The position numbers and the translations under genes were made by a program. Below the pieces are notes generated by a model. The model worked only from the letters and a program-made list of their open reading frames with translations, was not told where the DNA came from and made no database searches. From Olsenella uli DSM 7084 (GTDB taxonomy: Bacteria > Actinomycetota > Coriobacteriia > Coriobacteriales > Atopobiaceae): 64,000 bases of DNA. The stretch is from the NCBI RefSeq assembly GCF_000143845.1, contig NC_014363.1, positions 1,287,186 through 1,351,185 on the forward strand, in the 5' to 3' direction. This document shows, piece by piece, positions 1 to 64,000 of the stretch; position 1 is the first letter of the stretch; every line of letters begins with the position of its first letter.

Positions 1-1140
1 ATGAAGTCGCACACGCACTGGTCGGGATCGCTCTCCCAGTCGTAGCTGCGCCCATAGTACGAGAGGTGGCGCACGAGGGGCTGTATGTGGTGACGGAAGA
101 TGGCGCTGTCCTCGCTCCCTTCCCGCAGGGCGTCCAGCTCGTGTTCGTAGACGACCGAGAAGAGCTCCTGCACAGGTCCGGCGAAGTCGCTGTTGACCTC
201 GGACGAGCGGTATATCTTCTCGTAGTTCTCCCGCTTGGCGCGCCTGAGCTCGGCAAAGCCCTCCTCGCTCATGGCGACGTTCGTCCTGCCGACGCTGTTC
301 TCCACCACGTCCGCGACGAAGGCAGAGAGCGCCCAGGCGTTGTACGCGCCGCCGAGGCCGTCATCGAAGGCTGACTCATCCACCAGACCGGCGCGGATGG
401 CGTCCTGGCGATCCTTCCCCACATAGGCGATGATGTCCGAGACCCTCACGACACAACCCTCGAGCGTCATGGGCCGCAGGCGCCCTATGGCCTCCTCGCC
501 CGACTCCCAGCAGCCCTTGACCACGCGGTCGAAGGTGTCGAAGCCGTTGAGGCCGCTCGTCTCGAACACCTGCTGCTCGAACTCGCCGTTGTGGCAGATG
601 ACGCCGTCGAGCGTCTGGAGGCTGAGGTTCCTGCCGTAGATGACGTCCAGGACCCGGACGCTCTGGACGTTGTGGAAGAACCAACGGCCCGTGCGCTCGT
701 GGAAGACCTCGTTGAGGAAGCGCTCGCCCGCATGGCCGAAGGGCGTGTGGCCCACGTCATGCCCCAGGGCGATGGCCTCGATCAGGTCGAGGTTGAGTCC
801 CAGCGCACGACCGATGTCGCGTGCCACGCGACCCACCAGCTGCTCGTGCAGGCCCCGTCGGGTGATGTCGTCGTCGGGGCGAAACGAGAACACCTGGGTC
901 TTGCCATTGAGGCGGTTGTAGGCCGGCATGTGCAAGATCTTCTCGCCGTCGCGCACGAAGGCGGGGCGCAGGATGGTGTCGCGATCGCGCTCCGAGGCGT
1001 CGCGGCGCAGGGCGGAGACGTCTCGGCAGGCGTAGTGCACGAGCCCGCCCGACTCACGCAGCTCGCGGATGCGCTCGCTGCAGGCGCGAGACACGCTCCC
1101 CGTGAGGGTGGGCGCCATCCTGTTGACAATCGAAGTCATG
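1..1140 (-). CDS. dgt: dGTPase-like HD-domain triphosphohydrolase (3' end beyond window)
   Basis: Hydrolyses dGTP, or dNTPs more broadly, to nucleoside and triphosphate; cytosolic nucleotide-pool control. I translated this frame by hand from the ATG at 1140; it stays open for 380 codons to the window edge, so the C-terminus is missing. The N-terminal region carries the family stretch RLNGKTQVF followed by the HD metal-binding block GHDVGHTPFGHAGE, which is diagnostic of dGTPase-like proteins. A GAGAGAGG ribosome site lies about 6 nt upstream of the ATG. It follows the esterase/GNAT gene on the same strand after 83 nt and may be cotranscribed with it. Family assignment is firm; whether it is strictly dGTP-specific cannot be told. 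Confidence 0.9.
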
Positions 1141-1223
1141 CGAACCTCTCTCACTCTGGCCTTCTCGCCCGATACCCTAACGCATCCACCGGACAGTAAT
1201 GCGCGGGCGGCCAGGTCTGTGCG

Positions 1224-3122
1224 CTACTCGTGAACGAGGGGCCCGGCGTCGGGAGCCGACTGGCCAGGGCCCAGGCCATCTGCCGGTCGGCTGAGGAAGC
1301 ACTGCTCGTTGGCGGCAAGCACCCTCATGCCCAGCTTGCGCTGGAGCCTGATCGAGGCGGAGTCGTCAGGCTCCACCTCGGCCCAGGGAACGTCCCCGCG
1401 GGCGAGGGCCTCGTTGATCTTGGTGGCCTCGAGGGCATATGCCCATCCCTTCCGCCACTGCCCCGGCAGGACCTCGAGCATGCCGATGGAACCCTCCGGG
1501 CGCTCGCCCACGAAGCCCACGAGCCTGCCGCCCTCGAAGCCACCCAGGATGCGTCCGGCACGCAGCAGGGCCAGCACCTCGTCCTCCCTGCGATACTCGG
1601 GATGGCGGTAGTTCGCGCAGACGGTCAGGAAGTGGCTCTCGTCCAGGGGGCGCATCTCCCTTTGGCCATCGACCTCGACGGGAGTGCGCCTCTCGTAGAG
1701 GCAGCTGTGGTAGGGGGTGAGGCGGGTCAGTGCGTGGGTGAGCTCGATGTCCCGCACCAGCGCGGGTTCGAGCACGTCCACCACGGTCGGCTCCATGAGC
1801 GCGGCGATGACCGCACGTCCCAGGTCATGGTCGCCCGCCCAGAACATCTGGACGCCATCGTCAAGGCGCAGCAGCACGCAGCCCCTCTGGGCAAAGACCA
1901 CCACTCCCAGGCCCCGGCGCAGCGCCTCGGACAAGGGCAGGGTCCGCCGGGGGGCACCCGTGAGCGCCTCAAGGGCGGTGGCGCGACGCTCCCCCTCGGA
2001 CATGCGGCCCATGGACACGATGGCACCCAGGCGATCGGCCACCTGGCGATGGCCATCGGGACCAGGATGCTCGAAGCCGTCGGCCATGAGCGAGGAGCGC
2101 GCGTCCAGGAGGCGCCCCCCGTCCACGAGCTCCATCTGGTCGTGCGGGGCCACGTGCGCCGCAATGAAGGACGGCAGCTGGCGGTAGCAGCTCATGGCAT
2201 GCGAGGGATGGGCGAGCTCGTCATGCCAGAGCGGCGTGAGCGCGTAGGTGGGGACCTCTGGCCAGATGCGCGAGACCTCGAGCAGGTAGGCACGGACGTC
2301 ACGCGTAACGGGGCGCGCCCGGCAGGGCTCGTAGCGGTAGTTCGCCCCCAGGCAGACCACGATGGCCTGGGGGTGGAGGGACTGGGCGATGCCATAAGTC
2401 GTCCCTGGTTGGAACACCTGACCCCCGATGCCCTGGTTGACAAGGTCGAGACCAAGCCTCTGGGAGAGCAGGGACGCCCAGGTGAGGGCAGGGTCGTCCG
2501 CCACGAACCCCTGGGCGATGGAGTCTCCCAGGACAAGGAGCTCGCCGGTGCGCTCGACGGGCGTGATGAAGCTGCCGTTGCCCACCACATCGCGCACGAC
2601 GCACCCCCTCAGACAGGGCAGCCACACGCGCACGTGATGCGTCTCCCCCATGCCGGGCAGCCGCATGAGGCCATCCTCGGGGGCCCTGTCGGGATCATCG
2701 AGCGAGAAGGGCAGGTAGTCGTCCCCCTCGTCCGGCAGGCGCGCGGAAAGGTGGCGCCCGTCCACGTCGACCGAGACCCCGTCATGCGGGCGCAGCGTCC
2801 CGTCGGTGTCGACGCCGTCCAGCACGGCCCGTGTGCCCGCGGGCTCCGGGTCCAGCACGACCTCGAGCGCAATCTCGGACGAGTCGGTCTCGAACTCGAG
2901 AGAGACGCCTGCGGTCGTGCGTGCCATCTGGCGAAACAGTCCCGGGTGCCAGGCCTGGCAGCTCCCCAGGGCACGGAGCTGGTCGGCCGAGAAGCGCCAG
3001 GGGCGCACCCAGCCGTCGCGCTCCTCCGCGATGTGCAACGCCCCGTGAAGGAGCGGCGCCGCATCCACCTGCGACAACAGGGGGCTGCCGTCGGCAGCCC
3101 TTGTGTGATCACGAAGCCTCAT
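1224..3122 (-). CDS. SGNH/GDSL esterase fused to a GNAT-like acetyltransferase domain
   Basis: 632 residues. Residues 1-185 look like the beta-rich N-terminal domain of CE2/SGNH esterases. The SGNH core follows: block I LLVLGDSIAQGF holds the nucleophile Ser (about residue 201), a GANY segment fits block III, and HPGPDGH near residue 355 holds the catalytic Asp-His pair. The last ~150 residues resemble a GNAT fold, with LPGQWRKGWAYALE and a terminal LQRKLGMRV segment. Together they suggest deacylation and acylation of a sugar or cell-wall substrate by one protein. I chose the ATG at 3122 over an upstream in-frame start because GGAG lies about 10 nt before it. No signal peptide is visible, so it is probably cytosolic. 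The exact substrate is unknown. Confidence 0.78.
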   Translation of the reverse strand: MRLRDHTRAADGSPLLSQVDAAPLLHGALHIAEERDGWVRPWRFSADQLRALGSCQAWHPGLFRQMARTTAGVSLEFETDSSEIALEVVLDPEPAGTRAVLDGVDTDGTLRPHDGVSVDVDGRHLSARLPDEGDDYLPFSLDDPDRAPEDGLMRLPGMGETHHVRVWLPCLRGCVVRDVVGNGSFITPVERTGELLVLGDSIAQGFVADDPALTWASLLSQRLGLDLVNQGIGGQVFQPGTTYGIAQSLHPQAIVVCLGANYRYEPCRARPVTRDVRAYLLEVSRIWPEVPTYALTPLWHDELAHPSHAMSCYRQLPSFIAAHVAPHDQMELVDGGRLLDARSSLMADGFEHPGPDGHRQVADRLGAIVSMGRMSEGERRATALEALTGAPRRTLPLSEALRRGLGVVVFAQRGCVLLRLDDGVQMFWAGDHDLGRAVIAALMEPTVVDVLEPALVRDIELTHALTRLTPYHSCLYERRTPVEVDGQREMRPLDESHFLTVCANYRHPEYRREDEVLALLRAGRILGGFEGGRLVGFVGERPEGSIGMLEVLPGQWRKGWAYALEATKINEALARGDVPWAEVEPDDSASIRLQRKLGMRVLAANEQCFLSRPADGLGPGQSAPDAGPLVHE

Positions 3123-3187
3123 CGACGTCTTCTCCGTTTTTGTTGCGTCTCTGTCGCTCGGCCCCCTCATTCTACACGGACCCCACC

Positions 3188-3988
3188 CTACTCGCCCTCG
3201 CCGATCCCCTCGTAGAACTCCTCGCCGTCATCCAGCCTGAGCATCAGCAGGCGACCAAAGCCCGCGCCCCCCGCGGCACCGCAGTCGATGTCCCAGCGGT
3301 CCGCGACGCCGCCCGTGCGCTCGCAGGCACCGACGCGCACCATGCGGCAGAGCCCGTCCTCGTCTCGGGCGGGGCGGTCGGGGCGGTCGGCCATGCCCTC
3401 GAGATAGGGCGTGGGCGTGTGGCCCGCGATGACGATGGGGCCATTGCCGTTCGCGTCCACGAGGCCCGTAGGCCTCTCCCAGAAGTCCTCGCGGATCCAG
3501 AGCAGGTCCTCGGTGGACTGGGAGGCCATCAGGGCCTCGAGCTTGTCCTCGGTCCATTCCGCACGCGGGAGGAGGCCGCCGGAACGGATGCCGGCGTGCG
3601 CCATCACGAAGGGGCGTCCCTCGGTAAGCGCATAGGCGTAGGTCGGCAGCGAGGCGACCCAGTCCAGGAGCTCCATGCGCTCCCCCTCGCCAAGCCCAGC
3701 CAGACCCGCAGAGGTCGTGGCACCGCCGTTCATCTCCCAGTTCATGAGGTTCACGGGATCATCGGGATCTTCGAAGTAGGTGAGCATGAGATCCTCGTGG
3801 TTGCCCATGAGGACCGTGGCACCCGATAGGTCACGGCAGGCCCTGAGTACGCCGACGGGGTCGGGGCCACGGTCGATCATGTCGCCGAGCATGAAGACGG
3901 CGTCATCCGCAGACGGCGAGACGCGCTCGAGCAGGCGCTCGAGCGGGACCCTGTGACCGTGAACGTCAGAGAAGGCGTACGTTGACAT
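3188..3988 (-). CDS. Calcineurin-like metallophosphatase (bacterial PPP family)
   Basis: 266 residues, about the length of bacterial serine/threonine phosphatases and diadenosine tetraphosphatase relatives. The metal-binding signature is complete: SDVHGH at residues 7-12, GDMIDRG near 35 and GNHED near 61, followed by C-terminal histidines in MAHAGI and IAGHTPTP. It is expected to bind two metal ions and remove phosphate from a phosphoprotein or a small nucleotide. The start has a good site (TGGAGG, about 7 nt upstream). It lies 57 nt from vsr on the same strand. Protein versus dinucleotide substrate cannot be decided from sequence. Confidence 0.85.
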   Translation of the reverse strand: MSTYAFSDVHGHRVPLERLLERVSPSADDAVFMLGDMIDRGPDPVGVLRACRDLSGATVLMGNHEDLMLTYFEDPDDPVNLMNWEMNGGATTSAGLAGLGEGERMELLDWVASLPTYAYALTEGRPFVMAHAGIRSGGLLPRAEWTEDKLEALMASQSTEDLLWIREDFWERPTGLVDANGNGPIVIAGHTPTPYLEGMADRPDRPARDEDGLCRMVRVGACERTGGVADRWDIDCGAAGGAGFGRLLMLRLDDGEEFYEGIGEGE

Positions 3989-4045
3989 GACGGATGCCTC
4001 CAGACGGTCGCTTGCAAGGAATCTCGTGCGTGGGACCCCCCCAGT

Positions 4046-4606
4046 CTAGCGGGAAACGCGCCTGCGCGCCAAGGCAGCACGGGTCGTGCGCAGCTTCCGT
4101 GCGCGGGACGCGCCCGCCTCGACGGCACGCCCCTCATGCCCGCCTGCGGCGCGACGGGTCTGCGCGAGGCGGATCTCGCGCACCATCTGGCGCATCGTGA
4201 GCTCGAAGCGCCCCTTCCCGAGGTGGCACTCCCACACGGTGATGACCGTCCAGCCCCCTTCCACGAGCAACCTGCGGTCGCGTTCGTCGCGCAGGACGTT
4301 ACGGCGAAACTTCGCCTCCCAGAACGCGACGTTGCTCTTGGGAAGGGGCAGCGCGCAGTAGGGGCAGCGGTGCCAGAAGCAGCCGTTCACGAAGATGGCC
4401 ACCTTCCGGCCGGGATAGCAGATGTCTGGCCGGCCGGGAGCCTTCTTCCAGTGAAGGCGATACCCGCCCAGGCCTGCGGCGCGAAGGGCGGAGCGCACCT
4501 TGAGCTCGGGCTTGGTATCCTTGCTCTTGTTCGCCTGCATCACATGGTGCGTGGCAGGGCTCACCCGCTGTTCCCGGGCACCGGGAGGCGAGGGGCTACT
4601 CGTCAC
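4046..4606 (-). CDS. vsr: Very short patch repair (Vsr) DNA mismatch endonuclease
   Basis: 186 residues. Vsr nicks next to T:G mismatches made by deamination of 5-methylcytosine. The family signatures are all present: NKSKDTKPE near residue 26, GRPDICYP with the catalytic Asp, the zinc/catalytic segment VNGCFWHRCPYC, the N-RD pair in RNVLRDERDRR, and GWTVITVWEC. The last ~45 residues form a basic Arg/Ala-rich tail longer than in the E. coli enzyme. The start is a GTG at 4606 with GGAG upstream; it overlaps the end of the preceding gene by 11 nt, so translation is probably coupled. No cytosine methyltransferase lies within the window, which is unusual for vsr. Confidence 0.9.
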   Translation of the reverse strand: MTSSPSPPGAREQRVSPATHHVMQANKSKDTKPELKVRSALRAAGLGGYRLHWKKAPGRPDICYPGRKVAIFVNGCFWHRCPYCALPLPKSNVAFWEAKFRRNVLRDERDRRLLVEGGWTVITVWECHLGKGRFELTMRQMVREIRLAQTRRAAGGHEGRAVEAGASRARKLRTTRAALARRRVSR

Positions 4607-5582
4607 GCGACGGCTCCGGGGGCGCCTCCTGCCCGTCTGGGTCGGTCGGCTGGCCGGAGAAGTTGAGGTTTTTCGTCAGATCCTCGGCGGCAGCCTCCCC
4701 GAACTCCGTCGAGAAGAACGCGTCCACCGCAGCCGGGACGCGACCTCCGGCACAATCGTAGATATCCCAGAAGGAGTCTGCGCCCACCTCCCCCGTGAAG
4801 GGGTTCTCCCAGGAGAGATGCCCCTCGTTGGCAAAGGGCGAGTGATCGTCTGCCCGGTCGCGGTGCGCCATGGCACAGTAGAGTGAGTAGCGCCGGTGAC
4901 CGAAGCTGCGCTCGACCGTGCCCAGGAGGCGCGCCTTGCCCTGGCGCGGGCTCCAGAACAGACGCTGCACCTGGCGAAACGCCTTCATCGCATGCGTGTA
5001 GCAGTCCAGCTCGAGCGTGCGGCTGTAGGTCCATAGGCACATGTAGAAGTAGAGCTTGTCGATGGTCGAGAGCACCCTGTCGGAGGCGTGGAGAACCTCG
5101 CGATACGGCCTGTACGTGGCGACGGTCTGGTGTGCCTTGGAGAAGAGCACCATCTCGTCCAGGTCGCGTTCGATCTCGGCATGGACCTCGGTGGCGTCGG
5201 AACGGTCGAGGCCGTCGATGCCGGCATCGCAGATGGCGTACTGGTTGGCGTACACCAGGGGATGCACGGAGCTGTCAAGCAGGTAATGACAGAGGAAGCC
5301 TGCGGCGTAGGCCTCCCCCACCGAGCGCTCGCTGCGCGCCAGCATGGTGAGGGCGTCACGCAGCGAGGCGAGCAGACGCGCCGGGCGCACGTGGTGCATG
5401 AGGTCGCCCACGCGGTTGGAGGGGTCGACGCGCGGGTCCGCCACCAGGTAGAACAGGGGGTCAGGACCTTGGTTTCCCAACAGGAAGGCATCGTGCTCGT
5501 CCAGGGTCACCAGCCCCAGGCGATCGGCGACCACCGGATAGGCGTCCCGCCCGAAGAAGTCGTGCGTCAGGATTGCTGGCAT
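4596..5582 (-). CDS. Zinc-dependent phospholipase C family protein
   Basis: 328 residues from the ATG at 5582, chosen because GGGGGAGG lies just upstream. The protein begins MPAILTHDFFG and carries spaced His/Asp residues (LGNQGPDPLFY, GDLMHHVRP, FLCHYLLDSSVHPLVY) typical of the bacterial zinc-dependent phospholipase C / S1-P1 nuclease-like fold. There is no signal peptide, unlike secreted clostridial phospholipases, so an intracellular hydrolase is more likely. The C-terminus is acidic and Pro/Glu-rich. It heads a same-strand run with vsr and is divergent from the UMF1 transporter. The fold call is good; the substrate is unknown. Confidence 0.75.
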   Translation of the reverse strand: MPAILTHDFFGRDAYPVVADRLGLVTLDEHDAFLLGNQGPDPLFYLVADPRVDPSNRVGDLMHHVRPARLLASLRDALTMLARSERSVGEAYAAGFLCHYLLDSSVHPLVYANQYAICDAGIDGLDRSDATEVHAEIERDLDEMVLFSKAHQTVATYRPYREVLHASDRVLSTIDKLYFYMCLWTYSRTLELDCYTHAMKAFRQVQRLFWSPRQGKARLLGTVERSFGHRRYSLYCAMAHRDRADDHSPFANEGHLSWENPFTGEVGADSFWDIYDCAGGRVPAAVDAFFSTEFGEAAAEDLTKNLNFSGQPTDPDGQEAPPEPSRDE

Positions 5583-5803
5583 GAGGCACCTCCCCCAGCG
5601 CAGGCCCTTGCGGCAGGCCCGCGCCAATACGGATCGCGTTTGTCATCCCCCTAGGGTAGCGCAGCGGCGGCACCACCGTGGGGAGAAAGGGTGCACGCTC
5701 CTCTCGGCCGAAGCCACCCCTGACCGATGCGTAGACGCCGCTTGCCCTCCCCCGACCGGCCGTCACGTACAATCGTCCTGTCGTCCAAGGGAGAGGGGCC
5801 CAC

Positions 5804-7054
5804 ATGGCACGGACAAGTCTGACCAAGGTCGAGAAGAGCTGGATCATGTACGACGTGGGCAACTCCGCCCTTGTGCTTCTGGCCACCAGCGTCATACCCA
5901 TCTACTTCAAGTCGCTCGCAGACGGCCCGGCCCTCGTGGCATGGAGCTATGGCGAGACCATAGCCTCGCTGGTCATCGCCCTGCTGATGCCCGTCTTGGG
6001 CTCCATCGCCGACATGCAGGGCATGAAGAAGAAGTTCGTCGTCGGCACCGTCGCGACGGGCGTCGTGGCCACGGTGGCGATGGGCCTTCCCGCCAGCGCG
6101 ATGGCGTTTCTGGTGATCTACGTCGTCTCGTCCGTCATGCTGAACTCGTCAATCGTGTTCTACGACGCGCTTTTGGTGGACGCCACCACGGACGAGCGCA
6201 TGGACGAGGTCTCCAGCCAGGGCTACGCCTGGGGTTACATCGGCAGCGTGGTGCCGTTCATCGCCTGCCTGGCCGTGGTTCTCATGCACGAGAGGCTGGG
6301 CCTGACCCTGCAGGCGGCCATGCAGATCTCCTTCGCGATCACGGCCGCATGGTGGGTCGCCTTCACGATCCCCCTGCTCAGAAACGTGGAGCAGACGCAC
6401 TTCAAGCCCCTGGAGGACCATGCGCTCTCCAAGGCGATCACGGGCGTCGGGGCGACGCTTGTGCGCATCTGGCGCGACGAGACCCTGCGCAACTACCTCA
6501 TCGCCTACTTCTTCTACATCGATGGCGTGCACACCATCATCAAGCTTTCCACAAGCTATGGCTCTGACCTGGGCATCGAGGGGACTCAGCTGGTCCTGGC
6601 GCTGCTCGTGACCCAATTCGTGGCCTTCCCCTCGGCCATCGCCTATGGCAAGCTGGGCACGCGCCTCGGCACCAAGCGCATGCTCCTGGTCGGCATCGCG
6701 GGCTACACCTTCATCACCTGCTTCGCGGCCTTCTTCCTGAGGAGCGCTGCGGAGTTCTGGTTCCTGGCGATCATGGTGGGCCTGTTCCAGGGTGGCATCC
6801 AGGCCCTCAGCCGCTCCGAGTTCGGCAAGCTCTGTCCCAAGGAGCACGCCAACGAGTACTTTGGCTTCTTCGACATCTTCGGCAAGTACGCGGCCATCAT
6901 GGGCACGTTCATCGTGGGCACCATGACCGCGCTCACGGGCAATGGCTCGCTGGGCGTGTTCTCGATCGTCATCCTCTTCGTCGTGGGCTTCGTGATGATG
7001 CTGAAGGTACCCGAGCGGCGGGCCGCGACTGCGGGAGCTGGTGGCGCGGAGTAG
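5804..7054 (+). CDS. UMF1-type MFS transporter (Atg22-like)
   Basis: 416 residues, about 12 hydrophobic segments. It begins with the typical EKSWIMYDVGNSALVLL segment of the UMF1/Atg22 branch of the major facilitator superfamily, which includes suspected amino-acid or peptide effluxers. A conserved AQSRS-like stretch appears as IQALSRSEFGKL near residue 335, followed by PKEHANEYFGFF, both family hallmarks. GGGAGAGG lies 10 nt before the ATG. It is transcribed alone, diverging from the phospholipase gene; a TACAAT hexamer at 5768-5773 could be its -10 box, but no convincing -35 box accompanies it. Cargo is not predictable. Confidence 0.88.
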   Translation: MARTSLTKVEKSWIMYDVGNSALVLLATSVIPIYFKSLADGPALVAWSYGETIASLVIALLMPVLGSIADMQGMKKKFVVGTVATGVVATVAMGLPASAMAFLVIYVVSSVMLNSSIVFYDALLVDATTDERMDEVSSQGYAWGYIGSVVPFIACLAVVLMHERLGLTLQAAMQISFAITAAWWVAFTIPLLRNVEQTHFKPLEDHALSKAITGVGATLVRIWRDETLRNYLIAYFFYIDGVHTIIKLSTSYGSDLGIEGTQLVLALLVTQFVAFPSAIAYGKLGTRLGTKRMLLVGIAGYTFITCFAAFFLRSAAEFWFLAIMVGLFQGGIQALSRSEFGKLCPKEHANEYFGFFDIFGKYAAIMGTFIVGTMTALTGNGSLGVFSIVILFVVGFVMMLKVPERRAATAGAGGAE

Positions 7055-7111
7055 GCACGTTTCACAGAAGTCGCCCAGACGATATGGGCAGGGCATCGCT
7101 GCCGAAAGCCG

Positions 7112-7987
7112 CTACGCCCGGGGCAGCGCGTCCTCGGGGATGGAGAGCCTGCCGTGGTTGCGCGCCAGCGACTCGAGCACCTTCGCCACGGAGTCATCAG
7201 CCGCGTCACCGATGTGATAGCGCGCCGTCGCGCGTGCGGAGTCGGTGCCGTTCGAGACCGCGAACGAATTGGGGACCGCCCTCATCATCGCCAGATCGTT
7301 CTCGCTGTCACCGAAGAACACGACCTCCTCGCGCGCGATGCCCAGGTACTCCTCCAGGATCGGGAGCGCGCTCGCCTTGGTCCAACCGTGTGGGAGCACG
7401 TCGAAGAACGTCGGCGACGGACGCACGAAGTCGAACTGCGGGCAGAGGGCGCTCAGCTCGTCGCGCAAGGCACCCATCTCGGAGGTGGCCCCGAAGTGCA
7501 TGTAGCCGACGGTCGCGATGGGCACGTCGGGCACCTCGGACGTGACGTGGGCGTCAAACGCGATCTCGTATTGGGCCACGGCACGCTCGAACTCCGCCTC
7601 GGTCACGCCGACGACCTGGCGGTCGACGGTCTTGATCCCATTCCCGTCAACGCTCGGGACATACACCACGACGCAGCCGTCGTGCGAGCGGGCATACTCG
7701 ACCAGGCGGACTATGCCGGCATGGTCCACCGAGATGTCCTTCACGCGCTTGCCGTCCACGTTGATCATCTTTCCGTTGGCCATGATGCCCGTGGCATAGC
7801 AGCTGGCATGCCCATGGAAGAAGCTTCGCAGATCGACCGGCTCACGCCCGCTTGCGGGCCCAAACTCGATGCCGGCGTCGCGCAGCTCGGCTATGGCGCT
7901 CATCGTGCGCGTGGAGATGCTCGTATGCCCAAACGGCAGCAGCGTGCCGTCAATGTCGCAAAGAACCAGTTTGATCAAGGTCCCCAC
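7112..7987 (-). CDS. HAD-superfamily phosphatase, Cof type
   Basis: 291 residues. Motif I is DIDGTLL near residue 11 with the nucleophilic Asp; SGRE fits motif II; motif IV is FFGDSENDLAMM near residue 236. The C2-type cap between them places it in the Cof/YbiV sugar-phosphate phosphatase group. The likely reaction is dephosphorylation of a sugar phosphate or a cofactor such as PLP. The ORF opens with GTG at 7987, which has no clear ribosome site; a TTG three codons later is an alternative, with a GGTGGGG tract that is rather close to it. Convergent with the UMF1 gene, 57 nt apart. Confidence 0.88.
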   Translation of the reverse strand: MGTLIKLVLCDIDGTLLPFGHTSISTRTMSAIAELRDAGIEFGPASGREPVDLRSFFHGHASCYATGIMANGKMINVDGKRVKDISVDHAGIVRLVEYARSHDGCVVVYVPSVDGNGIKTVDRQVVGVTEAEFERAVAQYEIAFDAHVTSEVPDVPIATVGYMHFGATSEMGALRDELSALCPQFDFVRPSPTFFDVLPHGWTKASALPILEEYLGIAREEVVFFGDSENDLAMMRAVPNSFAVSNGTDSARATARYHIGDAADDSVAKVLESLARNHGRLSIPEDALPRA

Positions 7988-8301
7988 CGTTCAGTCGAGC
8001 CGATAATACGTGGAGAAGACGCCCTATCCACCAGGCAGTCTACAGCGAATGCCTACGCTGTTTCGCCCTTACACAAAAGCAGATGATTCCTCCGCGAACG
8101 CCGCTCGGCGGACCATACGCGCGCATGCGTCGGTGCCCCATGGGCCACAGGCAGCTCGCAAGAGCTGTTGCCGAACGGCCGCAGCCGCTCACGACCTCCT
8201 CGACCTGCCCCGACGTCGCTGTGATATCCTCCACCCCACCAAGGCCCGAGAGCTTCTGACAAGCGGTAGCCAGAACGGCAGATGGCCCCTACCACACGAA
8301 G

Positions 8302-11151
8302 ATGGAGACCATGGACGGCCAGCGGCACGCATACGAGAGCAACGCGGCAGCGCTTGTCGAGCACGCCCGCACGGCCATCTGCTCGCAGCGCGAGGGCTGC
8401 CACTCCGCGGTTGCCGCGATCGCCGCCCTCGAACCCCACGCAAGCGAGGTCTCGGCCACAGACGCCGTCGACCTTCTCGAGCGAGCCTGCGTCTTTGGCA
8501 CGCCAAGGCTCGTCGATGACGTCTGGGAGTGCTTCGACGGGGACTTCGCCTTCACGGGCTGGGCCCTTGCCCTGGCCCTGCGCTGTGGTCGCGAGGACGT
8601 GGCCCGCACCCTTCTCGGTCATGGCGTCGACCTGCTGGGGCAGGTGCGCAGGCCACGCAAGCTTCGCGCCCTGCTGCCGCACGAGGGGACCTTCACCCGC
8701 TTCGACCTGGTGCGAGAGAGCCCCACGCTCTTCCTCAACAACATGGACCCCACGGTGGGCACCGAGGTCTTCGAGGGCTTCAGCGGCACCGAGCAGCTTG
8801 CGGGGTCGGCCTACAGCGCTCCCACAGACATCGGACGGACCTGCGACGTCATCGCACGTCTCGCAGGCGACGGACTCTTTGACGCCACGGTGTTCGACGA
8901 CCTCTTCCGAGCCGCCGTCGTGAAGGCGTGGCACGCCCTGCGCCATGCGGGAAGCCAGGACCCCGAGCTGGCAGAGACCTGCCTTGGCCTTGCCGCCCGC
9001 CTGCTTGAGCTGCATCGAGAGCGCGGGATGGGAGACCGCACCATCGACCTCATCCTGGGAAACCTCGTCGTGCCGCATGCCAGCCGCCGCGTGGTCGCGT
9101 TCGTATGCGAAGCCGCTCCCTCGGTCTTCCTGGGGCGGCTCTGCGCCCTCGGCTGGCTGCAGGACGACATCGATCTCGTGCGCGCGATGGTCCCCCACCT
9201 CTCGGGCGGCATGCCCGAGCAGAGTGGGACGCTCCTGCGCATCCTTGCCGCCGCAGGGGCGATGAGCGAGCTGCAGGCAGTCATCGGCTGGACCGGTGCC
9301 ACAGAGCCCCAAGCCCTCCGCGCGGCCATCGACGCCGCGTCCGAGGCCGGTCATGCCGAGGCCGCCACCTGGCTGTTCGTCCAGCTTCAGGGCGCAGGGG
9401 CGAAGGCGGGCCTGCGGGCATCGGCGGGCGGGCGGGCGCCGGTGGGCGCACGGGGGGTCAGGCCTTCCGCCCAGGCGCCCGAGCCCGCACCCACACCGAT
9501 AGCCGCGCCAGCGGGGGCGAAGACGGCTGCCCCCCTGCCCCATGCGGCTCGACGCATGTGGCGAGGTGCGGACACCGTCCCGAGCGGCCCTTCGATCGAA
9601 GGGGACCGCACGTCAGAGCGCGAGGACCTCGCGCGCAGGATAGTCGAGCTCACCCGTGGGGCCGTTGTTGCCGAAAACCCCTTCCTCGCCTCGTCGATCG
9701 GCCTGCTGCGCCTTGAGCCCACCACGGCTGCGGCGGGCGGGATTCCCTTCCGCACTGACGGCCGCACGCTCTCCTATGACATCGATGCCGTCATCGATGG
9801 CTTTCATGCGCAGCGCGAGCCACTCGCACACGACTTCGTCCACACCCTCGTCCATTGCATCCTCCTGCATCCCTTCGTGGGGCCCACCATCGACCGCTCC
9901 GCCTGGAGCCTTGCGGCCGACATCGTCTCCGAGTCGCTCGTGGCCGAGATCGTCGGGAGGCGCGGCGGACGGCGTGGCGACAGCATAGACGCCGTGCTCG
10001 ACCATCTCGCCGACGACCTCGGCCCCACCATGACCACCGAGAGGCTCTACCACGCGCTCGTTCGGGGCGGCTATGCCAGCATGCGTGCGCCCTGGGCATC
10101 GCTCTTCCATGTGGACGACCACGACCCCTGGTATCCCACGGCTTCTGAGGGGAACCCCGCGACGGGCCGACCCCGCGCATCCGAAGGGGGGCCGTCCTCC
10201 CACGGGGCTGGCCAAGGCGGCGAAACGCGCTCCGGCGGCGAAGCCGCAGGCGACCAGCAGAAAAGTTGCCGACCCGAGGGTGGCGGCGACGGTTCCGGGA
10301 GCGACCGGGTGGAAGGAGGCCAGCGGGACGGTGGCCAGACGGGCGACGGGAACACCGGGCCCTCCATGAACGGGGCGGAGCAGGCCGGGGCGGCACGAGC
10401 GGAGGCGGAGCGTCGCTGGGAACAGGCCGCCAAGTCCCTGCGCGTCGATCTGGAGACCCTCTCGCGCAAGCGTGGCGAGCGGCTTCAGCGCCTCATGCAC
10501 GAGCTCGAGGTCTCGCCCCACGAGCGGGTGGACTATCGCGAGTTCCTCCGTCAGTTTGCCGTCCAGTCCGAGGAGATGCGCCTCTCGGACGACGAGTTCG
10601 ACTACGTCTTCTACACCTACGGCCTCGCGCTCTACGGCGACCTGCCGCTCATCGAGCCGCTCGAGTACCGAAACGAGCGCAGGATACGCGACTTCGCCAT
10701 CGTGATCGACACCTCGAGCTCGGTCTCGGGCAAGGTGGTCCAGCAGTTCGTCGACACCACCTTCGACGTGCTCACCAGCGAGTCCAGCTTCTTCCAGAAG
10801 GTCAACATCCACATCATCCAGGCAGACCTGCGTGTGCAGAGCGACACTAAGATCACCTCGCTCGCCGAGCTCGATCGCTGGAGGCGCAACATCAGGCTCT
10901 ACGGCCTTGGCGGCACCGACTTCCGACCTGCCTTCCGCTACGTGGGCGAGCTTCTCTCGGATGGGGAGTTCGACGACCTCTCGGGCCTCATATACTTCAC
11001 GGACGGCTGGGGCATCTACCCCGAGCGCATGCCCCCCTACAAGACGACCTTCGTGTTCTACGACGAGGACCACCGTCCCGAGCTCGTGCCCGCCTGGGCC
11101 CTGCAGATAACGCTGCATCCAGGCGAGTTCGAGTCGATGTCGGTGTACTAG
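8302..11151 (+). CDS. VWA-domain protein with ankyrin-like N-terminus and degenerate DUF2201-like region
   Basis: 949 residues in several blocks. Residues 1-360 are helical; the segment WALALALRCGREDVARTLL looks ankyrin-like. Residues ~365-430 are a low-complexity Ala/Pro/Gly linker. Residues ~440-610 resemble the putative metallopeptidase half of DUF2201, but the usual HExxH appears as HTLVH (514-518), lacking the catalytic Glu. A Gly/Ser/acid-rich linker (~610-690) and a helical segment follow. The C-terminal VWA domain (~795-945) keeps its MIDAS: D803-S805-S807 and T872-D873 in GGTDFRP. Its gene is followed by a MoxR-family ATPase, the usual partner. Probable role: substrate-binding half of a MoxR-VWA chaperone pair. 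The start has only a weak ribosome site; an ATG three codons in is an alternative. Confidence 0.82.
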   Translation: METMDGQRHAYESNAAALVEHARTAICSQREGCHSAVAAIAALEPHASEVSATDAVDLLERACVFGTPRLVDDVWECFDGDFAFTGWALALALRCGREDVARTLLGHGVDLLGQVRRPRKLRALLPHEGTFTRFDLVRESPTLFLNNMDPTVGTEVFEGFSGTEQLAGSAYSAPTDIGRTCDVIARLAGDGLFDATVFDDLFRAAVVKAWHALRHAGSQDPELAETCLGLAARLLELHRERGMGDRTIDLILGNLVVPHASRRVVAFVCEAAPSVFLGRLCALGWLQDDIDLVRAMVPHLSGGMPEQSGTLLRILAAAGAMSELQAVIGWTGATEPQALRAAIDAASEAGHAEAATWLFVQLQGAGAKAGLRASAGGRAPVGARGVRPSAQAPEPAPTPIAAPAGAKTAAPLPHAARRMWRGADTVPSGPSIEGDRTSEREDLARRIVELTRGAVVAENPFLASSIGLLRLEPTTAAAGGIPFRTDGRTLSYDIDAVIDGFHAQREPLAHDFVHTLVHCILLHPFVGPTIDRSAWSLAADIVSESLVAEIVGRRGGRRGDSIDAVLDHLADDLGPTMTTERLYHALVRGGYASMRAPWASLFHVDDHDPWYPTASEGNPATGRPRASEGGPSSHGAGQGGETRSGGEAAGDQQKSCRPEGGGDGSGSDRVEGGQRDGGQTGDGNTGPSMNGAEQAGAARAEAERRWEQAAKSLRVDLETLSRKRGERLQRLMHELEVSPHERVDYREFLRQFAVQSEEMRLSDDEFDYVFYTYGLALYGDLPLIEPLEYRNERRIRDFAIVIDTSSSVSGKVVQQFVDTTFDVLTSESSFFQKVNIHIIQADLRVQSDTKITSLAELDRWRRNIRLYGLGGTDFRPAFRYVGELLSDGEFDDLSGLIYFTDGWGIYPERMPPYKTTFVFYDEDHRPELVPAWALQITLHPGEFESMSVY

Positions 11152-11266
11152 GCGCCGCCGCAGCCCGCCAGGAGCCATCGTGCGGGCCAGGGCGGATGCC
11201 GCTACGGCACCCACGCCGGGCACCGCTGCGCTACCATCGTCTCGACCAGGACCACAAGGAGCCATC

Positions 11267-12841
11267 ATGAACATCCGTGCGGCAACCGAGCAGATCGAGG
11301 GCACCGTTCGCGCGTACCTCTCCAAGGACGGGCATGGCCTCTATCGCATCCCCACCCCAATGCAGCGTCCCATCATCATGATGGGACCTCCCGGTGTGGG
11401 GAAGACGGCCGTCGTCAGGCAGGTCGCGGAGGGGCTGGGCATCAACTTCGTCTCATATTCCATCACGCATCACACGCGCCAGAGCGCCCTGGGGCTCCCC
11501 TACATCGCCGAGGACGAGTTCGGCGGTCGCAGCTACAAGGTCAGCCGCTATACCATGAGCGAGATCATCGCCGCCACCTACGACGCCATCGAGGGGTCGG
11601 GCGTGCGCGAGGGCATACTCTTCCTCGATGAGGTCAACTGCGCCTCGGAGACGCTGGCCCCGGCCATGCTGCAGTTCCTGCAGTACAAGACCTTCGGCCA
11701 GCACCGTCTGCCCGTCGGCTGGGTCATCGTCACGGCCGGCAACCCACCGGAGTACAACCGCTCGGCCCGTGATTTCGATCCCGCGATGATGGACCGCATG
11801 AAGCGCATCGACGTGGAGCCCGACCTCGGCGTCTGGATGGACTACGCCACGGCCCATGGCATGCACCCAGCCATCACCACCTATCTCGCCAGCAAGCCCA
11901 AAAACTTCTACAAGGTGCGCGCCAGCGTCAACGGGGCTCGCATGGTCACGGCGCGCGGCTGGGAGGACCTCAGCCGCATGATCGTCGCCTACGGTCACGA
12001 GGGCATCGGCGTCGATGGGGAGCTTGTCTCCCAGTATCTCCAGGATGCCGAAATCGCGGAGGACTTCTCGCTCTACCTGGACCTCTTCCGCAAGTACCAG
12101 GACGACTACAAGGTGGCCGACATCCTCGCCGGCGCACACTCCCCCGCCATAGCCGCGCGCGCGACGGCGGCGCCCTTCGACGAGCGCATCGCCCTGATAA
12201 ACCTCCTGCTCGACGCGCTTCTCACCGAAGCACATGCGTCCGAGACCGCAGGGCGGGCGCTCGACGCGGCCACCGACGAGGTAGACGGCGTTCGCGACCA
12301 GCTCGAGGGCAAGGCGGATCCCATGGCCACGCTCAGCCGCATCTCGGCACAGGCGGCGGGCGAGCTTGAGACGTCCAAGGCCAAGGGAGCCACGGACACT
12401 TCCTCACAGCTCATTCTGGCCGAGAAGGCCGAGCTCCTCGACCGCATCCGCGCCACGGCAGCCCGCTGGGCCATGGACCCCGCCCTGAGGGCCGAGAGAG
12501 GCGTTCTGTCCGTGGTGCAAGGTGTCCTCTCGGAGGCTGCCGAGACGGTCGGTGGGCAGGCGGCGCTTGCAAGCTCCCACCTGGACCAGGCGCTCGACTT
12601 CCTGGATGCGTGCTTTGGAGACGGCCAGGAGCTCGTCGTCTTCACGACGCGCCTTGCCGTCGATCCCGCGTTCATGCGCTTCGTCGCCGATCACGGATCT
12701 TCCAGCTTCGCCGAGCACGGCCGCAACCTGATGTTTCACGAGCGAGGGCTCGACCTCCTGGAGGAGGTCGACGCGCTGAGGGGGACGGCGAGTGGGGCGC
12801 GGATCGGCCATGATGTGCGTGGGGAGGTGCGCAGGGCCTAG
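11267..12841 (+). CDS. MoxR-family AAA+ ATPase, partner of the VWA protein
   Basis: 524 residues from the ATG at 11267, which has AAGGAG 7 nt upstream. Walker A is GPPGVGKT (40-47), Walker B ends ILFLDE with D121-E122, and sensor 1 lies in VTAGNPPEYN. This matches MoxR-type ATPases, which remodel or activate partner proteins together with VWA-domain adaptors. The C-terminal ~220 residues are a long helical extension rich in Ala/Glu, larger than the lid of typical ~320-residue MoxR proteins. The gap to the VWA gene is 115 nt on the same strand; shared transcription is likely. The cellular target of the pair is unknown. Confidence 0.87.
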   Translation: MNIRAATEQIEGTVRAYLSKDGHGLYRIPTPMQRPIIMMGPPGVGKTAVVRQVAEGLGINFVSYSITHHTRQSALGLPYIAEDEFGGRSYKVSRYTMSEIIAATYDAIEGSGVREGILFLDEVNCASETLAPAMLQFLQYKTFGQHRLPVGWVIVTAGNPPEYNRSARDFDPAMMDRMKRIDVEPDLGVWMDYATAHGMHPAITTYLASKPKNFYKVRASVNGARMVTARGWEDLSRMIVAYGHEGIGVDGELVSQYLQDAEIAEDFSLYLDLFRKYQDDYKVADILAGAHSPAIAARATAAPFDERIALINLLLDALLTEAHASETAGRALDAATDEVDGVRDQLEGKADPMATLSRISAQAAGELETSKAKGATDTSSQLILAEKAELLDRIRATAARWAMDPALRAERGVLSVVQGVLSEAAETVGGQAALASSHLDQALDFLDACFGDGQELVVFTTRLAVDPAFMRFVADHGSSSFAEHGRNLMFHERGLDLLEEVDALRGTASGARIGHDVRGEVRRA

Positions 12842-13095
12842 ACGCCGCGGCGGAGGAACGAGGGACGGTAGATATCCACACATATCCGTCAAAAATGTTG
12901 CATCCGACTTTGCCAGTTCGCTCGCGTCCTGTTTTCGCACTGAGGCTACGGTGGGAGCCGGGGCGGCCCTTCCGGCGATGCCGCCCCATGCCCTGGCGTA
13001 CTGCCATTTCTGCGCGAGCGTGCGCCCCACGTGCTCGACCTTGCCGTTCTGCCAGGCAGCCCCCTCGGCCACCCTTGCTTCTGCCTGCCTGGCTC
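12842..13095. other. Convergent intergenic region
   Basis: 254 bp between the convergent MoxR and DUF438 genes. No credible ORF. It holds a segment at 12871-12899 (catatccgtc followed by aaaaatg) whose words recur in another order at 39820-39846. I see no strong terminator hairpin. Confidence 0.5.
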
Positions 13096-14892
13096 TTACA
13101 TGCTAGGCCGACTCGTGGCCCCTCGCTCCTCATGCGCCCCGTGTGTCTCACGCCTCTCGCGCTCTTCGCGGCGAATGTCGGCGCCGCGACGGTTGTCGCC
13201 CTCAAGCTCCTGAATGGGTGCCACATCCTGGGTGGTCTCGAGAGCGCCGAGGTAGTTGCCCTCGCTGTCGCGGACGGCGAAGTAGCGGATGTAGAGGAAC
13301 GCGTCACCCCTGTGGATCCAGAACTCGTAGGAGTCGCGCGCGCCGCTGCGGAAGTCATCGAAGACCTGACGCACCATGGCCTGGCTCTTGGGTGGGTGGC
13401 AGTCGTAGACGTCGCGGCCCAGACAGCTCATCGGACGCGGGAACGCACGTGTCTCGCCGTGGCTGAAGTAGCGGGTCTTGTCGTCCTTGTCGACGAAGGT
13501 GATGTCCAGTGGGATGGTGTTGAGCACCGCCTCCAGCTCGGCAGCCGTGAAAGAGCCCGTGGAGAGGTGAACCTTGCTGTCCTCAGACGCCATCGCGTGA
13601 TCGGCTGCGGAGCCCGTGGCCGCAGCGACCGAACCGCCGCCGGTGGCGCCACTGGAACCCGCGGAGGCCACGCCACCGGCGGTGCCGTCCGCTGCGCCAG
13701 CACCCGCAAGGTCAGCCTCCTGAACCGCGGCCTCGGCAAGCTCCATCATCGAGGGACGCCACGCAGGCGGCTGGTCGATGAGGACGAAGCCGTACTCGTC
13801 GGAGTCATCGTGGACGCGCTGCCACTCGCGCGCATTGAGCTTCTCGAGCGCCAGCGGAAGGAGGATCTGCTCCTCCTTGGTGATCATGGACTCGAGGGCG
13901 TCGGCCGCAGAGGCCAGCTCGCGCGCAACAGACTGGAGGTTGCTGGCGGTCGGGCTTTGGCACGCGCCCTGTGCGAGCGAGAGCGCGGTGGCGAGACCGG
14001 CACGAACCTCGTCGTCCTTGCCCCACATGACCTTGGAGGGGCCATGGACGCCATGCCTCTCGAGGAAGGGAAAGACCAGCTCCTCCTTGCGCTTGTAGTG
14101 CACGGAGACCTTCTGGAGCCGCTCGATGTCAGACGTCAGGGCTGCGGCAAGCTCGGGGCTCTGCGATCCGTCGGCCAACTGGTCCGCGCGCTCGGTGTCC
14201 GGGCGGACCGAATCGGCGAGCAGGCGCTCGAATGCGCGGTTCTCTTGGCGGAAGGACCAGACGGGGTGACCTGGCACGTCGGAGGGCTCGGCCTTGGCGC
14301 TGGGCGCACAGGCCACGTGGCCGTCGAACAGCGTGGCGTGGACGTCGCAGAGCCGTTGGACCTCCTCGACGGGGACGCCGCCATTGATGAGGGCCTGCTC
14401 GGCCTGGGCGATCTCCGTCGCGTCGACGTCCTGGAAGTTGGCCTTGAAGACGTCCTTCACCTCGTCGACCGAAGCCCCGCCGCTGAGCTGGGCCAGCATG
14501 TGCTGGAGGATTCGTTGGCGCTCCTCGGGCGTGGACGCCACCGGAACGCTCTGGGCGGCGCCGGCGGCGGGCGTGGCGGCGGCGGCCGTCGCGTCTGCGG
14601 CGCCCGCAACAGGCCCATCCGAGAGAGGTGCGGCAACGGGCTTGGCGACGGGCTCGACACCCGCACCGATGACCTCAAAGCCCTCGTTACGGAGACGATT
14701 GACGACGAGGTCGAGGTCGATGCCCTTGACCTTGCATCCCTTGGGGATGGTCATCATGCGGCCCATGGTCTGCAGGCGACCCGGCTTGGTGATCTCGTCG
14801 AAGCCAAGGTTGGCCATGGTGGTCTTGAGCCTGGGGTGGTCCCTGCAGAGGTCGTGCACGCTTCTGTCGAGGTCGATGGTCTTGTCGGACAT
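13096..14892 (-). CDS. DUF1858-DUF438-hemerythrin-PAS multidomain protein
   Basis: 598 residues. Order: DUF1858 helical domain (1-75), Ala-rich linker, DUF438 (~120-195), hemerythrin-like bundle (~205-375) with HYKRKEELVFPFLERHGV at 265-282 and a second KEEQILLP block at 339, a Gly/Ala/Ser linker (~395-430), and a PAS_10-like domain (~445-565) including VDKDDKTRYFSHGETRAF. Proteins of this set are thought to sense redox, NO or O2 through a metal centre or a bound ligand; no kinase or DNA-binding output follows the PAS domain here. The ATG at 14892 has GGAGGA 6 nt upstream. Domain identity is well supported; the ligand is not known. Confidence 0.86.
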   Translation of the reverse strand: MSDKTIDLDRSVHDLCRDHPRLKTTMANLGFDEITKPGRLQTMGRMMTIPKGCKVKGIDLDLVVNRLRNEGFEVIGAGVEPVAKPVAAPLSDGPVAGAADATAAAATPAAGAAQSVPVASTPEERQRILQHMLAQLSGGASVDEVKDVFKANFQDVDATEIAQAEQALINGGVPVEEVQRLCDVHATLFDGHVACAPSAKAEPSDVPGHPVWSFRQENRAFERLLADSVRPDTERADQLADGSQSPELAAALTSDIERLQKVSVHYKRKEELVFPFLERHGVHGPSKVMWGKDDEVRAGLATALSLAQGACQSPTASNLQSVARELASAADALESMITKEEQILLPLALEKLNAREWQRVHDDSDEYGFVLIDQPPAWRPSMMELAEAAVQEADLAGAGAADGTAGGVASAGSSGATGGGSVAAATGSAADHAMASEDSKVHLSTGSFTAAELEAVLNTIPLDITFVDKDDKTRYFSHGETRAFPRPMSCLGRDVYDCHPPKSQAMVRQVFDDFRSGARDSYEFWIHRGDAFLYIRYFAVRDSEGNYLGALETTQDVAPIQELEGDNRRGADIRREERERRETHGAHEERGATSRPSM

Positions 14893-15035
14893 GGGGTTCC
14901 TCCGTTTCCGCGCGTGGGGTGTGCCTTTGTTTGCCTCGTCAATGCTACCGCAGAGACCGCGTTTGATTTGTTGCATAAGCGACACTTTTTGAGACAAGGC
15001 GTTCCCCCGACAGAATCTGCATGGATGCTGACGCG

Positions 15036-18000
15036 TCAGTCCACGCTCTTGAGTGACTCCACCATGTCGACTCGGTCCAGCTTGCGACGCATGATGAGGA
15101 GCACCAGCAGCGTGAACGCCAACGTGAGGGCGAAGGCGTAGACAAAGCTCGGCGCGTGGATGGTGCGTCCGAACATGACGTAGTCCACCTCGGCCGTCGT
15201 GATGACGAAGTTCTCCAACCAGATGCCCAGAAGCATGCCAAAGGCGTCACCGATCACGGCAAGGAGCGCGACCTCGCGGAAGACGTAGGCGTAGACCTCT
15301 CCGCGCGTGAAGCCCAGCACCTTGAGGCTCGCGATCTCGCGGATGCGCTCCTCCACGTTGATGTTGGTCAGGTTGTACAGGACGATGAACGCAAGGGCCG
15401 CCGCAGACACGATCAGCACCACCACGATGAGGTCTACGACGGAGAGCATGTCGCGGTAGGTCGCTATGGTCTCGGTCGAGAAGATGACGGTGGAGACGTC
15501 GGTCATGTCATGCAGCCGCTCGGAGATGCGTTGGCGAAGCCCCTCGTCACACGCGGTCGAAGCATAGACGGTACCGAAGACGGGTGTGGAGGGATCAACC
15601 TCGCTCCAGGCCTCCCTTCCCATGTAGACCAGGTTGCCCACGTAGTTCTCGACCACGCCCGTCACCGTGAGCTCGTGCCCGGAGCCACGGGGATTGCCTA
15701 CGTCATCCTGGTCGAAGAGCACGATCTTGTCGCCCGGGCCCACGCCGTAGAGGGACGCGAGCTTCTCGGTCAGCAGGACCGAATCGTCTCCGAAGGCCGC
15801 CTCCGCGCCCGACACGCGGTCCCTGAGCGTGACGGCACGTGAGATCTCCTGTGAGTCCTGTGGAACCACGACCGTCACGCCCGTGGTTCCAGTCGCCGCG
15901 CTCGACGTTGTGCCCGCGATGCCCGAGGCCTGCATGTTCTCCGTCTGGACACGCACGATGCCGTTCACGCCGCCCGCCGACTCCAGGTAGGACACGACAT
16001 CCGAGACATCCAGCTCGTTGGCACTGCCAGAGAGCCCTATCGTGGTGTCGTAGTGCACGATGGGACCAAACTGGCGGTCGATGATGTCCCAGATGGAGTC
16101 GTGCAGGCCGAAGCCCACCAGCAGGAGTGCCGTGCAGCCCGAGATGCCGATCACGGTCATCAGGAAGCGGCGCTTGTAGCGGAAGAGGTTGCGAAACGTC
16201 ACCTTCCAGTTGAAGGAGAGGCGCCGCCAGAGGGCGCCGATGCGCTCCAGGAGGATGCGCTTGCCGGCCTTGGGGGCACGCGGAAGCATGAGGGTCGCAG
16301 GCGCCTCGCGCAGGGTCGACACCACGGCGAACCAGGTTGCCAGCAGCGTGACGCCCACACCCAGTCCACCCGCCGAGAACGCGATGGACGCGTCGACGGG
16401 AAGCGGGAGCGCCATCCTTGGCACGGCATAGATGATGGAGTACGACGACATGATGATGTGGGGCAGGGCCTGCGTCAGCACGGCGATGCCCACCACGGCA
16501 CCGACGCCTGCGGCGAGCGCGGCGTAGGACAGGTACTTGGAGGCGATGCGCGCGGTTCCGTAGCCCAGCGCCTTGTACGTGCCTATCTGGATGCGGTCGT
16601 CCTCGATCATGCGCGTCATGGTGGTGAGCGCCACAAGGGCTGCCACCAGAAAGAAGATGAACGGGAACACCTGCGCTATGTGGTCTATGCGCTCGGAGTC
16701 GGCATGATAGGTTGCCGCGCCTTCGCTCTGCGAGCGGTCCAGCACGTAGAGGTCCGGCCTCTCGATCCCGTCGATCTCCGCTTGGGCGTCCTGAATCTGC
16801 CGCCAGGCCTCGCCGAAGCGCTCGTCCGCCTCCGCGCGACCCTCCTCGTAGCGGGCCAGTCCCTCCTGGTAGCGCTCCCTCGCCTCGGACAGCTCCCGTC
16901 GAGAGGAGCGGAGCCTCGCGGCGGCGGCATCCAGCTGCGCCCGGGCATCCTCCAACTGTGTGTCCGCGGCCGCCCTCTGCCCATCGAGCCGGTCCCGCCC
17001 CGCATCGAGCTGGTCCTGCCCCGCATCGAGCCGCTGGCTCGCGGCGACCAGCTGGTCGGCCTGGGCCAGGGCGTCCGCCGCCTGTCCCTGGGCGGCCCGC
17101 AGCCCACCCAGCTGGTCTCGCGTCGCGTCCAGCTGGGCCTGAAGCTGGGCCTGGGCTGCCACGTCACCCTGCTCCTGGGCTGTCGCGAGGGCGGCCTCCA
17201 GTTGCTCCAGGGCGTCCTCGCCCTGCGTCACGCCGGCGGCCGCCTGCTCGAGCTGCGCCGCCAGCACGGAGCGTGCCTCCGCAAGGCTGGTGGCGCCCGT
17301 GGCAGCGAGGAGCTGCCCTACGCCGACCTCCCATGACGCGCGTTCCTGGTCGAGCTGTGCCCGAGCCTGGTCGAGCTGCCCCTGTGCCTGGGACAGCCGC
17401 TCCTCGGCAGCGTCCTTCTCGCCCTGGTAGCGGGCCAGTCCCTCCTGGTAGAGGGCCTCGCCTGCCACGAGCTGGGCTTCTCCGTCGTCGATCTCAGCCT
17501 GGGCATCATCTAGCCGGGCCTTCGACGCATCCAGCTCCCCGTAGGTCTCCGCATGCCGGCTCTCATACTGGGCGACCTTCTCGTCCAAGGTCCTCTGGGC
17601 CGACGCCTTGAGGTCGTCCTGGCGCGCTGCCGCCAGCTCCTGCTCCCTGTGTTCGATGGCACCCTTCGTCCGGCCCACGAGGTCGAAGTACGCGTCCGAC
17701 TCGCTCGCGAGCTCATCGGCCCCGGTGACCTTGAGGTAGGCCTCCGTGTAGGCGGCATCCTCCTTGAACGCCGAGGGGCTGACGTAGAGGTACTGCTCTA
17801 TCTTTCCCGACCCCAGCGAGGTGGAGCCCAGGTTGCCCGTGTAGGGGTAGTTTGACGAGCTCACAGTCCCCACGACGGTGAAGCGGCGTACCTCGAGCAG
17901 CTCGTCGAGCTGGTCCGTCCCATAGAGGACCTCGATGGCATCACCCACCCCTACGCCCCCATCGCCGGTGGCATCGGCGGAGACCACGCACTCGTCAGCC

Positions 18001-18449
18001 GCCGACGGCCAACGGCCCTCGCGCAGCAACGGGCGGTTGAGGTAGTCCTTGTCGGCGGAGGAGACGGCGGTGCCGTCGGCAACCGTCACGCTCCTCTCGG
18101 CGGCCTCGGTGTCCACCGTCGAGATGCGTACGGCCACCTGCTCGCCCGAAAGGCGCGCCAGCGCATCCACCGTACGAGAAGGCGCCAATGCCCCCACGCC
18201 GCCCACGGACGAGAGGCGACGCAGGTCGTCGTCCCCAAAGCCCAAAGTCGAGATCACACGCAGGTCCCACAGGTTGGTCCCGTCGTAGTAGCGGTCTGCC
18301 GCCAGGCGCATGTCCGGCCCGCTTGCCTGCAGCCCCGCGTAGAAGCCGCAGCCCAAGGCCACGATCCCCATGATCGCCAGGAAGCGTCCGAGCGAGCCCC
18401 GGACGCTGCGGAGGACCTCACGCGCGAAGGCGGAGCGCATCGCGAACAT
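15036..18449 (-). CDS. FtsX-like ABC permease with a ~300-residue coiled-coil insert
   Basis: 1137 residues. An N-terminal membrane segment (~23-42) and a MacB-type periplasmic-core-like domain lead into a long coiled coil (~260-565), rich in Gln/Ala/Leu/Asp, with near-copies such as YQEGLARY at ~334 and ~527. Then comes an FtsX domain with membrane spans (from ~593), a second extracellular domain, and a final FtsX block near the C-terminus. This layout fits large FtsX permeases that use ATP hydrolysis inside to drive work outside the membrane, such as lipid or peptide export or hydrolase activation. It begins 3 nt after the ATPase gene, so the pair is one operon. The substrate is unknown. 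Confidence 0.88.
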   Translation of the reverse strand: MFAMRSAFAREVLRSVRGSLGRFLAIMGIVALGCGFYAGLQASGPDMRLAADRYYDGTNLWDLRVISTLGFGDDDLRRLSSVGGVGALAPSRTVDALARLSGEQVAVRISTVDTEAAERSVTVADGTAVSSADKDYLNRPLLREGRWPSAADECVVSADATGDGGVGVGDAIEVLYGTDQLDELLEVRRFTVVGTVSSSNYPYTGNLGSTSLGSGKIEQYLYVSPSAFKEDAAYTEAYLKVTGADELASESDAYFDLVGRTKGAIEHREQELAAARQDDLKASAQRTLDEKVAQYESRHAETYGELDASKARLDDAQAEIDDGEAQLVAGEALYQEGLARYQGEKDAAEERLSQAQGQLDQARAQLDQERASWEVGVGQLLAATGATSLAEARSVLAAQLEQAAAGVTQGEDALEQLEAALATAQEQGDVAAQAQLQAQLDATRDQLGGLRAAQGQAADALAQADQLVAASQRLDAGQDQLDAGRDRLDGQRAAADTQLEDARAQLDAAAARLRSSRRELSEARERYQEGLARYEEGRAEADERFGEAWRQIQDAQAEIDGIERPDLYVLDRSQSEGAATYHADSERIDHIAQVFPFIFFLVAALVALTTMTRMIEDDRIQIGTYKALGYGTARIASKYLSYAALAAGVGAVVGIAVLTQALPHIIMSSYSIIYAVPRMALPLPVDASIAFSAGGLGVGVTLLATWFAVVSTLREAPATLMLPRAPKAGKRILLERIGALWRRLSFNWKVTFRNLFRYKRRFLMTVIGISGCTALLLVGFGLHDSIWDIIDRQFGPIVHYDTTIGLSGSANELDVSDVVSYLESAGGVNGIVRVQTENMQASGIAGTTSSAATGTTGVTVVVPQDSQEISRAVTLRDRVSGAEAAFGDDSVLLTEKLASLYGVGPGDKIVLFDQDDVGNPRGSGHELTVTGVVENYVGNLVYMGREAWSEVDPSTPVFGTVYASTACDEGLRQRISERLHDMTDVSTVIFSTETIATYRDMLSVVDLIVVVLIVSAAALAFIVLYNLTNINVEERIREIASLKVLGFTRGEVYAYVFREVALLAVIGDAFGMLLGIWLENFVITTAEVDYVMFGRTIHAPSFVYAFALTLAFTLLVLLIMRRKLDRVDMVESLKSVD

Positions 18450-18452
18450 GGG

Positions 18453-19154
18453 CTACCACTCGACGTCGAGCGCGTCGGCGGGACGGGCGTTGGTCTCGAT
18501 GAGCTGGGCACGCCCCTCTCGCACGTGGATGACGCGATCCGCTATCTGGGTGAAGGCCAGGTTGTGCGTCACGATCGCAACGGTGCGGCCGCTCTCTCGG
18601 CTGCTGTCCTGCAGGAGGCGCAGTATCTGCTTGCCCGTCCTGTAGTCGAGAGCCCCCGTGGGCTCGTCGCAGAGCAGGAGCTTGGGGTTCTTCGCCAGGG
18701 CGCGCGCGATGGCGACGCGCTGCTGCTCCCCACCCGAGAGCTGCGCGGGGAAGTTGTCCATGCGCCCCGCCAGGCCGACCTGGTCGAGCACCTCGGCGGC
18801 GGGGAGCGGATCCTGGCAGATCTGACTGGCGAGCTCCACGTTCTCGAGTGCGGTGAGATTCTGGACCAGGTTGTAGAACTGGAAGACGAACCCGATGTCA
18901 TGACGACGGTACTGGGTCAGCTCGCGCCCCCCCATCGCGCTCACGAGCGCGCCATCCAGGCGGATGTCGCCACTCGTGCACGAGTCCATGCCGCCCAGCA
19001 TGTTGAGGACCGTGGTCTTGCCCGCGCCGGACGGTCCCACGATGACCACGAGCTCGCCACGCTCTATGGCGAAGCTCATGCCGTCGACGGCATGGACCTC
19101 GACGTCACCCATCTGATAGGTCTTGCGAACGTCGGCGAACTCGACGAAGGGCAT
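18453..19154 (-). CDS. ABC transporter ATP-binding protein (MacB/LolD-like)
   Basis: 233 residues from the ATG at 19154 (AGGTGG 7 nt upstream). Walker [10 protein letters not shown], signature [15 protein letters not shown], Walker [13 protein letters not shown] and the H-loop IVTHN are all intact. The sequence type ([21 protein letters not shown]) is that of ATPases paired with FtsX/MacB permeases. It energises the permease encoded 3 nt downstream. A GntR gene lies 159 nt upstream on the same strand and may regulate it, which is a guess from position only. Confidence 0.93.
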
Positions 19155-19235
19155 GGAACACCACCTAGCTGAGAGGAACGCTTCCACCCCCATTGTGCCA
19201 CCAACGTCGACCGCGCGGGCAGGCGCGCCGCTCGG

Positions 19236-19269
19236 CGCCTCGCCCAAGGGGCCGAGCGTGGGCGAGGCG
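19236..19269 (-). terminator. Inverted repeat behind the GntR gene
   Basis: cgcctcgccc (19236-19245) pairs perfectly with gggcgaggcg (19260-19269) across a 14-nt loop. It lies just after the stop of the GntR gene and before the ABC ATPase start. No T-run follows, so it may be an inefficient terminator or only a structured spacer. Confidence 0.35.
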
Positions 19270-19270
19270 G

Positions 19271-19310
19271 CAACCAGTTCGGGGGACCGCCCCGACAACC
19301 AGTTCGGGGG
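19271..19310. repeat. 15-bp direct repeat pair
   Basis: caaccagttcggggg occurs at 19271-19285 and again at 19296-19310, separated by 10 nt, immediately after the GntR stop codon. Exact copies; no coding role. Confidence 0.7.
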
Positions 19311-19313
19311 CCC

Positions 19314-20045
19314 TTAGATTTCGAAGAGCGAGAGCGACCCCACGATGTAGTTGCGTCCGGTCATGAGCGGATGGCCGCACTCGTCGAGGAAGTTGGTGCG
19401 CTCGTAGAGGATGGGCTCCCCGGCACCGACCGAGAGCTCGCCCACCATCTCGCCACTTGCGCGCATCGCCTCGATGGTATGGAGGCTCGTCGCACCGGCA
19501 ACGTGACCACTCCGCCGCCTCACGAGGTCGAAGAGGGACACGTCGTTGAGGTCCTCCGCCAGCAGGAAGGCAAACTCCTCGGTCGCGGGAAAGAAGTTGT
19601 TCTCGAGCATCACGGGCACGCCGTCGGCCGTCCGCACGCGCCGCACGCTGATGATGGAACTCCCCTCGGCAAGGCCCAGCGCCTCGAGCTCCGCGGGCCG
19701 CGCCTCGATGGTCTCGACGCTCACGACACGCGCACCGGGCTCACGGCCGTCATCGCGGCAGACGTCCGTGAAGCTCTTGTTCGAGCTGGGCTGCCAGATC
19801 TTGCGCGCGAGCTTGGGCGGGTTCACGTAGGTGCCCTTGCCCTGCTTCTTGGTCAGATGCCCGGAGGCCGCCAGCTCCTCGACGGCGCGGCGCACCGTGA
19901 TGCGGCTGACCGAGTAGATGGCCGAGAGCTCCGCCTCCGAGGGGATCTTGTGGTTGGGGGCATAGACACCGGCGTCTATCGCCTTCTTGAGGTCATCCAT
20001 CACCTGCTGGTAGAGCGGGATGAGAGACTTCTCCGACAGCTTCAT
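19314..20045 (-). CDS. GntR-family transcriptional regulator (HutC/UTRA subfamily)
   Basis: 243 residues. The N-terminal winged helix-turn-helix shows the standard IPLYQQVMDDLKKAI, KIPSEAELSAIYSVSRITV and GTYV elements within residues 1-75. The C-terminal ~165 residues fit a UTRA effector-binding domain, ending YIVGSLSLFEI. Regulators of this type usually answer to sugar phosphates or amino-acid derivatives. I chose the ATG at 20045 (GGGAAGG upstream), which removes 18 residues with no family similarity from the longest frame. It sits upstream of the ABC/FtsX pair on the same strand. Confidence 0.9.
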   Translation of the reverse strand: MKLSEKSLIPLYQQVMDDLKKAIDAGVYAPNHKIPSEAELSAIYSVSRITVRRAVEELAASGHLTKKQGKGTYVNPPKLARKIWQPSSNKSFTDVCRDDGREPGARVVSVETIEARPAELEALGLAEGSSIISVRRVRTADGVPVMLENNFFPATEEFAFLLAEDLNDVSLFDLVRRRSGHVAGATSLHTIEAMRASGEMVGELSVGAGEPILYERTNFLDECGHPLMTGRNYIVGSLSLFEI

Positions 20046-20549
20046 ACGCGCAAGCCTTCCCAACGCGGCACAGTCCCTGCGCCTTGGCGCCCAGGTCATC
20101 GGTGCCCAGACTGCTGGCGCCCGGGTCGTCGATGGCCGAGCCGTTGTGATGCACAGGTCACTGGATTCCAGGTCGGAGCAAGTGTAGCACGGGGCACGCC
20201 GGGGGCAGGCCGTCCGGTCCGACGGGGGAGCCTCCCCCTCTCGACCGAACTTCGCGCATCGAACGAGTCTCGCGCCTCGATCGTCCCCCGTACGTCATCC
20301 GGATCTCGCACATCCTTCCCCGCTGCCCACTCTGCGGAATCGTATGGATGGGAGAAGAACTCGTGTGAGTGAATATCGAAAGCCTGCTCACAAAAGTCCC
20401 CCTCCGACCCGCTGAGAACTCGAGAACGGACACGAGGAAAGCTTCTGTGAAAATTTTTAACGTTCTGGATTGAGCCACGCAGCGCCGCAGAGAGCGAGGG
20501 CGGCAGACAAGATCCCAGCATCCGAAACCACAGGGGGTTCTGACCGAAA
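20046..20549. other. Long intergenic region upstream of the GntR gene
   Basis: 504 bp with no convincing gene. Part is AT-rich (aaaatttttaa near 20452-20462), unlike the flanks. A TACACT hexamer on the minus strand about 130 nt before the GntR start could be a -10 box. Open frames here lack family similarity or ribosome sites. Confidence 0.4.
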
Positions 20550-20801
20550 CTACCGCACATCCTCGTCTTGCATCGAGCCCTTGCCATCACGTCGCGCGTC
20601 ACGACGAAGTCCGATCCCCGTGTACAGGAGGGCCACGCCGACGAGCGCCGCGACGGTCCAGGCAACCGTGGCAGCCCAGCCAGACTCTGCCGAGTTGACG
20701 AGCCCCACGAATGACACCACGGTCACACAGAGGCCTGCCAATGTGAAGGGCCATGCCGATCGAGCCGAACCGGAGGAACCCCTGCCCACATCCCTTGTCA
20801 A
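20550..20801 (-). CDS. Small two-span membrane protein, unknown function
   Basis: 83 residues. Two hydrophobic stretches are visible (about 18-36 and 43-62, the second VAWTVAALVGVALLYTGIG), followed by an Arg-rich cytosolic-type tail (LRRDARRDGKG). Positive charge after the second span fits both ends inside. I recognise no family. The gene stands alone next to a repeat tract at 20794-20842, which covers its putative start region, so the start is uncertain. Confidence 0.5.
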   Translation of the reverse strand: MTRDVGRGSSGSARSAWPFTLAGLCVTVVSFVGLVNSAESGWAATVAWTVAALVGVALLYTGIGLRRDARRDGKGSMQDEDVR

Positions 20802-20842
20802 AACTGCCCCCTGTTGTCACCTGGCACAAGTCACCTGGCACA
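20794..20842. repeat. Direct repeats of gtcacctggcaca
   Basis: The 13-mer gtcacctggcaca occurs at 20816-20828 and 20830-20842, preceded by an AT-spaced tract ttgtcaaaactgcccc at 20795-20810. The composition suggests a dispersed intergenic repeat rather than coding sequence. Confidence 0.55.
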
Positions 20843-20923
20843 CGATCCCATACGGGGAAGTATGCCCCTTGAGGCGTCTATGGCCACCAACGCTGCCAAA
20901 GACTGCTCAAGAAACCCACCGCT

Positions 20924-20936
20924 GGGGACCGTCCCC
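20924..20936. repeat. Perfect 13-bp palindrome ggggaccgtcccc
   Basis: ggggac-c-gtcccc is a perfect inverted repeat about 40 nt past the YolD-like stop. It may be part of a repetitive intergenic element or a protein-binding site. Confidence 0.45.
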
Positions 20937-20977
20937 GAGGGGCGCCGCGCTTTGGACTGCTCGCCACGCCAGTCATG

Positions 20978-21361
20978 TCAGAGCCGCTCGAGCTCACGGA
21001 TGGCATCAAAGCGCAGCGGCCGTCCCACGAGGTGCAGGAGGGAGTCCGAGGCGGACACCTTGGTCACGCAGCCCACGGTCTCCTCGTAGTGGTCGTCCAC
21101 ATAATGCGTAACGCGCACCATGTCTCCGGGGGCGAGGGCGGCCATTTCACGCGAGAGCTCTTCCATCTGGTTCTCGGTCAGATCGGCGCGGGGCTGCACG
21201 AGCTGTGCCCGCTCGCGCTCGCGCAGGGCCTGCCGAAAGCCCCTGAGCGGCTCGAACGGGATGAATATCTTCGCCCGTTCGCTTACGGGCATGTGCGGCC
21301 GCGGCGTCCCTGACCCGCTGGAACCTACGCCCGGCCGAGCTGTGCCTTCGCTACATCCCAC
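20978..21361 (-). CDS. YolD-like protein
   Basis: 127 residues. The segment RAKIFIPFEPLRGFRQALRERE (around 29-50) is characteristic of the YolD-like family, small proteins often encoded beside Y-family polymerases of the UvrX type. The ORF starts at a GTG 5 nt after the polymerase stop with GGGGAG upstream, so translation is probably coupled. An internal ATG at 21292 would drop a Gly/Pro-rich leader and is an alternative start. Role inferred from context: partner or regulator of the polymerase. Confidence 0.8.
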   Translation of the reverse strand: MGCSEGTARPGVGSSGSGTPRPHMPVSERAKIFIPFEPLRGFRQALRERERAQLVQPRADLTENQMEELSREMAALAPGDMVRVTHYVDDHYEETVGCVTKVSASDSLLHLVGRPLRFDAIRELERL

Positions 21362-21366
21362 TGCGG

Positions 21367-22749
21367 CTACTCCCCACTGCGATGGCCCCCTATCTGCGCG
21401 TTCCTTTCGCGAGCCGTGGCGTCGGGAAGCAGGTCAATGCCTCTGAGCAGCGCGTTTCTACCAAACTTGTGTCGCACCGCCCCAATGGCGTCCTGACGGC
21501 GGCGCTCGCGCGCCTGCTCGGCGGCATCCGAGAAGAGGCTGCCCTGCAGACCTGGGGCATCCTCCTCCATGACGCCACCCAGGGTCACGTTCAGGCGATG
21601 GATGGGTCGCGTGCCAAGGGCGACGCGGGAAAACAGTGGTTCGAGCTCGGCCATGATGGCCGCGCGGGAGTTGGTGGGAGCCACGAAGGACGCGCCACCG
21701 GACTCCATGAACTCGCCCCGGCTCGCCCGTCGCCCATGCTCGCCCGCCCGCCCCTCGGACGTGTTGGCAACGCGCGAGAGGTCCGCCTTCTCCCGGGCCG
21801 TCGCACGATAGCCGATGCCGATGGCCAGCGACGACGCCAGGCGCCCCTGGTCGACCAGCTCCTGTATCAGGGCGTCGCACATCTCCTTTGCCACGAGCAG
21901 GCCACCCTCGTAGTCGTAGTCACGACCCAGCACCTGGCTGTTCGCGATCGAGCGGGAACGCGGGCGATACGCCTTGATGTCCGCGATGGTCACGGGCTCC
22001 CGACCCCAGGCGTGGTCTATCAGGATCTCCGCATCGACGCCGAAGACGCGAAAGAGCGGGTCCTGTGGGTACAGGGCCAGCTGGCCCATCGTATGGATGC
22101 CCAGCTCGGCCAGGCGCCGGGCCGTGCCCGCCCCCACACGCCAGAAGTCCGTGATGGGACGATGGCACCAGAGCGTCTCCTTGTAGCGGTCCTCGTCCAG
22201 CTCCCCGAAGAAGCCGGGGCTGTGCTTGGCCGTGATGTCGAGCGCGACCTTGGCCAGGTAGAGGTTGGGCCCTAGGCCGCAGGTCGCCGGGACGCCCGTG
22301 GATGCGACCACGTCCTGCCGTATGCGCTCCCCCAGCTCGCGGGCATCGCAGCCATAGAGGTCGAGATAGCCCGTCACGTCCATGAACGCCTCGTCGATGG
22401 AGTAGACGTGTATGTCGTCTGCAGCGACATAGCGCAGGTACACGCCGTAGATGTCCGCCGAGCGCTCGATGTAGGCCCTCATGCGGGGGACCGCGACGAC
22501 AGTATGCCGGAGCAGGCCGTCGGGGATCTCGAACAGGCGGCAGCGGTTGCGGACGCCCTTCCCCTTAAGCGAGGGCGACACCGCCAGGCAGATGGTCTTC
22601 TTGGTGCGCGACAGGTCGGCAACCACGAGGTCCGTGGTCATGGGATCGAGCCCCCGCTCCACGCACTCGACCGAGGCGTAGAAGCTCTTGAGGTCTATGA
22701 CCAGGTACTGTCGCGGCCTTGCCGCGGGTGCTGGCCTTGCCGCAGGCAC
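21367..22749 (-). CDS. Y-family DNA polymerase (UmuC/UvrX-like)
   Basis: 460 residues. The catalytic palm motifs are present: YLVIDLKSFYASVEC at ~15-29 with the first metal-binding Asp, and YSIDEAFMDV at ~116-125 with the Asp-Glu pair. A helix-hairpin-helix-like stretch and the little-finger region follow, broken by a hydrophilic insert around residues 325-350. It synthesises across DNA lesions with low fidelity. The GTG start at 22749 lies 9 nt after the DJ-1 stop, with AGGA upstream. It is the middle gene of a DJ-1 / polymerase / YolD operon. Confidence 0.92.
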   Translation of the reverse strand: MPAARPAPAARPRQYLVIDLKSFYASVECVERGLDPMTTDLVVADLSRTKKTICLAVSPSLKGKGVRNRCRLFEIPDGLLRHTVVAVPRMRAYIERSADIYGVYLRYVAADDIHVYSIDEAFMDVTGYLDLYGCDARELGERIRQDVVASTGVPATCGLGPNLYLAKVALDITAKHSPGFFGELDEDRYKETLWCHRPITDFWRVGAGTARRLAELGIHTMGQLALYPQDPLFRVFGVDAEILIDHAWGREPVTIADIKAYRPRSRSIANSQVLGRDYDYEGGLLVAKEMCDALIQELVDQGRLASSLAIGIGYRATAREKADLSRVANTSEGRAGEHGRRASRGEFMESGGASFVAPTNSRAAIMAELEPLFSRVALGTRPIHRLNVTLGGVMEEDAPGLQGSLFSDAAEQARERRRQDAIGAVRHKFGRNALLRGIDLLPDATARERNAQIGGHRSGE

Positions 22750-22758
22750 CGCCGCATC

Positions 22759-23340
22759 CTAGCGGGTATAGACGATCTGGTCCCCGCAGGCCCGCACGGC
22801 ATCGCCACCCAGGATGCGGCGGACCAGGGTCAGGCCCAGCTCGATGCAGGTACCCAGTCCCTGGCTGGTGACGAGGTTGCCGTCCTCCACGACGGCGTCT
22901 TGCGACACGGTGGCGCCATGGTCTGCCAGCACGCCCTGGAAGCCAGGGTTGGCGGTGGCGCGCCTGCCCTCGAGCAGGCCAAGTTCGGCCAGGATGGAGG
23001 GTGCGGCACACACGGCGGCCACGGTCCTGCCGGACGCGACGAAGGAGCTTGCGGCCTCGCAGAGTGGCTTGCAGGCACGCAGGTTCTTGGTTCCCGGCAT
23101 GCCACCTGGCAAGAACAGCAGGTCGTAGGAATCGAAGCTGAAGTCCTCGTCCGTCAGGGAACGGTCGCAAACCACAGTCGCCTCATGGCTCGAGACGACG
23201 GCGAGGTTGTCCGTGATGGACACCTTGTCGCAGGGGATGCCGGAGCGGTACAGCAGGTCGCATACGACCAGCGCCTCGCACTCCTCGAGACCGTCGGCGA
23301 AGAAGGCTGCGACGCGCGTTGTGGTGGCTTGCTTGAACAT
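22759..23340 (-). CDS. DJ-1/PfpI family protein
   Basis: 193 residues. The nucleophile elbow is VCAAPS near residue 110, and the conserved acidic residue lies in DGLEECEAL near residue 16, both typical of DJ-1/ThiJ proteins (YajL-like). Members act as oxidative-stress proteins, glyoxalases or deglycases; which applies here is not decidable. GGGAG lies 7 nt before the ATG. It heads the operon with the Y-family polymerase, which suggests expression under damage or oxidative stress. Confidence 0.88.
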   Translation of the reverse strand: MFKQATTTRVAAFFADGLEECEALVVCDLLYRSGIPCDKVSITDNLAVVSSHEATVVCDRSLTDEDFSFDSYDLLFLPGGMPGTKNLRACKPLCEAASSFVASGRTVAAVCAAPSILAELGLLEGRRATANPGFQGVLADHGATVSQDAVVEDGNLVTSQGLGTCIELGLTLVRRILGGDAVRACGDQIVYTR

Positions 23341-23387
23341 GGCGCTCTCCCATCCGTCCGTGCCGCAGGCAAGGCGGCGCGCTTCCC

Positions 23388-23415
23388 TTGACTAGATGCA
23401 GAACAAGTGTACTAC
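23388..23415 (+). promoter_or_regulatory. Possible promoter of the lactate permease gene
   Basis: TTGACT (23388-23393) and TACTAC (23410-23415) are 16 nt apart in the divergent region between the DJ-1 and permease genes. The implied leader is ~240 nt long. The stretch 23341-23659 holds no gene. Confidence 0.35.
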
Positions 23416-23659
23416 ATCAGACGATCACGGGCGAGCCAAACGCCTCCCGCTCTCGGCCTTCTCCCTCGACCACGGGAAGGCTGCCCGACACGGTCGCCGA
23501 TGGCGCTGGCCGGCCACGGTTCACCTGGTATTCAAAGGATCTTCAGTTTGCGGAGAAGAACCTGCATCCCTCTCGCCCACACGCCCCCAACGAGGGATAA
23601 TGGGTGTCGAAGCCACGGCCGCCGCGCCAGGCCGCACCCGCCACCACAAGGAGGCCACC

Positions 23660-25243
23660 ATGGGTCAGCTGCTCCTGATGTTCGTGCTCGCACTGCTCCC
23701 GATCATCTGGTTGGTCATCGCGCTTTGCGTGCTTGGGCTGGAGGCCCACCGGGCCAGCCTGGGCGCCCTCGCCACCTGCGCCATACTGGCGGCTGCGGTG
23801 TGGGGGATGCCGGTCCCCGACCTCGCGACGGCCGCGCTCGAGGGCGTCCTCATGGCCCTGTGGCCCATAGTCATCGTCATCGTCGCTGCGGTGTTCACCT
23901 ACAACCTCACCGTGCACACCGGGGCCATGGAGACGATCAAGGGGATGCTGACCTCGGTATCCGCCGACCGGCGCGTGCTGGTCCTGCTCATAGGCTGGTG
24001 CTTTGGCGGCTTCCTCGAGGGCATGGCGGGCTTCGGCACCGCCGTCGCCATTCCCGCCTCCATGCTCATGGCGCTGGGCTTCGACCCCCTGCTCGCCATC
24101 CTCTCGTGCCTGCTCGCCAATGGCGTCCCCACGATGTTCGGCTCCATCGGGATTCCCACCACCACGCTCGCAAGCATCACGGGGCTCGATCCAGTGCGCC
24201 TGGCCGTCACCCAGGCCCTACAGGTGGCCCCATTCGTAATCGTCACGCCCATACTCATGGTCATGCTGGTGGGAGGTGGCGCTAGGGCGCTCAGGGGGGT
24301 CCTGCCCATCACGCTGGCCGCTGGCATCTCCGTCTCGCTGTCCGAGGTCGTGGCAGCTCAGTTCGTCGGAGCCGACCTCCCCATGGTCGTCGCCGCCGTG
24401 GTGTCGCTCGGCGTCACCTTCCTCATCGCGCTCAGGTCCAACGCAGAGGTGCCTGCCGCATATGCCCTCGCAGGAGGGGACGAGACGGGCGGCGAGGGGG
24501 CGGGCGGCGAGGCAGCCCCCGCAAACGGCAGCGCAGGCGTCGGTGAGGCCCTCAGGGCGTGGTGCCCCTTCCTCCTGATCTTTATGGTGCTGGTGCTGAC
24601 CTCGAAGCTCGTCCCCTTCGTCCACGAGCCGCTTTCCGCCCTCAGGAGCACGGTCAACGTCTATTCCGGCGACCCCGAGGCCACCCTGACCTTCTCCTGG
24701 GTCAACACCCCCGGCGTGCTGATCCTGGCCTGCGGCTTCGTGGGAGGACTGGTGCAGGGCTGCCCGCCTGCGGACATGGCTCGCGTGCTGGTGGCGACGA
24801 TCCGACAGATGTCCAAGACCATCGCCACGATGCTCTGCGTCCTGGCCTGTGCCAAGGTCATGGGCTACTCGGGCATGATCGCCAGCGTCGCCGCCTTCTT
24901 CGTCGGCACCCTGGGCACCCTCTACCCGCTCGTCGCGCCCATCCTGGGGGCCCTCGGGACCTTCGTCACGGGGTCGGGCACCTCCTCCGAGGTGCTCTTT
25001 GGCACCGTCCAGGAGCAGGCCGCCGCATCGATCGATGCCGACCCCTATTGGCTGTGCGCGGCCAACTCCCTCGGCGTGTCCGCCGGCAAGATGCTCTCGC
25101 CCCAGAACATCGCCATCGGCACCGCCGCCTGTGGCCTGATCGGCAAGGACGGCGAGGTCATGGGCAGGATCGCCCGGTACGCCTTCGGATTCGTCGCCGC
25201 CATGGCGCTTTTCGTGTACGCAGGCGTACTGCTGGGGGCCTAG
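23660..25243 (+). CDS. lctP: L-lactate permease family transporter
   Basis: 527 residues with about 13 hydrophobic segments. Typical LctP elements include WCFGGFLEGMAGFGTAVAIP near residue 114 and GTGTSSE-like SGTSSEVLFG near 447. It imports L-lactate, or related 2-hydroxy acids, with protons. The ATG at 23660 has AAGGAGG 6 nt upstream; the reading frame is open further 5' but that part is not hydrophobic and has no family match. A hydrophilic Gly/Glu-rich cytosolic loop lies around 275-300. The stop is only 4 nt from that of the convergent DAHP synthase gene. Confidence 0.9.
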   Translation: MGQLLLMFVLALLPIIWLVIALCVLGLEAHRASLGALATCAILAAAVWGMPVPDLATAALEGVLMALWPIVIVIVAAVFTYNLTVHTGAMETIKGMLTSVSADRRVLVLLIGWCFGGFLEGMAGFGTAVAIPASMLMALGFDPLLAILSCLLANGVPTMFGSIGIPTTTLASITGLDPVRLAVTQALQVAPFVIVTPILMVMLVGGGARALRGVLPITLAAGISVSLSEVVAAQFVGADLPMVVAAVVSLGVTFLIALRSNAEVPAAYALAGGDETGGEGAGGEAAPANGSAGVGEALRAWCPFLLIFMVLVLTSKLVPFVHEPLSALRSTVNVYSGDPEATLTFSWVNTPGVLILACGFVGGLVQGCPPADMARVLVATIRQMSKTIATMLCVLACAKVMGYSGMIASVAAFFVGTLGTLYPLVAPILGALGTFVTGSGTSSEVLFGTVQEQAAASIDADPYWLCAANSLGVSAGKMLSPQNIAIGTAACGLIGKDGEVMGRIARYAFGFVAAMALFVYAGVLLGA

Positions 25244-25247
25244 ATCC

Positions 25248-26276
25248 CTACAGCCTTTCGGCCATCCCCCTGACCAGAAGCTCGGTCCTCTCCCAGCCGA
25301 TGCAGGCGTCCGTGATCGACTTGCCGAAGACGCCTCCGCCCACGGGCTGGGCACCGTCCTCGAGGTAGGACTCGACCATGAAGCCACGGAAGAGGCCTGC
25401 GATGCTCGTGGAGCGCCTCACGCTGTCGAGCACCTCGTTCACGATGCGGGTCTGCTCCAGTGGGCGCTTGCCCGAGTTGTCATGGTTGCAGTCGATGACC
25501 ACTGCGGGGCTCTCGTACATGTCGCGTGCGTAGCGCTCTGCAAGGCGCTCCAGGTACTCGTAGTGGTAGTTGGGGTAGTTGATGCCGTCGAGCCCTTGAT
25601 AGCCACGCAGGAGCGCATGGGCGAGGGCGTTGCCCGTGGTGGCGACCTCCCAGTTGCGGAAGATGAAGGTCTGCGGCGCCTGCGCGGCGTAGATGGAGTT
25701 GAGCATGACCGCAGTCGAGCCGCCGGTGGGGTTCTTCATGCCCACGGGCACGGGAATGCCGCTCGCCACCAGACGATGCCCCTGGTTCTCCACGGAACGC
25801 GCTCCCACGGCGACGTAGGAGAGGATGTCGACCAGGTACTGGTAGTTCTCGGGATAGAGCATCTCGTCCGCCGTGAACATGCCGGACTCCTCCACCACCC
25901 GCAGGTGCATGTGACGTATGGCGCGGACGCCCTCGAGCAGGTCGGGGGCACCCTCGGGATCGGGGTTGTGCAGCAGCCCCTTGTAGCCGGTGCCCCTGGT
26001 GCGCGGCTTGTTGGTATAGACGCGCGGGATGATCACGAGCTTCTCCGCGACTTCCTCCTGCAACCTCGCGAGACGAACCACGTAGTCGAGGACGGCGTCC
26101 TCGCGGTCGGCTGAGCAGGGTCCGATGACCAGCAGGCGCTTTGTGCTTTCACCCCTGATGATGCGGGCGACCTCTGCGTCGAAGGAGGCCTTGGAGGAGG
26201 TCGCGCCCGCGGGGAGCGGCATCTCCTCGCGTATCTCCTTGGGAATGGGTAGCTTCCTCTTGAACTCCATGGCCAT
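25248..26276 (-). CDS. aroG: 3-deoxy-7-phosphoheptulonate (DAHP) synthase, class I
   Basis: 342 residues, the normal length for the AroF/G/H type. It condenses phosphoenolpyruvate and erythrose 4-phosphate, the first step of the shikimate pathway. Family blocks are GPCSADREDAVLDYV near 57, RVYTNKPRTRGTGYKGL near 90, GMKNPTGG near 176 and DCNHDNSGKRP near 262. I chose the ATG at 26276 (GGGGG about 7 nt upstream); a second ATG two codons later is equally possible. No other aro gene is nearby. Which aromatic amino acid inhibits it cannot be told, hence the symbol is generic. Confidence 0.93.
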   Translation of the reverse strand: MAMEFKRKLPIPKEIREEMPLPAGATSSKASFDAEVARIIRGESTKRLLVIGPCSADREDAVLDYVVRLARLQEEVAEKLVIIPRVYTNKPRTRGTGYKGLLHNPDPEGAPDLLEGVRAIRHMHLRVVEESGMFTADEMLYPENYQYLVDILSYVAVGARSVENQGHRLVASGIPVPVGMKNPTGGSTAVMLNSIYAAQAPQTFIFRNWEVATTGNALAHALLRGYQGLDGINYPNYHYEYLERLAERYARDMYESPAVVIDCNHDNSGKRPLEQTRIVNEVLDSVRRSTSIAGLFRGFMVESYLEDGAQPVGGGVFGKSITDACIGWERTELLVRGMAERL

Positions 26277-26415
26277 GCCGTTGCCCCCGTCTTGTGTCGC
26301 AGGCCGACAGAGCGGCCAATCTGCGCGTCGATCGTATCGTGGTGCGTTGCGATTATGCCATGTGCGCGCGAGGGGACTGGTGGCGGCGGGTAAAATGTGA
26401 CGCGGAAAGCAAACG

Positions 26416-26430
26416 CGTGACAGCGTCACG
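26416..26430. promoter_or_regulatory. Operator-like inverted repeat upstream of the C69 dipeptidase
   Basis: cgtgac-agc-gtcacg is a perfect 6-bp inverted repeat, 22 nt before the dipeptidase ATG and 20 nt after a TAAAAT hexamer (26391-26396) that could be a -10 box. Position fits a repressor site; the regulator is unknown. Confidence 0.4.
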
Positions 26431-26452
26431 TCCATGCGAAACGGAGGCACCC

Positions 26453-28000
26453 ATGCCCTGCACGACCCTGCTCGTCGGCAAGGGGGCGAGCTACGACGGC
26501 TCGACCATCATAGCCCGCAACGAGGACTCCCCCAACGGCGAGTTCACCCCCAAGAGGTTCGTCGTGGTCCAGCCCGCCGACCAGCCACGCCACTACCGCT
26601 CCGTCCTGAGTCACGTCGAGATCGACCTGCCGGACGACCCTCAGCGCTACAGCTCGGTCCCCGATGCCCTGGGCAAGGACGGCATCTGGGCCGAGGCGGG
26701 CGTGAACGAGAGCAACGTGGCCATGTCGGCCACGGAGACCCTCACCACCAACGAGCGCGTGCTGGGGGCAGATCCCCTGGTCGAGCTGGTTGCTGCCGAG
26801 GGGGCGCCCGACGAGGAGGGATATCGCCCCGAACGGGCCGGCGGTATCGGCGAGGAGGACATGCTCACCCTGGTCCTGCCTTACATCGGCTCCGCGCGCG
26901 AGGGCGTCCTGCGCCTGGGCGCGCTGCTCGAGGGGTTCGGCACCTACGAGATGAACGGCATCGCCTTCAGCGACGTGGACGAGATCTGGTGGCTCGAGAC
27001 CGTGGGAGGCCACCATTGGATCGCTCGCCGCATCCCCGACGACTCCTACGTCGTGATGCCCAACCAGCTGGGCATCGACTCCTTCGACCTGGACGACGCC
27101 CTGGGCGAGGGTCGCGATCACCTGTGCTCCGCCGACCTGGCCGAATGGATGGCGCGCCATCACCTCTGTCTTGACCCGGACTTCGGTGCAGGTGCCGAGG
27201 AGGGTGGGCGAGACGCGCACGCCAGGCGCGTCTTCAACCCACGCACCGCCTTCGGCAGCCACAGCGACGCCGACCACGTCTACAACACCCCACGTGCCTG
27301 GGCCGTCCACCGCTTCCTGAGGGGCACGCTGGAGTTCGGCTATGACGGGGAGGGCTGGGGACCAGAGGACGACGACCTCCCCTGGGATGCGGCGCCTAAG
27401 CGCAAGGTGACCATCGAGGACGTGAAGTACGCCCTGTCCCTGCATTACCAGGGCACGCCGTTCGACCCCTATGGCAGCGCTGGCACGCCCGCGACGCGCG
27501 GTGCCTACCGCCCCATCGGCATCAACCGCAACGGACAGCTCGCCGCAATCCAGCTGCGTCCCTACGCGCCCGAGTCCTGCCGCGCCATACAGTGGATGAC
27601 CTATGGCTCCAACGCCTTCAACGCCCTGGCCCCGTTCTACGCCAACGTCGACCGCACGCCCGAGTACCTGGCCAACACCACGGGGACCGTCACGACCGAG
27701 AGCTTCTACTGGGCGAATCGCCTCATAGCCGCGCTGGCGGATGCCCACTTCGGCGCCTGCGCCGCCCACATCGAGCGCTACCAGGAGGCCGTGGGCGCAC
27801 GCGGCCACGCATCCGTCGCCAAGTGGGACGCCCTCGTGAGCGAGGGGAGCCTGGGCCACGAGGGCGCGGCCGAGCTTTTGGGCCAGGCAAACGACGAGGT
27901 CGCATCCATGCTGCGCGGGCAGACCGATGACGTGCTGGGTAAGGTGCTCCTCACGGCGAGCCTGGGTATGCGCAACGGCTTCGCCCGCAGTGACGGCTGA
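26453..28000 (+). CDS. pepD: C69 family dipeptidase (PepD-like)
   Basis: 515 residues. It begins MPCTTLLVGKGASYDGST, the signature of C69 Ntn-hydrolases in which Cys3 becomes the catalytic N-terminal nucleophile after processing. IARNEDSPNG follows, as in lactobacillar PepD. It cleaves dipeptides of broad specificity in the cytosol; no signal peptide precedes the Cys. The ATG at 26453 has CGGAGG 6 nt upstream and an inverted repeat just before that. Expected to contribute to peptide use in an amino-acid fermenting organism. Confidence 0.92.
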   Translation: MPCTTLLVGKGASYDGSTIIARNEDSPNGEFTPKRFVVVQPADQPRHYRSVLSHVEIDLPDDPQRYSSVPDALGKDGIWAEAGVNESNVAMSATETLTTNERVLGADPLVELVAAEGAPDEEGYRPERAGGIGEEDMLTLVLPYIGSAREGVLRLGALLEGFGTYEMNGIAFSDVDEIWWLETVGGHHWIARRIPDDSYVVMPNQLGIDSFDLDDALGEGRDHLCSADLAEWMARHHLCLDPDFGAGAEEGGRDAHARRVFNPRTAFGSHSDADHVYNTPRAWAVHRFLRGTLEFGYDGEGWGPEDDDLPWDAAPKRKVTIEDVKYALSLHYQGTPFDPYGSAGTPATRGAYRPIGINRNGQLAAIQLRPYAPESCRAIQWMTYGSNAFNALAPFYANVDRTPEYLANTTGTVTTESFYWANRLIAALADAHFGACAAHIERYQEAVGARGHASVAKWDALVSEGSLGHEGAAELLGQANDEVASMLRGQTDDVLGKVLLTASLGMRNGFARSDG

Positions 28001-28051
28001 GCAGATGGGACCATGTCCGCATGCGGACTGTGAGAGCGGGAGGCGAGCTCG

Positions 28052-28723
28052 GTGAACGGTACACGACCACGTAAAGACGCAAACAGGGTGGCCCGGCGCT
28101 ACTCGACCGGCGAGGAGATTGCCAACTCGGTCTCGCACGGCATCGGCGCGCTGCTGTCGATCGCGGCGCTCGTGCTCCTCATCGTGCGCGCAGTCCAGCA
28201 TGGGGGCGGTATGCACCTGCTGGCCGCGCTCATGATGGGCGTCACCCTGGTCCTGGAGTTCACGTTCTCGACGCTCTACCACGCGCTTACCCCAAGGGGG
28301 GCCAAGAGCGTGTTTCGCATCCTGGACCACAGCGCCATCTACCTGCTGATCGCAGGGAGCTACGCCCCGTTCGCCTTCGTCGCGCTCGCGGACTGCGGCG
28401 GCATACCACTGGGAGTGGCGGTGTGGGTCGTCGCTGTCCTAGGCGTCGTGGGCGAGGCATTCTTACGCGAGCGGCAGCCCAAGTGGGCGTCGGCCCTCGT
28501 CTACCTGGGACTGGGCTGGGCCGTCGCGTTTAAGCTTGCCGACATCCACCGCCTCTTGCCCACGCCGGCGTTTGCGCTCCTTCTGGCGGGGGGCATCTGC
28601 TACACCGTGGGCTGCGGCTTCTACGTGACCAAGAAGGTCCCCTACCTGCATTTCGTATGGCACCTCTTCGTCCTGGCCGGAGCAACCTGCATAACGCTGT
28701 CCGCCCTCATCTTCGTCGTCTGA
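28052..28723 (+). CDS. Hemolysin III family membrane protein (PAQR type)
   Basis: 223 residues with seven hydrophobic segments. It has the conserved YSTGEEIANSVSHGIGA start, FSTLYH near residue 73, LDHSAIYLLIAGSYAPF near 92 and a final FVWHLFVLAGA; the Ser/His/Asp/His residues fit the metal-dependent hydrolase core of PAQR/CREST proteins. The biological role in bacteria is poorly defined despite the name. GTG start with GGGAGG about 9 nt upstream, 51 nt after the dipeptidase on the same strand. Confidence 0.9.
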   Translation: MNGTRPRKDANRVARRYSTGEEIANSVSHGIGALLSIAALVLLIVRAVQHGGGMHLLAALMMGVTLVLEFTFSTLYHALTPRGAKSVFRILDHSAIYLLIAGSYAPFAFVALADCGGIPLGVAVWVVAVLGVVGEAFLRERQPKWASALVYLGLGWAVAFKLADIHRLLPTPAFALLLAGGICYTVGCGFYVTKKVPYLHFVWHLFVLAGATCITLSALIFVV

Positions 28724-28776
28724 CAAGGGCGAGCGGATGAGGGACCCATGCTGGCCGGGAGACCCGAAACCCGTGC

Positions 28777-29949
28777 CTACGCCAGCTGGATTCCCATGAG
28801 CCAGCCCCAGCGTGGGGTGACCGTGGTGCCGTAGTAGCTGATCCAGCTGTTGACGCTCTGGGTGTTGATGGAGCCTATGTTCTCCATGATCATGCCGCCG
28901 CCGATGTATATGCCTATGTGACCATAGATGCGGCCGGCGGAGGTGTGGCTGTGCGTGGAGACGGCGACGATCATGCCCGGCTGCAGCGCCGAGCGGTCCG
29001 AGCTGTAGCACCAGGCGTTGTACATGTCATTGGCATTGCCCGACGCATAGCCGTACCCCGCATTGGAGAAGACCCGCGAGACCCACATGGCGCACAGGCC
29101 CGCGCCTGGCGAGGGCGTCGAGTAGCAGGCGTTGATGACCCGCTGCTGGGAGCCCGTGGTGGAGCCGCCACTGGGGAGGTCGCCCGTGACGTTGGGCGAG
29201 CCGCCGCCCGGGTTTGAGTTGGTGTTGGGATTCGAGCGCGAGCTTGAGCTGGCCGCCGCTGCGGCTGCGGCGGCTTCCTGGGCGGCGCGTTCCTTGGCCA
29301 TGGCCTCGAGCTCGGCGTCACGCTGGGCCATAAGGTCCTTGACCTGCTGAGAGAGGCCGTTGAGCGTACGCGTGGCCTCGTCCTGCTTGGCCTGCATGTC
29401 GCTGAGCTGCTGCACCTGGGTCGCATTCAGGGCCTCGAGATCGCCCTTCTGGGACTCGAGCTCCTCCTTCTTGGTCTCCAGCTCGGCCTTGATGGACTTG
29501 ACGTCCTCGATCATCTGCTTGTCGTTCTCGGAGATCTTGTCGAGGTAGTAGATGTTGGAGGAGAGCTCCTCGAACGACGTGGACGAGAAGAGCACGCTCA
29601 GGAATCCGTCGGCACCAGACTTGTACGCGGACGAGACGCGCTTGGAGAGCTGCTCCTTCTTCTCGTCCAGCTCGTCCTGCTTCTTGTCGATGTCGCCCTG
29701 GGTGTTGTCGATCTGGTCCTGGACGCCCTCGATCTCGTCCTTGGTCCTGCTGTTCTCCTCCGAGAGGGCCTCGTAGTCTGCGGCGATCTGGTCGAGCTGG
29801 GCCTGGACCTTGTCGAGCTGCGACTGCGCCGCGGCAAGGTCGCTCTCGGTATCCGCGAGGGCATGCTTTGCGGGGCTCATGGCGGCCGCAGCACCCGCCG
29901 CGATGAAGAGCCGGAGCGCGTCACGACGCGTGAGGTTCCTGTGAGTCAA
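28777..29949 (-). CDS. Secreted coiled-coil NlpC/P60-like cell-wall hydrolase
   Basis: 390 residues. The N-terminus LTRRDALRLFIAAGAAAAM looks like a Tat signal with cleavage near HALA at 29-32. Residues ~34-220 form a coiled coil of the PcsB/CwlO type, followed by an Ala/Ser/Asn/Gly linker (~221-268). The C-terminal domain has C286 in GAGLCAMWVS and H344 in YGHIGIYIGG, fitting an NlpC/P60-like papain fold that cuts peptidoglycan peptides. PcsB-type proteins are often activated by FtsX complexes; the FtsX pair at 15-19 kb is not adjacent, so a link is speculative. Confidence 0.87.
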   Translation of the reverse strand: MTHRNLTRRDALRLFIAAGAAAAMSPAKHALADTESDLAAAQSQLDKVQAQLDQIAADYEALSEENSRTKDEIEGVQDQIDNTQGDIDKKQDELDEKKEQLSKRVSSAYKSGADGFLSVLFSSTSFEELSSNIYYLDKISENDKQMIEDVKSIKAELETKKEELESQKGDLEALNATQVQQLSDMQAKQDEATRTLNGLSQQVKDLMAQRDAELEAMAKERAAQEAAAAAAAASSSSRSNPNTNSNPGGGSPNVTGDLPSGGSTTGSQQRVINACYSTPSPGAGLCAMWVSRVFSNAGYGYASGNANDMYNAWCYSSDRSALQPGMIVAVSTHSHTSAGRIYGHIGIYIGGGMIMENIGSINTQSVNSWISYYGTTVTPRWGWLMGIQLA

Positions 29950-30267
29950 GTTCTGTCCCCTTGTTCGATATTGGCTACGAATGATGACATTCGAACGCTG
30001 GTGAGCAGGTTTTGAAGTGGGCAGTTCCCGATATACTACCCGCCCCCCTCAGCCTAGCACTAGCATTCCTCAACTTCCACACGCGCCTGAATGACCTCGG
30101 CTGGCACGGTCCTGTCCAACACCACGCTCGATTTCGGCTCTGACGCGGCAAACCTCCTGCAGGCGGAGGGCAATGACCCCAGCGGCTGCTCGGATCCCGC
30201 TCGGGGCGACTCGTGGTGGGATGGCATCGTCAGCTTCTTCAGGGGGTTGCTTGGCATCGGCTCGCGG
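29950..30267. other. Intergenic region upstream of the NlpC-like gene
   Basis: 318 bp with no convincing gene. It holds an inverted repeat cgaatg-atga-cattcg at 29978-29993, only ~30 nt before the NlpC-like start, and an AT-rich tract gatatactac at 30029-30038 that could include a promoter for the minus strand. Confidence 0.45.
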
Positions 30268-31050
30268 TTATGGCCCTCCGAGGGAAAGGCTCAGGCACCG
30301 ACTGACCACCTGCTGACCAAAAAGCTGCGTAAGCCAGCAGGCAAGCGCTATCGACGGCCCCCAGGGAAAGGTTCCTGCGGGGCCGCCCACCGCAGCATGT
30401 CCTCCGCGCAGCCAGCCCAAAGCGCCCCTCCCAAGCACTTCCGCCAGGTATCCCGCAATGCCCAGGAGGCATGCCATGACCAAGGCCAGCAGGAACTGCC
30501 GCCATCCGAGGCAGAAGGCGACGGCCGAAAGCAGCTTCACGTCACCCCCGCCGACGCTCTCGTGGCCGAGGAGGGCGTCCATGCCGACGGCGAGGGCGAC
30601 GAGGGTCCCCAAGACGGCCAGGGAGCAGGCCAGCGCGGGCACAAGGACGTCCCAAGCCGTCTGGCCTGATGGCATAAGGCCCATATGCTCGGCGACGAGG
30701 ACGCGAACGACATGCAGCACGACCAGGGCCGCGACACAACCATTGGGGATGATGCGCAGGTCGAGGTCCGTGAGCGAAGTCACCAGCAGGACGTCCGCGA
30801 GGCCAAGCGACCCTGCTGCCTCAGGGGTGACGCCATAGCGTGCCACGATGGTCATGGACGCAACGACGTACGTTAGGCAGGCCACCGGATGCCGCACGCC
30901 TGGTGGGCGGTCGTCCGGTCCCGGCGCCGTGCCGCATCCACATGCTCGCCCTCCCAGCTCACGTCCTGCCAGACGCCGTGCACAACGGTCGAGAAGAACG
31001 GCCTTGAGCAGCATAAGGGCGGCCACGGCCGCATAGACGGGAAGCGACAT
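30268..31050 (-). CDS. A24 prepilin peptidase without the N-terminal methylase domain
   Basis: 260 residues with about 7 hydrophobic segments. Two catalytic Asp sites are visible: the first in LTDLDLRIIPNG (~91-102), the second in GGGDVKLLSA (~177-186). These are the signature of aspartic prepilin peptidases. The N-terminal zinc/methyltransferase domain of PilD is missing, as in short FlaK/TadV/ComC-like forms. GGAGG lies 8 nt before the ATG. No pilin, secretion ATPase or pilus membrane gene lies within the window, so it is an orphan here. Confidence 0.85.
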   Translation of the reverse strand: MSLPVYAAVAALMLLKAVLLDRCARRLAGRELGGRACGCGTAPGPDDRPPGVRHPVACLTYVVASMTIVARYGVTPEAAGSLGLADVLLVTSLTDLDLRIIPNGCVAALVVLHVVRVLVAEHMGLMPSGQTAWDVLVPALACSLAVLGTLVALAVGMDALLGHESVGGGDVKLLSAVAFCLGWRQFLLALVMACLLGIAGYLAEVLGRGALGWLRGGHAAVGGPAGTFPWGPSIALACWLTQLFGQQVVSRCLSLSLGGP

Positions 31051-31269
31051 GTGTCCCTACCTCCGCACGCAGGTGCGCCAGCCTTCGGCGCAACGGCCCA
31101 GCAAGCCACAGGATTGTATGCGGGCACGAGGCGCGAAGGCGTGGCCGTTGGCCGAATGGGAGGGGTTTCTCTGCACCAATCTTGCGGCAAGCCCCGCGCA
31201 AAGCCATCTGCCAGAGCGTGACCCAACATCATTCGGCAGGAAGGCCATGCGTGACCCGACACCCTAGCG

Positions 31270-31578
31270 CTAGACGAGAAGCAGCTCCAGCACGAACACG
31301 ATGGCGCAGCAGCCAACGGCCACCTGAAAGAGGGACGCACCAGACCACGCAGCCGCAATGCCCGCAACGAGCGCGACCGCTCCCGCGACAGGCGAGTTGG
31401 TGGACTCGACGATGGCCGGGAAGGTCATCACCGCAAGGGTGACGTAGGGCACGTAGAAGAGGAACGACCGCACGAAGCGATTGGTGATCTGCCCCCTGAT
31501 GAGGGTGAGGGGAAGCACGCGGATGAGCAGCGTGACAGCCGCCATGACCGCGATGTAGAGGTACGGGCTAGGCGGCAT
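31270..31578 (-). CDS. azlD: AzlD family branched-chain amino acid exporter subunit
   Basis: 102 residues, four hydrophobic spans, with the characteristic TLLIRVLPL start and FLFYVPYVTLAVMTFP. It forms a two-component exporter with AzlC. The ATG at 31578 overlaps the end of azlC by 11 nt and has AGGGGG about 8 nt upstream, indicating coupled translation. Confidence 0.9.
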   Translation of the reverse strand: MPPSPYLYIAVMAAVTLLIRVLPLTLIRGQITNRFVRSFLFYVPYVTLAVMTFPAIVESTNSPVAGAVALVAGIAAAWSGASLFQVAVGCCAIVFVLELLLV

Positions 31579-32413
31579 CGACAGCCCCCTGGGCATCGAG
31601 GACGGGGCCCGTGGTCTGGGGGGTGACGTCTGCCGCGGCCTCGGCGCCCCCCTCGGCTCCAGCGGCGCCTTCGGAGACTATGGCATCATCGCCTTCGGCA
31701 ACCGGGAAGAGCAGCGCCGCGAGCGACGACAGGGCGACCGTCAGCACGATGGTGCGCGTGCCACCCGACCAGGCGGAGACCAAGGGCGCCCAGGTGAAGG
31801 CCCAGCTGGCAAGGAAGCTGAGGAGGACGAACGCGCCGACTGCACGGTTCCTGCGCGCAGGCGGCACGATGATGGCAAGGAACATGCCGAACAGCGCCAC
31901 GGAAAGGGCGCTGACGACGCGCGGGGGCATGATGTTGCCCACGACGATCCCCAGTGCCGTGCCGCCCGCCCAACAGGGCAGCGCGGGAATCATCGCCCCG
32001 TAGCTGTAGTAGGGATCGACGAAGCCGTCGCGGGCGACCGCGATGCCAAAGATCTCGTCCGTCAGGTCGAAGCCCACCAGGATGCGGTGGATGGCAGGCG
32101 TGCCGGGGGCGAAGCGCTGTGACAGCGCGCAGCTCATGAGCAGGTAGCGGGCGTTGGCGACGAGCGTGACGACCGCCATCTCGAGCAGGGTCCCGCTGGC
32201 TGCCATGAGGGTGAAGGCGGCATACTCGCCTGCCGAGGCGTTGTTGAGCAGGCTTGCGAGGAGCCCCTGCAGCGGATCCAGCCCTACGTTGCGCGCTGCG
32301 ATGCCAAGCGAGAACGAGACGGCCAGATACCCCAGGCCGATGGGTATGCCGTCACGCACACCATCGCGCAGTGCCTGCCCATGCCGGGCAGAGAAGCCCC
32401 TGAGGTCTCCCAT
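31568..32413 (-). CDS. azlC: AzlC family branched-chain amino acid exporter
   Basis: 281 residues. The N-terminal part shows GIPIGLGYLAVSFSLGI and LNNASAGEYAAF typical of AzlC; eight or so hydrophobic spans follow, with a polar C-terminal tail rich in Ala/Glu/Asp. Exports branched-chain amino acids or their analogues with AzlD. I chose the ATG at 32413, which follows a GGGGGGA tract; the longer frame to 32479 has no ribosome site. Divergent from a LysR-type gene, the probable regulator. Confidence 0.9.
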   Translation of the reverse strand: MGDLRGFSARHGQALRDGVRDGIPIGLGYLAVSFSLGIAARNVGLDPLQGLLASLLNNASAGEYAAFTLMAASGTLLEMAVVTLVANARYLLMSCALSQRFAPGTPAIHRILVGFDLTDEIFGIAVARDGFVDPYYSYGAMIPALPCWAGGTALGIVVGNIMPPRVVSALSVALFGMFLAIIVPPARRNRAVGAFVLLSFLASWAFTWAPLVSAWSGGTRTIVLTVALSSLAALLFPVAEGDDAIVSEGAAGAEGGAEAAADVTPQTTGPVLDAQGAVDAA

Positions 32414-32496
32414 CGGTCGCCGTCCCCCCTCGTCTGCCTTCGACTCCCGCCAGCCCTTGATACCATGCTGGAGTACCATTAGTAAAACTCATGTTT

Positions 32497-32512
32497 CTTA
32501 TCAACACATAAG
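32497..32512. promoter_or_regulatory. LysR-type operator candidate between azlC and the LysR gene
   Basis: cttat-caacac-ataag, a perfect 5-bp inverted repeat fitting the T-N11-A rule, lies in an AT-rich 160-bp divergent region. It is 62 nt before the LysR start, the usual place for autoregulation and activation of the divergent azlCD. Confidence 0.5.
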
Positions 32513-32573
32513 CGATTCTTCTCAATAAACTAAAGAAGAGCTAGATGCCCTGCGGAAGGATGGCACTGGTGCG

Positions 32574-33569
32574 ATGCGGACGAGAATCTCCAGATATGCA
32601 ATATTCCTCCGTGTGGTCGAGTCCGAGAGCTTCACGCGGGCGGCACAGCAGATGGGCTATAGCCAAAGCGCGGTGAGCCAAGCCGTCAAGGCGCTCGAGG
32701 GCGAGTTGGGCTGCACTTTGCTCGAACGCCGGAAGGGCGAGGCGACGCTCACGAAGGACGGACGCCAATACCTCCCCTACCTGCGCGCAATTGCGCTGGA
32801 CGAGGAGGCGCTCCTCGCACGTCAGCGCGAGATGGAGGGCCTTGAGAACGCAACCGTCACGATCGGTACCTTCACGAGCGTCAGCCGCAACCTGCTGCCT
32901 CCGCTGATGCAGGAGTTTCGCACGCGATACCCAGACGTTCGTTTCGTCCTTCGCCAGGGCGAGTACACCTCCATCGCAGACTGGCTGCACTCCGGAGCAT
33001 GTGACCTGGGCTTCACGAACCAGACGAGCGCCTCTGCCGCAGGGCTCGAGGTTGTGCCGCTCTTTCGAGACCAGATGATGGCCGTGCTTCCCGAGAGTCA
33101 TCCCCTCGCCGAGGGGGATGCGAGGGCTCCCGTCGCAGACGTTCCCGTCATCGCAAGCGCGAAGGCAAGAACGACGGGCGCGTCGGGGATGGCGGGGACG
33201 GTGCGGGCGGCAGCGGGCACAGCGGATGCGGTGACGCTGGCACAGCTGGCGGACCAGACGCTTATCCAGCTGGACGAAGGCGAGCAGTCCGTGGCCATGG
33301 ACGCCTTCTCCCATGCAGGGCTGCATCCACAGGTGAGCTACGAGGTGACGGACGACTACTCCATCCTGGCGATGGTCAGGCGCGGGCTGGGCGTCTCGAT
33401 CCTGTACGAGCTCATGCTGAGTGGCTTTGGCCAGGGCGTCGTGGTGCGCCCCATAGCGGAGCGGCCCGAAAGGACGATATCCATAGCCTGCAAGCGCAGC
33501 GAGACGCTTCCGATAGCCGCCCGACGCTTCTCGCAGTTCATCGTAGAGCGGCTGAGGACGGAGCCCTAG
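32574..33569 (+). CDS. LysR-family transcriptional regulator, probably of azlCD
   Basis: 331 residues. The N-terminal helix-turn-helix is clear: FLRVVESESFTRAAQQMGYS then QSAVSQAVKALEGELGCTL, residues 10-48. The rest is a periplasmic-binding-type effector domain, interrupted by an Ala/Gly/Thr-rich insert around 195-220. It is divergent from azlCD with a LysR-type operator between them, so control of branched-chain amino acid export is the likely role. The stop codon is directly followed by the yaaA ATG. Confidence 0.9.
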   Translation: MRTRISRYAIFLRVVESESFTRAAQQMGYSQSAVSQAVKALEGELGCTLLERRKGEATLTKDGRQYLPYLRAIALDEEALLARQREMEGLENATVTIGTFTSVSRNLLPPLMQEFRTRYPDVRFVLRQGEYTSIADWLHSGACDLGFTNQTSASAAGLEVVPLFRDQMMAVLPESHPLAEGDARAPVADVPVIASAKARTTGASGMAGTVRAAAGTADAVTLAQLADQTLIQLDEGEQSVAMDAFSHAGLHPQVSYEVTDDYSILAMVRRGLGVSILYELMLSGFGQGVVVRPIAERPERTISIACKRSETLPIAARRFSQFIVERLRTEP

Positions 33570-34418
33570 ATGTCCCTCAGGCTGATCATCTCGCCCGCCA
33601 AGAGGATGCGTCCCGTCGAAGGGCCGCCGTTCGCGCAAACGGAGCCGCAGTTCCTCTCGGATGCGGTATCTCTGGCGCGTCAGCTGCGCTCCCTGAGCTA
33701 CGTGGAGCTTAGGGAGCTGTGGGGGTGCAGCGAACGGCTGGCCGCGGAGAATGCCCGTCGGGTGCGAACGCTCGCTGAGGACATGGCTGCGGACACAGGC
33801 ACCCTCACGGCTGCGGTCATGGCCTACGATGGCATCCAATACCAGCACCTACGTGCATCCGTGATGGACGAGCGTCAGCTGTCGTGGTTGGGCGAGCACC
33901 TGCGGATCGCCAGCGGGCTCTACGGTCTGCTGCGACCGTTCGACGGCGTGGTCCCCTATCGCCTGGAGATGCAGGCCGGGCTCGCCGTCGACGGTGCTCG
34001 GAACCTGTACCAGTACTGGGGCGGTCGCCCCTACGACGCCCTGTGCTCCGGGCGCGACGTGGACACCATCGTGAACCTGGCATCGGTCGAGTACGCAAGG
34101 GCCATGTTGCCCCAACATGCCAGGGGCGCGCCACCTCACGCCCAGGGTACGGGGCCACGGGTGGTGACCTGCCTGTTTGGGGACATCAGGACGAGCGACG
34201 ACAGGTTGGTGCAACGCGCGACCGAAGCCAAGGCCACCCGGGGCACGTTCGTGCGCTGGTGCGCGGAGAGGGGCGTGGACTCCGTCGTCGAGATGCGCGA
34301 CTTCGACGAGCGCGGCTACGCGCTGGACGAGAGGCGCTCGGACGACACGACGCTCGCGTTCACCCGAGCCCACAGCATCCACGCCCTCAGCGGTTCTCTA
34401 TGCGCCCGACGTTCTTGA
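33570..34418 (+). CDS. yaaA: YaaA family peroxide-stress protein
   Basis: 282 residues. It starts MSLRLIISPAKRM and contains AYDGIQYQHL and SGLYGLLRPFDGVVPYRLEM, diagnostic of YaaA/DUF328, a DNA-binding protein that limits iron-dependent oxidative damage in E. coli. The ATG abuts the LysR stop with no spacer, so translation is probably coupled. The last 32 nt overlap the end of the convergent nucleoid-associated protein gene. A C-terminal Arg/Ser tail follows the family domain. Confidence 0.9.
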   Translation: MSLRLIISPAKRMRPVEGPPFAQTEPQFLSDAVSLARQLRSLSYVELRELWGCSERLAAENARRVRTLAEDMAADTGTLTAAVMAYDGIQYQHLRASVMDERQLSWLGEHLRIASGLYGLLRPFDGVVPYRLEMQAGLAVDGARNLYQYWGGRPYDALCSGRDVDTIVNLASVEYARAMLPQHARGAPPHAQGTGPRVVTCLFGDIRTSDDRLVQRATEAKATRGTFVRWCAERGVDSVVEMRDFDERGYALDERRSDDTTLAFTRAHSIHALSGSLCARRS

Positions 34419-35484
34419 TCAGGATCGAGACGTTGCCGTCGGCGTCGGCCGTGAACTCGATGTAGTTTGAGTCGGCCGCATACTCCGAGGGAAACGTGAT
34501 CTCTATGCCCGTGTCCGTCTTGATCTTGTGGCTCTTCGCCAGTCGGTTGGCGACGCCGCGCCGTACGGGCACCTCCTCGGGCAGCTTCCTCTCATGCGCG
34601 ACGCGCTCGTAGTGTTCCTGCACCTCGGGCTGGCCCTCGAACACCTGGCGACCGACCTCCTCGGGAGAGAAGGACTCGTCGCGCTCGGCGGTGGCCGCGA
34701 CGCAGGCCTTGGCGTGGGCCACGGCGCAGGCGGCGTTCAGGCCATGCTCCTCGGCGACGCCCTCCACGATGTCCTCGACCGCTTCGACGAGCTCCCTGCT
34801 GGATGCCTGTGAGCTGCATTGCAGCAGGCGCTCCGGGATGATCTCGACCTCCCGACCGCCAATCGCGCGTGGTTTGTCACGAAAGTCGATGGCAGCTGTG
34901 GCCAAGTCGACCAGCAGGTAGGAATCGACCTTCTGTGACGGGTTGGGAAGCGTGACGTCCTGGCTCAGGATGTCGTTGGCAGCAGCGCCCGTCGCATCGT
35001 TGCCCAGGTCGTGCACGAAGGCCTGCCTGCGCGGCAGGACTGCCATCCCAAAGAGGCGCTGGGAGAGGTCCTCGGAACCAACCGCTGCCGGATCGTCCGA
35101 CACAGCTGCCGCCACCACACCATCGGCCAGGACCGCCGTCCGAGCCCTCATGTCCTTGGTGTCCGTGAAGTCGCAGACCAGTAGGTCGCATTCCACGAGG
35201 TCATCGCACATCCGCAGCTGCTCCCACATGAATTGGGCCAGCTGCTGCGAGAGCTCCACGAAGCCCACGCGCCCGGCAAAGTACTCGGCCAGGCCGGCGC
35301 CAAACGAGCTGTCCTCGGCAAACGTCCCATGCCGGCTCTCGGCGCTCGAGGCGATTTTGCGCATATGACGCTGCACGTAGGACTTCACGGGACGACTGCC
35401 CAGGTCGAGCTCCCGATCGCTGGGATACGACGTCCCGCTCTCGAAGTCGAAGGCATGCAGTATGGCGTGGCTCACTCGCATCAT
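34387..35484 (-). CDS. Nucleoid-associated protein (NdpA/YejK family)
   Basis: 365 residues. The N-terminus VSHAILHAFDFESG and the segments GFVELSQQLAQFMWEQ, LVCDFTDTKD and a C-terminal VANRLAKSHKIKTDTGIEI match the NdpA family, which binds the nucleoid. Function in Gram-positives is not established. The start has a weak ribosome site. The 3' end overlaps yaaA by 32 nt in convergent orientation. Confidence 0.87.
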   Translation of the reverse strand: MMRVSHAILHAFDFESGTSYPSDRELDLGSRPVKSYVQRHMRKIASSAESRHGTFAEDSSFGAGLAEYFAGRVGFVELSQQLAQFMWEQLRMCDDLVECDLLVCDFTDTKDMRARTAVLADGVVAAAVSDDPAAVGSEDLSQRLFGMAVLPRRQAFVHDLGNDATGAAANDILSQDVTLPNPSQKVDSYLLVDLATAAIDFRDKPRAIGGREVEIIPERLLQCSSQASSRELVEAVEDIVEGVAEEHGLNAACAVAHAKACVAATAERDESFSPEEVGRQVFEGQPEVQEHYERVAHERKLPEEVPVRRGVANRLAKSHKIKTDTGIEITFPSEYAADSNYIEFTADADGNVSILIKNVGRIENR

Positions 35485-35869
35485 GGACGATCACCGTCTG
35501 GGAATAGTGGCTCCGGCGCCGGCAGGGTGCCCTTGGCCCGAACAGGATAGCGCACGGACGATCGGGCGCTGGCGCCAGTTTCCCCGAGCACCGTCTGCCC
35601 CGCCTCCGTCGAGGTCCGTGGGCACCGGATGGAACGCATGTGGGAACATACGTCGATTCATACGCCATAGGCACCCTTGGCATTCTATATTATGCATCAT
35701 ATGTTTGAATTAATGCTATTAGCATGCTGTTTGTGCCGTTACCGCTTACCGAACATCCCATCCGCTCAAAGCACGTTGTCAGCCTATAACGAGTATATGA
35801 ACTCTCTATCTGGTCTGATGGTGCTACCTTTCATATGTCTAATAAAATGGAACGAAGTTTGGATAGGAT
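35485..35869. other. AT-rich patch with promoter-like and operator-like elements
   Basis: 385 bp; the part from ~35680 to 35870 is conspicuously AT-richer than the rest of the window. It contains TTGGCA (35677-35682) and TATGTT (35700-35705) 17 nt apart on the plus strand, a perfect inverted repeat atgcta-t-tagcat at 35713-35725, and no convincing gene. It leads into the small ORF at 35870. Confidence 0.45.
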
Positions 35870-36196
35870 ATGCGCATTCTCTTTTGCGTCGGGGAAAGCG
35901 CCCCCGCCAGTGCAGCGCTTGTGGAGGGCTCGTTCGAGGGCTTTGGCGAGAGCGCCCGCATCCTCTGGGAGCAAGGGACCATCCCCCTGGGGGAGCTCCT
36001 CTCTGTCAGGCTCGTCGAGGTCGGGCACCGCAGCATGGCTCGAGTCACCACGAGCCGCAGCACGACCGTACACCTATGCGTGCCGCGGACGTTCCCCATG
36101 ACTGGGACGTCCATCACGATAGACAACGCCCCCGCGACGGAGCGCCTCGCCCTCCAGCTGCGGGAGAACGTTCGAGGTGGCGTCGCAGGGATCTGA
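35870..36196 (+). CDS. Hypothetical protein
   Basis: 108 residues, MRILFCVGESAPAS onward; no signal, no membrane span. Codon choice, with mostly C or G in third positions, resembles true genes of the window even though the upstream DNA is AT-rich. Ribosome site is weak (GGATAGG, close to the ATG). I recognise no family. The middle is Thr/Ser/Arg-rich. It might be a short regulator controlled by the promoter-like elements before it, which is position-based speculation. Confidence 0.45.
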   Translation: MRILFCVGESAPASAALVEGSFEGFGESARILWEQGTIPLGELLSVRLVEVGHRSMARVTTSRSTTVHLCVPRTFPMTGTSITIDNAPATERLALQLRENVRGGVAGI

Positions 36197-36319
36197 GGAC
36201 GACCGGGCCTCATGCCATCAAGGACCTGCAACGACGGGACGTGCCCCAAAACCTGCCGAACGCCCTCTCCGCATCCCCGGCCTTCTCCGGCATCGCGCCG
36301 CACGGGCCGGGGCGCAACG

Positions 36320-36892
36320 CTACCTTGCGGCGTGGCGGACGACAAGCAGAGGGTCCCCGACCTTGACCAGCGGACGACCTCCAATGAGGGTACCGCTCTC
36401 GTAGACGCCCTCGACCCCGTCGAAGTCGGAGTAGTTGGTGACCACGCAGGTCACGACGTCATCATAGCCCGACTCGGCGATCTCCTCGCGGTCGAAGACC
36501 AGAAGCGGCGTGCCCGCGACAACCTCCTGCCCCTCCTCGACCAGTCGCTCGAACCCCCTGCCGTCCATGTCGACCGTGCCCAGGCCCACGTGGATGAGAA
36601 GCTCGACGCCGACGTCCATAGTCATGCCGATCATGTGGTTGGTTACGGCCGTGACGCTCACGCAGCCAGAGACCGGCGCATAGACGACGCCATCGACGGG
36701 CATGACGCCACAGCCCCGACCAAACAGCCCGCCCGAGATGACCTCGTCGTTGACCTCCTCCAGGCTCACGACCATGCCTGTGACGGGCGCATGCACGGTG
36801 TTGGGGAGGACATCGAAGGTCGCAGGCCTAGGCCTGGCAAGCTCTCCGTCAGCCGAGAAGAACGTGTCCTTGATCCTGTCGAGGAGTCCCAT
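36320..36892 (-). CDS. crr: PTS glucose-type EIIA component (stand-alone)
   Basis: 190 residues. The EIIA-Glc fold is shown by VHAPVTGMVVSLEEV, DGVVYAPVSGCVSV, H86 in TNHMIGM and the phosphorylatable H101 in GVELLIHVGLGTV. It accepts phosphate from HPr and passes it to a sugar permease, and may also regulate. It carries ~25 extra N-terminal residues. GGGATGAG lies before the ATG. No EIIB/EIIC gene is in the window, so it either serves permeases elsewhere or is regulatory. Confidence 0.9.
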   Translation of the reverse strand: MGLLDRIKDTFFSADGELARPRPATFDVLPNTVHAPVTGMVVSLEEVNDEVISGGLFGRGCGVMPVDGVVYAPVSGCVSVTAVTNHMIGMTMDVGVELLIHVGLGTVDMDGRGFERLVEEGQEVVAGTPLLVFDREEIAESGYDDVVTCVVTNYSDFDGVEGVYESGTLIGGRPLVKVGDPLLVVRHAAR

Positions 36893-37058
36893 GTCTCATC
36901 CCTTCGATGTTGGCGGTCGCTCTGACCGCCGCATCCACATAATCTTAGCCAGCAGATGACGTAATAGCAATTTTACAGCCAGCATCAGCGCAAAACCATC
37001 GGTGAGCGACAAGACGTCTTAGACCTCATGCATCCTGGGCCCACGCGTCTCGGAACCC

Positions 37059-37111
37059 GCGCGCCCCGGCCTTGCGGGTCTCAGGTATCGCGCGTCCCGG
37101 CCCTGCGGGTC
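37059..37111. repeat. 22-bp imperfect direct repeat with hairpin
   Basis: Units at 37059-37080 and 37090-37111 differ at two positions (core cccggcc-tgcgggtc). acccgc (37055-37060) can pair with gcgggt (37074-37079). It lies just behind the stop of the GNAT gene and may help terminate it; no T-run is seen. Confidence 0.55.
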
Positions 37112-37117
37112 AGCCCC

Positions 37118-37762
37118 CTAGAGGCGACGTCCGTAGAGGTAGATGACGCGATCGCCCGTGTCACCGGAGGCACCGCCCTTCCTCTGGATGCAGCTAAGCC
37201 CCCGATGCTCGAAGAACTCCAGGTCATAGTCCTCCCGCAGCACCACAAAGCAACCATGGGCGTCCTCGGAGCACAGGGCCAGGACCATGTCCTCGAAGAG
37301 CCGCGTCCCTATGCCCTCGTGCATGTGGCGTGGGTCGACCACCAGGAGGTTGACCTCGGACTCCGCGTTGGTGTAGCCAAACGAGATGAAGACGTCGGCC
37401 GTGGTATACATCCGAAGCCTGCTGAAGAGGGTCTCCTCTACCTCGATACCGCCGATCTTGGCGCGCTTGCGGGCGATGGTCATGAGCTCGTCGAAGCGTA
37501 CGCTCCACACCTCGTTCGTCGTGCTGGATCCACCTTGGGAGAGCCCGCCGAAGCATGCCCCCACGACCACGCCGTCCTTGGTCGCGACGGTGGCGATCTG
37601 GGAGCGCCTGAGGGCCCCTGCCGTCATGACGCGACCAAAGATCATGCGATCGTAGACACCCTCGACGCCCGTGCACCAGATGCGGACACAGATGTCGACA
37701 ACGGCATCGAAGTCCGCGTCCTCAAATGGGCGGTGGATGACGCCCGACGTAGCCTGCGGCAT
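37118..37762 (-). CDS. GNAT family N-acetyltransferase
   Basis: 214 residues. The acetyl-CoA motif A is visible as LLVVDPRHMHEGIGTRLFED (~140-159) and the C-terminal EFFEHRGL fits motif B. It transfers an acetyl group to an amine of an unknown substrate. The ATG is preceded by GGGGAG at 9 nt. It is divergent from the DUF1846 gene and stands alone. Confidence 0.85.
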   Translation of the reverse strand: MPQATSGVIHRPFEDADFDAVVDICVRIWCTGVEGVYDRMIFGRVMTAGALRRSQIATVATKDGVVVGACFGGLSQGGSSTTNEVWSVRFDELMTIARKRAKIGGIEVEETLFSRLRMYTTADVFISFGYTNAESEVNLLVVDPRHMHEGIGTRLFEDMVLALCSEDAHGCFVVLREDYDLEFFEHRGLSCIQRKGGASGDTGDRVIYLYGRRL

Positions 37763-37942
37763 GCTGGTCTCCCCACATGTGCCTTCCCCGAGCCAACGCC
37801 ATCCAGTCTAGCGCGAAGCTGCCCGTTTGGCCAAAGACGCACGCCACCGCAGACCTCTCGCTGGTGACGTATCATCATTGCCTGACGCACCTGGCCGGGG
37901 ACGGCCAGAGACAGGCCATCCGCAAGGACGAGGGAGATTACG

Positions 37943-39424
37943 GTGCAGACCGGCTTTGACAACGACCGCTACATCGAGATGCAGGCAAGCCACATCCGCG
38001 AGCGCATCGCTCAGTTTGGTGGCAAGCTCTACCTGGAGTTTGGCGGCAAGCTCTTCGACGACTACCATGCCAGTCGCGTCCTGCCCGGATTCGAGCCGGA
38101 CTCGAAGGCGCGCATGCTCGCCCAGCTCGCCGACCAGGCCGAGGTCGTCTTCGCGATCTGCGCCAACGACATCGAGCGGAACCGCCGCCGCTCGGACATC
38201 GGCGTCACCTACGACGAGGACGTCCTGCGGCTGATGGATGTCTTTCGCAGCATGGGCCTCGCCATCGGAGGCGTGGTCATCACGCGCTTCAGCGGCCAGC
38301 CCAAGGCCGAGGCCTACCAGGCGCACCTCGAGCAGCTGGGGATCCCGGTCTATCGCCACTACCCCATCGAGGGCTATCCCACCAGCGTCGACCTCATCGT
38401 CTCGGACGAGGGCTTCGGCAAGAACGAGTACGTCAAGACCGAGCGCCCCCTCGTCGTGGTGACGGCACCCGGCCCAGGCTCGGGCAAGCTCGCCGTGTGC
38501 CTGTCACAGCTCTACAACGAGCATCTCCGCGGCACCGAGTCAGGCTATGCCAAGTTCGAGACCTTCCCCGTCTGGAACCTACCCCTCAAGCACCCCGTGA
38601 ACGTGGCCTACGAGGCCGCCACGACCGACCTCGACGACGACAACGTGATCGACCCCTTCCACCTCGAGGCCTACGGCGAGGTGACGGTCAACTACAATCG
38701 CGACGTCGACACCTTCCCCGTGCTCAGGGCCATGATGGAGAAGATCTTTGGTCGGAGCGCCTACCAGTCCCCCACCGACATGGGCGTCAACATGGTGGGC
38801 AACTGCATCAGCGACGACGCCGTCTGCCAGGAGGCGGGCAAGAGCGAGGTCGTCCGACGCTTCTACACCATGTCCGAGAGGATAGCGCGCACGGGGCAGG
38901 GCGAGGGCGAGCTCGACAAGCTCCGCCTCCTCATGAGAGAGGTCGGCGTGGACGAGAACCACGACCCCGCGCACGTCGCGGCGCTTCTCAAGGAGGAGGT
39001 CACGGGCCTGCCTGCCGCGGCCATGGTCCTGCCCGACGGGTCCCTCGTCACCGGCAAGACCAGCGAGCTGCTGGGTGCCGCCTCGTCGCTCCTGCTCAAC
39101 GCCCTCAAGCGTGTCGCGGGGGTCGCGAAGAGGACCTATGTCGTCTCCGACGAGGCGCTTGCCCCCATCAGCCACCTCAAGACCGCGCACCTGCACAGCC
39201 GCAACCCCCGCCTCCACACGGACGAGACGCTCATCGCCCTCTCGATCAGCTCGGCCACCAATCCCGAGGCCGAACGCGTCATCTCGGCGACGAGCGAGCT
39301 CAAGGGCTGCGACGCGTACTTCTCGGTCATCATCTCGCCTACCGACGAGGCCATCTACCGGAAGCTGGGTATCAACGTCTGCTGCGAGCCCAAGTTCGAG
39401 CGCAGGACCTTCTACCACAGGTAG
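37943..39424 (+). CDS. DUF1846 domain-containing protein
   Basis: 493 residues, the usual family length. It starts from a GTG with GGGAG upstream: TGFDNDRYIEMQASHIRERI is the standard opening. KLYLEFGGKLFDDYHASRVLPGF and TAPGPGSGKLAVCLSQLYNE (a nucleotide-binding-like loop) are family hallmarks. Structures of homologues show a Rossmann-like core, but the reaction is not established. Single-gene transcription unit between GNAT and the repeat-rich region. Confidence 0.92.
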   Translation: MQTGFDNDRYIEMQASHIRERIAQFGGKLYLEFGGKLFDDYHASRVLPGFEPDSKARMLAQLADQAEVVFAICANDIERNRRRSDIGVTYDEDVLRLMDVFRSMGLAIGGVVITRFSGQPKAEAYQAHLEQLGIPVYRHYPIEGYPTSVDLIVSDEGFGKNEYVKTERPLVVVTAPGPGSGKLAVCLSQLYNEHLRGTESGYAKFETFPVWNLPLKHPVNVAYEAATTDLDDDNVIDPFHLEAYGEVTVNYNRDVDTFPVLRAMMEKIFGRSAYQSPTDMGVNMVGNCISDDAVCQEAGKSEVVRRFYTMSERIARTGQGEGELDKLRLLMREVGVDENHDPAHVAALLKEEVTGLPAAAMVLPDGSLVTGKTSELLGAASSLLLNALKRVAGVAKRTYVVSDEALAPISHLKTAHLHSRNPRLHTDETLIALSISSATNPEAERVISATSELKGCDAYFSVIISPTDEAIYRKLGINVCCEPKFERRTFYHR

Positions 39425-39494
39425 CACGACGAGCACGACTGAGGCACGCACCTGCACGGCCAAGCACCCATGCGGCGGGTGGGGGCAACGGGGA

Positions 39495-39534
39495 GCGGCG
39501 GCGCGGCGGGACAGCCATGCGGCGGCGCGGCGGG
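39495..39534. repeat. 16-bp perfect direct repeat gcggcggcgcggcggg
   Basis: Copies at 39495-39510 and 39519-39534, 24 nt apart, within a very GC-rich tract just before the 61-bp repeat pair. Confidence 0.7.
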
Positions 39535-39548
39535 GTTCTCACATTGTG

Positions 39549-39640
39549 GCGCGTGCACCTGTCTTGAAATCGTGTGCACGCGCGCAACAAAAGCCCAGCT
39601 CACGATCAGGCGCGTGCACCTGTCTTGAAATCGTGTGCAT
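39549..39640. repeat. Left pair of 61-bp-period hairpin repeats
   Basis: Unit 1 begins at 39549, unit 2 at 39610. Each has gcgcgtgcac, a 15-nt loop containing cttgaaatc, and gtgcacgcgc, a perfect 10-bp stem in unit 1; unit 2 loses the 3' arm after gtgtgcat. Both are in the same orientation as the pair at 41290. The tract ctcacattgt precedes the first unit here and stands upstream of the right pair as well. Confidence 0.85.
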
Positions 39641-39651
39641 GGACCCGGCCC

Positions 39652-39720
39652 GCACATGCCCAACCTGCACAGGCCCAACCTGCACATGCCCAACCTGCAC
39701 AGGCCCAACCTGCACGGGCC
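39652..39720. repeat. 15-bp tandem repeat, 4.6 units
   Basis: gcacatgcccaacct and gcacaggcccaacct alternate at 39652, 39667, 39682 and 39697, then a partial unit gcacgggcc at 39712. The alternation gives a 30-bp superperiod. No ribosome site or start codon makes it a plausible coding repeat. Confidence 0.85.
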
Positions 39721-40060
39721 CGGCGAGCGCGCGAGTCCAACCGGCGTGCGGACTCGATAAGCACACGAGGCCACATGGCCTACGTTCGCACGCCAAAACC
39801 ACGCGCTCACGGAATTCGCATCAAAAATGGTGTGTGCATATCCGTCCTTTTCGTCACTGTCCGTCACTTTAGAGCGCATGGCATGCGCTACCTGCAGCGA
39901 GACAAGTGAGATGCGCTCGCCGGCACCTGCAGTACGTACCCGCAGAGCGTCACCCAACGCCCTGCGGCCGCATAGGATGTAGGCCGTCAGTGCAACGTTA
40001 CAGGATACTGGCATCTAACTTGCCAGGTGCCACATCGTTCTCGGCCCTATGATCCGGGCC

Positions 40061-41170
40061 ATGGACATCATCTTCTCTCATGCCACAGCTCTCGCCATCA
40101 TACGATCTTGGCGCTCGAGCGGTGAGGTGCCCACCTGCCCGCAGACCCATCCCCTCCCGTCCGTTCCGTCCCTTACCGAGAAAGTGACGGTCGATGCCCT
40201 CTCCGAACTGCTCGCAGCCGCATCCGTAAGGCCCGAGGCACTCATACGCGGCGAACACAGACTCGACGTCCTTTGCTCAAGGGAAGGGACGCGGCCTCAC
40301 GGCAGGTATGTCTGTGGGCATGTCGCTCCACACGACCTGAAAGGCTATCGACAGCTGTGGATGAAGGGCGGCTCCCGCATGTCGAGCGTCGGCCTCACGC
40401 TCTCACAGCTCGCCACGTCACTTCCTCTCTGCGAGTTGCTTGACGTTGCGAACGAGCTGGAAGGCGGCTACTCGCGAGACCCCGTACGTCCCGTCTTGGG
40501 TGCCGCAAGGTTTGACATCAGCCCTTTTATCTCGAAGGATGAGGTGCTATGGGAACTATTCCGACTTCCGCGGGGACGCACGACCGAAAGGGCGAGGACA
40601 GCGGTGGCCCTATCGTGTCCGAACGCATGGTCGCCGCGCGAGGGCATCCTGGCGACAATGCTCGTCCTACCTTGCCATGAAGGTGGGTACGACCTGGGTC
40701 CGATCACCCTCAACCAAAGACTGACAGCCGACAGTCCCGCAATCACCTCATTGCGTTCGCGCGTCCCAGATATCTCCTTCCACCAGGCACCCATTGGACT
40801 GAACTATGACGGAAGAGAGCATCTTGCGCTGTCACTCCTGGAGCGGACGGCCATGGAGGTCGGGCTGCATCCTGGCGACGGAAGCGCCTTTCAAGAGCTG
40901 CGATCGGTGCGTGGCGCTATCCGAAGGAAGTACGTCGACGACCGGCGGCGCGATCGGGACCTCGCCACGATGGGACTGGAGACGATGGTCGTGACGAGCG
41001 AGGACATGGACGACATACGCTCCCTCGACCTGCTCATGCTACAAGTCATCGCTCGCATCGAACACCATGTTGGCATCCACCTCTGGGAGCAGCGAACCTG
41101 CATCGACGACCCCAGGTGCACGGCACGAAGACAAGAGGTGCTCGCGCACCTGTTGGACAACCACACCTAG
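40061..41170 (+). CDS. Solitary DUF559/AbiEi-like protein with PD-(D/E)XK-type C-terminus
   Basis: 369 residues from the ATG at 40061 (MDIIFSHATALAII). Residues ~1-190 are unassigned; SPREGILATMLVLP at ~191 and the block DISFHQAPIGLNYDGREHL (~237-255) followed by VDDRRRDRDLATMGLETMVV (~292-311) resemble the C-terminal nuclease-like half of actinobacterial DUF559/AbiEi-type proteins. The usual EYDG is NYDG here, so catalytic activity is doubtful. Less GC-biased codon use than neighbours and repeats on both sides suggest a horizontally moving unit. No ribosome site stands out. No toxin partner (AbiEii) is adjacent. The family call is an inference. Confidence 0.6.
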   Translation: MDIIFSHATALAIIRSWRSSGEVPTCPQTHPLPSVPSLTEKVTVDALSELLAAASVRPEALIRGEHRLDVLCSREGTRPHGRYVCGHVAPHDLKGYRQLWMKGGSRMSSVGLTLSQLATSLPLCELLDVANELEGGYSRDPVRPVLGAARFDISPFISKDEVLWELFRLPRGRTTERARTAVALSCPNAWSPREGILATMLVLPCHEGGYDLGPITLNQRLTADSPAITSLRSRVPDISFHQAPIGLNYDGREHLALSLLERTAMEVGLHPGDGSAFQELRSVRGAIRRKYVDDRRRDRDLATMGLETMVVTSEDMDDIRSLDLLMLQVIARIEHHVGIHLWEQRTCIDDPRCTARRQEVLAHLLDNHT

Positions 41171-41520
41171 GGTCGGCTGATGGATCTCAGGATTCGTGGA
41201 CCCCAAGCTAGCGATACGCGAATTCGCACTGTGACGAATTCACTCCGTGACGGGCTCACATTGTCACGTGTGCGCACCATGGTGCGATGGCGCGTGCACC
41301 TGTTTTGAAATCGTGTGCACGCGAGCGACAAAAGCCCAGTTCACGATCAGGCGCGTGCACCTGTCTTGAAATCGTGTGCACGCGCGCGACAAAAGCTGAT
41401 AGGCAAACGCACCCCGCGCGGGTCCGATGACGGACTTTCGGGCCTAGGCGGCCTCGTGGGCCCGACGGACTTGCGGGCCCGCGAGGTACGCGGGGTCCGC
41501 CAGCCACACGTCACCCAACC
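41171..41520. other. Repeat-rich intergenic region right of the DUF559-like gene
   Basis: 350 bp without a gene. Besides the hairpin pair at 41290, it contains a degenerate 17-bp direct repeat (gaattcgcactgtgacg at 41220-41236; a variant at 41236-41252) and the ctcacattgt tract at 41255-41264. Confidence 0.6.
41290..41402. repeat. Right pair of 61-bp-period hairpin repeats
   Basis: Units begin at 41290 and 41351, again 61 bp apart. Same sequence as the left pair with a few changes (for example tgttttgaaatc in the first unit). Between units both pairs share caaaagcccag and cacgatcag. Unit 2 has the full 10-bp stem gcgcgtgcac/gtgcacgcgc. Confidence 0.85.
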
Positions 41521-42597
41521 CTACAGCGCGTGGACGTCATCTGCGGAGAAACGAATGGACGCCTTGTCTCCCACCTCGTAGGCCTTCTTGTTCTTGGGGT
41601 TGAACTCGGTGATCTTGATCAGGTGCCTACCGCAGCGCACCTGGTAGTTCTGGTAGTGACCCATGAAGCGCGACAGCGTGACCGTGCACGGGAGCACGCC
41701 CTCGTCCGCCACGTGGACGGACTCGGGGCGCAGCACCAGCGTGATGTCATCGCCTGCGGCCTTGCCGTTGAGGTCGGCGACCTCGACCGGGCTGCCCTCG
41801 ATCGTCGCCACGCCGCCTTTGCCATCGACGCTCGCAACTGTGCCGCGCAGGAAGTTGGACTCGCCGATGAAGTCCGCCACGAACTCGTCGACCGGGTGAT
41901 AGTAGACGGTCTGTGGGTCGCCGATCTGGTCAACGAGGCCCTTCTTCATGACGATGATGCTGTCGGAAAGTGCCATGGCCTCGGACTGGTCGTGCGTGAC
42001 GTAGATGGCCGTGATGCCCGCCTCCTGCTGGATGCGGCGGATCTCGCTGCGCATGTCCACACGCAGCTTGGCATCCAAGTTGGAGAGCGGCTCGTCGAAG
42101 AGCAGGACGCCTGGCTCGATGACCAGGGCGCGCGCCAGGGCGACGCGCTGCTGCTGGCCACCCGAGAGCTGGTTGGTCATGCGATCCTCCATGCCCTCAA
42201 GACCGACGAGGCCGAGGATGTTGGTGACCTTCTCCCTGATCGTGGCGGCATCCATCTTGCGGAGCTTCAGTCCGTAGGCCACGTTGTCGAAGATGTTGTA
42301 GTGCGGCAGCAGGGCATAGGACTGGAAGACCATGGCGGTGTCGCGCTTGTTGGGCGTGAGCTCGTTGATGGGCTCGTTCGCCAGGTAGATCTCGCCCTCG
42401 TCGGGACTCTCGAAGCCCGCGATCATGCGCAGGATGGTGGTCTTGCCGCAGCCGGAGGGGCCCAGCAGGGTCACGAACTCCCCCGGTTCGATGCTGATGT
42501 TGGCGTCATGGACGGCATAGAAGTCCCTGCCGGTCTTGGGGTCCTGGTAGATCTTGGACACATGCTCGAGGAGCACGCCCTTCTTCTCCTTGGCCAT
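41521..42597 (-). CDS. fbpC: ABC importer ATPase, iron(III)/polyamine type (FbpC/PotA-like)
   Basis: 358 residues. Walker A GPSGCGKTT near 44, signature LSGGQQQRVALARAL near 142, Walker B VLLFDEPLSNLD, and a C-terminal TOBE-like domain (~280-355). It powers the fused permease encoded 3 nt upstream, together with the Tat/lipoprotein binding protein. Iron(III) versus another small anion-chelated ligand is decided only by the binding protein type, so the symbol is provisional. Confidence 0.88.
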   Translation of the reverse strand: MAKEKKGVLLEHVSKIYQDPKTGRDFYAVHDANISIEPGEFVTLLGPSGCGKTTILRMIAGFESPDEGEIYLANEPINELTPNKRDTAMVFQSYALLPHYNIFDNVAYGLKLRKMDAATIREKVTNILGLVGLEGMEDRMTNQLSGGQQQRVALARALVIEPGVLLFDEPLSNLDAKLRVDMRSEIRRIQQEAGITAIYVTHDQSEAMALSDSIIVMKKGLVDQIGDPQTVYYHPVDEFVADFIGESNFLRGTVASVDGKGGVATIEGSPVEVADLNGKAAGDDITLVLRPESVHVADEGVLPCTVTLSRFMGHYQNYQVRCGRHLIKITEFNPKNKKAYEVGDKASIRFSADDVHAL

Positions 42598-42600
42598 CGC

Positions 42601-44319
42601 TTAGCCCTCCTCTTCCGTTTTGATCTTGGCGCTGGTGCCGAAGTGCTTGATGGCGAGGTTCATCAGAAGCACCGCACCGTAGGTGATGACGATGAGGACC
42701 GTGGCGAACGCGCAGGCGACACCATAGGCCCCCTTCTCGGCGAACTCGTTGATCTGCACCGTGATGAGCAGGAACTGCGGTGTGACGAGCAGGATGATTG
42801 CCGAGATGGCCGTGATGGAGCGCACGAAGGCGGTCACGAGGCCCGAGAGGAACGAGTCCTTGATGAGCGGCAGGGTCACGGTCATGAACACCTGCAGCGA
42901 GTTGGCGCCCATGTCATAGGCTGACTCCTCGATGGACTTGTCGATCTGGCGCAGGGCCGAGATGCCCGATCGGGTGCCCGTGGGCAGCGAGCGCACGATG
43001 AAGACGATGACGAGGATGGCGCCCGTTCCGTAGAGTCCCTGCAGAAGCCCGGTGTGGAAGATTCCACCCGAGAAGCCGCGGATGTAGCCCACGCCCAAGA
43101 CGGTCCCCGGCACCGCCATGGCCAGCATGGAGACGGCCTCGATGAAGCCCTTGGAGCGGAAGTCCCGCTTGACCACCAGGTAGGAGATGATCATGGAGAG
43201 CAGCGCAGTGATGGGGGCCGAGACGAACGACAGGACGAAGGAGTCGCGGAAGGCCTGGAAGCCGTGGTGCATGGTGAACATCTGCTGGAACCACTTCGTG
43301 GTGAGGCTGAAGTCATAGCCCCAGGTCTTGAACAGGGCGCCGAAGGGCACGCAGACGTACATCATCACGACGAACAGGGCGATGGCGGCGCAGAGCACGG
43401 AGAGCGGCACGCGCACGGAGGCATCCGTCACGAGCATGCGGGCGCGACTTGCCTTGCCCGTGAGCGTCGCAGTGGAGCGGGCCTCGAGCACGTACTTCTG
43501 CACGACGAACATGGCCAGCGTGATGAAGAGAAGCACGACGGCCATGGCAGCGGCGCCCTGCTTGTCGTAGGCGCCGGTTATCTGCAGGTAGATGGAGGTC
43601 GCGAGGGTGTCATACGAACCTCCTATGAGCATGGGGTTGGCGAAGTCGGCGATGGACTCGATGAAGGTGACCAGGAAGGCGTTTCCCAGGCCGGGAAGGA
43701 TCAGTGGCAGGGTGACCGAGGTGAAGACCTTCCAACGGGAGGCGCCCATGTCGCGAGCGGCCTCCTCGAGCGAGGGGTCGATGTTCTTGAGGAGGCCCTT
43801 GAACATCATGTAGCACACGGGGAAGAACGTGAGCGTCTGGACCAAGGCGATGCCCCAGAAGCCGTAGACGTTGTTGTCATAGATGCCCAGGAGGTAGCGG
43901 GTGATGATGCCCGCCTTGCCAAAGAGCATGATGACCGAGAGGGACAGCACGAAGGGCGGCGAGACCACGGGCAGCACGGACACGACCTTGAAGAGGCCGC
44001 CGAGCAGCCTGGTCTTGAGCTGCACGTACTCCTCGACATAGGCAAAGAGGAGGCCGATGAGGGCCGCGAGGATGCCCACGAGGAAGCCCACCTTGAGCGT
44101 GTTGGTGATTGCCGTGTCGAAGGCCGGCATGGCCAGCACACGCTTGAACACGTCGAGCGTGAGGCCACTCTCCCCCACGACGCTGTCCACCATGAGGATG
44201 GCCAGCGGGTACAGGATGAACAGCGTCAGAAACGCGACGAGCACGGCTATCGTGGTGACCATGATGGGGTCTGCCATGAGCTTCTTGCGGTCGAGCCGCA
44301 CGCTCTGGTTCTTCGCCAT
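42601..44319 (-). CDS. fbpB: ABC importer permease, fused two-domain type (FbpB-like)
   Basis: 572 residues with about 12 hydrophobic spans, two binding-protein-dependent permease domains in one chain. The EAA loops are visible: LEEAARDMGASRWKVFTSVTLPL near 215 and IEESAYDMGANSLQVFMTVTLPL near 478. This fused form is typical of iron(III) and related importers. The ATG at 44319 has AAGGAGG 8 nt upstream; the longer frame is not family-like. It lies 119 nt after the binding protein gene and 3 nt before the ATPase gene. Confidence 0.92.
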   Translation of the reverse strand: MAKNQSVRLDRKKLMADPIMVTTIAVLVAFLTLFILYPLAILMVDSVVGESGLTLDVFKRVLAMPAFDTAITNTLKVGFLVGILAALIGLLFAYVEEYVQLKTRLLGGLFKVVSVLPVVSPPFVLSLSVIMLFGKAGIITRYLLGIYDNNVYGFWGIALVQTLTFFPVCYMMFKGLLKNIDPSLEEAARDMGASRWKVFTSVTLPLILPGLGNAFLVTFIESIADFANPMLIGGSYDTLATSIYLQITGAYDKQGAAAMAVVLLFITLAMFVVQKYVLEARSTATLTGKASRARMLVTDASVRVPLSVLCAAIALFVVMMYVCVPFGALFKTWGYDFSLTTKWFQQMFTMHHGFQAFRDSFVLSFVSAPITALLSMIISYLVVKRDFRSKGFIEAVSMLAMAVPGTVLGVGYIRGFSGGIFHTGLLQGLYGTGAILVIVFIVRSLPTGTRSGISALRQIDKSIEESAYDMGANSLQVFMTVTLPLIKDSFLSGLVTAFVRSITAISAIILLVTPQFLLITVQINEFAEKGAYGVACAFATVLIVITYGAVLLMNLAIKHFGTSAKIKTEEEG

Positions 44320-44438
44320 TGCTCCCCTCCTTGAGTCGTCTGCCAACGGTGCGTCCCTCACGGCAAGCCGGGTGGATGGCGAGACCCATCCACCCGGCGC
44401 TGATGCCATACGGGACGACGCGGTCTGGGAGCTGGGCG

Positions 44439-45593
44439 CTACTCGGTCTGGAAGCGGCTGGCGTCACCGGTGTTGGCGCCCGCGCTGGAGAGCGCGCTCA
44501 TGATGTCGCTCACGTAGGCCTCGGTGTTCTCCTTCGCGTCGGCGAAGTCGTACTTCATGACGTTGTCGGGGTCGAGACCGTACTCGGTGGCAACCTCGGG
44601 CTGCTTGGCGTTGTCGATGACCAGGAACTGGTAGGCGCCGACCTCCTGGGCGCGCTCGACGCACTCGGGCGAGAGGGCGTACTCGACCCAGAGCTTGGCC
44701 GCGTTCTCGTGCTTGGCCCCCTTGAAGATGGCCGTTGCGCCGACCTCGAAGGAGGCCCCGGAGGACGGGACGACCATGCCGATGTTGCCGTAGCCGTTGT
44801 CCACTATCTGGTAGATGGCGTCGTGCAGGAAGCCGATGCCGATCGTGCACTCGCCGGTGCCCACGTTCTTGGACGGGCCCGAACCGGACTTGGTGTAGAC
44901 CTGGATGTTCTTGTCCAGGTCGACGAGATACTTGATGCCGTCGTCGTGGCCATACTTCTGGATGACGGTGTTCAGCACCAGCTTCGCCGTACCTGCGGTG
45001 TTGTAGTTGGACATCCAGATGAGGCCCTTGTACTTCTCGTCCAGGAGGTCGGGCCAGTCCTTCGGCGCGTCCAGGCCCTTGCGCTCGAGCTCGTCCTTGT
45101 TGTAGAAGAAGCCCAGGATGCCCTTGTAGATGCCGTACCAGTTGCCGTCGGCGTCCTTGTAGGCGTCACTGATGAGGTGGGAGGCGTTGTTGGCCGCATA
45201 GGGCTCGAGGAGTCCCTTGGTGACGGCGACGTTGTAGGGGTCGGTCGTGCCACCGAACCAGACGTCGCCGGAGGGGTTGCCGTTCTCCTCCTCGATCTTG
45301 GACTCGACCTCACCGGTGGAGAGACGCTGGTACTGGGTCTCGATGCCAAAGAGCTTCTGGAAGTTCTCGCAACAGGCGGCCACGTGGGCCTCCTCGCAGG
45401 AGCCGTAGACCACGAGCGCGCCGTCCTCCTTCGCAGCCTTCACCAGGTCCTCGGAGGCAATGGACGAGGTGGCGTCCGACGTTGTCGCGGAGCCGGCGTC
45501 AGAGCCGGAGCCACCGCAGGCGACCAGGCCCAGCCCTGCGGCTGCGACGGCGGACGCTCCCAGGAAGTTGCGACGCGTGAGATTGCTGTTCAT
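44439..45593 (-). CDS. fbpA: Extracellular solute-binding lipoprotein, iron(III) type (FbpA-like)
   Basis: 384 residues. LTRRNFLGASAVAAAGLGLVAC is a Tat signal ending in a lipobox with the lipidated Cys26 or so, then a Gly/Ser/Thr/Ala linker. The body is of the FbpA/AfuA class (VVYGSCEEAHV, GDVWFGGTTDPYN, GIYKGILGFFYN, GIGFLHDAIYQ). It delivers the ligand to the FbpB/FbpC transporter encoded next. The ATG at 45593 has GGAGGAG upstream. The exact ligand is not shown by the sequence. Confidence 0.88.
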   Translation of the reverse strand: MNSNLTRRNFLGASAVAAAGLGLVACGGSGSDAGSATTSDATSSIASEDLVKAAKEDGALVVYGSCEEAHVAACCENFQKLFGIETQYQRLSTGEVESKIEEENGNPSGDVWFGGTTDPYNVAVTKGLLEPYAANNASHLISDAYKDADGNWYGIYKGILGFFYNKDELERKGLDAPKDWPDLLDEKYKGLIWMSNYNTAGTAKLVLNTVIQKYGHDDGIKYLVDLDKNIQVYTKSGSGPSKNVGTGECTIGIGFLHDAIYQIVDNGYGNIGMVVPSSGASFEVGATAIFKGAKHENAAKLWVEYALSPECVERAQEVGAYQFLVIDNAKQPEVATEYGLDPDNVMKYDFADAKENTEAYVSDIMSALSSAGANTGDASRFQTE

Positions 45594-45715
45594 GTCTCTC
45601 TCCTCCATCTTTGTGCGGCCCATGCCGCATTGAAAGGTTACCGCAGGGTGTACATAAGCACCAAAGCTATGCCAACGCCAACGGGACGTGCGAACTATTC
45701 GCCGAACGGTCGAGA

Positions 45716-48700
45716 TCAGCGCTCGTCGTTGACGGCGCCCCCACGCCTGCGGTAGACGAAGTACGCCGCACCCGCGACGACGAGGACCGCCACCACGACG
45801 AGCGTGGGGTTCGAGAGGGGCGATGGGGATGCGACGAAGTCGCCGCCCAGGCGCTTGGAGTATATCGCGGCGCTGAGGTAGCGGTAGTCGTCCTGCTGAT
45901 GGGCCTTGTTCGTGAGCGTGTTGGCAAACAGTGCGATGCTCTTGCCGTCCTTCTCGTAGTCGATGGCCTGGACTTGGTTCTTGTACCGCTCGAGGTACTC
46001 TCGGGTCATGAAGCCCTCGACCGGCTCGGCATCGGTGGTCTTGACCAGGACCTTGGCGCCGTCGGGGACGTCGGTGATGTAGCCGCCGCCAAAGCCGTAC
46101 ATCAGCGTGTCGCCACTGTTCTTGTACGTTGCCGTGACGAGGTCGTCCTCGGGGAACTCCACGCTGTCAAGTGCGTCGAAGCCCCACCAGTCGCCGTCGC
46201 CGGGCACGAAGTCCAGGCCGTCCGCCAGGCCATAGTCCTGGACGAACTGGAGGGCATCGGCGGTGTAGGCCACGTAGGGCGTGCCGGACTCGACCTTCGC
46301 GGCCACCGCGTCGGCGTTGATGGGGTTCTGGCTGCCGACGATGACGTCGGCCTCGCCCAGGTCGTCGGTCACCGTGAAGCCAAGCTGGTCCTCGAGGGCG
46401 AAGCGGTCCCAGTTGCCGTTCGTGTTGAGCCGGTTCTCGTAGTCCCTCATGCCGACCTCGTTGCCCTCGGCGTCCACGACGTAGGGGTCGAAGGCCTTTG
46501 GCACGTAGACCTTGATGTCGCCGTCGATGGACTTCGCGGCGGGGGCGGCATCGGTTGCCCTGGCGTCCAGGACGAAGTCGTCCTTGACGGAATCGTAGTC
46601 TGCAGACGAGACGAGGTAGCTTCCCGCGTCGTCGCCCTCGCTGATCAGGCCCACGCCCCGACCTTCGGACAGGAGCCTGTTGGTTGCCCTGACCGCATCG
46701 AGGCCGTTGTTCTTGATGACGGCGAGGCTGCCCTCCCCCTCGGTGACGCTCTTCTGATGGGGCGCCTCGTCCACCTGGGAGAGGCCTGCCTCCCCAAAGG
46801 CGCCCGGGGTGCGGACCGTGTCCATGTCGTAGCCGCGGAACTCGGAGAAGTTGGTCACGGGCTCGGAGTAGAGGGATCCCATCGTCCAGTCGCTGATCAC
46901 GAGGTTGGGATAGAGGGCGCAGTTGGCCATGTTGCGCTTCGCCTGGTGCATGTCCACGACGGCGGTGCCCGCCGGGTAGGTCACGCCGCCCACCGTGACC
47001 TCGGAGCTCGTCTGCTCGACCCTCACACCGTTGTGGATGAGGAAGTCGATGGACTCGCACGCGGCGGCACGGTTCTTCTGCAGCGACGGGTCGAGGGGTA
47101 TCACGTAGTACTCGGGGAAGAAGTTGTGGTTCTCGTTGTCCCGGGGGCGGAAGACGTCCGCCTCGGCACCCGCCTCGTCCGCCTGGTTCACGTAGTAGGG
47201 GCGGACGGTGTCCGCGTCGATGTTCTCGACCCCGCGGCGGAAGCGCTCCAGCTGGTTGTTGAACATGCGATCCTTGTTCTGTGCCACGAAGTCGGCGTTT
47301 CCGATGAAGCCGTACTCCAGGGCGCGCACGGCGTCGGAGGTTCCGTAGGGCGCTTCGACGGTATAGGCATTGGTACCGTGCATCATCGCGTACTGGGGCG
47401 TGTAGCTCGTCGACATGTCATCGAAGGGCATCTCCCAGAAGCGCGTGCCGTCCCCCTGCAGCTTGAGATAGTCACGCATCGGCATCTGGACGCTGTTGAT
47501 CGTCTCGTTGCTCGCGATCGAGGAGGCCATGAACGCCTCTCCCTGTGCGAGTGCGGTGTCGACGAAGAGGTCGTACTCGTTGTTGGGGTCATGCGTGGGG
47601 GAGCAGGGCTCGACCTGGTACTGCTGATAGTAGCCATGCACCTCGTGGAGCGAGAGGGGGTCCCACTGCGCAATGAGGCCAGACATGGCCTGGGTCTCGG
47701 GCTGCGTCTGGTAGGTGTTGTCGCGGTTGAGGTCGAAGCCGTTGGCGTTGGTGCGGACGTTATCGGTGCGGGCGTCCACGTTCTCGGAGGGCACGAGGAT
47801 GAAGAACATGTCATCGAGGGCAACGGAGGGGACGAAGGTCTTGTCCTCCACGTTGTAGTAGCGAGACAGCTCGTCCTCGCTCAGGTCCGAGGAGGCGGTG
47901 TCGGTGTCCGGGCCGTCGTAGTTGGTGCCCCTGCCCGAGCCCCCGTTGCCACGAAGATAGCCAATGCCCGTGACATCGTCCTTGATGAGGTCGGACCATA
48001 CCGTCCTGTCATGGTCCATCTCAGTCGCAAGCTCGCTCTTCCCCTCGTCGGTGAGGCTGGCTGCCCTGCGATAGCCAAGGGGCTGGTTGCGCACCAGGTC
48101 ACGCGCGAACGCCATCACGCTGTCGGGCGCGACTATCTCGTCGGCATGCACGTTGCTGTAGACCACGGGGACCTTGTAGTCGAGACTGCCGGAGGCGAGC
48201 TCGGCCTGGACGGACGCGGGATCTGACTCCATGCGTCCCTTGAGTTCCTGATAGCGGTCGAGGTCCGCCTTCTCCTTGGCCACGAAGAGCGCCCTCATCG
48301 CACGGCCGTCGACCGTCGTGCCGAACTGGCGTACCTCGGCATACAGGCCGTTGTCGATGGCCTGCTGGGCGAGTTCGGGCAGTTCGGCATCGATCTCCTC
48401 CTGGGTCGAGAACTCGTCGTAGGGGCGCAGCTGCAGGTCGGTGGAACCCACCTCGCCGCCATCGATCGCGCAGGCAAGCCGATAGGTGCCGACATAGTCA
48501 TACAGAGATGAGCGGACGGACTCGCGCGCACGGACGTCGATGCCGTCGATTCCCTCGTAGAGCAGGTGGTTCTTGAATCCCAGCACTATCGAGGGAACGC
48601 CATCCACCTCCTTGGCCTCGACGCTCACGTCGTAGAAGAGGTCCCGCGAGGGCAGGGTGCCCGAGCCCTCCTCGCCCAGGCCGTTACCCGACTCGGCGGG

Positions 48701-49102
48701 ACCGTTCTCCGTCGCAACGGTCTTCCAGTTGGAAAGAGGGCCGCCCATGAACTGGTTGGGGTAGGCGTCGGTGCCGAACTGCCCCTGCGTACGGGTGAGC
48801 GACCAGCCCACCTTGCCCTCCGAGACGAGCTCGGCAAGCTCGTCCAGGCTCTTTCCCCCAACGGGAACGCTCGCCTGGAACTGGCGCTCCTCGAGCAGGG
48901 AGACCATGGGCGCCGACGTACCGTCGTAGGCTTCGTCCGTGCGCGTGAGGCTTACCGGGCCCTGCTGTGCCGCGACGTCCTGCTGGCCCTGGGACGCCGG
49001 CGCGTACGCCAGGACTGACGTGGGCGCCGCCGCCTGAGAGAGACTGACGGCGAGCACGAGGCCGGCCAGCACGGCGCCCGTCGTCTTGCGAATGGAAACC
49101 AT
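45716..49102 (-). CDS. Large secreted M14-type zinc carboxypeptidase-like protein
   Basis: 1128 residues. Signal peptide in the first ~32 residues (AGLVLAVSLSQAAAPTSVLAYA), and a C-terminal membrane anchor (LVVVAVLVVAGAAYFVY) with an Arg-rich tail. The M14 active site looks complete: zinc ligands H319 and E322 in NVHADE, FDLNRD with N459-R460, the third His in SLHEVHG (H486 or H489) and the catalytic E583 in YTVEAPYG. The ~500 residues after it lack recognised domains and may bind cell wall or substrate. It should trim peptides or peptidoglycan stems outside the cell. ATG at 49102 with AAGGAGGAG upstream. Confidence 0.85.
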   Translation of the reverse strand: MVSIRKTTGAVLAGLVLAVSLSQAAAPTSVLAYAPASQGQQDVAAQQGPVSLTRTDEAYDGTSAPMVSLLEERQFQASVPVGGKSLDELAELVSEGKVGWSLTRTQGQFGTDAYPNQFMGGPLSNWKTVATENGPAESGNGLGEEGSGTLPSRDLFYDVSVEAKEVDGVPSIVLGFKNHLLYEGIDGIDVRARESVRSSLYDYVGTYRLACAIDGGEVGSTDLQLRPYDEFSTQEEIDAELPELAQQAIDNGLYAEVRQFGTTVDGRAMRALFVAKEKADLDRYQELKGRMESDPASVQAELASGSLDYKVPVVYSNVHADEIVAPDSVMAFARDLVRNQPLGYRRAASLTDEGKSELATEMDHDRTVWSDLIKDDVTGIGYLRGNGGSGRGTNYDGPDTDTASSDLSEDELSRYYNVEDKTFVPSVALDDMFFILVPSENVDARTDNVRTNANGFDLNRDNTYQTQPETQAMSGLIAQWDPLSLHEVHGYYQQYQVEPCSPTHDPNNEYDLFVDTALAQGEAFMASSIASNETINSVQMPMRDYLKLQGDGTRFWEMPFDDMSTSYTPQYAMMHGTNAYTVEAPYGTSDAVRALEYGFIGNADFVAQNKDRMFNNQLERFRRGVENIDADTVRPYYVNQADEAGAEADVFRPRDNENHNFFPEYYVIPLDPSLQKNRAAACESIDFLIHNGVRVEQTSSEVTVGGVTYPAGTAVVDMHQAKRNMANCALYPNLVISDWTMGSLYSEPVTNFSEFRGYDMDTVRTPGAFGEAGLSQVDEAPHQKSVTEGEGSLAVIKNNGLDAVRATNRLLSEGRGVGLISEGDDAGSYLVSSADYDSVKDDFVLDARATDAAPAAKSIDGDIKVYVPKAFDPYVVDAEGNEVGMRDYENRLNTNGNWDRFALEDQLGFTVTDDLGEADVIVGSQNPINADAVAAKVESGTPYVAYTADALQFVQDYGLADGLDFVPGDGDWWGFDALDSVEFPEDDLVTATYKNSGDTLMYGFGGGYITDVPDGAKVLVKTTDAEPVEGFMTREYLERYKNQVQAIDYEKDGKSIALFANTLTNKAHQQDDYRYLSAAIYSKRLGGDFVASPSPLSNPTLVVVAVLVVAGAAYFVYRRRGGAVNDER

Positions 49103-49367
49103 GCGCTCCTCCTTGTACCGAGAACGACAGGAACACAGGCCAACCATGGTCCCAGCCCACCGTGCCCTGCCGGGGCGACCCAGGGTTGGCCCGCTCGATG
49201 ACGAGGAAGAATGTATCAGCTGGCGTTAGGGTTTATTTCAGGATTGTTTCACACGTAGGCGAACGCCACGCTTTGCTCGGTAGAAGTCGGCACAACGGGG
49301 CGAGGCCGCACATCCCATGCGTCAGCGCCCACCATCGCCTGCCCGCGCCCGGTCTCCGGCAGACGCC

Positions 49368-50213
49368 CTATCGCCTGCTGAAGAAGGCCACGCCGATGGC
49401 ACCGGGGCCCGCATGCGTACCCACGGTCGATCCGATCATCACAACGGGGAGGTCGTCGACCTGGGACTCCCATAGGCTCCGGCTGTCTCGGATGTACTTC
49501 TGCAGCAGAGACGAGCTGAGGCCGCTGTAGCCCAGGGCGATGGGCAGGTCGTAGTCTGCGCCGCCCACACGGTCGATCTGTTCGTTCAGGAGGTTTCGGC
49601 CGTTCTTGGAGCCACGGGCCTTGCCCAGCACCACGACCTCGCCCGACTCGACCGCGATGACCGGCTTGATGGAGAGCATCGTGCCCAGGGAGGCCGAAAG
49701 CCCCGAGACGCGGCCACCCTTTCGCAGGTACTCGAGGGTGTCGAGCAGGGCTATGAGACGGATGGAGCCCTTGCGGGCCTCAACCTCGGAGACGACCTCG
49801 CTCGCAGTGGCGCCAGACGCCGCCAGACGGAGTGCGTACTCCACGAGGATGCGCTCGCCCAGGCACACGCTCAGGCTGTCGACCACACGGACGCGCTCGC
49901 CAAAGGCGGCCGCGGCGGCGCAGGCGCTTTGGTACGTGCCGGAGAGCTTGGACGAGAGCGTGATGATGACGGCCTCGTCATCCGGTGCCAGCACCTGTTC
50001 CAGAAGGCTCGAGAACCCATATGGCGTGACCTGTCCCGTCGTGGGCAGGCCTTCGGACTCGACTAGCATCTCGTAGAAGCGCTCGCCCGTGAGGTCCACG
50101 CCGTCGCGATAGGTCCTGTCGCCAAATGCGATGGAGAGCGGTGCGACGGAGAGTCCCTCGAACTCGCCCTGTCTGATGTCGGACGCGGAGTCCGTGATGA
50201 TGCGTAGTGCCAT
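49368..50213 (-). CDS. DegV family fatty-acid-binding protein
   Basis: 281 residues. ITDSASDIRQGEFEGLSVAPLSI, TTGQVTPYGF, TLSSKLSGTYQSA and GTHAGPGAIGVAFF are the standard family blocks. DegV/FakB proteins hold a fatty acid for phosphorylation by the FakA kinase. The ATG at 50213 has AAGGAG 7 nt upstream. It follows the MarR gene after 52 nt on the same strand, so the two are probably cotranscribed and lipid-related control is plausible. Confidence 0.92.
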   Translation of the reverse strand: MALRIITDSASDIRQGEFEGLSVAPLSIAFGDRTYRDGVDLTGERFYEMLVESEGLPTTGQVTPYGFSSLLEQVLAPDDEAVIITLSSKLSGTYQSACAAAAAFGERVRVVDSLSVCLGERILVEYALRLAASGATASEVVSEVEARKGSIRLIALLDTLEYLRKGGRVSGLSASLGTMLSIKPVIAVESGEVVVLGKARGSKNGRNLLNEQIDRVGGADYDLPIALGYSGLSSSLLQKYIRDSRSLWESQVDDLPVVMIGSTVGTHAGPGAIGVAFFSRR

Positions 50214-50265
50214 GTGACGCTCCTTGTCTGTGGTCGTTTGGGAGGTCGTGCCTCGAACATGGGGC

Positions 50266-50715
50266 TCACGCATGACGTGAGACGTCTATCTTCTCCAGAT
50301 TGGCCTGGATGGTTGCCAGTGCACCATACATCGTCGAACGGTCGGACTCGCTCAGGCCCTCGGTCGCACGTGCGACGATGTCATCGATAGCCTGAGAGCA
50401 CTCGCCCATCACGGATTGCCCGCGCGCGGTCAGGCGAAGGGGCGCGCGATATTTGGTCGCAGCGTCCCTCGCGGCGCTCACGTACCCGCCCGCCTCGAGC
50501 CCTGCGATCGTGCGCGACACCGCTGCGCGGTCGACGCCGATGGAACGCGCCAGATCAGCCGAGGTCATGCCCTCCGGATGGCGTTCCAGAAAGTACAAGG
50601 CCATCACATCGGTACCCTTTAGGCCAAAGCGACCCATCTCGGCGGCCTTGATGCGCGTGATCTCCTTGTGCAGTGCGGAGACCGCGCTGACGAAGCTCTC
50701 GAAGCGGCTGGCCAC
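50266..50715 (-). CDS. MarR-family transcriptional regulator
   Basis: 149 residues from a GTG at 50715 (GGAGGGAAGG upstream). Winged-helix signature: LKGTDVMALYFLERHPEGMT, ADLARSIGVDRAAVSRTIAGLEAGGYV. A longer frame opens with ATG at 50790, but that codon sits inside the -10 box (50789-50794) of the gene's own likely promoter, so the GTG start is preferred. A perfect palindrome overlaps the -35 box, as expected for autorepression. It probably controls DegV and perhaps a lipid or stress function. Confidence 0.9.
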   Translation of the reverse strand: MASRFESFVSAVSALHKEITRIKAAEMGRFGLKGTDVMALYFLERHPEGMTSADLARSIGVDRAAVSRTIAGLEAGGYVSAARDAATKYRAPLRLTARGQSVMGECSQAIDDIVARATEGLSESDRSTMYGALATIQANLEKIDVSRHA

Positions 50716-50788
50716 CGGCCTTCCCTCCCCCAGCGTTGGGACGGGCCCAACGACACATGCCCCTAGTCGCACATGTTGACTCGTCATC

Positions 50789-50816
50789 ATAATAGCTTAC
50801 AGTGTTGATTTGTCAA
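50789..50816 (-). promoter_or_regulatory. Promoter of the MarR-degV unit
   Basis: Minus-strand -35 TTGACA (50811-50816) and -10 TATTAT (50789-50794) with a 16-nt spacer. The strongest sigma-70-type promoter I see in the window. Confidence 0.7.
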
Positions 50817-50818
50817 CA
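50803..50818. promoter_or_regulatory. MarR-type operator palindrome
   Basis: tgttga-tttg-tcaaca is a perfect 6-bp inverted repeat overlapping the -35 box of the MarR promoter. A second half-like TGTTGAC lies at 50774-50780. Confidence 0.65.
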
Positions 50819-51038
50819 ACTATACGGGAGAACCATCAAGGGGCAGCTTTGGTCTACAATCGGTCCGTGCGATTGCGCGGACTATGCCAACCGTCGCGGG
50901 CCAGGCAGTGGGTACGGACCAGAGACACAGGTCGCAGGCTCAGTCCAAGGCAGTCGCCCACACAGGAGCAACCCTCCCTCATCACAAGCGAAACAGGGGT
51001 CCCCTTTGTCAGACGAGTCCAAGCGCGAGAGCGCGCAC

Positions 51039-52433
51039 ATGTCACCGCAGCCCAACTCACCCGCAAGCTCCCCAGCGAGAAGGGCCATCGTCGGGATCGC
51101 GGTCGTCCTCGCCGTCCTGGTCGCCATCTACGGGGGCGGAGCCCTGCACTTCTCGTCCCATTTCGTGCCGGGAACCACAGTCAACGGCGAGCCCGTCGCT
51201 AACATGACGGCCGACGTGCTCTCCGCCCACGTGTCAGACAGGGTCTCGCGCTACGCCCTCACCCTCACGGGAGACGGCCTCGAGCTTGGCGTCAAGGCCA
51301 GCGACATCACCCTCTCCGTGCAGGGGGACGCCTACGCCCAGGCAGCCATGAGCCAGGTCAGGGGCTACGCGTGGCCCCTCGACCTCGTCATGCCCAAAGA
51401 CATCCTGGTTGGCGAGGGCGTCAGCTTCGACGACGCGGCCCTCTCGGAGATCGTGGGGTCGGCCGTCGACGCCTTCAACGCCAGCGCCGCGCCGCCAACC
51501 AACTCCGTCTCCACCTATGACGCGAGCTCCGGGCAGTTCAGGATCTCCGATGCCGCCGTGGGGACCGCCATCGACCGTGAACGCGCCATCGAGGCCGCGC
51601 GTCAGGCTGCGGGCGCGCTGAGACCCACCGCCGCCATCGACGAGGGCGCCCTCGTCCAGCCTGCGGTCACGGCAGACAACGCACAGCTGGTCTCGGCCAA
51701 TGACCTGGCCAACCGGATGCTTGCGCTTGACATCCCCATCACCAGGGGTGGGGTCGAGGTGACCCACGTCACGGGTGGCGTCATCTGCGGCTGGGTCAGC
51801 GTCGCGGAGGACTTCAGCGTCAACGTGGACCAGACGGCCATCGTCCAGTGGGCCAATGACACGTTGGCCGCGCAGGTGGCCTCGTCGGACGAGGAGCATG
51901 ACTACGCCATCGACGCCGACGCGGTCGCGGGGGCCCTCGCCCAACGGATCACCGAGCTCGACGCAGGCGCTCTCGAGGCGTCCGTCACCGTGACCGAGAC
52001 GCGACCCCCCGAGAGCGAGGGCGCCGCCAGCAGGGGACGCCACGTCGACGTCAACCTGTCCACGCAGTACGCCCGCTTCTACGACACGGACGGGAGCGTC
52101 ATCTGGCGCTCCTACCTCGTCTCGGGCAACACCAGCATGGGACGCGGGACGCCCACGGGCACCTTCGCGCTCAACGCCAAGCGCACGGACGAGATGCTCA
52201 TCGGTGCCGACGAGAACCACGACGGGCAGCCCGACTACAAGAGCCACGTGAACTACTGGATGCCCTTCGTCGGCAACTCGGTGGGCCTCCACGACGCCAC
52301 CTGGCGCAGTCGCTTTGGCGGCACCATCTACGCATGGAACGGCAGCCATGGCTGCGTGAACCTGCCCTACGATGACGCCGAGCGGCTCTACGAGCTCATC
52401 AACGTGGGGGACACCGTCTACGTCCACTGGTAG
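51039..52433 (+). CDS. L,D-transpeptidase (YkuD) with N-terminal membrane anchor
   Basis: 464 residues. One membrane segment (~20-40, IVGIAVVLAVLVAIYGGG) anchors it; residues ~55-320 hold repeated peptidoglycan-binding-type (PG_binding_4-like) domains; the C-terminal YkuD domain ends with the catalytic SHGCVNLP motif. It makes 3-3 cross-links or attaches proteins to peptidoglycan outside the membrane. The ATG at 51039 has a poor ribosome site; a TTG at 51006 with AGGGG upstream is an alternative start. Confidence 0.88.
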   Translation: MSPQPNSPASSPARRAIVGIAVVLAVLVAIYGGGALHFSSHFVPGTTVNGEPVANMTADVLSAHVSDRVSRYALTLTGDGLELGVKASDITLSVQGDAYAQAAMSQVRGYAWPLDLVMPKDILVGEGVSFDDAALSEIVGSAVDAFNASAAPPTNSVSTYDASSGQFRISDAAVGTAIDRERAIEAARQAAGALRPTAAIDEGALVQPAVTADNAQLVSANDLANRMLALDIPITRGGVEVTHVTGGVICGWVSVAEDFSVNVDQTAIVQWANDTLAAQVASSDEEHDYAIDADAVAGALAQRITELDAGALEASVTVTETRPPESEGAASRGRHVDVNLSTQYARFYDTDGSVIWRSYLVSGNTSMGRGTPTGTFALNAKRTDEMLIGADENHDGQPDYKSHVNYWMPFVGNSVGLHDATWRSRFGGTIYAWNGSHGCVNLPYDDAERLYELINVGDTVYVHW

Positions 52434-52495
52434 GACCACGCACATCGGTCGAGACGCGTCACAGGCCCTTGTCGCCATCCCGCCGGTCCAGCCAT

Positions 52496-53491
52496 CTACC
52501 CCAGGAACAGCTCCAGGACGAAGGCGCAGGTGCCGCCCAAGAGCATCGTCGCCGGCAGCGTGACGAACCACGCCGAGACGATCTTGCGCGCCACGCCCCA
52601 ACGCACCGAGCTCACGCGGCGGGCTGACCCGGCGCCCATGATCGAGGTCGTGATGACCTGCGTGGTCGAAACGGGCGCACCCAGGGCGGTCATGCACTCG
52701 ATGGCGATGGCCGAGGACGTCTCGGACACGAAGCCCAGGACCGGCTCGAGCCTGGTGACGCCATCGCCCACGGTACGCATGATGCGCTGGCCCCCGATCG
52801 AGGTGCCCAGCGCCATCGTGGTGGCGCAGAACAGCTTGACCCACAGCGGCACGCCGGCGGCGGGGTCGGCCAGACCGGAGCCCACCAGGGCCAGCGTGAT
52901 GATGCCCATCGTCTTCTGCGCGTCGTTGTTGCCATGGCTGTACGCCATGAACGCGGACGAGAAGATCTGGGCCTTGTGGAAGAGGGCGTTGGCGTTGTGG
53001 GGCTTCCAGTTGGCAAACGCCTCGAACACGACACGCATGATGCAGAAGCCCAGGGCCATGCCGATGAGCGGCGAGGTGAACAGCGGGATGACGACCTTGC
53101 GCAGGACGCCCTCCCACATGACGTGCTCCGTACCACCCGTGAACACGATGGTGGCACCGATGAGCGAGCCGATGAGCGCATGCGATGACGAGCTGGGGAT
53201 CGAGCGCCACCAGGTGAAGAGGTCCCAGACGACGGCCCCCACAAGCGCCGCGAGGATGACGTAGAGGTCGAGCTGGATGTCTACGAGACCCTTGGAGATG
53301 GTCAGGGCGACCTTCTCGCTCGTGAGGGCGCCCACGAAGTTCATCGTCGCGGACATGAGGATGGCCGCCCGAACGGGAAGCGCGCGGGTGTAGACCGTGG
53401 TCGCGATGGCGTTCGCCGTGTCATGGAAGCCGTTGATGAACTCAAAGGAGAAGGCCGCGACGAACACGGCGACGAGGAGGCCGCTCACCAT
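52496..53491 (-). CDS. pit: Inorganic phosphate transporter, PiT family
   Basis: 331 residues with about 10 spans. The two PiT signature segments are FINGFHDTANAIATTVYT (~17-34) and the later HGNNDAQKTMGIITLAL. Imports phosphate as a metal-phosphate complex driven by protons or sodium. It starts 3 nt after the DUF47 gene, so they form an operon. Confidence 0.93.
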   Translation of the reverse strand: MVSGLLVAVFVAAFSFEFINGFHDTANAIATTVYTRALPVRAAILMSATMNFVGALTSEKVALTISKGLVDIQLDLYVILAALVGAVVWDLFTWWRSIPSSSSHALIGSLIGATIVFTGGTEHVMWEGVLRKVVIPLFTSPLIGMALGFCIMRVVFEAFANWKPHNANALFHKAQIFSSAFMAYSHGNNDAQKTMGIITLALVGSGLADPAAGVPLWVKLFCATTMALGTSIGGQRIMRTVGDGVTRLEPVLGFVSETSSAIAIECMTALGAPVSTTQVITTSIMGAGSARRVSSVRWGVARKIVSAWFVTLPATMLLGGTCAFVLELFLG

Positions 53492-53494
53492 GGG

Positions 53495-54121
53495 CTAGGC
53501 GTTCTTCACGATGACGGCCAGCACCGCGCTTGCAACCGCCTTGCAGGCGTCCAGGGTGTCCTCCATCTTGTCCAGGAGGCTCTTCCACTTGACCGTCTCG
53601 ATGGGATCGCCCTTCTCGCGGAAGACGTTGCCCAGGGCGCCGCGATAGACCTTGTCGCCACGGTCCTCGATGTCGGCGGTCTCGATGAGCGCCTCCACGA
53701 CCGAGGGGTCCCTCTTGTAGTTCGAGAAGTTCTCGAACGCATCGTTCAGGCGGCGGATGGCGCGCAGCGTGAGCCTCGAGAGCTCGATGGCCTCGGGACG
53801 GACCCGGTCGATGTCGTAGAGCCCCAGGCGCGCAGAAACGCCCTCGAGCCCATCGACGATCTCGTCGAGCTCACCAGTGATCTCGGTGATGTCCTCGCGG
53901 TCGAACGGGGTGATGAACGACTGGTAGAGCGTGGTCATTATGTCGCGCACCAAGTCGTCGCACTGGACCTCGATCTCCTTGATCCTCGCGATCTTTGCCC
54001 CCGCACCCTGTGGGTAGGTGTTAAAGAGCCCGTCGAAGAGCTCTCCCGCATCGACCATCCGTGCGCTGAACTCCCGGAACTTCTGGAAGAACAGGTCCTC
54101 CTTGCGGCTGACTCGACTCAT
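53495..54121 (-). CDS. DUF47 / PhoU-like regulator of the PiT transporter
   Basis: 208 residues, all-helical. RKEDLFFQKFREFSARMV and KEIEVQCDDLVRDIMTTLYQSFITPFDREDI match DUF47 (TIGR00153), cytosolic proteins almost always encoded next to PiT and thought to gate it. The ATG at 54121 has AAAGG about 10 nt upstream. The PiT gene begins 3 nt after its stop. Confidence 0.92.
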   Translation of the reverse strand: MSRVSRKEDLFFQKFREFSARMVDAGELFDGLFNTYPQGAGAKIARIKEIEVQCDDLVRDIMTTLYQSFITPFDREDITEITGELDEIVDGLEGVSARLGLYDIDRVRPEAIELSRLTLRAIRRLNDAFENFSNYKRDPSVVEALIETADIEDRGDKVYRGALGNVFREKGDPIETVKWKSLLDKMEDTLDACKAVASAVLAVIVKNA

Positions 54122-54229
54122 GTGCGCGAAGCCTTTCGATAGGGGATCGGTCGTCCCGGCGAGATGGAAACGTCGAAGTGACGAATGCCAAGGCGTCTGC
54201 ATGGTAGCAGTTTCTTGGAGCCGGCGCCC

Positions 54230-55123
54230 TCAGCCGACGAAGGCTCCTCGCTCGGGCATGGGCGCACGCGCGAGCTCGCGGGCGGCACGCACGGCAAGGG
54301 GCGCGTACACCGCGATGACGACCGCGTAGAACACGATGGTCGGAAGTGCGTCAGAACCTGCGGAGACATAGGCGGTGGTGTCGGGCTCGCCGAACACGCC
54401 GTTGGGGACGAACATGATCAGGAAGTCATCGAGGCCGTGGAGCAGGGCGGCGCCGACCACGCTTTGCGTCCTCGCCACCACGACGCACAGGGCGAACGAG
54501 TACAGGGCGGTCTGGATGACCTTGAGCACTGCCTGGGCAAGCTGCAGGGCGTCTGCGAGGTCGACCGACGCCCAGCTGATGTGCAGCACTCCGAAGACGA
54601 GCGAGACGACGCCCGCCGCGACCGCCACGCCCCAGCGCCTGCGACCGAGGACGGCGAGCAGGGCGTTGAGGAGGAGGCCACGGCACATGAGCTCCTCGAA
54701 GAGGCCGATGCCCAGGCAGAGCAGGGCCTCGTAGCCCACGCCCCAGGCCCAGTCCTCGGCGACGGCCTCACCCGCCTCCGCATACGAGAAGAGCTGCATG
54801 GCCATCATCACGACCGATGCCACGATGAACGGCCAGATGACATGCCAGGCATACCCCAGCCCCGCACGGTCGGCGCACAGCAGCCGCGCACCACCAGCCA
54901 GGATGCAGGCGAGGCCAAAGCAGAGCGCGCCCGCCCACTCATAGGCGAGGTTCTCGTCAAGGCCCCAGCCCTCGGCCCAGGCCAGCGCGAAGGACGTCGC
55001 CACGAAGGCGAGCGCGAAGAGCGCCAGGGAAAGGACGAGCTTGAGGACGGGGCGAGGCGCGTCGCGTCGGGGGGACGCGCCCGGGGCAGGCACCGCCAGA
55101 TGCTTGGCGACATTGGTGCTCAT
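54230..55123 (-). CDS. CPBP family intramembrane metalloprotease
   Basis: 297 residues with about 8 hydrophobic segments. Active-site motifs: EELMCRGLLLNALL (the EExxxR block), VFGVLHISW and LLHGLDDFL with the metal-binding His residues. CPBP/Abi proteases act on membrane peptides or confer bacteriocin immunity. Starts at the ATG 55123; a longer frame to 55198 exists but is Gly/Arg-rich without similarity. Substrate unknown. Confidence 0.85.
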   Translation of the reverse strand: MSTNVAKHLAVPAPGASPRRDAPRPVLKLVLSLALFALAFVATSFALAWAEGWGLDENLAYEWAGALCFGLACILAGGARLLCADRAGLGYAWHVIWPFIVASVVMMAMQLFSYAEAGEAVAEDWAWGVGYEALLCLGIGLFEELMCRGLLLNALLAVLGRRRWGVAVAAGVVSLVFGVLHISWASVDLADALQLAQAVLKVIQTALYSFALCVVVARTQSVVGAALLHGLDDFLIMFVPNGVFGEPDTTAYVSAGSDALPTIVFYAVVIAVYAPLAVRAARELARAPMPERGAFVG

Positions 55124-55371
55124 GTGCGTACCGCCAGCTCCGCCAGGGCCGCCGACACGCGCCTGCGCGCGTACCTGCCCGCCGCGATGGCCTCGCATGC
55201 CTCCTGCCGTGGGTCACTTGACATACGCTCACGCTCCCGGATGCGGATTCCCGCCGCAGGGGAATCACCTTCCGCACCAGTGTAGTCGAGGGCGCAGGGA
55301 AACGCCTTCGGCCGCGACCTCCCACGACACGTACACGCCCGCGGGCATGCGAGGGCACGTCCCCCGGGTGG

Positions 55372-56049
55372 TCAGAGCGCGCAGGACCAGCGCACGTTCT
55401 CGTTGTCCAGCTCGCCCGCACGGTCAACGACGTCGCTCGCGGCCAGATGCAGGCCCTCCCAGCAGCGGTGCTCGCGCACGATGCTCGCGGGGACGCCCGC
55501 GACGGTGACGCCATCGGGGACGTCATGGACCACCACGGCACCAGCCCCCACCTTGACGTCGTCGCCGACCCTGATGTCGCCCAGGATGACGGCACGGGCA
55601 CCGACGATGACGTCGTTTCCTAGCGTCGGGTGGCGCCTGCCGCCGTGCTTGCCGGTCATGCCCAGCGTCACGCCCTGGTAGACCATGCAGTCGTCCCCGA
55701 TGGTGGCGGTGGAGCCTATCACGACGCCCATGCCGTGATCGATCACGAAGCGCCGTCCGATGGTTGCGGCAGGGTGAATCTCGACCCCAAGGCGTCGTCG
55801 GGAGCGCTGTGAGAGGAAGGTCGCCAGGGCACGGGCGCCGTGGACCCAAAGCCAGTGCTGACGGCGATAGGCCCACACGGCGTGCAGGCCCGTCGCGAAG
55901 AGGACGACATGCAGGCCCGAGTCCGCGCTGGGGTCGCGCTCGAGGACCGCGCGCACGTCCTCCCGGACGCGCCCGAAGAACCCGGCCCTTCCCCTCTGCG
56001 ACGGCACGGCCCCTGCGACGGCGCCCGCGTTGCTCTCGCCCATCTCCAC
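55372..56049 (-). CDS. cysE: Serine O-acetyltransferase
   Basis: 225 residues. Helical N-terminus, then the left-handed beta helix: EIHPAATIGRRFVIDHG with the catalytic His, IGDDCMVYQGVTLG, HPTLGNDVIVGARAVILG and VAGVPASIV. Makes O-acetylserine from serine and acetyl-CoA for CysK. The GTG at 56049 follows GGGGAGGGG; an ATG two codons on is an alternative. It is 81 nt downstream of cysK, one operon. The C-terminal ~25 residues lack the typical CysK-binding Ile end. Confidence 0.92.
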   Translation of the reverse strand: MEMGESNAGAVAGAVPSQRGRAGFFGRVREDVRAVLERDPSADSGLHVVLFATGLHAVWAYRRQHWLWVHGARALATFLSQRSRRRLGVEIHPAATIGRRFVIDHGMGVVIGSTATIGDDCMVYQGVTLGMTGKHGGRRHPTLGNDVIVGARAVILGDIRVGDDVKVGAGAVVVHDVPDGVTVAGVPASIVREHRCWEGLHLAASDVVDRAGELDNENVRWSCAL

Positions 56050-56130
56050 GCCCCTCCCCTTCCACGGAGTTCCCGATGCCTCGGGTCCGACCCCGCCCGC
56101 CCTGCCAACGACGCCTGGTACGCGAGCGCC

Positions 56131-57042
56131 CTACAGCCCCATCGACAGGTAGCGCTCGCCCGTGTCCGGAAGGATGGCCACGATGGTCCTGTTCGCAAGG
56201 TCGTCGCGCTGGGCCAAACACCGGGCCGCCGCGACGGCGGCGCCGGAGCTGATGCCAACGAGCAGGCCGAAGTCGTCCGCAAGGCGCTTCTTGGTCGCAA
56301 TGGCATCGTCGGACGCCACGGGTGCGACCTCGTCCACGACGGAGGCGTCGTAGGTCTTCGGAACGAACCCCGCGCCGATGCCCTGGATGCGGTGGGCCCC
56401 GGCGGGCTTCCCGGCCAGGACCTGGCTCTCGGCGGGCTCGACGGCGACGGAGAGGACGGTCGGCTTCTTCTCCTTCAGGAACCTCGCCGCACCCGAGATG
56501 GTGCCGCCGGTGCCGACGCCGGCTACGATGACGTCGACCGAACCCTCGGTGTCGGCCCAGATCTCGGGGCCCGTGGTCTCGTAGTGGGCGCGGGGGTTGG
56601 CGGGGTTCGAGAACTGGCCGGCCACGATGGAGCCGGGCGTGGCGTCACGCAGCTCGCCCGCACGGGCGACGGCACCCCTCATGCCCTCGACGCCTGGCGT
56701 GAGGACGATCTGTGCCCCGTAGGATGCGGCCAGCTTTCGGCGCTCGACCGACATGGTCTCGGGCATGACGAGGATCATCCGATAGCCTCGTGCGGCCGCC
56801 AGCATCGCAAGGCCCACGCCCGTGTTGCCGCTCGTGGGTTCGATGACGGTGCCTCCCGGCTTGAGGCTGCCGTCAGCCTCGGCGGCATCCAGCATGGCCT
56901 TGGCAATGCGATCCTTGATGGAGCCGCCGGGGTTGGTGGCCTCGTACTTCGCGAGTATGCGGGCCTTCCCGTCGACGAGGGCCGAAAGGTCCACGAGCGG
57001 GGTGGCGCCGATGAGCGATTCGATCCTGGCTGCGTATCTCAT
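56131..57042 (-). CDS. cysK: Cysteine synthase A (O-acetylserine sulfhydrylase)
   Basis: 303 residues. The PLP lysine lies in NPGGSIKDR (~36-44) and the substrate loop is EPTSGNTGVGLA (~66-77); GVGTGGTISG binds the phosphate of PLP. Converts O-acetylserine and sulfide to cysteine. ATG at 57042 with GAGGAG upstream. A ~320-nt leader with a strong intrinsic terminator precedes it (57132-57160), so expression is probably attenuated. The cysE gene follows. Confidence 0.95.
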   Translation of the reverse strand: MRYAARIESLIGATPLVDLSALVDGKARILAKYEATNPGGSIKDRIAKAMLDAAEADGSLKPGGTVIEPTSGNTGVGLAMLAAARGYRMILVMPETMSVERRKLAASYGAQIVLTPGVEGMRGAVARAGELRDATPGSIVAGQFSNPANPRAHYETTGPEIWADTEGSVDVIVAGVGTGGTISGAARFLKEKKPTVLSVAVEPAESQVLAGKPAGAHRIQGIGAGFVPKTYDASVVDEVAPVASDDAIATKKRLADDFGLLVGISSGAAVAAARCLAQRDDLANRTIVAILPDTGERYLSMGL

Positions 57043-57131
57043 GGTGGTTCCTCTCCTCGGGATGACTCTCTGCGGATGACATGCGAGTCGTGTGACGATC
57101 GAGGTGCGACGCCAACGCCAAGGCAGCCGAG

Positions 57132-57160
57132 AAAAAACGGGCCGCCTGGTGGCGTCCCGT
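57132..57160 (-). terminator. Intrinsic terminator in the cysK leader (attenuator candidate)
   Basis: Read on the minus strand: acggg-a-cgcc, loop acca, ggcg-g-cccgt, then TTTTTT (57137-57132). A 9-bp GC-rich stem with one mismatch and a six-T tail, 90 nt before the cysK ATG and with no other gene upstream on that strand. Confidence 0.75.
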
Positions 57161-57370
57161 CTGACCATACACATATGAAGCTCCTGGGCTTCCGCCGTGG
57201 GTGCGCCGCGTCAGCGACAGCCACCCCCGCGACTGGTCAAGGGGGACGTCTGGCTCTGGCAACAACACGCGCGCGCGCTCGTCCGAAGCGTCAGCACCCT
57301 TGCGTCCCTCCCCTCGCCACACCATGGAACCCCACGGGCCCCGTGACCTTATCCCCAGTCGTTGGGTAGG

Positions 57371-57400
57371 AACTTAGAGCAGGCAGACGCCTCCTGTCAA
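57371..57400 (-). promoter_or_regulatory. Probable cysK promoter
   Basis: Minus-strand TTGACA (57395-57400) and TAAGTT (57371-57376), 18 nt apart. Transcription from here gives a leader of about 320 nt ending at the cysK start. The rest of 57043-57582 has no gene. Confidence 0.5.
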
Positions 57401-57582
57401 CCCAGACGGCGAGAAACATTGTTACGTTGTCGTTTCTGATCTCCTACGGGCCTATCGCAGGGGTCAATGGCTCCGGCGGGCGGAACGGACGTCCGGAGCC
57501 CGGACAAGCGCATGCCGACAGAACTAGAATGGGGACATGCGTTCCAACGCGCCATCCCCCGGCGCCGGCCCAAGGAGACGAC

Positions 57583-58662
57583 ATGCTGAGAATCGGACTG
57601 CTCACGAGCGGCGGCGACTGCCAGGCACTCAACGCGACCATGCGCGCCATCGTCAAGACCGTCCTGCGGAACGCGGGCGAAGGCGTCGGCATCGTCGGCT
57701 TTCTCGACGGCTACCAGGGCCTCATCTACGACCGCTACCTGACGCTCACCCCTGGCGACTTCAGCGGCATCCTCACGCGCGGAGGCACCATCCTGGGCAC
57801 CAGCCGCACGCCCTTCAAGCGCCTCGACATCCCCGAGGAGGACGGCATCGACAAGGTCTCCGCCATGAGGGCGACCTATGGGGCGCACAAGTTGGACTGC
57901 CTCTTCATGCTGGGCGGCAATGGCTCCACGAAGACGGCGAACCGCCTGAGCGAGGAGGGCCTCAACGTCATCGCCCTGCCCAAGACGATCGACAACGACA
58001 CCTGGGGCACCGACATGACCTTCGGCTTCCCCAGCGCCATCGACGTGGCGACCCGCTGCATCGACGACATCCACACCACGGCCAGCTCGCATGGCCGCGT
58101 GTTCGTGATCGAGATCATGGGGCACAAGGTCGGCTGGATACCCCTGCACGCCGGTGTCGCGGGCGGCGCCGACGTCATCCTCATCCCCGAGATCCCCTAC
58201 GACATGGGCAACGTCGTGAGGGCGATCGAGCGCCGGGACCAGGACGGCGGGCGCTTCGCCATCGTCGTCGTGGCCGAGGGGGCCATCTCCAGGGAGGAGG
58301 CGGCCATGAAGAAGAAGGCCTACAAGGCCAAGGTCGCCCAGCGCGTCAAGCCCTCCGTCGCCTATGACATCGCCGAGGAGATCGCCCAGCGCACGGGCCG
58401 CGAGATCCGCGTCACCGTACCCGGCCACACCCAGCGCGGCGGAGCGCCCGACGCTGCGGACCGCATCTTCGCGACGCAGTGCGGCGTCGAGGCTGCGCTC
58501 GGCATGCTCGAGGGCAGCTATGGCTTCATGGTCGCCCAGGTGGGCGGCAGGATGCGCCGCGTGCCCCTGTCCGAGGTCGCCGGCAGGCTCAAGTATGTAG
58601 ACCCCCAGTGCGACCTGGTGCGCGAGGCAAAGATGCTGGGCATCAGCTTCGGTGACGAATAG
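57583..58662 (+). CDS. pfkA: 6-phosphofructokinase (group III type)
   Basis: 359 residues. LLTSGGDCQALNA (7-19) and PKTIDND (133-139) define the family. The nucleotide loop is GGNGSTKTA (111-119): Gly114 at the position that favours ATP over pyrophosphate, Lys134 at the position usually linked to PPi use, and Asn113 where Asp is normal. That mixed signature is known from actinobacterial PFKs that often use ATP. Phosphorylates fructose 6-phosphate in glycolysis. ATG at 57583 with AAGGAG 7 nt upstream. Confidence 0.92.
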   Translation: MLRIGLLTSGGDCQALNATMRAIVKTVLRNAGEGVGIVGFLDGYQGLIYDRYLTLTPGDFSGILTRGGTILGTSRTPFKRLDIPEEDGIDKVSAMRATYGAHKLDCLFMLGGNGSTKTANRLSEEGLNVIALPKTIDNDTWGTDMTFGFPSAIDVATRCIDDIHTTASSHGRVFVIEIMGHKVGWIPLHAGVAGGADVILIPEIPYDMGNVVRAIERRDQDGGRFAIVVVAEGAISREEAAMKKKAYKAKVAQRVKPSVAYDIAEEIAQRTGREIRVTVPGHTQRGGAPDAADRIFATQCGVEAALGMLEGSYGFMVAQVGGRMRRVPLSEVAGRLKYVDPQCDLVREAKMLGISFGDE

Positions 58663-58890
58663 CGGTGAGACGCGTGCGCCCGTGGTCTCTGGCGAAGGCC
58701 TGCACGGGAACGCCCCCGTCCGCGCACAGCGCCGCAAAGGTCGCGCGACTGAACGCGTCGGTGGTGTAGGCCTGGTTGGCCGCCTCCTTGATGACCGGGC
58801 CGCCGTTGATCCGAGCCAGCACGTCATGCAGGAACGTGGACAGCGCGCCCTACTCGGTTCATGTGGATGGCGAGGCCCGGGATTGGCAGG
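58646..58890 (-). pseudogene. Decayed fragment of an M18 family aminopeptidase
   Basis: Two blocks in different minus-strand frames match M18 aminopeptidases. PIPGLAIHMNR (~58855-58890) is the usual LAIHMNR segment. In another frame, TFLHDVLARINGGPVIKEAA continues with NQAYTTDAFSRATFAALC and GVPVQAFARDHG (58646-58840), the C-terminal block that in intact enzymes leads on to the metal-binding PGGSTLG region. A TAG at 58850-58852 and a frameshift lie between them, and the middle of the gene is missing. The fragment overlaps the pfkA end by 17 nt. Confidence 0.65.
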
Positions 58891-58973
58891 GACGAGCGAC
58901 AGGGGGCCTGCGCGTACGGGTACAAGGACTCCAATGCGCTAAACGTCCGCAGGCCACGAGCAAGGAGCCCATC

Positions 58974-59342
58974 ATGCAAGCACGGTTCGTCCACCGCTGC
59001 ACCCATGTCAACGACCTCGAGGCCACGAGGGAGTTCTACGAGAAGGCACTTGGGCTTGTCGTAGACCACGTCTCCGGACCTGCCGACGGGTCGTGGTCCA
59101 ACACCTTCATGAACGACCCCGCCACCGGCTTCCAGCTCGAGCTCACCTGGAATCGTGGCCATACGGAGCCCTATGACAACGGTGGCATGGACACGCACAT
59201 CGCCTTCGAGGTCGACGACTTCGACGCCTATCATGAGCTGCATCGGCAGATGGGCTGCATCCAGAAGGAGAATCCCGCGATGGGCCTCTACTTCATCGTG
59301 GACCCCGACGGGCAGCGCATCGAGATCCTGCCCCAGGGCTAG
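58974..59342 (+). CDS. gloA: Glyoxalase I-like VOC family protein
   Basis: 122 residues. FVHRCTHVNDLEATREFYEKALGL (from residue 5), GFQLELTW, MDTHIAFEV and QRIEILPQG supply the His/Glu/His/Glu metal ligands expected of lactoylglutathione lyase. Since actinobacteria often lack glutathione, the true thiol substrate may differ. ATG at 58974 with AAGGAG 7 nt upstream. Confidence 0.85.
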   Translation: MQARFVHRCTHVNDLEATREFYEKALGLVVDHVSGPADGSWSNTFMNDPATGFQLELTWNRGHTEPYDNGGMDTHIAFEVDDFDAYHELHRQMGCIQKENPAMGLYFIVDPDGQRIEILPQG

Positions 59343-59455
59343 CCGAGGGAAGCGCGTCACGGCCCCAGGGGCTACACTGGACAGCATCAAACGACGACCC
59401 CGCAGCCAGGCCCCACAAGCCAAGCGGCTCAGCAAGGACAGGCAAGGACACCAAG

Positions 59456-60427
59456 ATGAACCTCCCCCAAGCGCTCGAGCACGCACACGCCTTTGCGTTC
59501 CCGGGTTTTTTGACCGACGACAATGCCCTCGACGAGGAGCGTCGCAAGAACGAGGAGGCCATCAGCGTCCTCATGTCCGCGTGGAGAGACGCCCCCTCGG
59601 GACAGGAGCCCTGCTCATTTGGCCTGATCCTCGCTCTCGCGGACAACAACCGCCAGATCGTGGACTCCTATGGCATAGACCGCCTGCGCAACGCCAATGG
59701 GCTGAACCTCCAGCGCAAGCTGCCTGACGAGGACCTGGTGCGCGGGGTGGCGCGCATGCAGCACCGCAGCGAGGCCAAGGTCGCCGCATCGGCGGGCCCC
59801 ATGCTCAACGACCTGGGCATCGCCTACACCGAGGCGACGGTCTCGGGTACCGTCATGGGCATCGACCTGGAGACCACGAGCCGCGACCCCGACCGCGGCT
59901 ACATCATCAACCTGGGGTTCGAGTTCATGGACCTCGCCCCCAAGGCGAAGCCGCACGACGGGCACGCCGCCTACTTCGGCCTGCCCGACATCTACCGCGA
60001 GCGAGGCGTGCCCCTGGCGAACATCCACCACATCACCTGGGACGACCTTGCGGGAAAAACGCCGTTTCGCCAGGCAAGGCGTGAGCAGGAGGCGCTCCTC
60101 GCGGCGTTCAGGGCATTTCCCATCATGGCGCATAACGCCTCGTTCGAGGACTCCTGGCTGACCCTGCACCTCGAGGGGTACGCCGAGGCGCGCAAGGCGG
60201 GCCAGGTCGTCGTGATCGACTCACGCGACATATGCCGCCGCATCGACCCGGATTACAAGACGCTCCCCCACGACTCCCGCCCTGCGGCACTCGAGAGCTG
60301 GGCGCGTCGCCGCGGCACGCTCAAGGCAGGCGAGAAGGAACGTCACCTGGGGCTCGAGGATGTCGACCTCATGTTCAGGACCGTCCAAGCGGAGTTCCGC
60401 GAGCGCAACATGTTCTCCGCGACATAA
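59456..60427 (+). CDS. DEDD-type 3'-5' exonuclease
   Basis: 323 residues. The exonuclease domain starts near residue 134: MGIDLETTSRDPDRGYIINLGFEFM (Exo I, Asp and Glu), IMAHNASFEDSWL (Exo II) and LGLEDVDLMFRTV (Exo III with Asp). The ~130-residue N-terminal part is helical and unassigned. Probable role: RNA or DNA 3' end trimming or proofreading. AAGGA precedes the ATG by 7 nt. Stand-alone, 113 nt after the VOC gene. Confidence 0.85.
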   Translation: MNLPQALEHAHAFAFPGFLTDDNALDEERRKNEEAISVLMSAWRDAPSGQEPCSFGLILALADNNRQIVDSYGIDRLRNANGLNLQRKLPDEDLVRGVARMQHRSEAKVAASAGPMLNDLGIAYTEATVSGTVMGIDLETTSRDPDRGYIINLGFEFMDLAPKAKPHDGHAAYFGLPDIYRERGVPLANIHHITWDDLAGKTPFRQARREQEALLAAFRAFPIMAHNASFEDSWLTLHLEGYAEARKAGQVVVIDSRDICRRIDPDYKTLPHDSRPAALESWARRRGTLKAGEKERHLGLEDVDLMFRTVQAEFRERNMFSAT

Positions 60428-60586
60428 CGTCATGCGCGGTGCGCGCCAGGGAACGTCGCGACATGGTGTCAGCACGTTCGGCACAGGCGGGGCATATGCG
60501 ACTAAGGCCAGCCAGCTGCTGCCCCCATCGCGCGCACGCGACACGGGACAGCAGCTGACGTCCGCCGCTATGGATGAACGCCTAAC

Positions 60587-60832
60587 CTACTCCTGGGCCT
60601 GCCAGGCCCTTGCCTCCTCCTGGGAGATGGGCTTGAGGTCTGTGCCCTGGGCGTAGGGGGAGTCCTCGCCGCCCTGCCCCACCAGGAAGTAGAAGCCGCC
60701 ACGGTTCTGGTAGAGGGTCTCCTCATACCCCGTGGGGTCACCATAGCTGCCAAAGTCACGGTGCCCGAGCTCGGTCGACTTCTCAGTGTCGTACACGTGC
60801 TTCTTGCCCTTGAAGGTCTTGGTCTTGCGCAT
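60587..60832 (-). CDS. Small conserved protein of the KxYDT...LY...FL type
   Basis: 81 residues. KGKKHVYDTEKSTELGHRDF, then EETLYQNRGGFYFLVGQGGEDS and a C-terminal SQEEARAWQAQ. That arrangement (YDT-E, LY-T/N-G-YFL-G-GG, EEA-W) recurs in short proteins often found near mobile or defence genes; I know no function. ATG at 60832 with AAAGGA upstream; a longer frame to 60934 is Arg-rich and not supported. Confidence 0.7.
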   Translation of the reverse strand: MRKTKTFKGKKHVYDTEKSTELGHRDFGSYGDPTGYEETLYQNRGGFYFLVGQGGEDSPYAQGTDLKPISQEEARAWQAQE

Positions 60833-60941
60833 ATCCGGCCCGTCCTTTCGAACTCCTGTCGCACGAGCGACCGACAAATACGCCACAGCCACACGCAGGC
60901 CGCGCGACTGCCTTTCTCTGCGAGATTGTAGCAAACTGACC

Positions 60942-60957
60942 CTAATCTGTGGATTAG
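60942..60957. promoter_or_regulatory. Operator-like palindrome upstream of the small protein
   Basis: ctaatc-tgtg-gattag is a perfect 6-bp inverted repeat. A minus-strand TACAAT (60925-60930) follows it at the distance of a -10 box, and the palindrome covers the -35 position, for which no good match is seen. Confidence 0.45.
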
Positions 60958-60967
60958 ATGAAATATT

Positions 60968-60981
60968 CCGTTCACCAACGG
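60968..60981 (-). terminator. Weak hairpin behind htpG
   Basis: ccgtt-ggtg-aacgg on the minus strand, followed by aatattt, 18 nt after the htpG stop. Confidence 0.35.
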
Positions 60982-60998
60982 TTGCCGAGGGACGCGGA

Positions 60999-62969
60999 CT
61001 ACATCAGTTCCGTGACGTTCTTGGCAAACTGGATGGGATCGTCGACCGGCAGCCCCTCCACCAGCAATGCCTGATCATAGAGGATGGAGCCGTAGAGCTT
61101 GAGGCGGTCCTTGTCGCCCGCCTCCTCGGCCGCAACGAGCTTGCCGAAGATCGGGTGTGCCGCATTGAGCTGCAGCACGCGCCGGGCCTTGGGGGCTTTG
61201 GTCGCGTCGGGACCCTGGCTGATGACGCGCTCCATCTCGAGGGAGACGGGACCGTCCGCCGCAATCGTGGCAGGGGCATCACCCAGGCCGGCGGCAACGC
61301 GCACGTCGGTAACCCTCTCCCCCAGGGACTCCTTGAGGTCGCCGACGAGTCCCTTGTGCTCGTCCGTGGCCTTCTCGGCCTCCTTCTTCTCGTCCTCGGT
61401 GGCGAGGTCGAGGTCGGTTGCGGAGACGTTGGTCAGCGCCAGGTCGCGCTCGTCCGCGCCCTTGTGCTCGGAATCACCGGCGACGGCCGCCTGATGGTAG
61501 CTTCGCATGGCCTGGAACATGAACTCGTCCACGTCCTGGGTGCACAGCAGCACGTCATAGCCATGATCAAGGGCACTCCTGACCTGCGGAAGACGTTCGA
61601 GGCGCTCGCGCGAATCGCCAGCGGCATAGTAGATCTTGTCCTGGCCCTCGCCCATGGCCTCGGCATATTCCCTGAGCGTGACCATCTTCCCCTCGCGAGC
61701 GGACCAGAAGAGCAGCAGGTCACCCAGTTCGGATGCCTTCGAGCCAAAGGAGTTGTAGATGCCAAACTTGATGCCACGGCCGAAGTTCTCGAAGAGCTTG
61801 ACGTAGGCCTCGCGGTCGTTGTCACGCATGCCCTCCAGCTCGGAGTGGACCTTTTTCTCGACACGGCGTGCGATGGCGCGCAGCTGCGAGTTCTGCTGCA
61901 GGGTCTCGCGGCTGATGTTGAGCGTGACGTCCGGCGAGTCGACGATGCCACGGACGAAGTTGTAGTAGTCCGGCAGCAGGTCAGCGCACTTCTCCTGGAT
62001 GAGGACGTTGGACGTGTAGAGCGCCAGGCCCTTCTCGTAATCCTTGCTGTACAGGTCAAAGGGCGGTTCGCTGGGGATGAAGAGCAGGGCATCGTAGCTG
62101 AGGGCGCCCTCGGCATGGAAGCTAATCGTGCGGGCAGGGTCACTCCAGTCGTGGAAGGTCGACTGGTAGAACTCGTTGTAGTCCTTCTGCTCGACCTCGC
62201 TCGCACGCTTCTTCCAGATGGGCGTCATGGAGTTGATGGTCTCGAGCTCCTCGTAGTCCTCGTACTGGGGCTTGTAGTCGTCGCCGGCGTCCTCGGGCTT
62301 TGGTAGCTCGCGGCTCTTGGTGACCATCATCTGAATCGGATGGCGCACGTAGTTGGAGTACCTCCGCACCAGCTCCTTCAGGCCCCACTCGGAAAGGAAG
62401 CGGTCCGTGTTCTCCTCGTCTGTGGACTCACGCAGGTACAGCACAACGTCAGTGCCATGGTCATCCGCCCCGTCGCGCTCGCCGGCAGCCGCCTGGCCGA
62501 TGGTGTAGCCCTTCACGCCGTCCGACTCCCAGGCAGAGGCCTCGTCACTCCCCAGCGCACGGCTCACGACACGCACGCGGTCCGCGACCATGAAGGCGGA
62601 GTAGAAGCCCACGCCAAACTGTCCGATGATGTCGACGTCCTCCCCCTGGCGCTCCGCATTCGCCTCCTTGAACTGCTCTGAACCGGAGTGGGCGATGGTG
62701 CCCAGGTTGCGGTCAAGCTCCTCCTGGGTCATGCCGATGCCGTTGTCGCTCACGGTGATGGTGCGAGCGTCCCTGTCGAAGGAGAGGCGAATGGCAAGCG
62801 AGGCCTGGTCGACCTTGAGGTCGGGGTCGGTCAGACTCGCGAAGCTCAGCTTGTCGATTGCGTCCGACGCGTTGGAGATGAGCTCGCGCAGGAAGATTTC
62901 CCTGTTGGTGTAGATCGAGTTGATCATGAGGTCGAGGAGCTTCTTGCTCTCCGTCTTGAACTGCTTCAT
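60999..62969 (-). CDS. htpG: Chaperone protein HtpG (Hsp90)
   Basis: 656 residues. The N-terminal GHKL ATPase domain is standard: INSIYTNREIFLRELISNASDAIDKL, then DNGIGM and GQFGVGFYSAFMVAD. Middle and C-terminal Hsp90 domains follow, including NVLIQEKCADLLPDYYNFVRG. ATP-driven folding of client proteins. The ATG at 62969 is preceded by GAGGGAG. The promoter region 62970-63060 holds an inverted repeat gtcat-cttga-atgac (63035-63049). Confidence 0.96.
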   Translation of the reverse strand: MKQFKTESKKLLDLMINSIYTNREIFLRELISNASDAIDKLSFASLTDPDLKVDQASLAIRLSFDRDARTITVSDNGIGMTQEELDRNLGTIAHSGSEQFKEANAERQGEDVDIIGQFGVGFYSAFMVADRVRVVSRALGSDEASAWESDGVKGYTIGQAAAGERDGADDHGTDVVLYLRESTDEENTDRFLSEWGLKELVRRYSNYVRHPIQMMVTKSRELPKPEDAGDDYKPQYEDYEELETINSMTPIWKKRASEVEQKDYNEFYQSTFHDWSDPARTISFHAEGALSYDALLFIPSEPPFDLYSKDYEKGLALYTSNVLIQEKCADLLPDYYNFVRGIVDSPDVTLNISRETLQQNSQLRAIARRVEKKVHSELEGMRDNDREAYVKLFENFGRGIKFGIYNSFGSKASELGDLLLFWSAREGKMVTLREYAEAMGEGQDKIYYAAGDSRERLERLPQVRSALDHGYDVLLCTQDVDEFMFQAMRSYHQAAVAGDSEHKGADERDLALTNVSATDLDLATEDEKKEAEKATDEHKGLVGDLKESLGERVTDVRVAAGLGDAPATIAADGPVSLEMERVISQGPDATKAPKARRVLQLNAAHPIFGKLVAAEEAGDKDRLKLYGSILYDQALLVEGLPVDDPIQFAKNVTELM

Positions 62970-63896
62970 CGCTCTGGGACTCCCTCTCTCGTAGCCGGCA
63001 CGACAAACGCCCACGGAGCGCGAGGGCCGCAGGCGTCATCTTGAATGACAGCTATCGTTCTACCCGAGAAGGACAGACCTATTCGCCTGGCAGGAGAAAA
63101 CCTCATGCGCTGACGCTTAGATATGGTGCGGGTCACCCTCTGAGACGCAGCGCGGACATAGGACCAACCGCCCACGCGCGTAGGGCCGGCCATCCGACCC
63201 CACGTCCCGCCGGATTCCGGATCCCATGCAAGAGGGGCGAACGGCCCCATTGCCGCCCGCCCCTCATCCTCTTTGGTTCTTGGTTCTGGGAGCCCTTAAA
63301 CTCCCTGAAGGCCGCCTTCATAGAAGGGGCAGGTAGGTCAGTAGACAAACAGTCAGACGCCAAAAGCACGTAAAACCAACAGCCCCAACACTCAGCGCCT
63401 CACCGGGTGGCGCTCCAGCTCCTGCACGCCGACACCTTGCCTGCCGTCTGTCTGCCTTCGCCTGACTCTGTGGCGCCTGTGCCACTCACGGGGCCTCTGT
63501 CTCTATGGCCCACTACATGAGACGGGACGCGATGCCGGACGCGGGACGCTCGCACGCTATATCTTCGCTGTTCACTGGCACCACCTCCTAGGTCGGCCGC
63601 TTCGCTCTCACGGCCCCTTCTCCTACCTGCATCCTACCCGGGATTGGCAAGCCCATACAGACGAGACGGTCGCTTCCTCGAGCGGTCGAAAAGGAACTGC
63701 GAGCGCAGGCATGCGTGCGACGTGCATGGCATTCGCGACTACATGCATGGCGGCGCGCATGAAGCCGATCAGATGAAGCAGGGGCAGGCCTCACCACAGC
63801 GAGTGAACCGTGCTGATTGAGGAGGTCCTCATCCGCCAGGTGACGGCACAGGGGAAGACGTGTGACAGCCAGATGGAAAGCCTTAGGTAGGACCAC
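62970..63896. other. Long region without a recognisable gene
   Basis: ~930 bp. Minus strand holds one 20-codon ORF (63513-63575, GTG start) with a near-perfect AGGAGGTGG ribosome site, followed by stops in its frame. A longer minus-strand frame (63588-63896) is Arg/His/Ala-rich and looks spurious. The DNA could be decayed coding sequence. Confidence 0.4.
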
Positions 63897-64000
63897 TTAG
63901 TTGCAGTGCGAATCCTCGACCCTCGCATGGTGAGCCTCCGGAGCAGAAATCTCGAATGGAAACGTACCCGCCCTGTTGAACGCCGCGATGAACATGCGGA
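63897..64000 (-). CDS. C-terminal end of an unidentified gene entering from the right
   Basis: Minus-strand frame open from the window edge to TAA at 63897-63899: RMFIAAFNRAGTFPFEIS and a short His/Arg tail. Too short to assign. Confidence 0.25.
   Translation of the reverse strand, partial: RMFIAAFNRAGTFPFEISAPEAHHARVEDSHCN

What the first reader, a model, noticed from the sequence alone, without database searches (positions are those of the whole stretch)
57043..57400. cysK-cysE leader with an intrinsic terminator: probable attenuation switch
A promoter-like pair lies ~320 nt before the cysK ATG, and a 9-bp stem with six Ts stands 90 nt before it, with no gene to terminate. Position and length fit a T-box or riboswitch, yet I find neither the T-box consensus TGGNACCGCG nor a SAM-I core. 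It may be a divergent T-box, a peptide-based attenuator or an undescribed cysteine/sulfur-sensing RNA.
Basis: partly seen in the sequence, partly recalled or inferred. Interest (0 to 1): 0.52.

Follow-up and report, generated by a model that had tools for sequence, protein, structure and literature searches.

The report
Cysteine leader-peptide attenuator before cysK-cysE
Ahead of its cysteine-making genes this mouth bacterium carries a short decoy gene with three cysteine codons in a row and then a transcription stop signal, which together most likely let the genes be read through only when cysteine runs short.

Summary
On the minus strand, between divergent pfk and cysK-cysE, lies a leader of about 320 nt ending in an intrinsic terminator (57160-57132). 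The codons just after this run can pair with the terminator's 5' arm. Among 105 upstream regions (104 from the same family, Atopobiaceae), 13, in 4 genera, carry a cysteine-rich leader ORF followed by an intrinsic terminator; 20 shuffled sets gave none. The peptides differ between genera but keep the Cys cluster. No Rfam family (T-box, SAM) matches. Best reading: ribosome-mediated transcription attenuation by charged tRNA-Cys, as in trp/his leaders. This is a known kind of mechanism. Cys leader peptides of other Actinobacteria were reported without obvious terminators, so a terminator-type version on cysK in Coriobacteriia looks like a new member. Weak points: no expression data; folding at equilibrium favours the O. 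uli terminator even with a stalled ribosome, so the switch would have to be kinetic; the -10 box is poor. In most relatives without the attenuator an operator-like palindrome stands before cysK instead.

The parts
57395..57400 (-). promoter -35 box TTGACA
   Evidence: direct reading; in the best -35/-10 pairs of the leader in the scan; consensus match only
57371..57376 (-). promoter -10 box TAAGTT, 18 nt from the -35 box (weak, 3 of 6)
   Evidence: direct reading
57354..57371 (-). degenerate operator-like element TCCTACCCAACGACTGGG over the presumed start site
   Evidence: same motif class in 58 of 81 leaders without a Cys ORF, 1 of 14 attenuator leaders (this one), 5 of 10 leaderless-type; role inferred
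57306..57311 (-). Shine-Dalgarno sequence GGAGGG of the leader ORF, 8 nt before its GTG
   Evidence: direct reading
57211..57297 (-). leader ORF, 28 codons, GTG start: MLTLRTSARACCCQSQTSPLTSRGGGCR
   Evidence: Cys-rich uORF plus terminator in 13 of 105 leaders against 0 in 20 shuffled sets
57259..57267 (-). control codons TGT TGT TGC (Cys-Cys-Cys); a fourth Cys codon at 57219-57217
57234..57248 (-). antiterminator strand a: CGTCCC 57248-57243 and TGACCA 57239-57234, just after the Cys codons
   Evidence: duplex -34.0 kcal/mol, 1 of 500 shuffles as low
57153..57167 (-). antiterminator strand b: TGGTCA 57167-57162 and GGGACG 57158-57153 (the latter is in the terminator's 5' arm)
57132..57160 (-). 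intrinsic terminator: 9-pair stem with one mismatch, 4-nt loop, six T
   Evidence: hairpin -17.2, -16.8
56131..57042 (-). cysK, cysteine synthase A
   Evidence: NCBIfam TIGR01139, 406 bits, cut-off 351
55372..56049 (-). cysE, serine O-acetyltransferase
   Evidence: NCBIfam TIGR01172, 219.5 bits, cut-off 210.65

Best explanation
A cysteine-specific, ribosome-mediated transcription attenuator controls cysK-cysE. RNA polymerase starts near 57364 and a ribosome begins the leader ORF at 57297. If Cys-tRNA(Cys) is scarce the ribosome stalls on the three Cys codons (57267-57259). The next stretch of RNA (57248-57234) then stays free and pairs with 57167-57153, including the terminator's 5' arm, before the 3' arm has been made; the terminator fails and cysK-cysE are transcribed. 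If Cys-tRNA is plentiful the ribosome runs through that stretch, the terminator at 57160-57132 forms and transcription stops. Shown here: the parts, their recurrence in relatives, the complementarity. Inferred: translation of the ORF, stalling on Cys codons, termination and readthrough in the cell, and the direction of the response.
For: Leader ORF with Shine-Dalgarno, Cys-Cys-Cys, then terminator, directly before the genes for the last steps of cysteine synthesis. Cys-rich uORF plus terminator in 13 of 105 leaders and 4 genera (g1, g7, g9, g49); 20 dinucleotide-shuffled sets gave mean 0, max 0; Cys-rich uORFs alone 23 of 105 against a shuffled mean of 0.65, max 3. Peptides differ between genera but keep the Cys cluster: MPVRQCIAPCCCTPALPSPCRTDVRSIR (g7), MLKQITCACCCICPQAARLCA (g49), MHATTAMCCQMCCHNAWLSPARRA (g9). 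The strand after the Cys codons pairs with the terminator's 5' arm beyond shuffles in G000 (1 of 500), three g49 genomes (0 of 500 each), G006 (16 of 500) and G063 (13 of 500). In g49 G095 and G096 the predicted fold changes from antiterminator (ribosome on Cys) to terminator (ribosome at stop). A g7 genome scored as lacking it, G064, has a weaker version with three scattered Cys codons.
Against: No expression, term-seq or ribosome-profiling data. In O. uli the terminator is favoured at equilibrium in all three ribosome states (by 9.0, 11.7 and 11.7 kcal/mol), so stalling would have to act kinetically. A ribosome at the O. uli stop codon would lie a few nucleotides downstream of strand a rather than on it. 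The antiterminator test fails for G061 (428 of 500 shuffles as low) and, in this wiring, for 4 of 5 g9 leaders (n from 334 to 436 of 500; G143 37 of 500). Whole-leader folding is not unusual (z -1.3). The -10 box is poor. 81 of 105 leaders have neither the terminator type nor the leaderless type.
Confidence: 0.86

Rival explanations
1. The Cys-rich ORF senses Cys-tRNA, but through Rho-dependent termination or translational control as in the mycobacterial polycysteine ORFs, and the hairpin is minor.
For: Mycobacterial and Propionibacterium cys leaders have Cys-rich ORFs without obvious terminators (PMC1262725, passages), and leaderless polycysteine ORFs act as cysteine-responsive attenuators there (title and citing passages only). 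Ten of 105 leaders here (g9, g14) are of a leaderless-looking type without a terminator.
Against: In O. uli, g7, g49 and five g9 genomes a terminator with a T-run follows the Cys ORF; 2 of 2000 shuffled O. uli leaders have one as strong.
Confidence: 0.08
2. A divergent T-box or an undescribed cysteine-sensing riboswitch.
For: Position and length would fit; a terminator is present.
Against: No Rfam match at gathering score in the window or at E below 0.8 in the leader; no conserved aptamer beyond g1 and g7; the Cys codon run is unexplained by it.
Confidence: 0.02
3. The 57364-57132 RNA is a stand-alone small RNA with its own terminator, and cysK has a separate promoter after it.
For: Promoter and terminator bracket about 230 nt; a chance-level Hrs13 match, E 3.2.
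Against: Only two 7-of-12 promoter-like pairs after the terminator; the unit stands before cysK in the relatives examined, where only cysK upstream regions were looked at; it encodes a Cys-rich ORF.
Confidence: 0.03
4. Chance: an unused ORF and an unused hairpin.
For: A Cys-rich uORF arises in about 0.6% of shuffled leaders (0.65 of 105).
Against: Joint occurrence in 13 of 105 leaders against 0 in 20 shuffled sets; alignable terminators in g1 and g7.
Confidence: 0.01

Closest known systems
Classical amino-acid leader-peptide attenuators (trp, his, ilv)
   Same: short ORF rich in codons of the pathway's own amino acid, antiterminator against terminator, biosynthetic genes downstream
   Different: cysteine; cysK-cysE; Coriobacteriia; in O. 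uli the antiterminator is not favoured at equilibrium
Cys-codon leader peptides before cys operons of Mycobacterium and Propionibacterium acnes and cbs of Bifidobacterium longum (PMC1262725, passages read)
   Same: Cys codon runs in a short ORF before cysteine genes, Actinobacteria
   Different: those were reported without conserved terminator hairpins and with Cys codons near the stop; here a strong terminator is present and the Cys run is mid-ORF
Leaderless polycysteine ORFs of mycobacteria (Canestrari 2020; not held, known)
   Same: polycysteine ORF, cysteine-responsive attenuation
   Different: O. uli's ORF has a Shine-Dalgarno and about 67 nt before it; a terminator is present. The g9/g14 leaderless-looking type is closer to these
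uORFC-8-2 motif before cysS of Rhodobacterales (PMC8632094, passages read)
   Same: tandem Cys codons in a uORF followed by a presumed intrinsic terminator; predicted attenuation
   Different: Alphaproteobacteria, cysS, one conserved RNA motif; here cysK and unrelated sequences

Membership tests
Leader-peptide transcription attenuator | short ORF with ribosome-binding site in the leader | tested here: met
   57297-57211 with GGAGGG 8 nt upstream
Leader-peptide transcription attenuator | cluster of codons for the end-product amino acid | tested here: met
   TGT TGT TGC; Cys-rich uORFs 23 of 105 leaders against 0.65 in shuffles
Leader-peptide transcription attenuator | intrinsic terminator between the ORF and the first gene | tested here: met
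   57160-57132; 2 of 2000 shuffled leaders
Leader-peptide transcription attenuator | mutually exclusive antiterminator placed to respond to the ribosome's position | tested here: inconclusive
   complementarity significant in O. uli (1 of 500) and switching predicted for g49 G095 and G096; but the O. uli terminator is favoured in all ribosome states at equilibrium
Leader-peptide transcription attenuator | readthrough rises when the charged tRNA is scarce | not testable with these tools
   needs expression data
T-box | T-box covariance model / TGGNACC core | tested here: not met
   no Rfam match at gathering score and none but three unrelated families at E up to 10
SAM riboswitches | Rfam SAM models | tested here: not met
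Mycobacterial leaderless polycysteine ORFs | leaderless start of the ORF | tested here: not met
   the ORF starts about 67 nt after the predicted start site with a Shine-Dalgarno; start site not mapped

The most novel reading that the evidence does not exclude
Within one bacterial family the cysteine synthase gene has been re-wired more than once between a DNA operator and a cysteine attenuator. Terminator-type Cys attenuators appear in the O. uli/g7 lineage and in the g49/g9 lineage. In g9 an extra hairpin may relay the signal (strand 1 in the ORF, hairpin 2:3, then the terminator arm). A leaderless Cys-ORF type combines an operator with a conserved non-terminator hairpin. O. uli keeps a decayed operator over its start site, so it could be a transitional, doubly controlled case.
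Probability: 0.4. Interest if true: 0.52.

Novelty: new member of a known kind. Interest (0 to 1): 0.4.

Why it matters
It gives a concrete, testable cysteine sensor to a class of gut and mouth bacteria with little known RNA regulation. It adds the intrinsic terminator that was not found in the cys leader peptides reported for other Actinobacteria. The family offers a natural series, operator to attenuator, for studying how regulatory mechanisms replace each other.

Tried and rejected
Rfam on the whole window and the leader: nothing. MFE folding of the whole leader: unremarkable, z -1.3. The first dump of upstream regions showed the wrong side for loci on the minus strand; corrected. Rrf2 (PF02082) presence as a discriminator between operator and attenuator genomes: useless, 136 of 140 genomes have a match. 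TGYTGYTGY across the own genome: 146 matches, fewer than the reversed-pattern control, uninformative. Cysteinyl-tRNA synthetase was located, but its leader was not analysed. A named-genome scan for CysK gave few Atopobiaceae and was not used further. The CysK tree is a quick tree with weak support (the careful search was not finished). I considered the in-frame ATG at 57174 (MCMV..., AGGAG upstream) as a longer cysK start or second leader; rejected, because the start at 57042 matches relatives' CysK starts and no stop separates it from cysK. Dropped before the counts: of 118 family genomes with CysK at E 1e-100, 104 upstream regions were analysed plus one genome of another family (G034), 105 in all; G041 had no recognised start and the rest were not fetched; second CysK copies were not analysed. 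The automatic count of 13 leaves out G064, added by eye, so one search uses 14. The antiterminator tests used 12 of the 13, leaving out G062, whose leader ORF and terminator repeat those of G006.

Full report
Where it is. The window lies in a single-contig genome of 2,051,896 bases, the size given for Olsenella uli type strain VPI D76D-27C in the abstract of PMC3035265; I infer that it is this organism. cysK (56131-57042, minus; TIGR01139, 406 bits) is followed by cysE (55372-56049, minus; TIGR01172, 219.5 bits), with a 6-phosphofructokinase gene divergent at 57583-58662. The finding is the minus-strand leader of cysK.

The observation. TTGACA (57400-57395), 18 nt, TAAGTT (57376-57371); terminator ACGGG-A-CGCC-ACCA-GGCG-G-CCCGT (57160-57137) with six T (57137-57132), ending 89 nt before the ATG. 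The simple scanner lists neither, because the stem has a mismatch and the -10 box is poor. Scored by energy, the hairpin (-16.8 kcal/mol) is the only T-run terminator at or below -12 in the window, both strands; at -16 or below, shuffled windows give 0.08 per strand and 2 of 2000 shuffled leaders have one.

Between promoter and terminator is an ORF with a Shine-Dalgarno sequence: GTG at 57297, stop at 57213-57211, peptide MLTLRTSARACCCQSQTSPLTSRGGGCR, with TGT TGT TGC at 57267-57259. Cysteine is the product of the genes downstream.

Relatives. CysK was found at E 1e-100 or better in 118 of 140 genomes of the family. I analysed 105 upstream regions: 104 from this family and one from another. 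An SD-preceded uORF with at least three Cys in six codons occurs in 23 of 105 leaders and 5 genera; followed by a terminator in 13 of 105 and 4 genera (g1, g7, g9, g49). In 20 dinucleotide-shuffled sets the means were 0.65 and 0.0 (maxima 3 and 0). Of the other 19 amino acids, the next best with a terminator is alanine (5 of 105). Examples: g7 MPVRQCIAPCCCTPALPSPCRTDVRSIR; g49 MLKQITCACCCICPQAARLCA; g9 MHATTAMCCQMCCHNAWLSPARRA. One g7 genome scored as lacking the system, G064, has a weaker version (MAEAVFAALRVGRACRICVRSLPLCRQGI before an imperfect terminator). Between g1 and g7 the terminator region aligns and keeps GGGACGC/GCGTCC-type arms, so these two are probably homologous; g49 and g9 are unlike them in sequence. 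A quick CysK tree places O. uli beside a g7 genome (support 86) and g49 with g9 (support 90, open), giving a fewest-changes count of 2 for the terminator type, the 41 rows without either type not counted (weak tree). Where a promoter reaching the scan's threshold is found in attenuator leaders (10 of 14 leaders scanned), it ends 36-57 nt before the uORF, leaving aside a weaker second match in G064 at 114 nt; O. uli's, with its poor -10, ends 73 nt before.

Mechanism. With the terminator's 3' arm not yet made, the O. uli leader pairs CGTCCC (57248-57243) with GGGACG (57158-57153, in the terminator's 5' arm) and TGACCA (57239-57234) with TGGTCA (57167-57162). The duplex of the post-Cys stretch with the 5'-arm region is -34.0 kcal/mol, reached by 1 of 500 shuffles; g49: 0 of 500 in three of three; G006 16 of 500; G063 13 of 500; G061 428 of 500; g9 G140, G144, G146, G149 334 to 436 of 500 and G143 37 of 500. 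For g49 the case is textbook: AGGCTGCCCG right after the Cys codons pairs with CGGGCAGCCT of the terminator, and in G095 and G096 the predicted fold is antiterminator with a ribosome on the Cys codons and terminator with a ribosome at the stop codon; for the third, G098, the same holds, but with the ribosome footprint the terminator forms in both states. In g9 the post-Cys strand instead pairs with the first arm of an extra hairpin before the terminator (against shuffles: G143 0, G146 22, G144 27, G149 55, G140 134 of 500), which suggests a relay; this is tentative.

Against. In full-length O. uli RNA the terminator wins at equilibrium whatever the ribosome does (9.0 to 11.7 kcal/mol), so antitermination must rely on the order of synthesis. 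A ribosome at the stop codon would sit just downstream of strand a. Nothing here shows translation, stalling or termination in cells.

Wider picture. 58 of 81 leaders with neither type carry a palindrome of the form TCCTACTTG-NNNN-(G/C)TAGGA at the promoter (pattern somewhat looser than this; shuffle rate 0.012); of 14 terminator-type leaders only O. uli has one, degenerate (TCCTACCCAACGACTGGG, 57371-57354) and over the presumed start site; of 10 leaderless-looking Cys-ORF leaders, 5 have it. I read it as an operator, perhaps of an Rrf2-type regulator; the regulator is not identified, and Rrf2 genes are nearly universal here (136 of 140). The leaderless-looking type (nine g9 genomes and g14) has a Cys ORF such as MKSLANIFRCCCTCAVPGSAMAHRRTR starting a few bases after the -10 region, and a conserved GGCTCGGGCGTAAAGCC whose first part can pair with the codons after the Cys run (reading output; not tested against shuffles).

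Known relatives. Seliverstov et al. 2005 (PMC1262725, passages) predicted Cys leader peptides before cys operons of Mycobacterium and Propionibacterium acnes and cbs of Bifidobacterium longum, without conserved terminators. Leaderless polycysteine ORFs are reported as cysteine-responsive attenuators in mycobacteria (title and citing passages; paper not held). A uORF with tandem Cys codons and a presumed terminator was predicted before cysS in Rhodobacterales (PMC8632094, passages). Naville and Gautheret 2010 (PMC2965389, passages) note that T-boxes and leader peptides replace each other. Searches for a Coriobacteriia cysteine case found none (open-access library only; listings read, not every paper). 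The kind is known; this is a new member.

Noticed in passing
L002, L006, L008, L010 and other cysK leaders; window 57371-57354 (degenerate): Palindrome TCCTACTTG-NNNN-(G/C)TAGGA at the cysK promoter in 58 of 81 leaders without a Cys ORF and 1 of 14 with the terminator-type attenuator; probably an operator of an unidentified sulfur regulator.
   Followed up: partly
L009, L011, L209-L215, L217 (upstream of cysK): Leaderless-looking Cys ORFs (such as MKSLANIFRCCCTCAVPGSAMAHRRTR) right behind a promoter with an operator-like palindrome, no terminator, and a conserved GGCTCGGGCGTAAAGCC that can pair with codons after the Cys run.
   Followed up: partly
L204-L208 (g9, upstream of cysK): An extra strong hairpin (GGCAGCCC...GGGCTGCC) between the Cys ORF and the terminator, whose first arm can pair with the post-Cys codons: a possible relay version of the attenuator.
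   Followed up: partly
57174 (minus strand): ATG TGT ATG with AGGAG upstream starts an ORF in frame with cysK without a stop, running through the terminator; probably chance.
   Followed up: no
window 1-64000: Only one strong T-run terminator hairpin in 64 kb on both strands: intrinsic terminators seem rare in this region, which makes this one stand out.
   Followed up: partly
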